Shown here piece by piece: positions 1-64,000 of a stretch of 64,000 nt of DNA. The DNA is from Panorpa germanica (lineage: Eukaryota > Arthropoda > Insecta > Mecoptera > Panorpidae). Below the pieces are notes generated by a model. It was not told the origin of the DNA. It saw nothing but the letters and a program-made list of their open reading frames with translations, and made no database searches. The stretch covers positions 5,890,001 through 5,954,000 of the forward strand of contig OY783219.1 of NCBI GenBank assembly GCA_963678705.1, written 5' to 3'. Position 1 is the stretch's first letter; every line of letters begins with the position of its first letter. The translations under genes were made by a program, and so were the position numbers.

Positions 1-190
1 AGGTTATAATGCAATATAGTTTTTCTTAATTTAATATTTTTAATTTAAAACATTGGACCTTGTAAGGTTCTAAAAAAGCTAAGAAAACTTAAAAATAACT
101 TAAATTAAAAATGGCACTGTGAATGACTACGCGTATTGCCATATGCTAAACAATTTAAATTAAATACAATATACAAAATTAAATGAGTGA
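1..190. mobile_element. Family M miniature element, truncated copy
   Basis: The stretch matches the reverse complement of the inner left part of the complete M element at 14,482-14,973. The shared order is 'aaggttctaaaaaagc', then 'cgtattgccatatgc', then a fading terminal repeat ('gagtg' instead of 'gtgagtgggaatg'). It is cut by the window edge, so its other end is unknown. There is no coding content. Confidence 0.7.
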
Positions 191-1585
191 ATAAATTTCT
201 TTAAATTTAAGTTTTAATTTTATTTGATAAAAAGTAGAATATCGCTTTAAATTTTAAATAAAACATAGATAAGTTTGCATAGAACTTTATCATGCTTTTT
301 GTATTTTTAAAGATTTAATTTTTTGACTCTTTTAGCGTCAAACCGCTGATATATTGGGGTCGTGGGGTACTACTCAATGCTTCCTAGTGTTGGTATAGAG
401 ACATCTACAAATGATGCCCTAACTAAATAGTTAAAAGTTCTTGTTATTAATGAGAAAATGTCAAGATGACAAATGCCGCCTGCCCGTCTGTCTGTCGTTT
501 CGGTTACTTTTATATGTACTCGTATAATTCAAAAACATAATTTGTTTACCAGTTTATTAAGTTTAAGTTATCATTACATTCGTGTCCCCTCCCTTGTTTT
601 TCCTCTCTCCTTCCACATCTACCTACTACTGAGATCATCAGATATATATTTATTCACTGGTATTAAAATGTCACCCATAACTCAAAAACTTTCGGATGAT
701 TTATTGTAAATTACAAATTTGATTGTCATTTATAAGGGTGCAAAGTTAAGTTGACAACGAAATAGTTGTGTTTTAACTTGGAAATGGTGTAACTCGTGTT
801 TTGGTTATTAACATCAGAGGTGTATTGGGCTAACTGTGGGCACATGGTAACAATTTAATAGAAATTAATCATTCTTAGGAGTTGCTTTTTAATTTTCGAT
901 TGAAATATATATTACTTCAGTGAAGTTCGAAGTCTGAGTTAGCAGTCTGATCCAAAGCAGTAGTTAGCAGTCAGCAGTTTGTTGGACACTATTGGAAATC
1001 GCTGTTATAGAGTTCGAAAGTAAACTAAACAGTTATATTTATCAGTATTAACTTAAATAAAGAATGTAATCTCAGCTATGCGTCGATAACAGGAAACAAG
1101 ACAATAACTAAAAATAATATTGTAACGTTGTCCAGAGTCGATTCGCTGATGATCTTGGTGCAACGTTCTTTTCAATTGGGTGTAAGCCAATTTGGACCGA
1201 TTTTTTAAAGGAAACAGCACACTTCGTTTAATTTAATATCTTTTTATATTTCCTACAAATTATAATTACTACCAAGTTAAGTTTTTTGTCTTATACAGCT
1301 CTTGTTATATTTTTGATACAAAATTAAATTTAGTATTTTATTTTACTTGTTATATCTAAAACAATGTAGTTTTGTTTATAACAGAAAAGGAACGGGTTTT
1401 GTAAAGAATAAAGGAATGAAAAATATTTGTAGGTTGTTCGACTAGATAAAGAAATGCGTATTTGAATAGGATTGAAAGAAAAGGTTTTGGTTTGTGCGAT
1501 GTCTTAAGGTGAGGGAATAGAGGGGGTATAACTGACAAGTACAACTATTTACATCAAACAATTTACAATGATTTTGAACATATAA
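191..1585. other. No feature recognised
   Basis: AT-rich sequence with no convincing reading frame. At 940-1000 'gttagcag' recurs several times, which could be an untranslated leader of something, but nothing proves it. From 1,513 to 1,585 a short plus-strand frame runs into the coding remnant that follows. Confidence 0.5.
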
Positions 1586-2113
1586 GGTACTACTGTTGGA
1601 TTTCGTCCAAATATAGAAGCAATACGAAATAGATTACCAGGTGTTATCAACGAACATGACTTAACAAATTGGGTTAATGAAAAAGGGAAAAATAGTGCAA
1701 GGAAAGAAGCTGAAGCGGTAAATATTATCGGCGAAGAAAAAGATATATTTAAACTACCAGGACCAAGAATAGAAAATAAAAGGAAAAAGAATGAGAGCAC
1801 GACAACTGAAACTACAATTACATTGTCAGATAATGAGGATGATAGCTCGGATTCAAACATGGTATTGGAAAAAGAAACATCAGACAATGACATAACAAAG
1901 AAAAATGCGAAAAAGAAATACAAGAAAACAGAAAGAGTTACTAGAGCAACGGAAAAGAAAAATAAGAATTTATAATTGAATTGTAATTATTATATATAGT
2001 GTAAGTTATGTTTTATAAGAAAAAAAATGTATATAAAAATGTAATATTGATTGAAAGTGCTAATAACTTCCAATAGTTGATGCACTTAAAAATAAATATT
2101 AAAAAAAAAAAAA
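1586..2113 (+). pseudogene. Poly(A)-tailed coding remnant, family not recognised
   Basis: A plus-strand frame runs open for 129 codons (1,586-1,972) to a TAA stop at 1,973-1,975, with no ATG near its start. The product would be highly charged: rich in Lys, Glu, Asp and Asn in its second half, with a Ser/Thr/Asp-rich stretch in the middle. The 3' flank has an AATAAA signal near 2,092 and then a run of 13 A. This is the layout of a retrotransposed mRNA 3' end or of a LINE tail. A second open frame (1,513-1,599) overlaps its start with a one-base offset, so a single indel could have split a longer frame. I do not recognise the protein. It could be a 3' exon, a processed pseudogene, or ORF1 of a retroelement. 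Confidence 0.45.
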
Positions 2114-2510
2114 TGTAATAATTACAAATAGTAATATATTAGCACTAAGAGAATATCTGAGCAGTTGTCAACAGTACGCAAAGCTTAGATGAACGGGACC
2201 AAACAAACAGACGCAAGAAAATCGACAAACACACAAACAAACCATCAGATACAGAGAAAATAATTGTGGTCTTGAATCGAAACAAATAAATTTCAGTATG
2301 ACGAGTGAAGACAAATTGTTTGAAGCATCTTGTCAAGCCACGGTGCTAGCGCCAATGCCACGCCACGGCCAATAAGGAAAATGTTCTGCTAGGCTTCTGG
2401 AGAACATACACTAAAATAGACGAAAGCAGATAGAGGATATTGAATGACTAGCATCAAACAAAGGTTCTCAAAGATAGAGTTGAGCGAATTTGGATCTTTG
2501 TCTTTTCTTC
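2114..2510. other. No feature recognised
   Basis: Unique-looking AT-rich sequence between the poly(A) run and a family D repeat. The short frames here show no family signature. Confidence 0.5.
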
Positions 2511-2716
2511 CCAGAAAACATTTTGGAATCACTTTGCCATCATATTGAAGATGTGTATGATTTTTTTGTCTGTTGCTTACAGTCGTTCCTATGAAATATC
2601 TATTTTATCGGCTACAAATGGCGAAATCACTTCACATGTCGGAATACAAATGAAGATAAAGTTGATGCGAACTATAATTGAAGTGCAATAGTGATAGAAA
2701 CGTCACAAAACGGGAC
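2511..2716. repeat. Family D dispersed repeat, copy 1
   Basis: Shares long near-identical blocks with 30,617-30,850: 'actttgccatcatattgaag', 'gaagataaagttgatgcg' and 'aacgtcacaaaac'. The start also matches 35,284-35,360. No terminal inverted repeat or coding frame was seen, so the class is unknown. Confidence 0.7.
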
Positions 2717-2833
2717 ACTTCCCCAAATTGTTTACTGGGCTTTCTTGGCACTGCTGAAAGTTGGTAACACGCATATGTGTTTGTACTCATTCAGCAAACA
2801 TTTGGAATCCGTACACGAAGACAAACATTTTCG

Positions 2834-3240
2834 GTCCTTATTGCCTGTATCTTCATCTATCACCTCTTGCCTTCCTTGTCTCCTCTCGAAAAACCCTCTA
2901 TTATCTTTTCACTATCGTTCCTGCCTTCTCTCTTCGTTTTCACTTACGTTTTACAGGCATACACGCTCTATCTTTACTATTTCCTCTTGACTCTCTTACT
3001 TTATTACTTTATTACTCTCTTACTTAAGAGAGTCACTCTTCCTTTACTATTTTATTATTGTCTCTATCTCCGTCAGCCAGCTCTTGTCCTTATCTGCTTT
3101 CCGAAAATCCTCTATTTTTCTGGACTGAAGTTTAACTGTTTCCTCGCTACTTCTTTCTTTCTCCTGCTTCCCTTCACTGCCTCTTTTAGTTCTTCCTCTC
3201 TCTTCATGTTCCTTATGCAACCCAGCTACGAGCTATGAAA
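2834..3240 (-). mobile_element. LINE-B fragment (5'-truncated, minus strand)
   Basis: The plus strand is almost pure pyrimidine with short 'cttcc' words. It matches 34,040-34,345 over several hundred bases ('ttgcctgtatcttcatctat', 'cattttacaggcat'-like, 'tccgaaaatcctctattttt'). By comparison with copies carrying the C-terminal zinc motif (8,600-8,745 and 22,371-22,610), the purine-rich minus strand is the sense strand of a non-LTR element. The frames in this copy are broken. Confidence 0.65.
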
Positions 3241-3722
3241 TCTTATATCTAATTGACTTCTATTTTAACGTGTTAAGGCTGTACCCCTTAAATAGACAAA
3301 AAATTGAGAATCAGAGGAATATAACATATAGGACACGGCTAGAGGAGTGAAGAATACCATCGAATCAATATCAGAGCCCATAAAGCTATCAGTGGCAGAC
3401 GGCGGTGGTGGCGGTGATCGGCAGGCTGGTAAATCTAGTGTGGCGTTCGAAATAGTAAAATCTACAGACCGTCCGATATCATGAGAGAAAAATTATGTGT
3501 AATAAATATTGTTTTTTTGTTTAAAAAAGTGCATTTCCATCAACAACAGAGAATAAATGGGAAAATATTGTATAAAAGACAGAATAAGTTATATACGTTT
3601 GTTAGGAATAGGGTGAGGTGGGGAAAGGGGAGAGGAGGGAGGTAAATGTAGGTGAAGCCATTAACATTAATCAAGTCGGAGTTTAAAATGATAAATCATT
3701 GTGAATCAAATCGTGGTGTACG
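3241..3722. other. No gene; G-rich stretch
   Basis: Contains a purine/G-rich run at about 3,610-3,642 with several GGG blocks. Otherwise featureless. Confidence 0.5.
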
Positions 3723-4115
3723 ACTAAGTATAGATACACTTATCTAGTGGCTTACATTTCAATAATTACACGGTGTGGTAGAGATTGCTCCAATGAACAA
3801 TTCTACATGATTAGGTTACTAGGTCCGAGGGTTTAGTCCTGCGAAGTCTTCGAACAATATTACTATCAAGCAACATTTGCGTCACGGCGATGTTTTCGTG
3901 GTTACGAAGTCTCAACTGGTGCTTCGCTGCTAGAGATTTGATTTCTTCTTCGACTGTGTTAATCTTCAGGTCTCTATGTATCCCGTCATTTGTGTGCATT
4001 AACTATTCTTCGCAGAACTTTATTTTGGAACGTTTGTACTTCTTGGTGCAACCCCAGAGTTGCACTCCATACGTCCACACTGGCTTGTTTTCAATGATTA
4101 GTTCAGAGCGGTATT
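3723..4115 (-). pseudogene. Jockey-type LINE ORF2 C-terminus, 5'-truncated and broken
   Basis: Read on the minus strand, the translation gives 'KPVWTYGVQLWGCTKK', the hallmark block just after the reverse transcriptase domain of jockey-clade elements. A later frame gives 'HRDLKINTVEEEIKS' and ends in '...RRLRRTKPSDLVT' with a stop near 3,811. The two parts are in different frames, so the copy carries at least one indel. The 3' flank (3,723-3,810) matches the flank of the copy at 29,441-29,785, which supports a common 3' UTR. Only the distal part of ORF2 is present, as expected from incomplete target-primed reverse transcription. Confidence 0.85.
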
Positions 4116-5850
4116 AGTACAAGGAGAACCTTACCGACTTATTGTAGTGTCAACCAGTTCTTTAGTTGGTCGTCTGTTGGTAAAACAGTGACCGTTCGTT
4201 CAGTGAAAATATATACTCATGAACGCCATATATGTCGCTGTAAGAATAACGGTCAACAGTTGATATTTGTAGTCGACAAAACTCACGTTTTTAGTTAGTT
4301 AGTTAGTGAGTACATATTGTGAGGTTATAATAAAATTAGATAAAAAGGAATTGACAATTTACGGTAAATAATAAACTTTAAATATCGTTTCTTTAAATTT
4401 CAGGTATGATTTAAATTAAACAATGTAATTATTAAAATATGTATGTAAATTACCAAACTAAACTTTAAATTTCAGAAGTAACACATGAGTTTGTTTAAAA
4501 TTTACAATTCCTAATAAAACTAGAGACATTGTCTTATATATTTTTAGTCTATTTTAGGAAGAGTTTTCATTTAAACATCCTGATACATACAGTGTACATA
4601 AAGAAAAGAAAAATTTCATTTAAAAAGAAAAAGTAGTCATCATTTACGAAAAGGGCCTAAAGGACACGTGAATTGTGTTACCAGGATTTTGTTGTGTCTA
4701 CATTTCAAGGAATAGAGAAATCAGTACGAGTGTGGGACAAAAAGGACATTGGAGAACGGAAAAGGGAGGAAGGGGATGAAAGAGTAAGGGGTATTGTAGT
4801 ACGAAACCCCTATGGCTGATTTATTTAAGGGGACAAAACGGTAAAGTCAGAGAGCCCCATATTAACACTAAATGTACTATTGATATTGCAAAACAAACAA
4901 TCAAGCAATCAGCCAAGTCGACTTCCTGTGATACAGCAAACAGAAATTTAGTGTGGGGTGAGTTATAGAGGGGGTTGTAATCTCCCTCTATAGAAAAAAT
5001 ACTTCAAAAACACCTATTGTAATAAAATAAAACCAAGAGTGAGGGCGCTGTGAGTTTAGGCGAAGGTTGATGTAGAAATGAAGGGAAATATTTTGAACAA
5101 AAAAAAGCTGATAATACTGAAATTGATAGAATATTTTGTATCGATATTTAATTAATATAGAATTTAAAAGACACTCCTAAATTAATAGTCACATTTGAGT
5201 TAGGTGCAAATGTGCAGAAATGTTTCTCCAAGTCTCTAAAAGCGGCAAATTGGCGCAAAAGTGAGCGAATAAACTTATATAACAAATTTTGGTGTATTGA
5301 TTTTTAATAATTTGTGTTAATTTTAGTGATTGAAGTCTCCATGTTGCAAAATGGCGGCTGAAAACTCTCTTTTTGCAATATCTCCTTACTAGTGGGTCCT
5401 AAGATAAAAACAGTCAACAATCAATTTGATAGAGCACTCAATTTCTTACAATTTGTGTGTACAATATTCTTTTGTATCTCTGATAAATATTGAGCTACAC
5501 CGCTGTAAAGTAGAGCACTTCACTGAACATTATTGATTCAAAATAGCTCTTACAATTTTGCCCATATTTCTTAAACCCATTGTAGTATATAGACATATTA
5601 TATATCATTTAAAAGGATTTTTAACATTCTACAACTTTTATTGAAATATTTTTTTGATAAAATAAATAGTTAATGTGTAAATGTAAGATAAATACCTAAC
5701 TTAAGCTTAAATGAGTAGCATAACATTTTAATATCAGTGTTACGTGTTTGAAGTACATGTAAAGTTCAATAGAAAGAGTAGGAAATTACAAATAGTAATT
5801 TAAACAAGATATTATAACTCTTTTGGCATTATTTTGTAACGTTTTTTGTG
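4116..5850. other. No feature recognised
   Basis: AT-rich sequence. A short TTAG tandem run occurs near 4,289-4,310. No frame with family resemblance was seen on either strand. Confidence 0.5.
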
Positions 5851-6082
5851 ACGTCATGCGTCAAGAATTAGTCTAGGTAATATTTATTTGTTTACATATG
5901 AAATTAGCAAGTAATTATAGTGAAATGCATCCTAAAGCTAAGCTTTTATTTACCAAAATAATGAGTATCACACTAGTTCACTTCACGACACATGACGTCA
6001 TAGTACCGCTTTACAAATAAACCTGATATAAAATTTATACCTGGTATAAATTTTATAACAGATATATTTGTAAAGCGGTTAC
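5851..6082. repeat. Paired inverted repeats with CRE-like palindromes
   Basis: Two inverted structures sit side by side. The outer one is 'tgacgtcatgcgtc' at about 5,851 facing its near-complement ending at 6,000; each contains the palindrome TGACGTCA, the CREB/ATF-type site. Next comes a hairpin at 6,003-6,082. Its arm 'taccgctttacaaata' faces 'tatttgtaaagcggtta', with a second nested stem (ATATAAAATTTATACC facing GGTATAAATTTTAT). The hairpin could be a decayed miniature element. Regulatory use is only a possibility. Confidence 0.6.
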
Positions 6083-6987
6083 AGTAGGAAATATGTGATT
6101 TAAAAGGATTTTTAGACACTTATTGCTGTGTCTTCAGGACACTGTCAGCAAAGTAGGAGATCGTCGGTGATAGGACTTAGCATAGGCCTACGTTGAATAA
6201 ATTAAATAAAGAAGTGATTTTTAAATTTCTACAACTTATATTTAAACAATTGACATATCGAAACTAACATTTTAGTTATTTATTTAGTTTTTTTGATTAA
6301 ACACAGGCACTTCGTTGTTGGTACAAATATTATTGTTCCTGAATTAGATCACCCCCTTAACGGTATCATAGCAGGGTTACCACGCTTAGGTCATCTACTG
6401 TGTGACGTTAGGCGTCTACTTTAACGTCCCGACGTGCCACCAGCAGAGCGTCCATCATGTCAGAGTGTCCGATGTCCGACATCCGACGTCTGATGCGTCC
6501 GATAACTGTGTTTTCACAAGAGAAAATAACAAAAGAAAATCCCTCTACTTTGATGGAAAAATGTTGAATTAAAATTCAGCAAAGAGATATATACATATTT
6601 TCAACACACAGCTACAGGGTGAACTAGAAATACTTGTAAATGGTTGTATATGGTATAGAATTGATCAAGTCGTCTACTACGTGTGAAATTATCTATTTAT
6701 TAGCCTTCAAACGAGGACTTCAGAGTCTGAAAAGCTATAGACACATGTCTAATATAGTAATTTAAGAAAAGCTTCAGATAAGTCTAGACACTCGGTTCAT
6801 GATTGGACTATTAAGGCAAATGAACGCTTTTTCAAAGGCCTATATTTTCTAAACCAAACTGTGTAAGTCTACACAAAACTATTAGAAGACCTTAATGGAT
6901 TCCATACCTTGAAAATGGCATAAGTATCCTAATTTGTAAATTATACGTCTTTGAAAAATCGTCAGAAGTTGCACTTAAACCTGTACA
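6083..6987. other. No gene; local GC-rich patch
   Basis: At about 6,375-6,510 GC content rises and 'gtccgatgtccgacatccga' forms short imperfect TCCGA repeats. 'cagggttaccac' at 6,373 resembles a hAT-type terminus, but no partner end was found. Confidence 0.4.
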
Positions 6988-7420
6988 AGTGACGTCTACC
7001 ATCAAACGAGAAACCTGGCCACCACTCAAACTAAATAGCGTTCAAATACCTGAAGCAAATGAAGCAAAATATCTGGAAATATACCTGAATAGGCGTCTCA
7101 CATGGAGGAAACATATATTTAGAAAATTCCCAGGTATCAATAGAAAACAAATTATTAATATATAAATGTATGGACTTATGGGTTACAACTTTGGGATACA
7201 TCAGCTAACTCAAACAAAGATTCTAATCTAAAACATTACGCATGATTGTAGATGCACCATGGTATATTACAAACGAAAAACTGCACCACGATCTTGTCAT
7301 ACCTACAGTGAGACAAGGAATTAAAACGCGAACACACTGAGTTGTGAACCATCCAAATACATTAGTGACCAACTTAATGGAAGACAAGACTACCTTTAGC
7401 AGAAGAGGACGCTTCAGGAC
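6988..7420 (+). pseudogene. Degenerate jockey-type LINE ORF2 C-terminus
   Basis: The plus-strand translation gives 'TIKRETWPPLKLNSVQIP', then 'AKYLEIYLNRRLTWRKHI', the post-YADD 'thumb' block of jockey-clade reverse transcriptases (usual form AKYLG..LDRRLTW..H). After frameshifts, 'KTLRMIVDAPWYITNEKLHH' follows, the conserved 'LR.IV.APWY..N' block. Stops and shifts break it into at least three frames. It belongs to a different jockey lineage from the fragments at 3.7, 29.4, 38.3 and 41.1 kb. Confidence 0.85.
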
Positions 7421-8019
7421 TTAATTAAATGAAATAATACATATATTGGTATCACTGATCAGATCGCAATATAAATAAATGAATAAAAGAAAGAGTATAT
7501 CCTTCAAAAGGTGTTCTAAAAAAGTTTCCGAGTGTGCTAATTGCGCTAAAGAGTAGTATTTATTTCCCAAAAAAATCATTTACGTAACAGGTTATGTTTC
7601 ATACCTTTAAAACTGTGTTTAGCGGAGATGTTAAATCAATATTATTTATGTAGCACCCTGTACACCTATGTATCCCCTATCGTATGTCGAGTGTCATCCT
7701 GTGTTGTATTGTATTGTATTGTCCCATGTTATGCGATATTGTATTCTACTGTAAGAGCTCTAAAGAAAATACGAATGGTATTTTCATATAAAGATATTTT
7801 AATTTAAATTGCAGATTAAGCCTCTGCATAACTGGGACCCATCAGACCCTGTCACGATGAGGACATTGTCCAAAGATACGAATTTTTCCGCTACAATAAT
7901 CTCTGCAATTTAAGATATAATTTAATTGGTGAAAATTTTAATATTAGTAGGGATTAACCTTGTCAGTGTTGCCAAGCGTCGGATGTGATTGTCCTTCCTT
8001 GGGATTTGAATATTGCGAA
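7421..8019. other. No gene; short TATTG tandem
   Basis: Contains a brief TTGTA/TATTG tandem near 7,700-7,722. Otherwise unremarkable. Confidence 0.45.
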
Positions 8020-8170
8020 TTATCCTTATTTAGAATTGTTTGCCTAATGCTTAATATTCATTATTATATTATTAATTGTGTGCCTTTCGGATTTGCAATC
8101 TGCATTAATCTATTCTTTAAAATATTTCATAGAACTTCAACTTAAAATTATACTTAAACTGTTCTAGCCC
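8020..8170 (-). mobile_element. LINE-B 3'-end fragment
   Basis: Matches the conserved 3' segment of LINE-B ('taattgtgtgcctttcgg', then 'aacttcaacttaaaatta' and 'ttccaaaagtactttctgc') seen again at 8,270, 33,840 and 45,840. It lies directly beside another copy in the same orientation. Confidence 0.65.
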
Positions 8171-8269
8171 TTTCTCTTTCCAAAAGTACTTTCTGCTTCT
8201 TCTTCTCTTCTTCTTACTTCTATCAAAGGTATGTAACATATATTAATGAAAAATACGGCGCTTTTTAAC

Positions 8270-8750
8270 TATATATTATATTATTAATTGTTGGCCTTTC
8301 GGTTTTACAATCTACATAAATATTTCTTACAACATTTCATAGAATTTCAACTCAAAATTAATCTTAACTATTATTAACCTAGACCTTTCTCTCTTTCTTT
8401 CTTCCTTCCTGTTCCCTACACCTCCTTCCTTCTCATCGTTTCCTGCTTCTTCTTCCTTTCTGCCTTCGTTGATCTTTCACGACAAACCCTCTATTTTCTT
8501 TGCTATATTCTTTCTTCCTTTCAGACTTCATTTTCCTTCTCCTACCTTTTACTTCTATCACTCTGTTCAGACATAAACCCTCTGGTTTTTCACTTCCTCC
8601 TTCTAATTATTTCTGCCATCCATTTGTTCCCTTCCTTTCCCCCTTTTAATAGCTGCTTCACCTTCTTACAGCTGCCCACTCTGACCACACAATCATCCCT
8701 TACGTGCTCCAGTGTCTGCACCTCTGCTTTGCACGCCCTACACTTTCATC
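8270..8750 (-). mobile_element. LINE-B copy with ORF2 C-terminal zinc motif
   Basis: Read on the minus strand from about 8,745, the frame encodes 'CRACKAEVQTLEHVRDDC', a C-X2-C...H-X4-C knuckle. A Lys-rich stretch with 'KQLLKGGK' follows. This Cys/His motif followed by a basic tail is the C-terminus found in several LINE clades. Downstream, toward 8,270, are the purine-rich segment (sense strand) and the shared 3' segment. The copy is 5'-truncated, and no reverse transcriptase domain remains. I cannot assign the clade. Confidence 0.7.
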
Positions 8751-9374
8751 TTAATATGTTAATATTTATTTAATATAATGTTTTTTGCTGTAATTGATAG
8801 TAAAGAAACTCCTAGTTTTTCATCCATCTTTGTCCTCCTTCCTTGTCTCTTTACGGCAGCTCTTTTTTTTCACTTCTTTACTGCTCTTCCCTGCTATCTC
8901 TTTTCGCCTTTTTCTTCGAAATCAAATTTATAAACCTCTATTAATTCTTGATGGAAATAGTTACAGATGAGATGAAATGTCACTGTTATGAGCTACAAAT
9001 GAAGAAAGCACTCACACAAAAAGTGACTGAAATTTCACACAGTGAGTTATTTCACTAAATTGTGTATTGGGATAATTTTTTTTAAACATTAATAGACAGT
9101 ATTAATGATGCTCTCTGAAGGGAATATTTGAAAAGTACGATGGGTGTATTTGAATTTGTGAAAATGTCAGTTGGAGAGTTTTAGCAAAGCGTAGGTGATA
9201 GAATACTCGTATATCAGCATTTGCAACTTAATTATGAAAAGAAAACGTGATCCAAAAAATTATGTTAAGCAGATATAATATCCACTCACCTCCTTCTTCT
9301 TCTTTTCCCTCCACAACCCTCTGTATTCGACAGTATATTATTTTATATTATAAACCACAAAATATTACATATGA

Positions 9375-9379
<5 letters not shown>
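8751..9379. other. No feature recognised
   Basis: AT-rich, with pyrimidine-rich patches near 8,825-8,925 that may be further LINE-B debris. No frame of note. Confidence 0.4.

Positions 9380-9420
<41 letters not shown>
9380..9420. repeat. (TA)n microsatellite
   Basis: About 20 uninterrupted TA units. Confidence 0.95.
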
Positions 9421-9426
<6 letters not shown>

Positions 9427-9760
9427 TGTAGGAACCCTTCTTGTTTGAATCCATTGTATAAATAAATAATAAATTATATTTATTATTCCACTAAGCTGAC
9501 ATGAAATTGATTATATTGTATTTTTTGGTATAGAAAGAAGATAAATAATGTGAAAAAACCTTTACTAGTTTTCCCTTTACCCCTGGATAAGTGCCACCAC
9601 TCTCACAACCTGGTACTACATCCTCCACCCCCTCAATCCAATGTTCGATAGTGCCACGTAGTCATCTTATATCACCATCATCGAATATTACTGTTACACA
9701 TTTTATCATTTTATCAGCAACGTCGTATTGTATCTAAAACTACGCACGATATGTAAGTAC
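9421..9760. other. No feature recognised
   Basis: No repeat partner or coding frame seen. Confidence 0.5.
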
Positions 9761-10025
9761 AAGTACAGGGTGTCCCCAAAGCGACTTATTAGAAAATATG
9801 CCTTGTTAATGTAATTTCAGCGCGAAACCACTTTTTTTAATTTTTGTTTATAGGTTAACAATATTGTTTATAAATAAATCCCGAAATTTCAGAATTTTTG
9901 ACATCTGAGATAATTAATAACACTATTCGCCTAACTATTTTTTATTATACACAAAAAAAACTCTTGATAAAATTTAAAAACAATTTAGGAGAAAAACACC
10001 ATTTATTTGCAATGACCCTGTACTT
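9761..10025. mobile_element. Candidate miniature inverted-repeat element (TIR AAGTACAGGGT)
   Basis: Begins 'aagtacagggtgtcc' and ends 'accctgtactt'; the outer 11 bases are exact inverted repeats. The interior (about 240 bp) is AT-rich and non-coding. No clear target duplication was seen, so this could be a chance pairing. The 'cagggtgtcc' word recurs as an end motif in insect repeats. Confidence 0.45.
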
Positions 10026-10330
10026 ATTATACATAACATCGATGAAGTGAAAATTCAAAAAACTTTTAAATTTGAATGATGACGTCATAAAAGTCAAATT
10101 ACCGTTTGAAACGATCAAATAAATGTTTGAACTATTTCATGTTTATCTTTAAACATTTTTCAAGTTTTATAAAAATTTTATGTTCTGTTAAAAATTTTAT
10201 ATGTTTTCATATTTTTAAACAAATAACTTTTTACGTCCTACTAAGTTCATCGTGCTACTAAGGTGAAACAACCGGATTTGTATTCCATTTTAGATTGAAT
10301 CGCGCGAAGTAACACTTTTTATTTTATGTT

Positions 10331-11094
10331 TTTATTGTTTATGCTTTTCGACTTATTCTTATGTTTGCTCTCACTGCTATACTTTGATCCTTACTAAAAG
10401 TAAAACAAATCTCTTTATTACGACTCTTAAGCCCTTTTTTCTTGCTTCCGGCTATACTCTTTCCGCTTCCTTTTACTTTGTACTCTCATCCACCTCTTTC
10501 TTTCATTTCTACAATTTATACTTTTAATCATTGTTCATTTATTCTCCATGTCTCTTCTTCTATCTTCAAATATTACTAACCTAAACAGTCCGATTCTCTT
10601 TCTTTCCCATTTCTTTTTCTCCTCTTCAGAATCTTTGTATATTTTTAGACATCTCTTTCCGCTATACTTGCTTCCCCTTTATTTTCTTGTTTCCATCCTT
10701 CCTTGTCATTTTTTATCCTCTCACTTTGCTTGTTTACTCCTCTCTTTGCTCTGCCTCCTTTCTTGTACCTATTTGTCTAACACTTCTCTTTCTATCGTCA
10801 TTCTGTATCAATATCTTTCCTTCCATCCACGCTTTTCTGTACGCAATCTTTAAATCATTTCTTCCGTTTTCACTCTCTTACTTATCGCATACTCTTTTCC
10901 ACATGTGCACCTCCCTCTTCTTCTTTGTTAAGTCTTGTTCTAAAAAGACTACCCTACCCCTCATTTTGCTTTTGATAGCTTCATCTTTTGCTTTTCCTTC
11001 CTTTCATCACTTGTATTATTCACTCTTCACACTCTCTCTTCATTTTCACTCTTTCTTTCATCATCTTCTACCCCCTACTAATTTATATACGTAA
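10331..11094 (-). repeat. Long polypyrimidine tract, possible LINE-B body
   Basis: About 700 bp in which the plus strand is strongly C+T-rich with 'ttcc/ctcc' words, like the purine-rich sense strand of LINE-B. It creates long hydrophobic plus-strand frames (10,548-10,853; 10,687-11,094) that I read as composition artefacts. Direct block identity to other LINE-B copies was not found. Nothing is recognised between 10,026 and 10,330 except a TGACGTCA palindrome near 10,080. Confidence 0.35.
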
Positions 11095-12944
11095 CTGAGA
11101 ATGTGCTACGTATAAAATATTACTAACAACAGCGACCAGGATATTTTTAATTGAATTCTCGGAGCACAAGGACAATTATAAATTTAATTATATTTTGAAT
11201 TAAAAATAAAATATCCCAGTAGTACCTCGATATTAATATTTTAGAAATATACAAGTTGAGTTCCTTCCACAGGCGTTGGTTTATAATAGTAAACGTAGTT
11301 TGTGTTCCTGTTGGGCGTCACGACGTGGCGTCACGGACGTCGTTCTGTCATTCGTTCACTCTGTGTGTCGGTAAACGAAGTTATGGCATACTCTAGCGTG
11401 AATATTTTAATAGCAGAGTCCTTCCAAAGCTGAATTTAATTAATTATTGATTATAATAAAATAAAGCTTTCGTTTCATTCATATTTTCAATTAAGTTTGT
11501 TACAAATATGGATTCTCCGTTGAACCGTAATTGTTTTAAACAAAATGGAAACTGTAATGATTTTATAATTTAGTTGAAATAGAGAATTAAAATCGAAAAT
11601 TTATGAAAGTATATTTTATTTTCAATAAACAATTTTCTGGATTGTGGAAAATTGTTTTCAACACAACAATCTCTTATTTCAATTATTTTATTTCTAACGT
11701 ATCAAATTTCGTTTTTGAAATGTAAACGCGTTTACATATAAACCATGGCAAAATATGGAAAGGCAGGGCCGGTTTTAGGGTACAAAGAGCCCGCAAAATA
11801 TACATTTGTATGGTAAAAATTAATAAAACAAAATGTAGACTTTAAAATTAGGATTTGTTTTAGTCAGCATCAAAGCCTACGCGACCCTACATACACTTTC
11901 TTTCACTCATTCTCTCTCTCTCTCTCTTAATTCTCAGTCTTAAACTTGGGATCATCCTTAAATACCTATTTCCATATACAACTGGTGTGTCTTCGGTTTA
12001 AACCTCGGACTAGGTTTAAATTTTCTGGGTTTGGTTGTTATCAACTTATATTAATTATGGATACACATACTCTTAAACTAATTAGACAGCGGTGTGGTCT
12101 ACAGATATGAGACCACGACACCTTAAAAACTGCCAACATAGAAGGAGAACTTAGCATAGGAAATAGACTGACGTTAAAAAAATAATTTAAAAAAAAAATA
12201 CATTTTTAAAAGTGTTTTAAATTAAAATAAAGAATCTAGAATAAAATTTTATATGCATATCTTATTGAAGGTTAAGCTAAAACAATCTTTAAGCGGAAGA
12301 CGTAACTCCCCTTTCTCCTTCTGCTTCCCACCCTTTAAGTGTAAACATAAACAAAATATACTTTGAAAATAGTCTAAAATATTTTGGATATGTTTTTCTG
12401 AGTACATTTATGAAAATTTACATTTTACATTACAAATCCTCTTTGGTTAACAAATGTCCTATCTATATTCCGTCCTTTTCCTTCCTCCCCACCCCCCCGT
12501 AATCACCCCACTCGTGTGGTGTTTACAAAACAAAATATTTGAAGGTAATCAACTCGTAAAATGATACCTGAATTTAATCATATTTTACGAACTCTTTTAT
12601 GAATTTTGTTTATTAATCCGACGCCAACAAAGGTCTTCTTAATATTGAACCCTCTTCCTTATCGCTCTGCCCAAACGTACCTCATGTTAGTGCGAGGATT
12701 CTGTAATGTGCGGTTCGTACAATGCGAGTTTTACGTTAAGAGGAAAGTAGAAAACACTAAAAAAGGTAACCCGTTTCGATAATAAAATATCAATTGTAAT
12801 CAGTAAAGGGTCTATAGTGCGGGGGTGTCAAGAAAACGAAATAGGTGAGGAAGCAGAATATAATCTGGCACACGTAAACAATCAAAAGTAGCTCACTTTC
12901 AACTTATTTCATGAATAAAATGAATTTATTGATAAAATTTTATT
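11095..12944. other. No gene; (TC)n and a possible hAT end
   Basis: Holds a (TC)9-type run at 11,910-11,928, a CpG-containing patch at 11,310-11,395, and 'cagggccggttttagg' at about 11,765, which looks like a hAT terminal repeat but has no visible partner. 'gtggtct...agaccac' near 12,093-12,117 is a small hairpin. Confidence 0.4.
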
Positions 12945-13523
12945 TATGAAATTTATCTATATTATTGTACAACATATTAAGTTTATTGTGTGAAAATTTG
13001 AAGTCGATTGGAGTAAAACTGTCGGAGATATAGAGTTTTAAGTCTTCACCTCTCTGGTTTGCTTTCGTGTTACTTTGAAACTTTTAAATGCGGTTTCTCA
13101 CACATAGCTTTTTCAGAGTCGGGGCCATCTCTAGCTCAGAATCAACTGCACCGATTCTTTTGAAATTTTGCACACTCTTTCTTTACATAAATGCCGAGGT
13201 AACGCTGTCGAGTTTTTTTAATTTTTTAATTTTAACGTATTTTAAAATAACAAAGTTTCTGACTTTTTTCATGAAAAATCGGAATTTTGACTTTTAAGTG
13301 CTGTAAAAGATTGAAAAACCTATAAAAAAAGAAAAACTCGACAGCGTTACCTGCAGAAACTTATCAACTAATGAAATCATTTTGGTTTTTCGATTTCAGA
13401 AAATCCAGTGATGAGTTATGAGTGGCACCGCAATGTTACTTTTTTGTGATGTCAGCGGAGATTCACTGTCAAGTGTCGTCAAAAACATTATTGAAAATAT
13501 GCTTCTTTCTTATCGTTTTGACC
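12945..13523 (-). repeat. Family A repeat, copy 1 (reverse orientation)
   Basis: Reverse-oriented copy of a repeat of about 650 bp seen six times here. It runs from 'attgtacaacatattaag' to the reproducible terminus 'atcgttttgacc' at 13,523. It carries the central hairpin at 13,197-13,352: 'aggtaacgctgtcgagtttt' faces its exact complement ending at 13,352. Relative to the 43.6- and 59-kb copies it lacks about 100 bp between 'cactgtcaa' and 'gtgtcgtc'. The class is unknown. Confidence 0.8.
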
Positions 13524-13639
13524 TAGATTTCTTAAGTGAAATATTACATTCATGTTTTGTATTTTGTGGGAGAATTAATTCATTGTACATTAATTTAGAA
13601 TCTGGCAGTCAACGTGTTATAAACAATTGTAGTAAGCAT

Positions 13640-13880
13640 AGAAATACAGAATCCTATCACAGTTATTTTTCGTACAGTTCATCCTCTCGGTTAAAACCGC
13701 CCCGTGGTATAACGATACCCCAGTGGATGAATATATTAGATGAGACAGGTTCGAACCAGGTACCCTCCAGGGACAAATGAACTCCAGACGCTTGGCAGCG
13801 TCTATTACTACAATAACCACCCCGTGAACTCACCCCTACTGTTTTCAAACTACCCAGGTGATGAAGAAACAAATGAAATC
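13640..13880. repeat. Possible tRNA-related SINE or tRNA-like fragment
   Basis: Contains 'ggttcgaacc' at about 13,749-13,758, a perfect match to the pol III B-box core, and an A-box-like 'gtggtataacg' about 45 bp upstream on the plus strand. A hairpin 'gacgct...agcgtc' lies downstream. GC content is higher than the surroundings. The B box is palindromic, so the strand is uncertain, and no 3' tail or target duplication was found. Confidence 0.35.
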
Positions 13881-14481
13881 ACATGTATATAGTGACGAGC
13901 CTGCTACATTGTGTACCAAGTTTTCATCCCTCTCACTCACACACCCCTCTCTCACCCATTCACGTCAAAGTACTTTCTGCAATGCGCAATGAAGCTATTC
14001 AATTTTTAATATATTTTAAAATATACGTTTGAAGATACTATGTTGTATTATATATTGTTTTATAGCTTCAATAGAAACCGCAACGTTTCCATCTGTTGGT
14101 GATTTTGTGAAATATTTAATATATTGAATTTTATATACATTTATATATTTTGATACGTTTTATGATTTTAATCTTTTTTATAGCGAATTCCCTCCTCTGA
14201 GTCAAATTAGCCTAAGAATCATTTTTACTTACTTCTTTTAGTTTACATTGCATGTTTTTAACATTAAATGCAAGTTTTAACTTGCGAAATTATTCGTCGT
14301 TCGTCAGTAATATACAATCATTAGTTAACATAAGTTATTATATTTAATTAAATTAATTTTTGATCTTTATATTTTAACCCTGACATTTTTATAATTTGTT
14401 TTTTTTTTATAGATTTATTAACTATGCTTTTAAAAATATTTTAAAACTTTTCCTGTATCAACATTCCAAATATTAAAAGAG
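13881..14481. other. No feature recognised
   Basis: Strongly AT-rich, with no coding frame or clear repeat partner. Confidence 0.5.
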
Positions 14482-14973
14482 TAAAGTATCATTCCCACTC
14501 ACTGCTTTAATTTAATTTAATTTTGTATTTAATTTGAATTGTTTGGCATATGGCAATACGCATAGTCTTTCACCACTTTTAATTTAATTTTTTTTTTATG
14601 TTTTCTTAGTTTTTTTTAAAACCTTACTAGGTCCAATATATTAAATTAAGAAAATGTGACAATCTGTCAAAATGCAGAAGTATTTACTTTTAAAAGAAGT
14701 TTAATGTCAGTTTTTGAAAAATATAGAAAAGAAAACAATTTCTATTACTAATTGTTATTAAAACTAGCAATATTAGTTATTTCACATACAATTTTGTCGA
14801 ACTGTCAAAATTTATATTACTAACGATGCATACGCTCTAACTAAATTAACTAAACTTAAATTAAAACACAAATGTGAAAAGGAATGCTTAAACAAGAACC
14901 TGAAATCTAGATTACAATATTAAATAAAAACAGTAAATTAAATATCACAACAGTGAGTGGGAATGAGGCTTTA
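14482..14973. mobile_element. Family M miniature element, complete copy with TIRs
   Basis: Begins 'taaagtatcattcccactca' and ends 'gagtgggaatgaggctttat', so TA plus about 20 bp of inverted repeat bound it at both ends. A TA duplication fits a Tc1/mariner-type (Stowaway-like) element. The interior is AT-rich and non-coding, about 490 bp. The same right-hand block recurs at 28,520-28,783, 51,781-52,335 and 50,521-50,590. Confidence 0.8.
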
Positions 14974-16422
14974 TGGCAATTTGAGGAGAATTTGGTAGTA
15001 TATATATATATATATGTATATATATATTAATCTATATTTCAATAAGAAACTAAAAAGACGACCCCTAAAAATGAGTTCACAAGCCCATTGACACGACCGT
15101 GATTGTTGATTTTTATTTATGGTCTCCCAATTTCATTAGTTATAACCCTATAAATTTCTAGTTAATTAAGTTTTAATAAATAACAAAAAAAACCCTCGGG
15201 AAATTGAAATTGTGTTTTCCTTTATGGGAAATATGTCATGTTTTCCTCTGGCGTCGTTCAGTGAAACACGTTAGCGGATAGAATAACGACTTTATTGAAA
15301 AATAAAGTTCATGAAAACTTTACTACACCAGATAAAGTTGTTTCGTAATTATGATATAAAATATACTCTTAGAATATTAGAAGACAGGGTACTTGAAGAA
15401 GAAGAAGAACTAGTAGAAGAAGAAGAAGAAGAAGTAAAAGTAGCCAATTTAGTTGTAAGTTTTATGAACGTAACGCAACTTGTAAGATGCCAGTCTGTAT
15501 TTTAGTCGGTTCATTGAAGATATTGGGTTTCAGAGCTGTGCAACGTTTGATGTACTCGTAATATAATAGGAAAATAGTTTTGTGGAAAAACTAATGGAAA
15601 GTTTTTAAGATCGGCAAGTGATGGTTGTAGCTAGAAATAATTGCTGTTATTTCTGATTTAATTCTATAGTCCAAGATCTAACTGCATGAATATTACCAAA
15701 TTTTTAGTCAAAATACAATTACAAGTACTTTTAATTAAAAATTACGAGCTGACACACTGTTGTGCTCTCGCTCTTATGTATCTTAAACAGTCTTTCGACA
15801 AGAAATGTCATTTGAAGGGTATTTCAACAAGAGATGTCATTTCAAATCAACAGAAAAACGCAACATGTTCGCAAGAAATGGTGACATTTTTATTTTCATC
15901 TAAAGTACAATTATTCTGAGGTTAGTAATGGAACAAAATATCATCCAAATATCACCACAATAACAGTAGTATGTTTATAATTTAGAAATGGCGAAATTTG
16001 AAATGAAACCATATATAAATGGTAATCTAATAAATTACATTTTAGTTTACAGCGATAGATATTCAAATTTTATTCTCTCTTTGATAGAGAACCGTAGAAA
16101 TTCTCATTCGTTGCCATCTGGTGTGTAATCAATAAACTATTTCCACATTACTCTGATCGAGTTACGTTTTATTACTAACCCACCTTTGTGGTGGTAAATT
16201 ATATTTAAATTCAATGAAAACTTCACCAGCAATTTGAGCTTTGTGTACCTGATGCTCCCCCCCACGTTTCACAGACTCCGTTGCTAACCGCAAACCTATA
16301 ATTGGAATGCATCCGAAACAAAAGACAAAAGAATTTTAAATGAGTAGCTTAGCAGGTTAGGTCATTAGGTCCACCTTTAACAATAGTTAAATCATTATCT
16401 ATAATATTTCAGTCTTATGAGG
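14974..16422. other. No gene; short TA run at 14,999-15,029
   Basis: The reading frames at 15,311-15,505 and 15,686-15,919 show no recognisable domain. The first owes its Glu-rich part to a GAA microsatellite. Confidence 0.45.
15395..15434. repeat. (GAA)n microsatellite, interrupted
   Basis: Two GAA blocks are separated by 'ctagta'. Confidence 0.9.
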
Positions 16423-16640
16423 TATAGTTCAAATTACGAGAGTTCGGCTACAACTCACACTTAAAACAAGTTGTGGGGTATAAACTGCCGATATAACAAA
16501 AAGCATTGACTCACTTACTTTTCTACAATGTATATAGAAACGAATAAGATAAAATTCATTATCGTATTGTAGATTTATACCAATCTTAAACCTCTTTTAA
16601 GAATAAGTCGCCGCCGAACTATCGTAATTTGGACGATATA
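16423..16640. mobile_element. Family E miniature element, complete copy (218 bp)
   Basis: Bounded by inverted ends 'tatagttcaaattacgag' and 'cgtaatttggacgatata'. It is the same length (218 bp) as the copy at 47,604-47,821 and collinear with it. TA at each end fits a TA target duplication. There is no coding content. Confidence 0.8.
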
Positions 16641-16695
16641 TTATTATCAATTGAAGACTTTTGTATTATATGCATCGTGTGGTCAATGCTGAAAC

Positions 16696-17077
16696 TTCTT
16701 CTTCTTCTTCAGTGGCTCGACAGCCCTGGGTGGGCCCTGGCCTTCTCAAGAATTTTTCCGAATGATTTAATTACTTGAGATTTCGTAACAAGATTTTTTT
16801 CACGGGGTGGAGTTGTTAGCAGCACGCACAACCCCCAACCTGGAGGACCAGTCCCCTGATATAATCCCCAGGGGCAAGGTGCCCGGCTATACCCCCAGGC
16901 ACTGGGTACCCATTTTAGTCGCCTCTTACGACATGCATGAGCAACATTGGGACTATTCTTTCACACCCGGTCACCACTCGGGAATTATAACCAAACCCAG
17001 ATAATATCTGGCCCGGGGATCGAACCCGAGGACATAGTAGTCAGAGTCAGGCATCAATGCTTTCTCCTGCTGTAGCC
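16696..17077 (-). mobile_element. tRNA-headed SINE with 14-bp target-site duplication
   Basis: On the minus strand the element starts near 17,077 with an A-box-like 'ggctacagcagg', followed by a B box 'gggttcgatcccc' (17,016-17,028). This is the internal pol III promoter of a tRNA-derived SINE. A GC-rich body follows. The 3' end 'ggcccacccagggctgt' leads into a (GAA)n tail at about 16,696-16,710. The flanks carry 'gtcaatgctgaaac' (16,682-16,695) and 'gtcaatgctggaac' (17,078-17,091), a 14-bp duplication with one mismatch. The SINE has no protein and would depend on a partner LINE. It split a family H repeat. Confidence 0.88.
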
Positions 17078-17091
17078 GTCAATGCTGGAAC

Positions 17092-17281
17092 TAAGTGTGT
17101 CCAATTTCATGTGTCGAATGTTTACGTTGAAAGAAGTTCGGACTGTTGTCACCACACACTTAATCCACATGTCATGCACTGCTGCACGAATCGTCCAACA
17201 AATAAAGGTTTTATACTTGAAAGTTTCTTTATTTACTTGAAAGTTTTTGTTGAATAGTGTCAGTGTCAATAATATCAACAA
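17092..17281. repeat. Family H dispersed repeat, copy 1
   Basis: Collinear with 61,900-62,078 over about 170 bp ('gaagaagttcggactgttgt'-like, 'cacatgtcatgcactgctgc', 'gtgtcagtgtcaataatatc'). The class is unknown. It is the pre-existing target of the SINE next to it. Confidence 0.8.
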
Positions 17282-17785
17282 ATTAATAAAATAAATAAAT
17301 CATTCGTTCCACCGTATAGCAGGAAACTTGCCATGTCAATCTTACAATATCACACGTTGGAGGGTTAAATTGTTGTTAGCTTACCACAAGCTAATTTAAA
17401 TTTATGACCAACTATTCATATAAAAATTGTTTTACAGTGCAGTTTCACACTCGCTAGCTTGCTATAAGCAAATTAAAGTGTTACATTTTCTACCTTGACT
17501 TTAATATCGTAATTGATGTTCAATGTGGTGTTCTCCCTTAATTATTATACAAGGTAAATTAATTAGTAACATAAGCGAAACACACACAATACGAAACCTT
17601 ACAATGAAACCAGCTTTAGGGGTATGTACGAGTATGAGGTCTTTTGATAATACAGCTCACTGTAATATCGACTTCAGTAATATCATTTATATTATTATCA
17701 TACAACTACCTTCAATAGCTTGATACGAAATTGGTATAGTGTACGATAGACTATTCCTATCATCTTCTCAATGTACCTTCAAAAC
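17282..17785. other. No feature recognised
   Basis: No repeat partner, and no frame with a recognisable domain. Confidence 0.5.
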
Positions 17786-17813
17786 CCCCTACCCCTACCC
17801 CTACCCCTACCCC
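17786..17813 (-). repeat. (TAGGGG)n telomere-like, G-quadruplex-capable tract
   Basis: The plus strand has five CCCC blocks separated by TA (CCCCTA units). The minus strand is therefore GGGG(TAGGGG)4, which satisfies the usual G-quadruplex pattern. The unit differs from the usual insect telomere unit TTAGG. It is probably an interstitial simple repeat. Confidence 0.9.
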
Positions 17814-18254
17814 TTTCCCGCCCTCGCCAAGTCTTTCGACGAGCTTTACGTTTAGTGTTTCATCTTTTGAATTCACAGTTTCTTGATAGGAAAATGATGC
17901 TTTGATTACATATGATATGGTTGAATTCTTGGTAAAGAATTTTACTTTTATTAACTGTTTATATGCGCATGTGTGTGTGTGAAATGGTAATTGAGTTTAC
18001 GTAAGACAGACAAAGTAGTTTACCTAACAACATACTCGTATATCGAATACTGGGTGATTCAACAAGAACTCGTTTCATATTATATTGTAAAAACGTTATA
18101 AAAAATCTTATATGCGTAAATATTTTTAAATAATTGATTTTTAAGTTCATCGCAACATTAAATCAAATGAATCAGTAACTCTAAATATAGCGAAGCTTTG
18201 AATAAGTATAATAATGGGCTTGTGTCCTATGTCTTAATTTCTAAAAACTGTACT
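17814..18254. other. No feature recognised
   Basis: Has a short TG run near 17,968. Nothing else was seen. Confidence 0.5.
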
Positions 18255-18430
18255 ATATATTGATAAAGTGGGTTACTAGAACCTCAAATGTTCAATTATT
18301 TTTTAATAACTCCTTATATGTTAAGAGATATTAACAATTAACAATTTCATTTTGTCTTTTTAATTATTAAAGGGATTCAACGTTGCACACATTCCAAATG
18401 CATGTGACATCATTTCATCAGCTCATAAAT
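18255..18430. repeat. Family P dispersed repeat, copy 1
   Basis: Collinear with 52,971-53,150 ('tatattgataaagt', 'acctcaaatgt', 'aactccttatatg', 'ttaattattaaaggg', 'catgtgacatca'). Non-coding and of unknown class. Confidence 0.75.
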
Positions 18431-19854
18431 CTCTGCTATATGTATTTATATGTCAAAATATCAAATATTATTTACAGCTATTTTAAGGAACAATCAAATT
18501 TCAATATTATGTCTGCCTTAGCAATGTTAAATAAAATAAAAACTTATTATTCTTTGATTTGACTTGATTATTTGACTACCAACAGCTACAAAACATTACC
18601 ACAGCACTGACATACTCAACAAATAACTAACGTTAAAATGCATTTCACGTCATACAAATATAGCCGACTATTCCTAGCGCTGAAACTACAATTCAAACTT
18701 TTATTTGTTATATCTCCGTCAACATTTAGATATTTAATAAAATAAAGGTTAAAACAGTGTAATGTGTTGTAACTAAATAACATTTAAAATTCTCATAATG
18801 ATAAATAAAATATACATTACATATTTTATTAAAAATAATAAATAAAAGTATTATTATTCAAGTTAAAATATTACATTTGCATATTACATCTATGTAGATG
18901 AAAAATAAGATAATCGTTAATTTAAAAATGGAATTTAAATTTGACATGAAATTCAAGCCGCACACAGAAGACAGACGTCGCTTGGGACCGGGGTAAAAGC
19001 TAGTTCGCTTATAAAGTAATACAAAATGTATCTTTACAAGTAAATAACAATATCTACAAAATGAAATCGATCTAACCAAATTTCAAGTCCAAGAACGTAC
19101 AAATCGTCGGTTAAAAAACCTATCATCCCTTGTAGAAACCATCACGTACAGGTTATAGGGGCAATTACGACACCTGAATATCTACGGATGCTGGTTGAAT
19201 GCTTGTGCTGTCCCAAAGGTATGTTCGGTGGTGCCACCTACAACTACATGATACATACAGACCAGAGACGGTGTGGGTAACCGCTACGGAGAATGGACGA
19301 ACCACGTATGGAATGATAACAGTTATCTTAACTAATAGATAGATCCCGGGATGCTGGTGCCTGGACCGTGGACCGTGGACTCTGGACTCAGGGTGGGATC
19401 AAGGCAATGAATATAATTAGTATGAATGGTTGCTTTTTGCGAAATATGTAAATTTTACGTAGGTTGGGTCATTTGAGTTTATTTATATCGTAATTCCACT
19501 TTATATAGAAATCGTGATGCTGTTGGAATAGATACCGCTTCAAAATAACTATAAACGAGATATCTTCCTTCTGCAGAGCATCATACTATTTGATTAGAAT
19601 AGAAATATTTTAAACTGGCTTGGAAATATGAATTTAAATTTGCCGCCATTTTTGTTGTTGTGGTTCTTTGAAGTTATAATAGGATTTTTAATCCTAATTT
19701 TATAGCATATAAAATTCTATATTATAATGTTCCAAGTGAGAGTTTTTATAAAGAAACACTGTTACGGTAAATTGTCACGGTAAAAAAGGTACCGTTGCGG
19801 TAAAAAAACATTTATTCTTAGAGAATACTTGTTTCTAAATCAAGCACATTGTAA
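18431..19854. other. No gene; short minisatellite at 19,361-19,392
   Basis: GC content rises at 19,080-19,400, where 'ggaccgtggaccgtggac' forms a short tandem array. The rest is AT-rich. No coding frame has family resemblance. Confidence 0.45.
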
Positions 19855-20217
19855 TCAAAATCAGAATCAAAAGTAATCATTGCAAAACTCCAGCTCACCT
19901 GTACAAAATTAATATTAAATCTGACGATAGATGTCAATGTGGTGAAGAAGGAACTTTGGATCATATTATATTTGAATGCATAAATTATAGTTTAGAAAGA
20001 TCAAAATAGAATAGTGATATATTAGATGTGATTAAAACTTTTCCTGTTGATACTAAATTTTTGTTAAGTGATTCAAAGTTAATTAGTGAATTATTGAAAT
20101 ATTTAGACATTTGTAAAATTGAATTATAAATTATAAAAGATGTATAAAAAATGTTTGATGGTGGCTATGACGAAAGAAAGTCAAGGCAAATAAGTAAATA
20201 AATATAAAAAAAAAAAA
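19855..20217 (+). pseudogene. LINE-A relative, 5'-truncated ORF2 C-terminus and 3' tail
   Basis: The plus-strand translation from about 19,870 gives 'HCKTPAHLYKINIK' and then 'CQCGEEGTLDHIIFEC'. This is the same C-X-C-X7-H-X4-C knuckle with the same spacing as ORF2 of the intact element (residues 1179-1194). After the coding end come a short 3' UTR and the tail 'aaataagtaaataaat' followed by a run of A, matching the tail layout of the full-length element. An in-frame stop near 20,008 and many substitutions mark it as an old insertion from a related subfamily. Confidence 0.85.
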
Positions 20218-20850
20218 CAATCAATCACACTTCAACATCACAACGCGAAACATCTTAAGTTGTTGCTAATTTATGATTCGATGTTTGTGCTTTTAATTTG
20301 TTATATTATTTATTAATTATAAGAATTATTCAACGCTTACCCTAAAAATTGATACAATCCGTAAAATTCAATAAAGTAAAACTTACTTTTATATTTTTAT
20401 ACAAGACAAGATACTAACAAATAAAAAAGAGGTCCCAAATAAAGTTTTTTAAAACATTTTTTAACAATATTTTTTACAGAAATAAAGAAAATATATTATT
20501 TTAAATTTTACTACGGACGCGTCTAAAAAATATTACAAGGAAGTGGAGAAGTGCATTTTAATGTATTACAAGGGAAAACCATAACCACAGACCACGTGCA
20601 CCGGGAAAACACTACCATTAATGAAAAGAAAGAAAACTAAAAAAAATATTAGCAAAGGAAATGGGAGTTTGGAGAGTGAGATTGTGGTTGCGGTTGGTAC
20701 GCCTGGAGTAGCTGCAGCTGGTGCAACTCAAAATAGATAATAAATAGCGTGGTGAATTGCCACCACTAAATAACTACAGTTTTGTTCAGGAAAACTACGC
20801 GAAAATGAAGTAATATGCATTTGAAAAAGAATTGTTTAACGTGTAATATA
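20218..20850. other. No feature recognised
   Basis: AT-rich sequence without a clear repeat partner. Confidence 0.5.
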
Positions 20851-21667
20851 AGCAGAGATGTGCGTTTTTCAAATACATATACTCAAAATACAAATACAAA
20901 ATAGTAAATACCTATTTTCTACTTTATATTTAAATATCTTTTAAGAGTATAGAATTTTATATTTTATATGAAAACTTTTACAAACCTATTTCCTACTTGG
21001 AAAATACAAAATACTTTTCTTTATTTTTGTTACTTCATAGTGTTAATCAGTAAATATTATTTTTTGAACATTAACTTAAAACCCCATCAACATTAGCACC
21101 ATCTATGATCTAAAAGTATCTGCACAATTGTCTTAATAATTCTAATTTAAAATGATAGATGTGCCTATTATTTTATTATCCTTCCTGTTACCCCCACCAT
21201 AAGACATCTGATTTTCGTTTACCTAAATTTGTTTATCATATTTTCTCGTTCATTATTTGTTTTACTACAAGACAATCACTCCACTACATTCCTTACTGAA
21301 ATATATATACATAAATATATATTATTTTGCCTACTAACTTTAACACTTGTCCGCTTTAATCCCTAAACTACCCCAACTACATATAAATATTTTATCGTTC
21401 TACAAAATAAGAATAATTCCATCGACGAAAAATAACATAACATATATATTTTATGTAAATTCTCATAATTATTAAAAAAAATAACATTTATATCAGTAAC
21501 ATAAATAGTATTCTATTTTCTCAAAAGTATTTTTAAAAATACGTATTTTGAATTTAAATACCAACATGAAATTTATTTTTAATTTTGTATTTGAAATAGG
21601 AAAATATCGAGGTATTTGCATTTTGTATTTAAATGCTTTTGAAAAGCATTTGTGTACATCTCTGAAT
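20851..21667. mobile_element. Non-autonomous hAT-type element with 8-bp target duplication
   Basis: The ends 'agcagagatgtgc' and 'gtacatctctgaat' are inverted repeats around CAGAGATG, a hAT-style terminus. The flanks at 20,843-20,850 and 21,668-21,675 are both 'gtaatata', an exact 8-bp duplication, the hAT size. Just inside each end are AAATACAAAATAC-like words on opposing strands, resembling subterminal transposase-binding repeats. No transposase frame remains in the roughly 817 bp. Confidence 0.75.
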
Positions 21668-22360
21668 GTAATATATATTCATTAATTGCAATTGTATGTT
21701 TTTTGCATATAAATCATAACTACAAACATAATTTTCCATTTCACTAACTCAACAACTTGAATAATATTTTCACAGTCCCTATTACCGCGAAACCATTATC
21801 TTTCCGATGATGGGGTGAGAAGAAAGGGTAGAATACTGTACATATTATTTAATTAAACAATTTCAATGGCGAGGGTAGTAGTTAATTGGCAACCCTTACA
21901 GAGTACGGACTATTGTCTCCATAGTTAGAGGAAACACTGGGTAACATTGGTGGGTATACCTGTACGATATACCTGTGCCTATTATATCTTGTAATATTAT
22001 GTTACAACAAAGAGATCCTCGACTATTATGAAGTACATTTGTTGTCCGCTAGAGGCAATTGGTCACGAGTATCCGGCTCGAAACGGAAAAGGAAAACGTT
22101 GTATTTGTTGGGAAATTGATAAAGTATACGGAAAGAATAATAAAAAGAAATACTCTTAGTAGATAAATATTATGATATATTAAATTTTATTTTGATAAAG
22201 ATTTCGATATGGGCTTTGCACAGTATAACTTTAGATGTCGCATGGTCACGACCGTTACGCGTGCCAAGTTAAAAACAAGGGGTAATATTTAAGGCTATTG
22301 GGTTTTTTTAATTTGTTTTTCATTCTAGTGTTTAATTACATTTTATGATCCTTATTTTAT
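21668..22360. other. No feature recognised
   Basis: No repeat partner or plausible coding frame. Confidence 0.5.
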
Positions 22361-22640
22361 CTGCTCATTGTCACTCCTTCCAAACAAAAAGATAAAAATA
22401 TAAACAAAACAGATAAATGTAAATCTCTACTGCTTTTCTCTTCCTGCTACTCTTCCTCCTGTTTCTACTCTGTCCTTCACTGCCTCCCTTTAATAACCGC
22501 ACAATCTTCTTTTCACTTTTTACTCTTTTCTCCCATGAATACTTAATGTGCTTCAGCGTTTCTATCTCTCTCCAACACACCTTGCACATCCTATGCTCTC
22601 TATTTTCCAAGTATCTGCTGCCTTTCTCTTCGTTTTATAA
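22361..22640 (-). pseudogene. LINE-B ORF2 C-terminal remnant
   Basis: A minus-strand frame (22,610 to 22,371) contains 'CKVCWREIETLKHI' followed by 'VRLLKGGSEG' and a very basic tail. It aligns with the knuckle at 8,600-8,745. The fourth zinc ligand, Cys in that copy, falls at 'YS' here, so the knuckle is incomplete. The downstream sequence toward 22,361 continues into the LINE-B purine-rich 3' region. Upstream ORF2 domains are absent. Confidence 0.7.
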
Positions 22641-23269
22641 ACTATCTTGCGATCCCTCTTTCGATATCTCCCTCTCCCAAATTCTCTTGTATCTTTCATT
22701 ATATTAGTTCATAATTGTTTTTTAATATCTAAAAGTTTACGGGAGATATAAGTTTTAAAAGTTACTCGAAAAATCTGTAGACTAATAAGTAACCGATTTT
22801 ATTTATCTTTCTTTTTCACATTCATAATATCATAAGTTTACATTTATTTGCACGGGCCATCTGTGGTGGTTGACCAGAAATTCATAGAAATGAATGAGGA
22901 AGAAAGATTTTTTATACAGTGTCTTATGACAGATTTAAAAAAGTTGTTGTTGGCCTTTTATGTTTCTTGATCACGTTGTTCTTTTTGGAAATAGAATTTA
23001 GATTAAATGTGACGTCGCGAAGCTTGCTCCCTTCCCCCCCCCCCTCTCCAGTCCCCCTTCTCCAATCGTTTGTATGTGACGTAATTATTAGATACCTTTT
23101 TATTTCTTTAAACAGTAAAGGTACTATCTCTTATAATTTTGCGATTGATTAAAAAATATTTGAATATTTGAGCTGCTAATCCTGTTCTTTACAATTCGTT
23201 TATGTGAAAGATTCTTTCGGGTTAAAGCATGTTCCTTATTCGTCGCAATACAACATCTTTAAACCTATG
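22641..23269. other. No gene; poly-C run near 23,033
   Basis: Contains an 11-12 bp C run at about 23,033-23,044. Nothing else is recognised. Confidence 0.5.
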
Positions 23270-23648
23270 CAGAGGCGGTCTTAGGGGGTAGCAAACAGGG
23301 AAACCGCCCGGGGCATTCTCGCGCAACAAACTAAGTAGAAAAAATCTTTTTTATAAATGTATTTGAATCTTGCGCCTCGCTCTTTAGAAATCCCACTAGA
23401 ATCACTGCGTATATCTTTTAAGGCAATCATGTGCCTTAGTTTATCATCATTAATATTTGTCATCTCTGTGCTTGTTAACTTTTATAAATCTTTTACAAAT
23501 ATAATATTTTAATTCTCGTCAATTATCATCAAAAATACTTACAATTTACATAAATTATACAAAGAACAAGTGCATCGCAAAGATCTTCCGACCGGGGCCT
23601 CGCAAAGATCTGCCGACTGTGGCCTCGCAATGGCAAACGCCGCCCCTG
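23270..23648. mobile_element. hAT-type MITE, copy 1 (8-bp target duplication)
   Basis: Begins 'cagaggcggtcttag' and ends 'gcaaacgccgcccctg'; the outer bases are imperfect inverted repeats of the hAT CAGRGGCGG type. It is flanked by 'aacctatg' (23,262-23,269) and 'aatctatg' (23,649-23,656), an 8-bp duplication with one mismatch. The interior 'gtttatcatcattaatattt' and 'cgcctcgctctttagaaatc' blocks are shared with copies 2 and 3. There is no transposase. Confidence 0.88.
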
Positions 23649-23656
23649 AATCTATG

Positions 23657-24317
23657 CAACAAACCTAAGACCCTTGTTATTCATTAACAAGTTTAAACAA
23701 CAAAAATATAAACAACGAAACGATGAAATTCATTCCTTAAAGAGATTTAAGGGGAAAGTCATTTCAAACCCTTCTCAATTTCAACCCCAGAATCCTTTAA
23801 TTACTACAGAACAACAATCCCGCCTCTGGTGGTCATATATTGTACTAACTGGTCACAAACAATAAACATCATATAACTTTATATAGTATTCTATCTCACT
23901 CTGGTCCAGTTAGTCTTCACTGTTCATGGTCACACCATTGTAAACATTGGGCAAACTATTTCAGTGATAATTCTAAAGTTTAGTGGTTTCAAGTGTGACC
24001 AACTTAGTCTAAACAAATACATTAGTCAAGATTATATTTGTGTGTGTGTGTGTATGTTGGTGGTGATATGTGAGGGGGGGGGGGTTAAATAACGTGTAAA
24101 TATAGGGGCAAACAAATCTAAAATGTTGTTTTGATATCGAGACTACAAAGCAATCAAATTAGGATTTAGGTTTTAGTTGTGGAAAATAGCAGATAATAGG
24201 ATTTGGATACTTAGATTGTAAATTAAATAAACCCAGAAAAAACCTAACCGTCTTTATTTGATATACGAGATAAAATACTTTTTATGTATATGTTTATATA
24301 TTTGGACAAATCAATAA
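23657..24317. other. No gene; (TG)n and poly-G
   Basis: A (TG)n run at about 24,038-24,053 and an 11-bp G run near 24,074 lie close together. Otherwise unremarkable. Confidence 0.55.
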
Positions 24318-25400
24318 GAAAAAGCAAATTTTCGATAATGTTTTTTGACAACAAAGTTAATATATAATTATTTCTATAATTACTACATGATAAAATGACA
24401 TTTAAAGAATATTTTGTGAAATTTCATAAATAAATATCAAGAAATGAGGCATTGACAGCGAATCTCCGCAGACGTCACAAAAAAAGTAACATTGCGGTGC
24501 CACTCATAATGTTCAGTATTGCATTGATAGAAGCAAAACCTTTGTTACGCAGTTTATATAGATTCAATTGAACATGGAATATTTAATTTAACTGTGTTTA
24601 CATCACATTCAATTATTTAAATATTTTATTGTTATATAGAACCTTCTCCGCCTAAGAGAAAGGAATTTTTGTTATATTGTTGTCTTCTTCCTTTGTACAT
24701 TGTACGTTGGATTAAATTTAGATTTTTTGTTAGTTTTAGTGTTAAGATATAGTTCTAAGATAGTAGTTGTAATTATAAGTTCGTTCTTTAAAGGTTTAAA
24801 TATATGGTAAACAGCTTACATCCGTTATTTTATTCACTTATAAATCCCTACACCCCGATAGCGATTTATAGAATAAAATATAAATAATTAAAATACATAA
24901 TAAATTTCGCGCTCGATTAATTTCTTACGCGAACGTCCCTTATAAAAAGCTAAAGGTTTTTTATAAAACTTAACACATAACTCATCACTGGATTTTCTGA
25001 AATCGAAAAACCAAAATGATTTCATTAGTTGATAAATTTCTGCAGATAACGCTGTCGAGTTTTACATTATACATTACATATACATTTTACAAAATATCGA
25101 TTTTTCATGAAGAAAATCAAAAATTATGTCCTTTAAAAATACGTTTAAATTAAATAAAAAACTCGACAGCGTTACTTCGGCATTTAAGTAAAGAAAGAGT
25201 GTGCAAAATTTCATAAGAATCGGTGCAGTAGATTTTGAGCTAGAGACGACACTGACTCTTAAAAAGCTATGTGTGAGAAGCCGCATTTAAAAGTTTCTAT
25301 CTCCGACAGTGTTACTCCAATTGACTTCAAATTTTTACACAATAAACCTAATATGTTGTACAATAATATAAATAACTTAAAAATAATTTTAAAAAAAATT
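24318..25400 (+). repeat. Family A repeat, copy 2, split by a solo LTR
   Basis: The left half (24,318-24,509) and the right half (24,976-25,400) are collinear with the copies at 43.6 and 59 kb. The break lies inside 'ccactcataactcatcac' and is filled by the LTR. The central hairpin is at 25,044-25,176 with a shortened middle. Confidence 0.85.
24510..24975. mobile_element. Solo LTR of an LTR retrotransposon (466 bp)
   Basis: It starts 'tgttcag' and ends 'cttaaca', giving the TG...CA ends (here TGTT...AACA) of LTRs. The exact 5-bp direct repeat 'cataa' flanks it at 24,505-24,509 and 24,976-24,980. It interrupts a family A repeat at a point where the other copies are continuous, so the ends are fixed by comparison. 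AATAAA-like and TATAA-like words occur inside. There is no internal coding region, so this is a solo LTR left by recombination between the two LTRs of a full element. The superfamily is not certain; a 5-bp duplication is common in Bel-Pao and also seen in Gypsy and Copia. Confidence 0.88.
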
Positions 25401-26612
25401 ACCAAAAAAAAACACAATTTTTACCAAAATACCTTTGTCTCACATTGTTCAATGTATTAATATAGTGTTGTCTCTATCTTTCTAAGACAAAAGCAAAATT
25501 GCTTGTAAAAAAGTTTAACAACTAGAACCTTTTATATAATCAACAACTTTCCAAAGTTAATTTTCTATAGAAAATGCAGTCGAGCTAATAAAGTCCGTTT
25601 ATTGACTCTAAACTACAGAAACCATCGATGTCCCATAAGTGTCTTCCTTTTTTCCTGCTTTTCTTCTCATTAAAGAAAACTAAGAAATACTCTTAAACAA
25701 GTTAGCGGAACAAAGTTAACTATTAGATAAAAAAAAAAGTCAATAAAAAACCAATCTATCAAAAAGTCAGGATTATCTGTCAGAACTTTTAAAGTTTATC
25801 GCAAAAACCACAGTCCGTGGTTCGAGTATTATGCGGTGATGACCCACATCCGTGGGACTATTACGTGTTTTATATTCTAATCATAATTTCTTATCTACAT
25901 ATACGAGTATTCAAATTTAAATTATAGTTATACACGAAAATTACGTTTAATAATTTTTATAATTTAATTTTTAACGTCGGTCTATTTCCGATTCTAAGTC
26001 ACCGACGACCTTCTATTATGTTAGCAGATTTTGTGGTCAAAAGCAATATAACTTGATAACATCTAAACCGAGAAAATATAGCACTGGTCCAAGGATTGAA
26101 CACAAAAACACAGCACCTTCTGTGATGTCTACAAAATTTTTGTAAAAGGCTTTTGTATTGTAAATATTGCAGTTTGTTCACTATAACAATTACTTTAAGA
26201 TTTATTTCTGCTTATAACTTTTTTATTGTAAAAGACACAATACAAAGTTATTAATAAAAATTGTGGATAATATTATTATCTACAAAAAAGCATATTACAA
26301 AATTTTTGTGGAGGTTATATATTTCAAGATAAACAAAAAACTGATTGCACCATTATTTTTAAGATGGCGTGCGAATGGGGGTACCTTCCAAGAAAGTGTG
26401 GCAAGATGTGACAGGGGGGGGGGGGAAGAGGCGTCACATTTAATCTAAAATTACACTTATAAATAACAAATAATAATTGAGAACAAAAAGCAAATTAATC
26501 CTAAAAACAAAATATATATTTTTTTAAATGTTCAAAGGGTACTCAACGTGATAATGGAGACAGAGGGTTAAAAAATAATGAATTTTGTGTGACGTAATTT
26601 ATAGATGACCCT
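25401..26612. other. No gene; poly-G at about 26,406
   Basis: AT-rich, with an 11-bp G run near 26,406-26,416. The frames at 25,999-26,181 and 26,263-26,448 show no recognisable domain. Confidence 0.5.
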
Positions 26613-26616
26613 TTAA

Positions 26617-27083
26617 GGTGAAACGATACTTTCCATTTTTAGATTCGCAATATAGATGGCGATACTATACAGCAGGTTAAATATTATCAAAAAAAACATG
26701 TTTTTTTAGGTTTAAATCGTTTTATGTAAGTAACTATAAACGCGAATCAAAATCTAAAGCTGCAATTAGTAACGTATGCTTTCTTCCACTGACTTTTAAT
26801 GAGTTGGAACCGCAAAAATAAGTTTTGAAAATGAATAATGCTATATTTTATTCGGAATACTCTATATATTTTTAAGTCTTAAAAAGATTATAAAATTTAT
26901 GACAAACCCTTAGAAATGTTACCAGTCATATCAAAATTGGAATTTAATTAGAAAATATAACAATATTCATTTTCAAAACTTATTTTTGCGGTTCAAATAT
27001 GGTTTTTTTTTGATAATATTTAACCTGCTGTATAGTATCGCCATCTATATTGCGAATCAAAAATGGCCAAGTATCGTTTCACC
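26617..27083. mobile_element. TTAA-flanked foldback element, copy 1
   Basis: The ends 'ggtgaaacgatac' and 'gtatcgtttcacc' are exact inverted repeats, and the match continues inward for about 80 bp with few mismatches ('agatggcgatactatacagc' on one side, its complement on the other). TTAA sits immediately outside both ends (26,613-26,616 and 27,084-27,087), the target duplication of piggyBac-type elements. The ends are GGTG rather than the usual CCC, so the superfamily is uncertain. No transposase frame was seen; the minus-strand frame at 27,020-27,436 runs across the end and is not taken as real. Confidence 0.85.
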
Positions 27084-27087
27084 TTAA

Positions 27088-27638
27088 GGCATTTTTTTAT
27101 TAACCAAATCTTGTCGAATACCCAATTATTTTTCTTTATAGAAAATGTTATTAAAAGTATAAGCTTACGTGTTACAATCTGACCTACTTTGCCTTTGCTA
27201 CATATCACATTCCGAATCTCTTTTACAGGTAATTCATTAATCAAATTATTATTCAGCATTATAATGTTACTTCTCACTGAAACAAGAATTTTCAACTTAC
27301 AAAACTTAAAATAAGTTATTAAAACTTTCGTGAAAAATACATCAAAGACTGTCTTGCCCGGGTTCTCGTTCTGTAACTTAGAACAATGAACTATTTGCTT
27401 ACAATTTAAACTTTTGTTCTTGAATAACAAATACATACAACGATTAATATTCAGAATTTAAAACTTTACTAAATAAGCAAACAGCACTTTCTTTATGCTA
27501 GGAGTATAATAAATATTTAAAAAAATGTGAAATACCAAAAGAATTAAAATATGAAAAAGAAAACAAGCATTATATGGAACAAGTTTGTTTTAATAAGGTA
27601 ATGCGGTAGCTTGCAACCTTTTGGACACCTTGAAACAC
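27088..27638. other. No feature recognised
   Basis: AT-rich unique sequence. Confidence 0.45.
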
Positions 27639-27700
27639 TAAAGTAGCATTCCCACTCACAATTTTGTATTTAATTTAAATTGTATAACATATAGAAATAC

Positions 27701-28023
27701 TAGCTGTCCCGGCCACGCGTTGCTGTGACTAACGTTTTTGTCATATTACATTACATAGCGCCATCTATTGAATATTTACTCAATCTAGTCAACAGATGTC
27801 GCCATCTTTTAAAATCGTTTGGAGCTAACAGATAATTAATAGACAAATAATTTGCAATAAGATAATATTGCAATCATAAATTGAGATGTAAGCTATCCTA
27901 TCTTTCAAGTTGGATCAAACTGCACACGGTGTACAAATTTGATTAAAATCGGTTAAGTAGTTTAGGAGTCCATCGCGGACAAACACGGACAAACAACGTG
28001 ACACGTAATTTATATATATTAAG
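27701..28023 (+). mobile_element. Family N element, copy 1
   Basis: Starts 'tagctgtcccgg' and ends 'tatatattaag', the same ends as at 35,921-36,264. Shared inner blocks include 'gcgccatctattgaatattt' and 'gattaaaatcggttaagtag'. It interrupts family M, which fixes its borders to within a few bases. No inverted ends or target duplication are visible, so a cut-and-paste origin is not supported. Similar tracts are widespread in insect genomes, but I cannot name the class. Confidence 0.75.
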
Positions 28024-28092
28024 AAGAAGATGTGTAGTCATCTCTGCACAATTTTTAATTCATATTTTAAGTTAAGTTTAAAACCTTACAAG

Positions 28093-28441
28093 CAGAGGTG
28101 GCCTTAGTCATTGCGAGCCCCGGGTGGCAGATCTTTGCGAGGCACTTGTTCTTTGTATAATTTATGTAAAATTGTAAGAAAGTATTTTTGATGATAATTG
28201 ACGAGAAATAAAATTTTATATTGGAAGTTTTATAAAAGTTAACAAGCACAAAGATGACAAATATTAATAATGATAAACTAAGGTATATGAATACCTTAAA
28301 AGATATACACAGTGATTCTAGTGACATTTCTAAAGAGCGAGGCGCGAGATTCAAATTCATATATAGTAATGAATTTTTGTACTTGGGTTGTGGCCCCTAC
28401 AAGAGCGTGACCCTACTTGTCACCCCCAAAGGCTACCTCTG
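28093..28441. mobile_element. hAT-type MITE, copy 2 (exact 8-bp target duplication)
   Basis: Begins 'cagaggtggccttag' and ends 'aaaggctacctctg'. It is flanked by exact 8-bp repeats 'cttacaag' at 28,085-28,092 and 28,442-28,449. The body is in the opposite orientation to copies 1 and 3. It sits in family M at a point where the 14.5-kb copy is uninterrupted, so the insertion is certain. Confidence 0.92.
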
Positions 28442-28783
28442 CTTACAAGATCCAATATGTCTAAATTAAAAAAGAACTATATTATATTATAACCTTCAAA
28501 ATGTAACAACCTGTAAAAATGAAGTAGGATTTATTTTTAAAAGAAGTTCAATGTCAATTTGTCAAGAATAAAGAAGTAAAAACAATTTCTATTAAAAACA
28601 GAAATTTTAATTATTTAACAACTGTCAAAATTTATATTGCTTACGACGCATGCGTACCAACTTAATTAACTAACCTCAAAATTAAAACACAAATGTTACA
28701 ACGTAAGAACCTGAAATCTAGATTAAAATATTAGATGAAAATGTAAATTAAATATCAAAACAGTGAGTGGGAATGAGATTTTA

Positions 28784-29440
28784 TGCTTTTAAAAAATATT
28801 TTCAGAACACCAGAATCATCAGAATTTTTAGTAGGGTGTATTGAACTTGTTTCGCATTAAAACAGTTTACCATGAGATTGAGTTTAATAGACAAATACAT
28901 ATTAAAATTAAGAATCTCTTAACGATACACTGTCCATGAAATCTTAAACATAAACACGAAATACGAAGTTGCATGCTTCCAAGAAAGTTGGGATACATAC
29001 GCCTGCGAGTAACTTTGAAATTCATATGTATGAACTATATTATGAGTTCTAACGTATTAACGAATTACAGACTTCTTTAATGCATTGTATTGATATAAAT
29101 TCAAGTAGAAACTCTTCTTCTTATGATAAAGTGTGAAATATTGGTTACGCTGAATATAGGTTGGGTATCCCTGGATTAGAATATCATTACATACACAAAG
29201 TCAAGTAAAGGCTTGAAGTTCCATTCGTTCTAGAACACATTTCGTAATTTATTTCAATAAAATTGCTCTACGTGTAACTTTAAATATAATTAAAAACTTT
29301 TCAAAATATATTTTCAAGTTAAGCATCATACCGCCGTATCGTATCAAAGCGTCGCGACGACGACGGTGATGTGCTTCACTTTAGTGATGTCTGCAAGATA
29401 ATAATTAAAATATTTTTTTCCTCTTCTGTAATTTCTTTTC
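28784..29440. other. No feature recognised
   Basis: A CpG-rich patch 'aagcgtcgcgacgacgac' lies near 29,347. No coding frame. Confidence 0.45.
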
Positions 29441-29785
29441 TAAGTATAGATATACTTATCTAGTAGCTTACATTTCAATAATTACACGGTGTGGTAGAGA
29501 TTGCTCCAATGAACAATTCTACATGATTAGGTTACTAGGTCCGAGGGTTTAGTCCTGCGAAGTCTTCGAACATCATTACTATCAAGCAACATTTGCGTCA
29601 CGGCGATGTTTTCGTGGTTACGAAGTCTCAACTCGTGCTTCGCTGCTATAGATTTGATTTCTTCTCCAACTGTGTTAATCTTCAGGTCTCTATGTACGTC
29701 GTCATTGCGGATATAGCACGGTGCATTAACTATTCCTCGCAGAACTTTATTTTGGAACGTTTGTACTTCTTGGTGCAACCCCAGA
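29441..29785 (-). pseudogene. Jockey-type LINE ORF2 C-terminus, 5'-truncated
   Basis: A minus-strand frame (about 29,778 to 29,527) reads 'VQTFQNKVLRGIVNAP', then 'VHRDLKINTVGEEIKSIA', ending 'RRLRRTKPSDLVT'. These are the conserved blocks that follow the reverse transcriptase in jockey-clade elements. The frame stays open to the stop, unlike the sister copy at 3.7 kb, and the 3' flanks of the two are nearly identical. Only about 85 residues survive, so it cannot be active. Confidence 0.88.
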
Positions 29786-29888
29786 ATTATATTATTATCT
29801 TGTTATCTTAGTGTTCTAGCTTCACAATCAACCTAGTCTTACGGTAAAATTAATAAACAATTTCTTATTTATCAAGAAGTGTAATAGG

Positions 29889-30133
29889 CATAGAGCTATA
29901 AGAACACAGTGCGAAAAAGATAGCTGCCGAAAACCCTCTGTATCTCTTTCTAGCAGAGCACTGTGTCTGCTTGCTTGTTTACCCCCTACCTCACCGCAAA
30001 TCAGTCAAGCCAGCAGCAGCGGTTCGTCTAAAATGAGACAGATAGGACACTCGCCAACTATAACTCTCTTTACTTTTATCGCTTCTTCTCACACGCGGCC
30101 GTACTCTTTGCGCACTGATATTTCTCGATACTC
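29889..30133. mobile_element. Family G inverted-repeat element, copy 1
   Basis: The left end 'catagagctataagaacaca' and the inner 'gatagctgccgaaaaccctc' match one arm of 32,718-33,130. The right arm (read in reverse) matches the other arm ('gagtacggccgcgtgtgaga', 'gcgagtgtcctatctgt'). GC content is higher than the surroundings. Non-coding. Confidence 0.65.
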
Positions 30134-30616
30134 GAAAACAAAATCCCGACTTGTCTACCCACGAATTTGTCGTCTCGTGTGTTCCAAACTTCACCTCAGA
30201 CTTTACTCCTTGCACTAATTCTACTTAAGAATGAAGGGAGTGGAGAGGGGAAGGACGTTAAGTTTAAATGTTTCATATATTTAAACATAATAGCTGTAGC
30301 ATAGAAACATATATTATTTCATGTACTTATACTTGTTTCTTCTGGCTAATTCATGTCATTAAAACTTCATACTTAGATTTACTTTATTAAAAGGTTTTAC
30401 ATTAATATTATACTAGTATTTACCCCGTCGCAAAGCGACGTCTGTTCCATATAAACTTTAGCATATTGTAAAAACATTCAAAATTTAAAAAAAGACAGTT
30501 ATTGTTTGATGTAACCATCTTTAACTTCACGTGTGCGATATTTTACACTGTTTATCGCTCCTAGTAGTTGCATTGTGGCATCCGACCCAATTTCTGAACT
30601 CTTTCCCATATTATTA
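30134..30616. other. No gene; small perfect hairpin at about 30,426-30,440
   Basis: 'cgtcgcaaagcgacg' is an exact 6-bp-stem hairpin. It is preceded by 'actagtatttaccc', a motif common at the start of insect dispersed repeats. No partner copy was found in this window. Confidence 0.45.
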
Positions 30617-30850
30617 CTCCCAGTAAACATTTGGGAGTCACTTTGCCATCATATTGAAGATGCTTATGATGTTTTTGTCATGAAAGAGTTCAGTTTCTCA
30701 CAGTCGTTCATATGAAATATCTACTTTATCGACTACAAATGGCGAAACCACTCTACCTGTCGAAATACAAATGAAGATAAAGTTGATGCGAACTATAATT
30801 GAAGTGAAATAGTGAGAGAAACGTCACAAAACAGGACACTTCATCGAAAT
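30617..30850. repeat. Family D dispersed repeat, copy 2
   Basis: The longest D copy. It shares the full set of blocks with 2,511-2,716 and the first 75 bp with 35,284-35,360. Its 3' border is at 'gacacttcatcg'. Confidence 0.7.
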
Positions 30851-31681
30851 AAGCTTTCTTTTTTCATATAATAAATTTAGTAGAGTGAGTGCTACCATCT
30901 ATGATCTTTAATTTCAATAAATCTAGTTTCATAATTATGGTACTATAAAGTCTTTTCACAATCTGTGTTATTCATGTTGTTTTCAACAGTATCGTATTGT
31001 AACTATCGTGAATCATCCATAAAATTCTAATGAAACATGTATTAGTAGGTTTAATTAATAGGCGAATTGGGACTCACAAGCCATACAAAACGTTTGTAGG
31101 TTTAACAACCGTGTTATACTACTGCTGCTACTGCTACTAGTACTACTGCAGTATTACGTTGCTCCTTTGTTGAAGTATGCATTGCGGCTGAATTATTTGA
31201 AATATGGTTAAATATGGTTATGTTTAAATGACCAATATGGTAATATTAACTATTAACATTATGTATCCCTCTAGCACTCTAACACCATGACATTTCCACT
31301 TCATGAATTACCCACCCCCCCCCCGCCCTCGCCCCTAACTCTCCCCACGTCCTATAAAATGCGCCCCAGTTCTCATCCCATTTGTAACTCTATGGTAAGC
31401 CATATAGGAATATGAAAGTAACGACAAATTGTGTAATATATTAATTTACGTTTTCGATTTTTACTTATTTTGTTGTATAGTCTAGGACCGCATTTTAGCA
31501 ATGTTTAAATTTTGAGAATAAATAGTTTAATAAGTAGTTAAGAAAGTATGCGTACTGCTAGCTTGAAAGCAGTCCCCTTTTACAAATAACAGGTGCTCAA
31601 AAATCTCTATAATCAGGACACTTCATCAGTTTAAAAAAATAGATTTATTATTTGAAATCTACTTTTTTTTACTTTATAAGA
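30851..31681. other. No gene; C-run at about 31,314
   Basis: A CTG/CTA-type trinucleotide patch lies at 31,119-31,150 and an 11-12 bp C run near 31,314. 'aggacacttcatcagttt' at 31,615 echoes the end of family D. Confidence 0.45.
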
Positions 31682-31689
31682 ATTCTAAG

Positions 31690-31987
31690 CGGAGGCGGCC
31701 CTAGGGGGCGCCAAGCAGGGCAACCGCCCAGGGCCTCGCTCTTGTAGGGTCCTTGCATTCTCGCGCAATAACTCAAGAAGAAAAAATCATTACTGTATAT
31801 GAATTTGAATCTCGCGCCTCGTTTTTTAGAAATCCCACTAGAATCACTGCGTTTTCTTTTAAGACATTCATGCACCTTAGTTTATCATCATTAATATTTG
31901 TTATTTTTTTGTTTGTTAACTTTTATCAATTTTCCAATATATATATAAAGCAAAGATCTGCAATTGCTAAGGCCGCCCCTAAATCTA
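31690..31987. mobile_element. hAT-type MITE, copy 3
   Basis: Starts 'cggaggcggccctag' and ends shortly after 'gctaaggccgcccct'. Exact 8-bp flanks 'attctaag' occur at 31,682-31,689 and 31,988-31,995. The right flank lies about 7 bp beyond the expected inverted repeat, so the right end is slightly altered. The body blocks match copy 1. Confidence 0.8.
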
Positions 31988-31995
31988 ATTCTAAG

Positions 31996-32717
31996 ATATT
32001 ATTTTCCAAAAGATTAAAGATGAAAAAGAAGCAAACCGAACCCCCACAAAAAACAACCGACGCAACTAGTCCTGAAAATGGATGCTGTTGAAGCTTCATA
32101 CATGTGATGTTTTTATAACTTTCAGTATACTTATTATAAAGCCTTAATGAGTAGAAGGGTCGCAGAGGAGTCTGGTTGTGACAGTGCCTGGAGCAACTAT
32201 CGGTAGTAATAGACAAAAGGGTAAAAACGATTTTATTTTAATAATTAAAATTACAAAAACCTATAGTTCTCCATGTGATAACACCATAATCCAGATGATA
32301 TGGAATGAATTAAAGTCAGGAATGTATACATCCTACAAAACAAGGGGTAATATATGCAAATTGTTCGGGAAATATATATGATGCATTTATCTCTGGTTAG
32401 ATCTAATGATGTGCTGTGTGTAGTACAACCAGTACAACTCCGAACCACCACCCCACGTTCCAGTACTACCCTCACAGTGTCCTTGGCAATTGTAACTAGT
32501 AGCTCCACTAACACACGACGATTGGTTCATGAAACATCATGAAATATTTCAACCACATCTTGTGAAGAACGATACAGACATTAAATTAAACGTATCTCAT
32601 CCTCTTTATACGAAATAAATTAAATGTTTTATGCATAAGTGTTACTACTTGTTTGTGATTTATTTGGAGAAGGCATGGTAGTCAAAAGGAGGGTGCAGGG
32701 GGGTACACTGTCTTAAT
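31996..32717. other. No gene recognised
   Basis: Both strands are open around 32,354-32,542, but neither product resembles a known family. It could be a chance open stretch of higher GC. Confidence 0.4.
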
Positions 32718-33130
32718 CATAGAGATATAAGAATAGAGTACGCGAAGTGTACGGCCGCGTGTAAGAGCAAGCGATAAAGGCAAAGAGAGACATAGCCTAC
32801 CGAGTGTCCTATCTGTTTCTTCCTAACAGAACCGCTGCTTCCGGCTTGGTTGATTGCCGGTATGGTAGAGGGTAAACAAGCAAGCAGACGCTATTGTTGA
32901 AATAAAAATAAAGATAAAAATATTTGTAAATAGTTAGTGTAGCATACAGTAAATTTTAAATAATATATACAAAGCATTTTATCTAACTATTATAGCTATA
33001 TTTTCGTTAACGCGGCAGTCAATCACAGTACTCGACTCGAAAAAGACACAGAGGACATTCGTAGCTATCTCTCTCTTTGCCTATATTACAGTATTCAGCC
33101 TCTCGCGCACTCTAGTCTTATATATCTATG
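32718..33130. mobile_element. Family G inverted-repeat element, copy 2
   Basis: The end 'catagagatataagaataga' faces the complement of 'tctagtcttatatatctatg'. The inverted similarity continues inward through 'gcaaagagagacatagc' and 'gagtgtcctatctg'. About 410 bp, non-coding. Confidence 0.75.
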
Positions 33131-33769
33131 GTCTTAGCAATGAACATGAATCCATATCACTAGCAATTAAAACAAGAGTAAACCGTTAAAGAAATCAGAT
33201 AATTTTAATTTTGTAAAAAAAGAAATTTAAAAACTTAATTATGATTGTTGTAAAGAGTTAATGTGATAAGTTTCAGCTCAGTTCAACCCCTGATCTTCAT
33301 CCCTTGTGTAAATGAAGTCTTATTAAACTCCCTCCTTCTGTTTTCTCCACCAAAAACGGAGAAAAGGACCCTGGGTCGAATATTGAATGGGGAATTTAAT
33401 TGGCTTACGGTTGTTTCACCCTCTACAAGAAAAGGAGGATGGTGGAAGGTGGAGGTGGAGGGTGAAGGTCGTTGTAATAAAACCAGATGTTTGTATAATC
33501 CGTTAACACCTTGATTCTTCATTTAAAAATAAAGTGAATGAAAGCTGTAAAGTGTTTATTAGGAAGAACTGGAATAGTCGTTAAAAATAGCAACTTTCTT
33601 TAAAATTGAACAACTGGAGAATATTTGTTTTGCATTTTTATTGTTAATTCAATAAATCCCATGCATTTTGTACATTTAGTAAATTTTATTCTTATCTTTT
33701 ACCTAAGGTTTTATTATTTACCGAAGTTAAACACAATTCTCTAACGTAGTAATTTCTTTTTGTAAATTT
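33131..33769. other. No gene recognised
   Basis: The frames at 33,263-33,522 are open on both strands through a G/GA-rich patch (33,420-33,470). I see no domain. Confidence 0.4.
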
Positions 33770-34345
33770 TTGCCATTGCTACATTCTTGTGCCTTAACTC
33801 ATTTATTTACATCTCATTGTGCTTAATTCCATTTTGATGCTTCTTATTATTTATTATATTAATTGTGTGCCTTTCGGCTTTACAATCTACATTATTATAT
33901 TTCTTAATGCATTTCATATAAATTCAAAGTTAAAACTAAACTTAAACTATTCTAGACTATTACTACTTCGAATAGTACTTTCTGTTTCTTCTTTTCTTGA
34001 TCCTCTCTCTTCATCTTCCCTACTCCTCCTTTATTTACACCGTTTCCTGCTTCTCCTTCCTTATTGCCTGTATCTTCATCTATCACCTCTTGCCTTCCTT
34101 GTCTGACAAACCCTCTATTATCTGTTCACTATCCTTCCTGCCTTCTCTCTTCGTTTTCACTTCTCCACTTATGTCTATTACAGGCATAAACACTCTATCT
34201 TTACTATTTCCTCTTGACTCTCTTACTTTACTATTTCTTCTTGACTCTCTACCCTTACTACGTTATTATTGTCTTTATCTCCGTCATCTACCTCTTGTCC
34301 TTATCTCTTTTCCGAAAATCCTATATTTTTCTGGACTGAACAAAA
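33770..34345 (-). mobile_element. LINE-B copy, 5'-truncated
   Basis: On the minus strand the 3' end lies near 33,770 ('gaatgtagcaatggc' tail, matching 'gaatgtagtgcctaatggc' at 62,650). The shared 'gtgtgcctttcggctttaca' block and the long purine-rich sense segment follow. Frames are broken throughout. Confidence 0.7.
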
Positions 34346-35283
34346 GCGAATATATTAGAATCTTTGATTTGAAACTACAACGTTCTTATCTAACACAAAT
34401 ACAACGTCTTCAAAATTAATGCCATGTGAATAATCTAACTGTCTTCACACTTCAACACCCTCTCCCTTCCTCTCCTTCTATTCTCTATTGCAATCTTTAT
34501 TTCCATCATATTTTTCATACATTTTTTTTTATATATTGCAAGCAGTAACTTTAACATTACATTTTTTTTAAGTATAATAATTTTTCTACCGTAAAAAAAA
34601 ATTACACAATTCCCTATCACCTTCATCATCATCACCATCGAAGCAAAACAACCCTCGTCCTTCTTTACTCTTCTTCACCCTTCACTCATTTCCACCCTTT
34701 TATATTTCCGCCCCACAGTTTTCCCTTTGTTGATATGTCTATATATTGAGATAGCGGAAATGAGAATCACTCAGAGGGGTCTTAACAGGGATGTTCTTGT
34801 ATAAAGTAAGGGTATGTAAGAAAAATAAAGGCCTGCCTCTTACCCCCGCACCCTTACTCTAACTCTACGTTGTACACCATAGCCGAATCAAGAAGGGGTG
34901 GATTCCAAAGGGACAGATGAGGGGTTCCGTCTGATTTTATAATGGATTCAGAGGTACAATTTTCTTTTTATATTTATTTGTGTTTGTATATGATATATCC
35001 TATGTTTGTACATTCGAAACGAGAGCTCAATGGATTTTTAGCTGATCGACATTTCTTGTGTGTGCGTTGGAATAATACATGCGAATTAACTAGACTTCAC
35101 ATGCGAGTCAGGTCACACATACGATTATGTTGGGTTGGTCACTGGTTCGGCCAACATGCTGGTCGTTTATAGGTCTAAACGTTCTACTCTTTAAGTGGTG
35201 TGAAACGTATCTTAAGTTTTTCTTATGATAATAGTAGTTGACGGTAAATTGAATAAGAATACTGCAACAAGTACACAAAAAGA
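34346..35283. other. No gene; further pyrimidine-rich sequence to about 34,730
   Basis: May continue LINE-B debris to about 34,500. The frame at 34,942-35,172 has no recognisable domain. Confidence 0.4.
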
Positions 35284-35360
35284 CCCAGTAAACATTTTGG
35301 AGTCACTTTGCCATCATATTGAAGATGCGAGATATTTGTTTGTCATGAAAAAGTTCAGTT
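35284..35360. repeat. Family D dispersed repeat, copy 3 (truncated)
   Basis: Shares 'cagtaaacattt' and 'actttgccatcatattgaag' with copies 1 and 2, then diverges after 'aaagttcagttt'. Confidence 0.65.
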
Positions 35361-35920
35361 TGTCTTACCATAATAACACGTTTTAAACATTATCGCATAC
35401 AGATAAACAAACACTTGTCTTAAAGTACGTACTAAGCCTAAAAAATCATGAATTATTATAATTCCCCTGTTTTCACTTAGAGCACCAAATTACTTAACTG
35501 CCGAATGAACTAAGTGTGTTGAACTCGACTCATAAATGCTAAGAATTAATGGAATTTTCCAACAATGCGCCAAACTTAAACACTGCTGTTATATATAGCA
35601 TGATAAATCATTCTAAAACATTTACACATATTTTCTTGAACTTATAGTAGTAGGGTTAAAATGCATGTAAAAATAATATAACGATAAAAAAAAATCTCGT
35701 AACGATAAAAAAAATGTCGTCACATAATAGATATAATGTATTAAACCGCTATATCTAGAGAAGGTCAATAATGATTATTTCCAGTGACATATGAACCTAA
35801 CCTATAATTAATTGGAATACGGTTTGGGTAAAATTTCCTAGAAATGTTGTATTGATTGTAACAGGAATATCATATTAATTAATAAAATATTGTACATTTG
35901 AAATGTAATATATAAATAAC
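35361..35920. other. No feature recognised
   Basis: A short direct repeat 'tcgtaacgataaaaaaaa' occurs twice near 35,685-35,715. Nothing else. Confidence 0.45.
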
Positions 35921-36264
35921 TAGCTGTCCCGGCAACGCGTTGCTGTGACTAACGTTTTTGTCATATTACATTACATAGCGCCATCTATTGAATATTTAGT
36001 CAATCTAGTCAACAGAATATTTACTCAATCTAGTCAACAGATGTCGCCATCATCGTCGCCAGATGTCATATGTCATATACAGATAATTAATAGACAAATA
36101 ATTTGCAATAAGATAATATTGCAATCATAAATTCAGATGTAAGCTATCCTATCTTTCAAGTTGGATCAAACTGAACCCGGTGTACAAATTTGATTAAAAT
36201 CGGTTAAGTAGTTTAGGAGTGCATCGCGGACATACAACGTGACACGTAATTTATATATATTAAG
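35921..36264 (+). mobile_element. Family N element, copy 2
   Basis: Same ends as copy 1. It carries a local tandem duplication of 'caatctagtcaacag' near 36,001-36,041 and lacks part of the 'cggacaaacac' repeat near the 3' end. Confidence 0.75.
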
Positions 36265-36405
36265 ATTAAGTGCAAACGACCGCACACATTATTTTAGTGG
36301 TGTTTTTTGACTAAACCGATTACAAAAATAAATTCTGTTTAATTTTTTAATTACTTTTTAGATCTAGAAGATCGTTAAATGAGAACTATATATATTTAAA
36401 TTAAA

Positions 36406-36409
<4 letters not shown>

Positions 36410-36463
<54 letters not shown>
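36410..36463. repeat. (AT)n microsatellite
   Basis: About 27 AT units. Confidence 0.95.
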
Positions 36464-36466
<3 letters not shown>

Positions 36467-36798
36467 CTATTAGGCAAACAAATTTGAAAATTGTGTTAGA
36501 GAGGAAAAGGTTTGGGATTTGTTATTTAAAAATTATAATTAAAGCAGAGCACAATGACTCTGACAATGATATCCATTTTCAACTTGTTATTATACAACGC
36601 TGCATAATTATGATCGTAAATTATTTTGATGCAAATTTGTATGCATTGTTTTATAATTTTGGTACAAAAGCTTTAAATTACTAATGGGAATTTTTAATTT
36701 GTTATTATGCATGCGTTTGTATATATTATAGTTTGTCTCATAAAAGTCGTGAGTGATAGAAATTAGAAACTACTACTAAAGAGGACTGCTGTGTTTTC
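36464..36798. other. No feature recognised
   Basis: The 66-codon frame at 36,484-36,684 has no recognisable domain. Confidence 0.45.
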
Positions 36799-37365
36799 GG
36801 TCAAAACGATAAAAAAAAACATATTTTCGATAATGTTTTTCGACGACACAGTTAAAATTGAATTTTTTCTATAATCACTACATGATAAAATAACACTTAA
36901 AGAATACTTTGTGCAATTTTTATAGTCCGCTGACGTCACAAAAAAAGTTACATAGCGGTGCTCCTCATAACTTATCACTGGATTTTCAAAAATCGAGAAA
37001 CCAAAATGATTTCATTAGTTGATAAGTTTCTGCAGGTAACGCTGTCGATTTTTTTTATTTATGTTGATTTTTCAATTTATTACAGCAATTAGAAGTGAAA
37101 ATACCGATTTTTCATCAAACTTTGTTGTTTTAAAATACCTTAAATTTTTTCAAAAAAAAAGTCTACTGCGTTACTTCGGCGTTTATGTAAAGAAAGAGTG
37201 TGCAAAAGTTTAAAAGGATCGGTGCAGTACATTTTACGTTAAAGAGCTCTGAAAAAGCTATGTGTGAGAAAAACGCGTTTAAACCGATAGTTTTACTCTA
37301 ATCATTTTCAAATTTGCATACAATAAACTTAATATGTTGTACATTGATATAAATAAATTTAAAAA
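36799..37365 (+). repeat. Family A repeat, copy 3
   Basis: Starts at the reproducible terminus 'ggtcaaaacgat'. The central hairpin (37,034-37,175) has decayed. Parts of both arms are deleted relative to the 43.6-kb copy. Confidence 0.8.
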
Positions 37366-38318
37366 AAATTTAAACCTTGATTCCTGCCTTAGTCATCAAT
37401 ACTTTAGAGACAAAGTACACTCATGTACGCTGGTGCTAATTATCATTTTAATTCGATCACACAATTATTAGGGTGTGCTGTGGCAATTAGCATATAATCT
37501 ATTTGTTATGTTTTCAAAACTCTTTTGCACTTTGTTCTGAAATTATTATATTCTGTTTATGTTTTGAACATGGAATAGTACTTGTTCAGACTAAATGAAC
37601 TATATTCAACCATTTAGATGATTCTGTAGGAAAAAAGAAAAATACATTCGCCGGGAAAATATATTGTACGCTTGAAAATTAACTTTAAATAATTGCTTTG
37701 AAATCTTGAGGAATTTAGTTCACATATTTAGACATATGTGCTCAAAATGTAATGGAAATTTTGCAAAAAAAATTTTGTTTATAAGATTACAAGTAGAGAT
37801 TTTGGAAATTTGGTATTCTCTCCCAAAAATTTCTACTCATCGGTCCACAGAATACTTTTAAGAAACCACGAATTTTCAATATCGTTATTCAACAACTGAT
37901 TTCTTCGTACGGATCTTTCTTCTAAACCTTGAACTCCAGATACTTTCTTCTAACATTGTTTTCCACACAATAATCAAGTACTGTGGTTTTAAAGCGTCGT
38001 TAAAATTCAAAAAATTATCTAGTTCTAGTTCTAAATCTAATTCTGAGAGATGGTAAAATATCAGCTTAAAAGACACCTTAAAAGAAACGTCAACAACCGA
38101 GCACGATTGAGGCTATTTTATTTATTTTTCTAAATGCCATAAACTGCGCAGTGTTTTTTTAAATTTAAAAGTTTTTGCGACTTCAACAGCGTCTAGTATT
38201 TTTTTTAAATAACACAGATGATTGGAACTTGGTTTATTAGTTTAGGCACACATCTGGCAAGCGCCAAAAAATAAAATAATTGGCATACCAACTTAATTTA
38301 AGGCACTGCTTGCATTTT
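37366..38318. other. No feature recognised
   Basis: AT-rich. No repeat partner found, and no frame of note. Confidence 0.45.
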
Positions 38319-38648
38319 TTTTTTATTATACCTATTATATTATATTTACATTTTTTCTAGTTAATTTAATAATGGTAATATTTTTGAAGTCGAGTATTAA
38401 CCATTGTTGATACTCTTTTTTTGTCGGTCATCATACTAGCTCAAATGGCTTAGTTCTCTTTAATCTTCTTGTCAGTCCATCCGTGTGCAGCAGATGTTGA
38501 CATGGTGTTGGAGACGTTGCTTGTGCTTTCTGCTATTTTCATAATTTCTTCAGCTACTGTAGTTACTTTGAGATCCCTATGTATATCGCTATTGCGGACA
38601 TACCATGGTGCATTCACTATGTTCCTCAGAACTTTAACTGTTGGAATT
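38319..38648 (-). pseudogene. Jockey-type LINE 3' end, minus strand
   Basis: The minus strand matches the 3' part of the element at 41,102-41,733: the end of ORF2 (Lys/Arg-rich '...RTKPFEL'-type C-terminus before the stop), then a 3' UTR with a small hairpin 'gagtatcaacaatggttaat'-like, then 'ggtataataaaaaa' and a run of A. The coding part is broken by substitutions and indels. Its poly(A) end (38,319) marks the insertion's 3' border. Confidence 0.8.
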
Positions 38649-40738
38649 TATAGTCAGAAATGGTGTTTTTATAAAAATAACATAAAAATAGCAATTAAAA
38701 ATAAATAAGCAGACTTCGCCTAAGACATGTATGGCTCAAAATGTTCTATATGGTAAATCCAAACACCCTGTAAAACAAAATCCATAAAAATACATCGTTG
38801 ATTAGAAAATAGTGCGTTAGAGGGAGTTAAACGTTGTGGTAATCATCCAGCATCATCTATAGCGTGTAACAAACAATCTGCAAACCAAATGAAATGAATA
38901 TATTTAAATGACAAATAAATACATATGCTCCATAAATGTAGAGAATAGTATTTATTTAACTATCCCATATTGTGTTAGTGTGTGCGAAAGGCCGCGAACG
39001 GGGGATGGTGGAGGGTAATATAAAAGGGGGAGTAGGGGTTTAAAATGAGTTTCCGCTGGAAAGCCGCAGTTGAAAGTGCGAACAGTTGTTTTGAACTCGT
39101 AACTACTAAACATTAGAGAAACAACGAACCAGCGGGGGCAGCTTGGCTCCTGGGAAATGGATACTAACCCGACGTCACACACCGTTCGTTCCCCTTCCCC
39201 TCAGCGCCCTCAATATGGGGTGAAACGGTAAACATAGAACAAGGACAAAAGCTAAATTCATTGCCGCTGGAAAAGAGATTTGTACGTCGTATTGGATCCA
39301 GTGCAGAAACTTGTGATATTTATAATTGAGTAGAGCTTTGAGCTTTCCATCTGAGCTTTTGAAATGTTAACCACCTTTTTTAATTTTTATAGAATTGAAT
39401 AATAAACATGTGAGAAAATGTTGTCACCCTCCAAAAACAAAACGTAAACTCGTAAACATTAAAATTATTCTACTATATGTATTTTAATATGTAACATTAC
39501 ATAATATTGCAAAAAAGCTCTGCGAAAGCTAGAATATGTAAATTTATGTTGAAAGATAACTCTTGTTATGTAATCTTACATTAAATTAAGCTTCAAAAAC
39601 ACTTAAATTAATATGTCAAAGATAATTATATTTTTTTACTACTGCTTATAACATAATCATTTTGAGCTTAAAGCTCTTTGAAAGCTTCAATCATTAACAT
39701 TTTTCTAGAAACACTTACTTTAAATTATCGTTTCATACAATTTTTATGATACTTTCCAGTTAAACCAATTTACCGCTATTTTTATTATCAGTAATGCCTA
39801 CTCCCACCTTATCATAATACTAAATCTACTAGAACTTGAATAAAGCTTTCAGAAAGGTATAGCAGCTTTCAATTTAAAGCATAAAACTTAAAAGCTCCAT
39901 TAAAAAAAGAGGAAATCTTCCTACACTTGTATATATTTGAATAAAATATATTTAAATATAAATTAGTAAATTTCCTGTTTTAGATTTTCCATTTTCCATT
40001 TTCCGAACCGTATGTCAATTAAATGTTGAAAAGTATTTTTCTATCTGAAAATCTTTTGATATTATTTGATTATTTAGATTATGAAAGCAATCGTGCGTGG
40101 AATAATAACGAAAATGAATGTAGGAGGGCGTTAGGGGTAGGTGAGGGGTGGGTGGTAATGTAGACAATCTAAAACATGGTTATAAAATGGTAATTTATTG
40201 TATAAACATGGAGGGGAGATTACAATTCAAGAATTTGTTTTTGTTGTTTCAGAGCATCTTTGTGTTTCTTGGTCTGATCAATATGTTTTCCTAATGTTAA
40301 TCTTTGATTTTCAACGACTTATATCAAGACTGTCTTGGATAGAATGATAATAAACCAAAAAAAAACAAATGTTACTTTACATTTATGTAATATTTTACTT
40401 AAGTAATATTTAAAACAATTTTATAGTTATTTTAAAAACCTTTAAACCTGAAAAAGGACTTTTTAAGACTTTACAATCATTAAGGTGCCCTTGGCAATTT
40501 TTATGAGTGTTACAATGCACAAAAGAATCATAAATATTCTCAAGTTGATGTTATTAAGACTTAAGGAAACCTTTTTAAATGTTATAAGATTATTTTCTTT
40601 TTATTTTGTAATAATATGTCACGTTATAATCTGTTGCAATAACTACCTATGTTAAAAATGAAAATTAACCTAGATGAGAAATAGTCGTCCAGTGACGGCG
40701 ATATCTATGAATGACAATTAAAAACGTTGTGGTAGCTT
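38649..40738. other. No gene supported; GC patch with TATA-like word and AGCTTT-rich zone
   Basis: At 38,980-39,220 GC content rises, and 'tataaaag' (39,019-39,026) precedes a 24-codon ATG frame near 39,045. This is promoter-like but unsupported. From about 39,330 to 39,905 'agctttgagctttc'-type words recur in both orientations, as in hAT subterminal repeats, but no ends could be fixed. A G-rich run lies at 40,122-40,153. Confidence 0.4.
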
Positions 40739-40935
40739 TAACACACTTTGTCTTTTTATTCTTTTAAGGTCAGACGTATGTTTATCTAGTGAAGTCACAG
40801 CTGGATAGTTTGGATGCTTGTTTAGTCGCTGCTGGTATCTTTGGCTGAATTTGTTAATTTCTTCTTTCACAGTTTTAATGCCGAAGACATGGTTGATGAA
40901 TTTGTTGCTTATGAATTACGGAATATCCATAATGG
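40739..40935 (-). pseudogene. Jockey-type LINE ORF2 extreme C-terminus, third lineage
   Basis: The minus-strand translation gives 'FGIKTVKEEINKFSQRYQQR' followed by 'LNKHPNYPAVTSLD' and a basic end. This matches the jockey C-terminal pattern 'D L.I.TV..EI..F...Y..RL..HPN'. It differs clearly from the 38.3/41.1-kb and 3.7/29.4-kb lineages. Upstream residues are frameshifted. Confidence 0.75.
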
Positions 40936-41101
40936 TTCTTATTGTTCTTGTCTCTAGTATTTCTAAAAAAATATTAGGTATCGATTTCAAAGAGGAATTC
41001 AGACCTCAAATTTACTTCTATACTTCTTCAATAATTAAATTATTTAAAATTATAAAATTGTTTTTTTTGGAGTATTTAAATTATGTAAATATCGAGTACA
41101 T

Positions 41102-41733
41102 GTGCATGTTAATTTCACCAACAAAAGGACTAATTACATTCCGGTACTAATAAATGACCAAGCTATTCCGTATGCGAATACAGCAAAGTATCTAGGAATG
41201 ACTTTAGATGCCAAATTTCGTTGGAAGGCTCACGTAAAGAAAAGGAGGGATGAACTGGGAATAAGATATAAGAAAATACATAACAAGCTAATGCTGTATA
41301 AGCAAATATTGAAACCAGTTTGGACATATGGGGCTGTACTAAGAAATGCAACATCATATGCGTTCAGACTTTCCAAAATAAAGTTCTGAGGAACATAGTG
41401 AATGCACCATGGTCTGTCCGCAATAGCGATGTACATAGGGATCTCAAAGTAACTACAGTAGCTGAAGAAATTACGAAAATTGCAAGAAAGCACGAGCAAC
41501 GTCTCCAACACCATATCAACGTGGAAGCGGACACGGATGGACTGACAAGAAGATTAAAGAGAACTAAGCCATTTGAGCTAGTATGATGACCGACAGAAAA
41601 AGAGTATTAACAATGGTTAATACTCTGACTTCAAAAATATTACCATTATTAAAATTAACTAGAAAAAATGTTATTAGATAGTTTATATAAATTAGTTATA
41701 TCAATATAATGGGTATAATAAAAATATTTGTAA
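41102..41733 (+). pseudogene. Jockey-type LINE ORF2 C-terminal half with frameshift, plus 3' UTR
   Basis: The first frame (41,102-41,340) encodes 'AIPYANTAKYLGMTLDAKFR', then 'KLMLYKQILKPVWTYG', the block following the YADD reverse transcriptase core. The second frame continues from 'WGCTKKCNI' through 'FQNKVLRNIVNAPWSVRNSD' and 'HRDLKVTTVAEEITKIARKH' to the stop at about 41,586. Comparison with the jockey pattern 'WTYG.QLWGC' indicates a small deletion at the join that removed about four codons and shifted the frame. A 3' UTR with a hairpin and the end motif 'gggtataataaaa' follows. It is non-functional and 5'-truncated. Confidence 0.9.
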
Positions 41734-43649
<1,916 letters not shown>

Positions 43650-44325
43650 GGTCAAAACGATAAAAAAAAATCATATTTTCGATAATGTTTTTTGACGACA
43701 CAGTTAATATATAATTATTTCTATTATTACAACATGATAAAATAATATTTGAAAAATACTTTGTGAAATTTTCATAAATAAATATCAAGAAATGAGGCAT
43801 TGACAGCGAATCTCCGCAGACGTCACAAAAAAAAGTAACATTGCGATGTCACTCATAACTCATCACTGGATTCTCTGAAATCGAAAATCCAAAATGATTT
43901 CATTAGTTAATAAGTTTCTGCAGGTAACGCTGACCAGTTTTTCTTTTTTTATTGATTTTTTAATTTTTTACAGCACTTAAAAGTCAAAATACAGTTTCTT
44001 CATGAAAAAAATCAAAAACTTTGTTATTTTAAAATACGTTAAAAATAAATAATTAAATAAAACTCAACAGCGTTACCTCGGCATTTATGTAAAGAAAAAA
44101 TGTGCAAAATTTCAAAAGAATCGGTCTAGTAGATTTTGAGCTAGAGAAGGCACCGACTCTGAAAAAGCTAAGTGTGAGAAACCGCATTTAAAACTTTCAA
44201 AGAAACACGAAAACAGACCAGAGAGGTGAAGATTTAAAGCTCTATATCTCCGACAGTTTTACTCCAATCGACTTCAATTTTTACACAATAAACTTAATAT
44301 GTTGTACAACAATATAAATAAGTAA
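43650..44325 (+). repeat. Family A repeat, copy 4 (near full length)
   Basis: Runs from 'ggtcaaaacgataaaaaaaa' to 'gttgtacaacaatataaata'. The central hairpin is at 43,922-44,078. This and the 59-kb copy define the family's length of about 650-680 bp. The minus-strand frame seen in other copies is broken here by a Trp-to-stop change and an extra T. Confidence 0.85.
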
Positions 44326-45824
44326 AAAAAAGAAAAAAAAAGTCGAAACCTAATTAAGAAATCATTAATTCAACTATACCTGTAATAATCTATATTACTT
44401 ACATTATGAATAATACATAATGAATTTTGTAATATTTTAAATTAAAATCTCCTTCTGAATATAATACATCTGCTGAGGGTTATTCTCTAAGTACTCCCTC
44501 TAAACACTCCCTTCCATTACCACTAACCCCCCTCCTCCCCCCACATTAAACTTTAACCTGTTTTAACATCGTTTCATTATTAAAATTTAAACCAATAAAG
44601 AAAAATTTACAAAGATATGATGAACTTTCTTTTTATTATATTTTCCTTTTTTTTTATTCTGGAAAATATATTCTATTTTAAAAGATTGTTCTTCCTTTTA
44701 TTTTTGAAATGGGTTTTAAAAAGTTTTTTTTCATAATGTTCCCATACTTTTTAAGATGAAGTTTTATTGAAATATATTGTTACCCTGGATGATTTATTAA
44801 GTTGGCCTTAGTTTAAAATAGACCAGTCAATGATTTGTGGTAGCTGGATGCCATAACATCGTAGGCAAGATTGTCCTAAGACAGTTTTATCTGCTTGGTA
44901 AACTATTTCAAAAGGGTATTGTGTCAATATTTCTTGCAAATAAAGGCATTTGACTATACATGCCATTTTCTTTCTATATTTTAATTTGTTGTTGTTGAAA
45001 TCCTTTTGGACTGCTCTGCGGGTTTATCTTCGTTTCAGATACCGAAAGGACAAAACATTGCATCTCTCGATTCAGTTTTTTGAACAGCGTATAACAGTAG
45101 TAACATTTTATACTCAAAGACACCACCATCAAAATCCTGCATCTATCTAACGGTGTTTATCATTTGTCAGTTTTGAAATAACCCAGCAGGGCAAACCCAA
45201 ATTGATTTTAAATACAGTTGCAACAAAACGGGAGATATAATAATGCAGATTAATTAAACGAGTTCTCTGACGTTGTTATTACATCGATATGCTACCAGTA
45301 GATTATTTTGAAGAAGACTTCAAGCTCGATCTTTTAAGGGCCTTCCATAAATTAGGTCACACAAATTTTCTGCAATTCTGATTGCAGATCTCATGGAAAT
45401 TTATAATTTCTTCAGGTTCATCGTTTTTTTTTTGTATTATATATTTCATTCATTATATATTTTATGCTACATGTGACGTTACAACGACGCAAACCCCCCT
45501 CTTACCCCCCCCCCACCTTCCTTCGCGTTTAACGTAATTTATGGATGGTCACTTATTTAATTTTCTAAACCGAATTGCATCATCAATTTCTATGACAAAA
45601 ACAGGTCTTTTTAGAAATAGTTGTGACTGCCATTAATGTGCAGATGCCTAAAGGTGACGAAACAAGCAAGTGCGTATTCTTCATATGCTCCTATAACACG
45701 TATCCGACTATCTTAAGACAGTTACCTCTCTAATATGCGTTCGCCTTTAGCACGGGTATTGTGAGACAAATTATTATGTTCTTTTTACAATATAATAGAC
45801 ACCGTTCTCTTTTTCACATGCCTC
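44326..45824. other. No gene; C-runs near 44,530 and 45,503
   Basis: AT-rich with two short C-rich patches. The frame at 44,950-45,150 has no recognisable domain. Confidence 0.45.
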
Positions 45825-46160
45825 CTAGTTATTATTATTATATTATATTAATTGTGTGCCTTTCGGCTTTACAATCTACATTCTTAATACATTTTATAGA
45901 ACTTCAACTTGAAATTAAACTTAAAACTATTCTAGACCTTTCTATTTCCAAAAGTACTTTTCTGCCTCTTCTTCTCTTAACCCTCTCCCTAGTCTTCCTT
46001 CATTCTCACCGTTTCCTCACCTCTTGTCTTCTTTGTCTCTTTGTCAATTCAGATTGAAATCATTTCTGCTCTGGCGTTACTTCCTTTTCACTGTCTCCGC
46101 CATCCACCTCTTCCCTTCACTGCCACCCTTTAATAACTGCACAATATATGCCTCCTAGTT
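45825..46160 (-). mobile_element. LINE-B copy, 5'-truncated
   Basis: Contains the 'gtgtgcctttcggctttaca' block, 'ttccaaaagtacttt', and a pyrimidine-rich plus strand ending in 'ccctttaataactgcacaat', which reads as the 'LLKGG' end on the minus strand. Matches 62,105-62,340 in reverse. Confidence 0.7.
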
Positions 46161-47477
46161 TGTCAAGACTTTAGTTTTTTAGTTAATATATTCAACAAAT
46201 TTCACATAAAAACTTGTGTTGTTTTTTTCTATCAACACATTTTTTCTTTCATACTAAATATCGTTTTAAAATTGTTTTAAATCTTGTCGATTCCTGTCCT
46301 GCACTTTGTGTAAACAAGAAAGGTATGAACCAAGTTCTTTGTCACTGAACGAAATTATTTAAAGTCATTTATAGAATAGATAGTTTCTTGTATACATCCT
46401 ACAGCACTGAATGTGTGAACAACATATCCTGTTTTATCGCTTCAATAAGCCGTGACTAATATTATCAAAATACAAAGAAAATCGAGAATGATTAAATATG
46501 GCTTCATAATTGGAAGTCTACCTTCATCAGCGGATTAGGGGAGAGAGGGAAGGGTTTGATAGGGTTCTCTAGGTACCTGTATAAGCTAACGACATTTCTT
46601 GACTAAGTCTACAGCGTTTTATAATTCCCTGGTGTGGTGTTATATTTTTGACTAGCAAAGAGGAAAATTGGGAAAATTTAAATCTTTTTACGTCTATGTT
46701 ATGCTACTGAGAGTGTTATAATGTCACCCTGTGGACCACCTGGTCGCGGTTTGGGTTTCGAATTTATTGGGAGAAGATGGCATGTGTTTAATAACGCGAT
46801 TAGCATTTATTGGGATTTGCTTGAATGGTGTTTTGTGTTATGACGCGCTGGAGACTTAAAATAACTCGTATTGAACGCGCCTAAGGCTATAGCGCTTTAC
46901 AAAATTGTAGTAAAAATTATAGTTTTCGAAAAAACACCTTTATTTTCAAGGTGGCGGCGACGATGTACCAAAACTAACAACAAAGTCATTTAAAAGAAAA
47001 AATATTATCAAAATCACGAACAGCGCACATCGGTTCGGAATACGACGAACCGAAAAACGACGCGAAATCGTTTGCTGTAAAACAAGAAAAAAAAAACAGT
47101 TTCACATTTCAAAATATTAATCTAACCCATCAAAAATCTTTGGAATTATTTTTACAGGGAAATAAAAATATTGACAAATTTTAATAATTACTAAATTCTT
47201 AATTAGGAGAAGTTTTAATGGATTAGACGACACTTGTTGCATAGACCCTTCACCATGAAAAGAAATTGTACTCACGGTCTGAACTCTGCATGCTGCTAAC
47301 TGCTAGTGGACATCATTGCGCCTAAATAGCCCTCTGCGCCTAAGCAGCTTCTTTTCCGCATCCCACTCACTACTCGAACGCGCATTCTGCAATAAAGAAA
47401 CCAACTATTAGGAAAAATATTATTAGTAATATTAGGCAGCAGTGTGGTTCACATATGTAAGCTATACATATGACAAC
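46161..47477. other. No gene recognised
   Basis: 'gcgcctaa' occurs three times between 46,877 and 47,345, and GC is higher at 47,225-47,390. No coding frame has family resemblance. Confidence 0.4.
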
Positions 47478-47598
47478 CTTCAATTTATAAATCAAATTAC
47501 GATAATTCGGTGGTGACTCAAGCTTAAAGAGCCGTATAAATCTACGATACAATGGTGAATTTTATCGTATTCGTTTCTATATACATTACAAAGAAAAT
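47478..47598 (-). mobile_element. Family E element, truncated reverse copy
   Basis: Reads as the reverse complement of one half of the complete copy that starts 6 bp downstream ('aaattacgataattcgg' as the end, 'ttcgtttctatatacattac' inside). The opposite half is missing. Confidence 0.65.
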
Positions 47599-47603
47599 AG
47601 TGA

Positions 47604-47821
47604 TATAGTTCAAATTACGAGAGTTCGCCGGCGACTCATACTTAAAACAAGTTGTGTGGTATAAACTGCCAATATAACTAAAAACCACTGACTCACTTAT
47701 TTTTCTATAATGTATATAGAAACGAATAAGATAAAATTCATTATCGTATTATAGATTTATACCGCTCTTATAATCTCTTTTAAGTATAAATCGCCGACGA
47801 ACTATCGTGATTTGGACTATA
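47604..47821 (+). mobile_element. Family E miniature element, complete copy (218 bp)
   Basis: Ends 'tatagttcaaattacgag' and 'cgtgatttggactata' are inverted repeats; the similarity extends inward over 'gagttcgccggcgactcat'. Same length as the 16.4-kb copy. Confidence 0.82.
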
Positions 47822-49562
47822 CAATGTATTTTCATTGTATCACAGATTTTTACAGTATATTCTGATTTAAAAAAGTGGTCTAATATATGTTGACTACACC
47901 GCTACTTAATAATACCTATGATTACTTAAGTTATAAGTTAATATTTCACCTTTAAAAACTTTGTAAACACATTTTAAATTGACTCTCTATTATATACGAT
48001 TTGTAACTATTAAATCAACATTGCAACACTAGGAGAGGGGGTATAGGAGGAGAGGGGACATTTGTTAAAAGCAACAAAGCCCGAGGTAAGAAAATATTAT
48101 TATGGGCTGTTGTTAAAAAAACACAAAACAAAAAATAAAATATAATGTGATCTACTTACAAATAGGGAGGCCTCTTTATTTGTAAGACGTAGCACTCTCA
48201 AGATCTTTGCCAAGTGCACAAGGAGGTTATGACACTCCAAATTAAATAATTACACAAAAATATTGATTCCTTTTCACCACTTAACAAGAGAAAATTCCAC
48301 ATGAACTAAAACAGGTTTAAACACGTTTTTTTGTATGCACTTGTACTAAAATAATTAGAAATTAATAATTCTTTAGTAATTCAACAGAGCAGAGTACCGA
48401 ACACGTCCTGTCCGTTCGATGTATTTATTTAAACTTATTGCATTTTTAAAAATACATTTTTAACAAGTTAGTTTTCATAACCCCCACTCCTAATCATGTG
48501 ACTAGACGTAAGATTATGTTCGACCAATCAGCGATTAGCGTACAACAGCCTCAATAAATAAATAATTGTTTTGTTTAAATGATCAGTGTTAATTTGACAC
48601 AATTAATGAAACGTATCTACATAGGGATGGAACACGTGCATCGACCTGTTGAAACAAATGTAGGTCAACAAAGCCATAAATTATTTAAAAATGAAATGAA
48701 GTGACAGATGTTAAAAACAAATTAGAGGTAAATTTATTTTAGTTGCAAATATTTTAACATTATTGTGTGTATGGTTAAATGCATTTGTTTACAAAAACAC
48801 AGATGTTTCTTATTTTGCGTTGTTGTTAGATTTATTTATTGTTATGATTTTGTATATTTTTTAAAATGGAATGTTATACTTATGGTCACGGGTTGTTCCA
48901 GATTTAATGAATTAATTTTATTAATATAATATGTTCATTAAAAGTTGTAATTTTTTTTGTTTGTATTATTGTTATTATCAGTAATTTATATTATGTGTTT
49001 AATACATATTTACTCTTTAAATTCGACGTTGCGTAATGCCACAACTGACATTCCATTACTCGGTCACGATGCCATAGCCAAATATTACAAAACCAAGTGT
49101 CAGTTTTTTATACAACGTTGATTCATTCACTTACTAGTGTCAGCTTTGTCATCACGCAGCCTACCTACTCTATGTAACTATATGAAGTATAAAGTTTCAA
49201 TGCTCCTTGTAATTAACCTCCTTGCGGTACTACATTTTTAGATTTTGACTGTTAAATTCTGCATTTGTAACATACGTACCCTACACCGACTTATGCTGAA
49301 ACGTGGACGCATGTTTTCTGATACGCTATATAAAAAAACCTAGTATCACTAATTAAGAATATGAGAAATATTGTCCTGTAGAGAAAATTAGAGCAAGCGG
49401 TATTCGTTTTTTGTATGTTGAAAGTGATCTACTTTTGATAGATTTGGACTTTCCTCACATGCATTATGTACACATGTTATAAACCTGTTAGTTTGCATAT
49501 CGGAATTTTTCTTCATATACCTTGCAAGTACTACTGCAGCATACGTTTGAAGAAGGTTTAGG
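47822..49562. other. No gene recognised
   Basis: Contains a G-rich patch (48,031-48,060) and a CCAAT word in 'gaccaatcagcga' near 48,524. No coding frame or splice pattern could be supported. Confidence 0.45.
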
Positions 49563-49634
49563 CCTGTCGCACATTGCAAGTGTATTTTAGAGGAGGGGGG
49601 GGGGGGCTTAAATACGCTTGCAGTGTGCTACAGG
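49563..49634. repeat. Hairpin with 25-bp arms and a poly-G loop
   Basis: 'cctgtcgcacattgcaagtg' plus five more bases pairs with the facing arm ending 'cagtgtgctacagg', with 3 mismatches in 25. The 22-bp loop is dominated by a 12-13 bp G run. It could be two ends of a collapsed inverted-repeat transposon. Confidence 0.85.
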
Positions 49635-50520
49635 TTTTACAGTTTCATTTTACCTGCTTACCTAACACGCTAATTAAGTACAGATCATTCCATCTCTTTC
49701 CAATTACTATATTATTAAGAAAATAAATGATGAATCCACTGCGTTCACAATAAGATTATGTTATACTTGATATCTATGTTTGAGGTTATGTTATTGACGT
49801 ATAGAAACGCAGTTTAATAGATCTATGTTGGAAGTACCTTAACAGCTCAATCTATACACCTGTAATATGTATGTATGTACACCTATAAAACCCCCATATC
49901 TACCCCTCGTCTATTTATCTACCGTTTACGACATCGCACCCCCAAATGAGATAAGTTTCCAACCTATAACTACTTTACAGGTGGTTATAATAGTCACATA
50001 ATAAGTAATTACTACTTTGTTTATATCTCCACGTTTTATCTAATCAGTACATTAATGTTTTATCCCTTATTCCTCTTCTACATCACCATATTTACTTCTA
50101 CATTGAGCTGGAGACAATCTCCCGAGGGATACTCGCACTTTATTCCCCTCTTTCTGTGTCCCCCTGTGTTTTGTGTTTGTCTTTCTGGAGCTATTTGTAC
50201 TTCCATGATGAATCTACAGAAGCACCAGGTAAGAATCATTAAAAGTTGATACCATTGTCTACCGCTATTTGTTTTGGGGCGCTGGCAACGGTGAATAAAT
50301 ATTGTCGAGGTGCAAGAAGAGTATTGTTGGGGTACGTTTTATAAGTTGAATAATATTTTATGTTCAAAAAGATTGAATAAATATTTGAAAGTATGAAGCA
50401 GAGTTCAGAAAGTTAAATTAAGTATAATATGTCTGTAAATATAAATATCTATTGATCTAGACATAAACAATTGATACACATTAAAGACAATGGTACAGGT
50501 AACTGCATTTCTGGAAAAAC
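49635..50520. other. Mostly unannotated; weak exon-like stretch at 50,108-50,229
   Basis: The exon-like part is GC-richer than its surroundings, follows a pyrimidine-rich tract ending in AG, stays open in two frames and ends in 'CAG' before 'gtaaga', a near-ideal splice donor. No protein family is recognisable and no neighbouring exon was found. It may be chance. Confidence 0.2.
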
Positions 50521-50590
50521 TCAAGCCTCATTCCCACTCACCGTTTTGATATTTAATTTACTGTTTTTATTTAATATTACAGTCTGAGTT
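50521..50590. mobile_element. Family M element, left-end fragment
   Basis: 'caagcctcattcccactcac' and the following 45 bp match the end of family M, then stop abruptly where family A sequence begins. Confidence 0.75.
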
Positions 50591-50975
50591 TCTTTTTTAT
50601 TTTAACATATTTTAAAAGATTTTCATGAAAAATCGGTATTTTGACATCTAAGTGCTGTAAAAAATTGAAAAATCAATAAAAAAAAGAAAAACTCAACAGT
50701 GTTACCTGCAGAAACTTATCAACTAATGAAATCATTTTGGTTTTTCGATTTCAGAAAATCCAGTGATGAGTTATGAGTGGCACCGCAATGTTACTTTTTT
50801 TTGTGACGTCTGCGGAGATTCGCTGTCAATGCATCATTTCTTGATATTTATTTATAAAAATTTCACCAAGTATTCTTCAAACTTCATTTCATCATGTAGT
50901 AATTATAGAAATAGTTATATATTAACTGTGTCGTCAAAAAACATTATCGAAAATGTGCTTTTTTTTATCGTTTTT
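50591..50975 (-). repeat. Family A repeat, copy 5 (truncated)
   Basis: Reverse orientation. It begins inside the central hairpin region and runs to the 'atcgtttt' terminus. It keeps an open frame at 50,763-50,960 ('SYEWHRNVTFFCDVCGDSL...') that is also open in the 59-kb copy. Confidence 0.8.
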
Positions 50976-50995
50976 TTTATTGTTTTTCTTTTGGA

Positions 50996-51100
50996 ATGAG
51001 CAAGGATAAGTAGATAGTATGTAATTAAGCACAATGATATGTAATTTGTAATAATAATGGCAAAAACATTGCAATAAAATAATTGAGATAATAATTGATA
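50996..51100 (+). mobile_element. LINE-B 3'-end fragment
   Basis: 'gatagtatgtaattaagcac' and 'aatgatatgtaattt' followed by 'atggcaaaaacattgcaata' match the 3' end of the 62.1-kb copy. Confidence 0.7.
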
Positions 51101-51780
51101 AAAAGATGAGATCATATTCAACTAATGAACCGGACAATCACTACATATGTGTATAAGGTTCAATTGAAAGTAATATTCACTTTATATTTTAATATATGAG
51201 ACTTTGTGAATTGTAAGTCTGAATAAGACCCCAAGTAATATAGTCATGTCCAACTTTCAAATACTGACGTAACTTTCCCAAAAGGGATTTTAAGCCCCGC
51301 CCCTCACTAAGTAACAACTGCAGTAAGCTTTTGATGGCTTTCACACATTTTCTAAGATCTCTAGAGACCGAGGGAGAAAATGTTTTAAAATTTCAACAAA
51401 ACCAACTAAAATCACCCTAGTTATATTTCTCGTCTGGCGCAAATTCGCACTAAAGCTCTTAATTAACTCACATGTAGTTAACCTACCCCTCTCGCACCCC
51501 TACCTACCCCTCTTTATATTTGAAGTCTTCTCTCTCGCTCTAACGTCATTTCTTGACTCTTACTTTGACTGTAGGTGGAAACTTTGTTCACTAATATCGT
51601 ATATTTAAAGGACAAATCTTATTAGTCGTTAAGGGGTGAAAATAGGGTGGAATTTTAGGGTTGGAGTAATTAATTAGTAGAAACATTGTTGAAATATTGT
51701 AGATTGTTTTATTTTAAGTTGTTCCATATGTTAGGGGCCCTATATCTCGTATGAAAGTTTGGTAATTTATTTTAGAAATG
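51101..51780. other. No gene; GC-box-like word
   Basis: 'ccccgcccc' at about 51,295 is the only notable short motif. No coding frame. Confidence 0.45.
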
Positions 51781-52335
51781 TATAGCCTCATTCCCACTCA
51801 CTGTTTTCATATTTAATTTAGGTTTTTATTTAATATTTTAATCTAGATTTCAGGTTTTCAAGATAGGTATTCCTTTAGTTTAGTTTAGTTAATTTAATTA
51901 TACGCATGCGTTGCTGGTTATATAAATTTTGATAGTTCGACAAATTAAAACTACTGTTTTTTAAACAATTAGTAACAGAAATTGTTTTTACATCTTTCTT
52001 TCTAACAAACTGACATTAAACTTCCTTTAAAAGTAAATTCTACTGCATTTTGACAGATTGTCACATTTTGGAGGTTATAATCTAATATAGTTTTCTTATA
52101 GTTTAGTATTTTTAATGTAAAATTGAACATGGAGTAATTATAATTGCTGTTTTTAATAACAATTAGTAATAGAAATTGTTTTTACATCTTTCTTTTTGAC
52201 AAACTTACATTAAACTTATTTTAAAATTAAATCCTACTGCATTTTGACAGATTGTCACATTTTGGAGGTTATAATATAGAAACATTGGGTCTTGTAAGGT
52301 TCTAAAAAACCAAAGAAAACACAAATTAAATTCTA
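51781..52335. mobile_element. Family M element with internal tandem duplication, right end missing
   Basis: Starts 'tagcctcattcccactcact'. A 110-bp segment (51,971-52,080) recurs at 52,165-52,274, a period of 194 bp. It continues to 'cttgtaaggttctaaaaaac', then loses similarity where a family E end fragment begins. Confidence 0.75.
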
Positions 52336-52970
52336 GTTTGAGTCACCGCTGCACTCTCGTAATTTAAACTATGTATATATTTTCCTTTTTTTGCATAAAA
52401 TAATTTTGTTTTCAACAAATAAAAGTTTTTAGGGAGAAGTTTTGAATCAGTATCAAATTTAGATAAAACTCCTATAAACTTACATTTAGTATAAAACTTC
52501 ATCAGACTAACTCTGACAAGGGAATAGCAAGGAACATCGAGACCGGGACCGGGACTGGGACGTATGGAATATCTGGGAATAGGGAATAGGGAACAGGGAA
52601 TTCGTGTACCAGGAGAGTAAGAGGTCGTTCCTATTAATGGTGCAATTCTCTAATGAATGAAAATCGTACAGATTCTGTTTTTATTACATATTTAATTCAG
52701 AAACTTTGTTTCCGACTACAGTCGTAAAAGAACGTATAAAATAAATCGAAAAAATACGATAAAGTAGAAAAGTACCTGGTGAGGAGAGCGGAGTAGTGAG
52801 GGGGGTGGGGGGTGTACTTCCTTTAGGAGAAGCTTATAAATCGCAAACTTGTTTATTACAAAATATTTTTTTATTATCATAGTTTACTGTAGTTTAGGAA
52901 ATAGGTATACCGAATTATAGTAGATTAAGAGAGGTGTCACGAAAGTAAAAAATAAAACTGTACAACATAT
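52336..52970. other. Family E end fragment, then G-rich tandem words
   Basis: 'gagtcaccgctgcactctcg' followed by 'taatttaaactat' (52,340-52,373) is a family E terminus in reverse. At 52,541-52,605 'gggaccgggaccgggactgg' and 'gggaatagggaatagggaac' form short G-rich tandems. No coding frame. Confidence 0.55.
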
Positions 52971-53150
52971 ATTGATAAAGTAGCCTATCAGGACCTCAAA
53001 TGTCCAATTACTTTTCAATTACTCCTTATATGTAAGGAGATATTAACCATTAAAAAACTGATTTTGTCTCTTTAATTATTAAAGGGTTCAACGTTATAGA
53101 ACATTCCAAAACATGTGACATCACGTCCGCTAAGTTGATATCTCTTTTAT
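52971..53150. repeat. Family P dispersed repeat, copy 2
   Basis: Collinear with 18,255-18,430. Confidence 0.75.
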
Positions 53151-53223
53151 ACAACAGAGCGTAGGAGAAATAGCATATTTAACACAGAATTCTTATACAT
53201 ATAATATATATAAAATAGATTGT

Positions 53224-53257
53224 CAGTTGACATCGAGTCTTCTTGGTGAGCGCACGT
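53224..53257 (+). promoter_or_regulatory. Internal promoter: initiator plus DPE-like element at the LINE 5' end
   Basis: The first bases form TCAGTT (53,223-53,228), an exact fit to the arthropod initiator TCAKTY. Counting its A (53,225) as +1, GCACGT lies at +28 to +33 (53,252-53,257), four of five bases matching the DPE consensus RGWYV and at the spacing known for TATA-less insect LINE promoters. The start predicted from the promoter agrees, to the base, with the border set by the target-site duplication. Confidence 0.75.
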
Positions 53258-53427
53258 ATTTACAATAAACAAAACAATAAAATAAATAGTTATCTTTTTT
53301 TTTGCAAATTATAATATTTTTTTTTTCGTGATTTATTTTTTTTTAAATAATAATTTATATTATTATTAAGTGTTATTAATTAGAAGTGAAGTAACTTCTA
53401 TTTAATTATCACTGGTTAATTAACAAT

Positions 53428-54855
53428 ATGGATATGGAGGTTGAACCTCCCGATAAAAATCCGATCAATAAAAACAACTCTGTGACTAACAAATCAATTC
53501 CTACAGATAAAACATCCAGTGATATAACAGAAAACTTAAATAACAATAGTGACAATGTTAAAAAAATATTTAATAATTTATACAACACAGAAACAAAATA
53601 TGACTCGTATAAAGTAATGATAGTTAAAAATAATAGTGATGGAAATACATTTTTTAGTTCTCTTAAATTAGCAGAAATAATATGTAAAATTAGCAATAAA
53701 TCTAATATAATAGAAATTAAAAAAGTGGGAAGAAATAGAGTAATCGTTCAATGTGCTAATGCAGTACTAGCTAACGAAATTACCAAATCAACATTGCTGA
53801 AAAACAATGGGTATGAAGCGTTTATCCCATTTTACTGGTGCACAAAAGTTGCTATTATAAAAGGTGTTGATATTGAATATTCGGAAGATACAATTTTAAA
53901 TAATATAGAGTGTCCACCTTTTAAAGTAACGAGAGTGCAAAGGTTAAATCGAAAACTAAGAGTTGACGGAGCTATTAAATATGAACCCAGTACAACAGTG
54001 AAATTATTCTTTGAAGGACTTGCTATTCCTGCTTATGTTTACATGTGGAGAGTGAGACGAGCATGTGAACCATTTGTACAACAGACGATACAATGTTATA
54101 ATTGTTTTAAATTTGGACATGCAGCCACAAAATGTAGAGCAAAAGTAGCAAAATGTAAATTCTGCGGAAGTGAAGATCATCTACGTACTGCATGCACATC
54201 TCCTAATCCGACATGCATAAATTGTAAACTTAACCACGAGGCTACAGACAATGAATGTCCTGAAAAAAAAAGACAAATCAAGATAAAAGATCTCATGGCC
54301 CAACACAATCTCAGTTTTTATGAAGCAAAATTAGAATTAACAGAAAAAAATACAGACTATTTATACTCAGTAAGAACTCAAAACTCTTTTGAAGCTCTAA
54401 ACTACAATGAGACTTTTCCCAATATCACTAATAAATACAATAGTATCAACATAATTCCAACATACAAACCAAACCCTTTAACCAGAAGAACTAATACCAG
54501 AGTGAATAAATCAAATACAGGTAACTCGTTACAAAGATCTTACAGTCAACCACAACCTACGACATCCACTAAAGAACCAATTCCAAAAAGAAGAAGAGAA
54601 GAAAAGAAACCTAACAATGAAGAAAGCGACACATACCTTAAGATAACTAATCAAGGAAAAAACAGAAAGCAAATCAACCAAGAGACACCTGATATTACAA
54701 TGGAAAACAATGATAATGATACCTGCTATACATCAATATATAATAAAAATAATGATGACAAAATTAAAAATACAAACAAAGACCCAAATATTACATCCCA
54801 ATCCCTTAGAAGCTACAAGAAACAAATATCTAGTGTACAATGGCCAAACTCGTAA
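53428..54855 (+). CDS. LINE-A ORF1 protein (Gag-like RNA-binding, three zinc knuckles)
   Basis: The 475-aa protein would bind the element's RNA and form the ribonucleoprotein that carries it to the nucleus. Three zinc knuckles follow one another: 'CYNCFKFGHAATKC' (residues 223-236), 'CKFCGSEDHLRTAC' (243-256) and 'CINCKLNHEATDNEC' (263-277; a C-X2-C-X3-H-X6-C variant). Before them, residues 115-222 carry the conserved region ending in basic 'MWRVRRACEPFV', typical of jockey-superfamily ORF1. The N-terminus is polar and Asn-rich. After the knuckles comes a low-complexity Asn/Thr/Lys region with 'PKRRREEKK' (386-394), a possible nuclear localisation signal. The start is the first ATG after the 204-bp leader; the next in-frame ATG is two codons on. 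No frameshift or internal stop is present. Confidence 0.95.
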   Translation: MDMEVEPPDKNPINKNNSVTNKSIPTDKTSSDITENLNNNSDNVKKIFNNLYNTETKYDSYKVMIVKNNSDGNTFFSSLKLAEIICKISNKSNIIEIKKVGRNRVIVQCANAVLANEITKSTLLKNNGYEAFIPFYWCTKVAIIKGVDIEYSEDTILNNIECPPFKVTRVQRLNRKLRVDGAIKYEPSTTVKLFFEGLAIPAYVYMWRVRRACEPFVQQTIQCYNCFKFGHAATKCRAKVAKCKFCGSEDHLRTACTSPNPTCINCKLNHEATDNECPEKKRQIKIKDLMAQHNLSFYEAKLELTEKNTDYLYSVRTQNSFEALNYNETFPNITNKYNSINIIPTYKPNPLTRRTNTRVNKSNTGNSLQRSYSQPQPTTSTKEPIPKRRREEKKPNNEESDTYLKITNQGKNRKQINQETPDITMENNDNDTCYTSIYNKNNDDKIKNTNKDPNITSQSLRSYKKQISSVQWPNS

Positions 54856-55061
54856 GAAAACATCGATATATAAATTAAGTTTATTTTTAAAAAAATCTAT
54901 TCACATCACTAAACCTAATCGTTTAATAAATTTACTAAAATATTAAATCAACAATAATTATATAAACGGAGAGAAAATAAAATAAAATAAAATATATAAA
55001 TAAATCTAACAACAAGACCAAGGACAGATATAAAAATCAATAATTAATTAAAACAGTTAAA
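54856..55061 (+). other. Spacer between LINE-A ORF1 and ORF2
   Basis: 206 bp, A-rich, with many stops in the ORF2 frame. ORF2 therefore does not overlap ORF1, and its translation must rely on reinitiation or another internal mechanism. A 78-codon frame overlapping the end of ORF1 (54,710-54,946) has no domain and is not annotated. Confidence 0.7.
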
Positions 55062-58000
55062 ATGATAAATTTTATTCAATGGAATTGCAGAGGAGTCAGA
55101 TATATTAAAGAGGAACTACAACATATGTTACAGAAGCATAACATACATATATGCATACTATCAGAAACGTTTTTAACAAAAAATATCAATTTCAACATCA
55201 AAGGTTATTTTATTGAAAGAGAAGATAGGATACAGAATACAAACTATAATCCCCACGGGGGTGTTGCTATCTTGATTCATAAATCTATAAAATATAAACG
55301 AGTAATGCTAAATAACCCATTTAATTCGGTCGAAATAGTTGGAATAATTTTAACACATAACGAAACTGATGTAATATGTATTTTATCAATCTATGCTAAA
55401 CCGAATCATAAACTATCTAATTCTAATTGGTCACAGATAAAACAACAAATAGATGTTCCTGTTATACTTGCTGGAGATTTTAACGCGACTAATCTTGCTT
55501 GGGATATAAATTGTCCAGGTAGTCAGTATGAAGGTAACGAATTGTTAGATTTCATAGAAAACGAAAATCTAAATATTATCAACGATGATAAACCAACTAG
55601 AGTAAGCAATCTCAGTACAAGGGACAGTATATTGGATCTCACATTGGTATCAATGACGTTAACACAACAAATTACTTCGTGGCAAGTTCTTGCAGATAGC
55701 TTAGGTAGTGATCACTACCCAATTTTTTTCTGTTTGAATGACTATAATAAAGACCGTTACCGTACATCTGAATATTTAACGAGGAGAAATTTCCGAAAAG
55801 CAGATTGGGAGAAATATAGCCTTGAAATAGAAAGCAGAATTTCAAACCTTAGCACAAATGGAATCACAAGTAATCCCCAAGATGTTGAAAACAAATACAA
55901 CCAATTTAGAGATGTTATTAATAATTCGGCAGACATACATATCCCATCTACCAGATTGTATAATATAACTCCTAATAAAATAAAACCGTCTTGGTGGGAC
56001 ACTGAGTGCAATAAAATGATAGCTCAAAGAAAATTAGCACTAACTATTTTTAATAAAAACATGACAATGGCGAATTATTTAAATTATAAAAAACATCAAG
56101 CTAAAACCAGACGATATTTTAGAGCCAGAAAAAAAATAGAATGGCAAAATTTCTGCGAGAATTTAAACCCAAACACAACAACCAACATTGTCTGGAATAA
56201 TATAAGAAAAATTAACAATAAAAGCTATAGTACTAAAAGGATAAGTGATAATGAAAATTTAATAGAAGAATTCATTAAAAAAAAATTTCCACAGAACAAC
56301 AATTTAAATATTACTACCACCACCATCGTAAAAGATAATTTTCTAGATAATAACATAAATAAAAATGAAGTAAAATTCGCGTTAAATCATAATAAAAACA
56401 GTAGCACAGGATTTGATAGAATAAATTACAAAATGATACAAAACTTACCTGACAATGCAATAAATCATCTTACACAAATATACAATCTGTCATTAAACAC
56501 TGCTGATATACCATTAGACTGGAAAAAACATATCGTTGTTCCTATATTAAAAACAGGAAAAGATCCAAACAAAGAAGAATCATTCAGACCAATTACTTTA
56601 CTATCATGTATGGGCAAAACTATGGAATCCATCATTAAAAACAGACTGGAGTGGTATCTCGAACATCATAAAAGATTACCTGAGTTACAATTTGCGTTTA
56701 GAAAAACAAGAAGTACACAGCATAACTTAAACATATTAAATATCGATATTCAAAGAACATACAGTAAAAATCATTATATGATAGCTGCTTTCATTGACAT
56801 TGAAGCTGCTTATGACAATGTTAATCTAAGAATATTAAAAGAAAAAGTAGAAAACATAGGTATATCTTCCAAAATATCCAACTGGATTATAAACTACTTC
56901 CAAAATAGAGAAATAACAGTTAGATACAATAATAAGTTAACTGGTCCTATACTATGTAATCACGGAATTCCACAAGGCTCAATATTATCTCCCTTATTAT
57001 TCAACATATACACAGAAAAGTTAACAACATTATCAGATAACAACACAACAGTACTGATGTATGCAGATGACATGGTTATTTATAGTATGGGTCATACACA
57101 AGATATAGCTCAAAACAGATTACAATCGAAATTAAGAAAACTAGATATTTTATTAAAGGAAATCAAATTAAATATATCGTCAGAAAAAAGTAAAATAGTT
57201 ATATTTACAAGGCATAGAATAAACTGCAGTCCAAAAATAACCATCAGAAATAAAAATATAACTGTTACTTCAAATACCAAATTTCTGGGTATATTCTTTG
57301 ATACGAAAAGCACTTGGGCGAAAGAAATTGCACATATTATTAACAAATGTCAAAAAGGCTTAAATTTGATGCGATGTATAGCAGGATACAAATGGGGCGC
57401 ACACCCAACAACCTTAATAAAAATATATAAAGCTATTGTTAGACCGCATATTGACTATTCTAGTACTATGATCTGCACCGCAAATAACTCAAGATTAAAA
57501 AAAATTGAAATTATACAAAACAAATGTTTAAGAATAATATTAGGTGCAATGGTTTCAACACCAATCCAAATCCTCAACTATCAAACTAATATTCCTCCGG
57601 TAAATATCAGAATACAACAAATATCAGACAGTTTCTTTTGTAAAAACAGACATAACTCATGTGGCCCCTTAAATACAAGATTATCTAAACTATATGTTCT
57701 TTATAATAAACCATATTGGACAACTCATAAAAAACCGGCACTTTTAACTAGTTTTGATAGATATAATAACTTGAACTTAGAGGTACACAACATTATACCT
57801 TTTTTCAAATTTCCATTAGAAATAAGCATGACAACAATACATACAGAAATAAATTTGTTCAAGAAGAATGACAGTAAGGAAATAACTTATCAAAAATATA
57901 TGGAATATATAACAAAAGATGATATAAACTGGAGTATATGGTTTACCGATGGTTCATTCGAAAAAAACTCTAAAACTGGAGGAATTGGCATTTTCAATTA

Positions 58001-58790
58001 TAATACAGATCAACAGTACAAATACAAACTTAACAACATCACAAATTCTTATAATACAGAAATAACAGCAATTATGAAATTACTAGAAATAATACAAAAA
58101 ACTGACAATAAAAATATATTAATCTTCACAGATTCTCGTAGTGTTTGTGTATCTTTAAATAACAATAAATTCAAAAACAATAATAATAACAAAATATGTT
58201 CAATTAAAGAATATCTTTTAAAAATGGAAAAAAATGATATCAATGTTAAACTTATTTGGATTCCTGGACATGTAGGCATAAAAGGAAACGAAATGGCTGA
58301 CAAACTGGCCAAAGAAGCTTGTGTAGATGGGGAAATAATCGAAATAAATTGGTCAATAAATGATTCCAAAAAAATAATTAAAGAAAATTGTATGGCAGAA
58401 TGGCAGAATATATATAATGAGAAAAGTCAAAGTACTGGAAAAAATTTTTTTGCAGCGAATCAAAAAATTCCAACAACCACATGGTTTAATAAAAATCATT
58501 CACGGAGATATATTTCAACAAATTGTCGAATGAAATCTGGGCATTCTAGATGTCCAGCTCATCTATACAAAATAAATATAAAAGACACACCAAATTGTAG
58601 ATGTGGAGAAGAAGGGTCTTTGGACCATATAATTCTAGGGTGTCATCTTTTAACATCAAAAATTGATAGACTTTTAAATGATTTATGTAATGTAACACAG
58701 TTCCCAGTCAATATGTCCTGTTTAATGACAAGTGAAGCAACGGCGGAAATATTAACAAACTTTGTGATAGAAAATAATATAGAAGTGTAA
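55062..58790 (+). CDS. LINE-A ORF2 polyprotein: endonuclease, reverse transcriptase, RNase H
   Basis: The 1,242-aa enzyme would nick target DNA and prime cDNA synthesis there. The endonuclease/exonuclease/phosphatase domain spans about residues 1-225: N8 in 'WNCRG', E35 in 'LSETF', D139 in 'AGDFNA' and H218 in 'GSDHYP'. The reverse transcriptase spans about 480-760: D579 in 'AFIDIEAAYD', 'GIPQGSILSPLLFNIY' from 635, and the catalytic 'YADD' at 667-670. The RNase H domain spans about 955-1090 and keeps D963 ('FTDGS'), E1000, D1024 ('FTDSRS'), H1070 ('IPGHVG') and D1080 ('NEMADKLAKEA'). The C-terminus has the knuckle 'CRCGEEGSLDHIILGC' (1179-1194). No stop, frameshift or lost catalytic residue was found. 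The start ATG gives the endonuclease its normal N-terminus. Confidence 0.97.
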   Translation: MINFIQWNCRGVRYIKEELQHMLQKHNIHICILSETFLTKNINFNIKGYFIEREDRIQNTNYNPHGGVAILIHKSIKYKRVMLNNPFNSVEIVGIILTHNETDVICILSIYAKPNHKLSNSNWSQIKQQIDVPVILAGDFNATNLAWDINCPGSQYEGNELLDFIENENLNIINDDKPTRVSNLSTRDSILDLTLVSMTLTQQITSWQVLADSLGSDHYPIFFCLNDYNKDRYRTSEYLTRRNFRKADWEKYSLEIESRISNLSTNGITSNPQDVENKYNQFRDVINNSADIHIPSTRLYNITPNKIKPSWWDTECNKMIAQRKLALTIFNKNMTMANYLNYKKHQAKTRRYFRARKKIEWQNFCENLNPNTTTNIVWNNIRKINNKSYSTKRISDNENLIEEFIKKKFPQNNNLNITTTTIVKDNFLDNNINKNEVKFALNHNKNSSTGFDRINYKMIQNLPDNAINHLTQIYNLSLNTADIPLDWKKHIVVPILKTGKDPNKEESFRPITLLSCMGKTMESIIKNRLEWYLEHHKRLPELQFAFRKTRSTQHNLNILNIDIQRTYSKNHYMIAAFIDIEAAYDNVNLRILKEKVENIGISSKISNWIINYFQNREITVRYNNKLTGPILCNHGIPQGSILSPLLFNIYTEKLTTLSDNNTTVLMYADDMVIYSMGHTQDIAQNRLQSKLRKLDILLKEIKLNISSEKSKIVIFTRHRINCSPKITIRNKNITVTSNTKFLGIFFDTKSTWAKEIAHIINKCQKGLNLMRCIAGYKWGAHPTTLIKIYKAIVRPHIDYSSTMICTANNSRLKKIEIIQNKCLRIILGAMVSTPIQILNYQTNIPPVNIRIQQISDSFFCKNRHNSCGPLNTRLSKLYVLYNKPYWTTHKKPALLTSFDRYNNLNLEVHNIIPFFKFPLEISMTTIHTEINLFKKNDSKEITYQKYMEYITKDDINWSIWFTDGSFEKNSKTGGIGIFNYNTDQQYKYKLNNITNSYNTEITAIMKLLEIIQKTDNKNILIFTDSRSVCVSLNNNKFKNNNNNKICSIKEYLLKMEKNDINVKLIWIPGHVGIKGNEMADKLAKEACVDGEIIEINWSINDSKKIIKENCMAEWQNIYNEKSQSTGKNFFAANQKIPTTTWFNKNHSRRYISTNCRMKSGHSRCPAHLYKINIKDTPNCRCGEEGSLDHIILGCHLLTSKIDRLLNDLCNVTQFPVNMSCLMTSEATAEILTNFVIENNIEV

Positions 58791-58979
58791 TTTAAGTTAA
58801 AATATTTTATTTAGTATGTATTTAATTTTAAGTTTAATTTTTTAAAAGAATCATTTTGTTTTGTATTTATTAGAACAATTATAATTTATATGTAAATTTT
58901 TATATAATTTTACAAATAAAAGCAATGGCAAGAAGGCTGAATAAGCCAAAGCCTAAATAAATAAAAAAAAAAAAAAAAA
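58791..58979 (+). promoter_or_regulatory. LINE-A 3' UTR: poly(A) signal, terminal hairpin and A tail
   Basis: AATAAA lies at 58,915-58,920. Next, 'ggctgaataagcc' (58,936-58,948) can fold into a 4-bp-stem hairpin close to the 3' end, where LINE reverse transcriptases often recognise their RNA. The end is 'aaataaataaa' and A(n). The diverged relative at 20.2 kb shares the tail layout. Confidence 0.8.
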
Positions 58980-58991
58980 AAAATAGATTGT

Positions 58992-59645
58992 TAAGTTATA
59001 AAAAATAAGCATATTTTCGATAACGTTTTTTGACGATACATTTAATATAAAATTATTTCTATAATTACTACATGATAAAATGACATTTGAAGAATACTTT
59101 GTAAAATTTTCATAAATAAATATCAAGAAATGAGGCATTGACAGCGAATCTCCGCTGACGTCACAAAAAAAAGTAACATTGCGGTGCCACTCATAACTTA
59201 TCACTGGATTTTCTGAAATCGAAAAACCAAAATGATTTCATTAGTTGATAAGTTTCTGCAGGTAACCCTGTCAAGATTATCTTTTTTTATTAATTTCTTA
59301 ATTTTTTACAGCACTTAGAAGTTAAAATACTAATTTTTCATGAAAAAAATCAGAAACTTTGTTATTTTAAAATACGTTAAAATTAAAAAATAAAAAGAAA
59401 CTCAACAGAGTTACCTCGGCATTTATGTAAAAAAAGAGTGTGTAAAATTTCAAAAGAATCGGTCCAGTAGATTTTGAACTAGAGAGGTAGAAAGGTATGT
59501 GTGTGAAACCGCATTTAAAAGTTTCAAAGTAACACGAAAGCAAACTTAAAACTCTATATCTCCTACAGTTTTACTCCAATCGACTTCAAATTTTCACACA
59601 ATAAACTTAATATGTTGTACAATAATATACCTCCTCCTTAACGTT
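58992..59645 (+). repeat. Family A repeat, copy 6
   Basis: Its left end, aligned to 'ggtcaaaacgataaaa', abuts the LINE-A insertion. The central hairpin is at 59,260-59,416 with several mismatches. A minus-strand frame of about 68 codons (59,204 to about 59,000) is open and similar to that in copy 5. It stops at 'gttgtacaataatata'. Confidence 0.83.
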
Positions 59646-60724
59646 CTTTTCACTCTCATGAGACTAGCTATCTTTATTTCTAAACACGGGTATAAAAATA
59701 ATTAATTTTTTATAAAAACACTTTTATTATTTCACCCGAAAAAGAAAACACTAACCTAAATATATTAGCTTGTAACTTAATTTCCTAAAGTTTGGCCTTG
59801 TATTCCTACGTTATGTTCTCCCAGCTCTACCTGAATTCATAAATCTCTAAACCACACGTCAAGTAAGAGCAAGACAGCATCAACAAAGAGATACCTATCT
59901 ACTACCCCTACATATAAAGGTAAAGGCAACCATAGTAACATCTTGCCTACTTACAATGTTACTCTAGATGATATTCTCATATTGTAAGGCGCACCTTATG
60001 TGTTACTCTTGTTGCCACTGTCTTAGGTGTAGCACACCAAACGGTATTTTAAATTAAACCGTCAATCTAAGTTAACACCTTCTTTAGTCTGACGAGTCAT
60101 CGTCGAGACACATGTCAGCTGGGACAGCAGGGAGGGGGGTAACATAGTAGTTAAAACCATACTCCTACCCTAAACCACCCTCCTACCACCACCATCTAAA
60201 TGGGGGTTAAAGTTTGTTTGAATGACAAAACACTGTAGTGTTAGAGCTTAAAATTGTTCCGCTTGTATATGACTGGAGCTTGAGTAAAGCTCGGAGCTTT
60301 AAGCTCTACTACATGGTACATGGTACGATATATGTTAAAGCTTTTGAAACTTTTCGAGGTGGAAATATTAAAAATATAAAACAGTTAATTATAGAATATA
60401 ATGTTAATTAAAAATTATTTTTGTTTAGGTGTTGAGAAATATAAGGTGTGTTTCACATAAAGAAACTTTTTTATGTGATACATGAAAACCAGAAAGACTT
60501 CATTTTATTTAATTAAGAAATGCTAAAAATATTTACTGAAAACTAGATATTTTGTAAATTGTCTATAGGAAAAATGATCACATTGCAAGAGACTCTTGTA
60601 TAAAGCGCGATATTGAAAATTGTCTGCAAAAATTGGTCAAATTTGTTGGGTTGGTAACAGACTCAACGGGCATGCTTGTTTGTTTTATTTTAGTTGAATG
60701 TTTTTACCATTAAGCACTATATTC
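59646..60724. other. No gene; AGCTTT-rich patch at 60,265-60,360
   Basis: 'gagtaaagctcggagcttta' and nearby words resemble those at 39.3-39.9 kb. A G-run and C-rich words lie at 60,129-60,195. No coding frame. Confidence 0.45.
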
Positions 60725-60975
60725 TTCCGCCCTAAATCATTAAATTACATATCATTGTGATTAATTACATTTCAATTGTGTTCCTTATTCTTCTACTCAT
60801 TCTCTCTAATTCCAAAAAAAAATCAACACAAAATAAATAAACTTAAACCTCTACTGTTTCGCTCCTCCTGCTACTTCTTTCTCCTGTTTCTATTCTGCCA
60901 TTCCTTCTCTGTATCTTGGCCATCCTCTCCACCTCTTCTCTGCGTTGCCTCTCTTCAATAACTGCATTTCGGCGC
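60725..60975 (-). mobile_element. LINE-B copy, 5'-truncated
   Basis: The minus strand reads from purine-rich sequence into 'aattaatcacaatgatatgt', matching the 3' end of the 62.1-kb copy. Confidence 0.65.
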
Positions 60976-61899
60976 ATTGTTTAAATATAACGCAAAATTT
61001 AAAGATGATGATGACAGAAAAAATTACTTTATATGATTCGAAAAGAGATATTTTATTGGATTTTATTTTATTATATAATTATGTTAAATAAGCTTAATAA
61101 AATTAATTTTAATTCATATTTAACTGCCATTTATACACTTTTCCTCCTACCATAACCTAACTTAATAAATAAACAATGTTCATTATCATTTAGAATATAT
61201 TTCTTTTATGAAAAATGTATTTTGTTTGTAGATATAGTTTTTGCTACAGAGCTATTTAATCAAGTATTGTAATCCTTATTTTTTCAACGCTCAAAACCAC
61301 TTGAGTGTATGTTTGCAACGCTCGCAAGCAAGTGAAACACACCCAATGTGCTACATCATTTCTATCTGAAGCTACAGTCATTACATTCTAAACCACCCTG
61401 TACTTTTACACATTTCAACTTACTGGTTATGCCAACAATACGGTTCGATACATTATAAGTATAATGTATGCATTGAACAATATAATTTACCATGGATAAC
61501 CGTAACAATAGAAATTCAACAATAAATGTAAATTTCTTGAACATATTTTATATGTAAAATAAAATACAATACAATAGAAGTACATTGTAATCGATATTTC
61601 TTGTGTATTCATTCTTTGTAAAAATTATAACAAGCATTGAACATCTCGGTGCAACGTGGACTGAGGTGGGATGGGGCTGGGTGGGGTAAATGTCTGTGAA
61701 ATTGTTAGCAAACTACAGAACTCAAACCAACACACGTATATTGGTGCCTTTACTGGCAACGTTATATTCAGATAGTAATAAATACTAGAGCTGTGCACTT
61801 GCTGTAGAACAAATGGGATATTTAGTACTTTCAATAGTGAATATTAACTTTAAATAAGTGACTACTTAAGCCAGCGCTTAACGGTGCTACATGTGCTAC
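60976..61899. other. No feature recognised
   Basis: AT-rich. The short frames at 61,362-61,834 show no domain. Confidence 0.5.
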
Positions 61900-62078
61900 G
61901 TATGTCCAACGTTCATGTTGGAAGAAGTTCGGACTGTTGTCACCACACACTTGATCCACATGTCATGCACTGCTGCACGAATCGTCCAACAATGGAAGGT
62001 TTTATATTTGAAAGTTTATTTATTTACTTGAAAGTTTTTGTTAAACAGTGTCAGTGTCAATAATATCAACAAATTTGT
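61900..62078. repeat. Family H dispersed repeat, copy 2 (uninterrupted)
   Basis: Collinear with 17,092-17,281 and without a SINE beside it, so it serves as the empty-site comparison for that family. Confidence 0.8.
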
Positions 62079-62104
62079 TGTTTTAAACTAAATTACAAAA
62101 AAAA

Positions 62105-62695
62105 ATAATGAGCGAGAAAAATATTGTGAAGTTATTAAAGGGAGGCAGTGAAGGGAAGATAGCGTAAATAGAGAAAAGGAACAAGGAAAGAGAAGTAACG
62201 CCAGAGCAAAAGTGGTTTTAATCTGAAGTGACAAAGAGACAAAGAAGACTAGAGGTGAGGAAACGATGAGAATGAAGGAGAACTAAGGAAAATGAAGGAA
62301 GAGGGTCAAGAGAAGAAGAAGCGGAAAAGTACTTTTTGAAATAGAAAGTGACAGTAAAGTAACCGCTCCTAGAGCAACTGCCCTTGATGAAGCCAGCGCT
62401 AAGAAACTCTGGGAAGTGTCGTTAAAACTCGTAGGAATAGAACAGTATCCGTATCCGCTAAAAAGTGAAAAGAAGATTGTGTGGAGATAGAGAGAAGGAA
62501 GGGCGCAGAGTACAAATAGGAGTAGCAGGAAGAGATAAGCAGTAGGTGTTTCAATTTATCTGTTATGTTTGTATGTTTCTGGAAGAAATGAGAATGGATA
62601 GATAGTATGTAATTAAGCACAATGATATGTAATTTATTGATTTAAGGCGGAAGAATGTAGTGCCTAATGGCAAAACCATTACAATAAATAATAAT
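62105..62695 (+). mobile_element. LINE-B copy, 3' portion in sense orientation
   Basis: Starts at the 'KLLKGGSEG' codons ('aagttattaaagggaggcag'), continues through the purine-rich tail, and ends in a 3' UTR with 'gatagtatgtaattaagcac', 'gaatgtagtgcctaatggc' and 'acaataaataataataaag'. The AATAA repeats at 62,680-62,695 look like the native 3' terminus. The coding part is broken. Confidence 0.75.
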
Positions 62696-63416
62696 AAAGA
62701 AACTAAATTACAAAAGTAGCGTCACTAAAACTACTATAACTCATAAACTAATTGTCCAAATGTCATGAAATTTTGACACATATCGTTTGAAGGTTGGTAC
62801 TATCTAAAAATGATATAGATTTGTCAACAGTGGTGTCATCTCTACGTCATCCTACGAACTTATTGAGCCATGTGATACAATCAAGAAAGGAAACACATAG
62901 AGCGAGGTGACAGTATGGCACGTGCTCCATCATGAACTGTTATCGCTACTAGATACAATTACAAGCATCAGCTGTTGAGTTTAAAAGAATATAACGAGCT
63001 AACTTCAATACTTTTGTATTATGAAGAAATAAAAACAAAACTCTACTAACTGTAGTGCGAAAATGTACTTAGAAATATATATATGTAGTGAAAACCAGAT
63101 GCTGCCGAGAAGTATTGCGGGTAGTGAGGAGAGGGGGACGAGAATAACACCCCAGTTACTCTAGTTATAGAGAAGGGATGATATTTGAAGCCGGCAGCGC
63201 TTGTAACTTGACTGTCAAGTTTCGATGGAATAGCAATATTGAAACTATCAAATATTAACTGGTGACAGTGTTGGAATCAAAATTCTGATCGCACTTGTAG
63301 TGTTATCACATGTGATATAATATGTTGAATACGTCAGAAAAGGCAGGGGCATACTATTTTTGTTGTAAACCACTGTCTTCACTGATGCTACATTCCTTAC
63401 ACCATCAACTTTTCGA
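62696..63416. other. No feature recognised
   Basis: No partner repeat or frame of note. GC rises slightly at 63,095-63,205. Confidence 0.45.
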
Positions 63417-63921
63417 TTGAAGATATCGAAATATTCTAGCGAAATATAGATGGCGATACTATACAGCTGGTTAAATATTATCAAAAATAACATGTTTTTT
63501 ATGTTTAAATCGTTTTATGTAAGTAACTATAAACGCGAATCAAAATCTAAAGCTTCAATTAGTTAGATGAATAACGTATCTACATTTTAAGCTTTCTTTA
63601 ACTGACTTTTAACGAGTTGGAACCGCAAACTGGTAACATTTCTTAGGTTTTGTCATCAATAAAGGTTAGAAATGTTACCAGTCATATAAAAACTGGAATT
63701 TAACTAGAAAATATAGCAATATTCATTTTCAAAAGTTATTTTTGTTTAAAATATAGATACGTTATTCATCTAACTAATTGCAGCTTTAGATTTTGGTTCG
63801 CGTTTATAGTTACTTACATAAAACGATTTAAACATAAAAAAACATGGGTTTTTGGATAATATTTAACCTGCTGAATAGTATGGCCATCTATATTTCGCTA
63901 GAAAAAATTATTTCACCTTAA
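63417..63921. mobile_element. Foldback element, copy 2, with long inverted arms
   Basis: The left arm from about 63,436 ('ctagcgaaatatagatggcg') and the right arm ending 'tttcaccttaa' pair over roughly 170 bp. Paired blocks include 'aaacgcgaatcaaaatctaa' facing 'ttagattttggttcgcgttt' and 'gatgaataacgtatct' facing its complement. TTAA ends the right arm at 63,918-63,921; the left TTAA has decayed. The element can fold almost end to end. Confidence 0.82.
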
Positions 63922-64000
63922 ATTATTTAATTACAACGCCTACAATAGTGGCAACCAAAATAACACATTCAGTATAAAATTTAGAGGAAAAGCGATTGTG

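Follow-up and report, generated by a model that had tools for sequence, protein, structure and literature searches.

The locus raises the question of whether the LINE found in it is an intact, recently inserted element, and of how such elements insert in this genome. The window, by which we mean the whole 64,000-nt stretch of Panorpa germanica DNA that was analysed, had been the subject of a preliminary description, which presented this LINE as complete, flanked by a perfect 12-bp target-site duplication, and the one element likely to be active. The reading that we favour, and hold to be very probable, is that the element, full length and with intact coding frames, belongs to a two-ORF LINE family of the I-factor type that multiplied recently, with the life cycle proposed below.

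Structure of the element and its ends

Positions 53224–58979 of the window, on the + strand, hold a complete LINE consisting of a leader, ORF1, a spacer, ORF2 and a poly(A) tail. Re-reading of the sequence confirmed the completeness of the element, the previously given coordinates and the open state of both frames. The features are as follows.

53212..53223, + strand: left target-site duplication, AAAATAGATTGT, of which 8 bp are unambiguous and 4 are A's of uncertain assignment
53224..53427, + strand: 5′ untranslated leader, 204 nt, without ATG
53428..54855, + strand: ORF1, 475 aa, no Pfam family over the cut-off
54094..54258, + strand: three CCHC-type zinc-knuckle motifs of ORF1, aa 223–236, 243–256 and 263–277 (motif match)
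54856..55061, + strand: inter-ORF spacer, 206 nt, without ATG
55062..58790, + strand: ORF2, 1242 aa
55074..55727, + strand: APE-type endonuclease domain, ORF2 aa 5–222 (Pfam PF03372/PF14529)
56568..57293, + strand: reverse transcriptase domain, ORF2 aa 503–744 (Pfam PF00078; LINE-1 and R2 structure chains)
57936..58322, + strand: RNase H domain, ORF2 aa 959–1087 (Pfam PF00075; retroviral RNase H chains)
58596..58643, + strand: C-terminal Cys-His motif C-x-C-x8-H-x4-C, ORF2 aa 1179–1194 (motif match)
58791..58963, + strand: 3′ untranslated region, ending CCTAAATAAATA
58964..58983, + strand: poly(A) run of 20, the final 4 A's of which may be target DNA
58980..58991, + strand: right target-site duplication
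58998..59629, + strand: flanking copy of a dispersed repeat, with the LINE at or just outside the repeat edge

The enzymatic domains of ORF2 are readily recognized, with Pfam E-values of 1.4e-19 (Exo_endo_phos_2), 1.4e-38 (RVT_1) and 1.1e-21 (RNase_H). Among the best 60 of 125 matches listed, the solved structures nearest to the reverse transcriptase are LINE-1 and R2 chains, and those nearest to the RNase H are retroviral chains. The catalytic residues named in the preliminary description (N8, E35, D139, H218, D579, Y667–D670, D963, E1000, D1024, H1070 and D1080) all occupy the positions given there. The third knuckle of ORF1 has the spacing C-x2-C-x4-H-x6-C, and the Pfam zf-CCHC family matches ORF1 with an E-value of only 0.34, under the cut-off. 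As in LINEs generally, an APE endonuclease and a reverse transcriptase are combined in ORF2, the element ends in poly(A), the duplications vary in length from copy to copy, and long terminal repeats are absent, the longest direct repeat pair being non-terminal (47 nt at 72%). No Rfam family reaches its gathering score in the window; between 53150 and 59050 no HDV-like ribozyme was found with Rfam, a sub-threshold SNORD31 match being the sole hit up to an E-value of 10.

The window contains no exact match to AAAATAGATTGT other than the two at 53212–53223 and 58980–58991. The claim of a 12-bp duplication without mismatch thus stands as regards the exactness of both ends; what has to be qualified is its length, as the unambiguous part is the 8 bp TAGATTGT, the first four of the 12 bases being A's that merge with the 20-A run at the right end. 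At the local base composition, the chance of an 8-base match at one fixed position is ~4e-5. If the matching 12-mers were themselves coincidental, the element could be older or bounded otherwise. The occurrence of TAGATTGT eight times in the window, where 4.4 are expected, and the four A's adjoining the poly(A) would agree with such a coincidence; the match is, however, placed exactly at both element ends, and the identical two ends recur at many other sites in the genome, and we give this alternative practically no credence.

The surroundings of the element had been characterized as broken throughout. This holds in the parts that were checked, which cover only part of the rest of the window: outside the element the longest stop-to-stop frame is 169 aa or less, and four other frames scanned against Pfam gave no match over the cut-off. 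A related LINE fragment of 255 bp (42% amino acid identity) is located at 19842–20096. Further copies of the dispersed repeat that forms the right flank lie near 12958, 24314, 36809, 43660 and 50589. The left flank is outside the repeat, and no paralogous empty site was found for the window copy. Likewise, a search of the one available assembly with the joined-site pattern, allowing up to 2 mismatches, found no empty version of the insertion site, the occupied site being the sole match.

A family that probably multiplied recently

The host assembly searched comprises 464 Mb in 249 contigs. The chorion family PF01723 has no match in it, nor in any of 14 control genomes, a negative that is uninformative as to the order of the host. 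The assembly contains 323 exact matches to the 36-nt 3′ end of the family and 358 to the 34-nt 5′ end, the reversed-pattern controls giving 0 in both cases. The description of the LINE as the one element likely to be active therefore applies inside the window, and not beyond it, where these 5′ ends represent the same family. A 901-bp reverse transcriptase probe gave 742 first-look candidates, 40 of which were scored and printed as 100% identical (a rounded value). From the 39 scored hits other than the window copy, 20 were fetched whole with their flanks and 19 at their two junctions only. The whole copies were chosen by likeness to the reverse transcriptase of the window copy, which biases their identity and intactness towards the youngest members of the family.

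Eighteen of the 20 whole copies are full length. The other two, L017, which begins at element position 1855, and L013, which is rearranged, were left out of the copy counts, giving 19 full-length copies together with the window copy. The median pairwise p-distance among the 19 is 0.296% (range 0.017–1.08%). The fetched copies are thus ~99.7% identical, which, with the open frames and the clean duplication, supports the earlier view of the element as intact and recent. Both ORFs are open over their full length in 14 of the 19, a shortened frame being present in L009, L010, L012, L023 and L026; two further copies, in which the leader contains a Helitron, are likewise open in both frames, bringing the count to 16 of 21. 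The possibility that a LINE carrying a Helitron moves as a single composite unit was considered and rejected: the two Helitrons are different derivatives, and the LINE bodies that carry them show 13 differences over 5674 sites and do not cluster with each other.

Among the sampled full-length copies the window copy is not special, 13 of the 18 others being equally intact. It begins with CAGTTG where other copies have CAGTTT, and it carries 6 private substitutions relative to the 18 others, including K590R in ORF2. Residue 1128 of ORF2 is N in the window copy and F or Y in the others, a difference of two bases, one of which is common to one other copy. The number of private substitutions per copy ranges from 0 to 11 in ~5.74 kb (18 copies, with L012 left out). 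Taking about 3e-9 mutations per site and generation as the rate for insects, this would correspond to an age of the order of 1e5 generations. The burst is the latest layer of a longer history, because some copies with one exact end are diverged at the other: certain copies with an exact 3′ end are just 82–97% identical at the 5′ end, and those with an exact 5′ end but no exact 3′ partner show 92–99% identity at the 3′ end.

Variants common to at least two of 18 copies comprise 8 nonsynonymous and 10 synonymous changes, compared with an expectation of ~73% nonsynonymous (p 0.013), which was calculated with transitions weighted fourfold, a weighting of our choice. The private variants of the 18 copies (30 nonsynonymous, 18 synonymous and 3 stops) are not clearly off the neutral ratio (p 0.10). 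Both p-values are rough, related copies not being independent. The difference between shared and private variants fits a coding source lineage that leaves drifting copies behind.

It could also be that the family was active until recently and is now silenced, every copy, including that in the window, being a fresh fossil. The private changes, not clearly off the neutral ratio, are in keeping with this, as is the presence of a disrupting change in 5 of the 19 sampled full-length copies; against it, 7 of 18 copies have only 0–2 private substitutions in 5.7 kb (six of them 0–1), so that some insertions look very young. We regard silencing as the less likely state of affairs, while leaving it an appreciable share of the probability. 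Any present-day activity of the element is putative.

Insertion sites and the rarity of 5′ truncation

Both junctions were read in 38 copies, namely the window copy, 18 whole copies, 17 pairs of junction stretches and the 2 copies with a Helitron. A script that allows a few bases' slack at the 5′ edge of the LINE found a duplication in 37 of them, the exception being L012. At the longest reading the median length is 13 bp; two long values (20 and 21) fall in simple repeats, and a short value of 8 (L027) elsewhere reads 12. At the target sites, T or C immediately precedes the A stretch in 33 of 37 copies; beyond that stretch, the duplication opens with T in 30 of 37 (neither base can be A, by construction) and continues with A in 31 of 37. 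At the other end of the element, an extra CA stands ahead of the usual CAGTTT start in 8 of 37 copies, and in some others the first one or two element bases are also part of the duplication.

One copy, L010, is nested in another copy of the family, which provides a natural empty site. When its flanks are joined and one 13-bp duplicate is removed, they match element positions 1211–2602 over 1391 bases at 99.4% (7 mismatches, 1 gap). This nesting provides direct evidence that insertion is precise and accompanied by duplication. The joined flanks of L023 match a repeat at 79–81%, the match passing the junction by 20 bases only. The flanks read at the copy junctions differ, as judged by eye. These observations bear on whether the high identity could stem from gene conversion or segmental duplication and not from recent retrotransposition. 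The rearranged state of L013 might be taken as a sign of such processes; with 37 of 38 copies having their own duplication in differing flanks, and with one copy nested in another, we consider that origin highly improbable.

The life cycle proposed for the family is the following. RNA polymerase II would start at the element's own first bases, where the promoter is presumed to lie. ORF1 would be translated first, and ORF2 by re-initiation past the spacer; the freedom of both leader and spacer from ATG, which occurs in 2% and 10%, respectively, of composition-keeping shuffles, fits scanning to ORF1 and a putative re-initiation at ORF2. The ORF2 protein would then nick the bottom strand of an A/T-rich target whose top strand reads pyrimidine, zero or more A, then TA. 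Reverse transcription, probably primed from the poly(A) end, would usually run through to the 5′ end; the duplication, mostly of 11–16 bp, would result from a second, staggered nick.

The frequency with which copies reach the 5′ end was surveyed on three contigs, with 92 exact matches to the 5′ end and 76 to the 3′ end. For 50 of the 76 3′ ends an exact 5′ end is found 5.70–5.75 kb away, and for 3 a variant 5′ end is at the right place. A further 4 have an exact 5′ end 6.2–12.1 kb away; these may be copies with an interruption, or the two ends may be close by chance. The last 19 comprise 13 copies whose 5′ end, though diverged, lies where expected, one (L075) with internal element sequence at that position, and 5 with neither. 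In all, a 5′ end at full-length distance accompanies 66 of the 76, the interiors being mostly uninspected, and 5 of the 76 are truncated at the 5′ end, starting near element positions 3497, 4394, 5069, 5297 and 5698; in all five, a short repeat was seen by eye at the two junctions. Conversely, 38 5′ ends lack an exact 3′ partner; 8 of these belong to copies already sampled. Of the other 30, 20 were inspected, and in 19 of the 20 a variant 3′ end lies within 160 bases of the expected place. On these three contigs, 5′ truncation is rare in the family.

A more speculative proposal is that almost only complete copies integrate: a step at the RNA 5′ end, with a precise start and sometimes an extra CA, may be required for the second strand to be attached, and incomplete cDNAs would then be discarded instead of becoming fixed as truncated copies. 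We consider this proposal unlikely.

Comparison with known elements

The element is I-factor-like, an assignment to the I group made from architecture only. ORF2 has the order APE endonuclease, reverse transcriptase, RNase H and C-terminal Cys-His motif, and ORF1 has three Cys-His motifs, identified by motif match with Pfam zf-CCHC under its cut-off. To our knowledge, jockey elements typically have no RNase H; the jockey clade was therefore set aside, given the RNase_H domain (PF00075, 1.1e-21) of ORF2. Human L1, as far as we know, has neither CCHC knuckles in ORF1 nor RNase H in ORF2, and the L1 clade was set aside as well, both features being present here. No LINE relatives of the element were found in viral or prokaryote contig collections.

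The closest likeness is to the I factor of Drosophila melanogaster, an I-clade LINE. PMC2881922 describes it as having three Cys-His motifs in ORF1 and, in ORF2, an APE endonuclease, a reverse transcriptase, an RNase H and a C-terminal Cys-His domain. This layout is common to both elements, which are likened by published description. The element is not the I factor itself: a title cited in PMC2881922 assigns tandem UAA repeats to the 3′ end of the I factor, whereas the copies seen here end in CCTAAATAAATA or a variant of it plus poly(A), not in tandem TAA repeats.

The low level of truncation is not unprecedented, because many full-length copies or an absence of truncation are described for Juan-A and Hebe. 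For Juan-A, a jockey-clade element of Aedes aegypti, PMC1947958 gives more 5′ ends than 3′ ends at high stringency, 957 and 180 at 99%. It is a precedent for the dynamics, and differs in its clade, RNase H being present in our element. For Hebe, a jockey-clade element of Adineta vaga with three CCHC knuckles, PMC2861651 mentions that no 5′ truncation was found, and describes a short, 220-bp leader beginning with an initiator-like motif. Hebe is subtelomeric, and its 15 sequenced copies decay by deletions. By comparison, the family described here has hundreds of copies on several contigs, with 5 of the 76 examined truncated.

As a biological object the element is otherwise ordinary. It resembles human LINE-1 in its poly(A) tail and target-site duplications, and its reverse transcriptase aligns to LINE-1 ORF2p chains. 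It differs in that most L1 copies are incomplete (PMC2881922 gives about 7,000 full-length ones among 500,000), while the family here is mostly complete on the three contigs surveyed. The family provides, within one genome, an extensive natural collection of LINE insertions that are recent and mostly complete. Its most useful features are the low frequency of truncation and the presence of a natural empty site, which, together with the readable ends and duplications, make the collection suited to asking why some LINEs, compared with human L1, are hardly truncated at the 5′ end.

Helitrons in the leaders of two LINE copies

Two copies of the window LINE's family in the same assembly, L067 and L068 (contig G000:C1, near 6,819,000 and 6,352,100, respectively), carry a Helitron within the leader. 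The position is identical to the base in both, directly 3' of GAGCGCACGTA at element nt 35, which would place the site about 35 bases downstream of the presumed start of the LINE transcript. Both Helitrons begin with TC and end with CTAG, and a domain scan of the L068 element alone found a remnant of the Pif1 2B domain. An exact search with the pattern of the LINE–Helitron 3' junction matched these two copies only. The 5' and 3' parts of the two Helitrons are about 97% identical, but their middles are not common to both, which suggests, from sequence comparison, two independent insertions into one site.

Variation at the ends of the LINE

Among the 37 copies with a target-site duplication, reading of the 5' junctions shows an extra CA ahead of the usual CAGTTT start in eight, which are different insertions (L026, L033, L037, L041, L045, L047, L055 and L065). 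It looks as if the last bases had been copied twice, or as if these copies began two bases farther upstream. Twenty copies with the family's exact 5' end but without its exact 3' partner were examined, and 11 of them (L092, L094, L095, L098, L100, L103–L105 and L109–L111) carry an alternative 3' end, CCTAAATTAAA. The 3' ends of these 11 are 94–98% identical to that of the window copy, and they perhaps represent an older or parallel subfamily.

Other repeats in the window

A fragment of an ORF2 C-terminus from a related LINE (42% amino acid identity) lies at 19842–20096. By eye, the frame at 41048–41389 looks like the terminal part of a reverse transcriptase from another LINE; a Pfam scan of it gave no match. 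Six copies of a roughly 0.6-kb dispersed repeat also lie in the window.

Copies of the dispersed repeat (window positions)
12958–13472, dispersed repeat
24314–24509, dispersed repeat
36809–37283, dispersed repeat
43660–44316, dispersed repeat
50589–50974, dispersed repeat
58998–59629, dispersed repeat, in the right flank of the LINE
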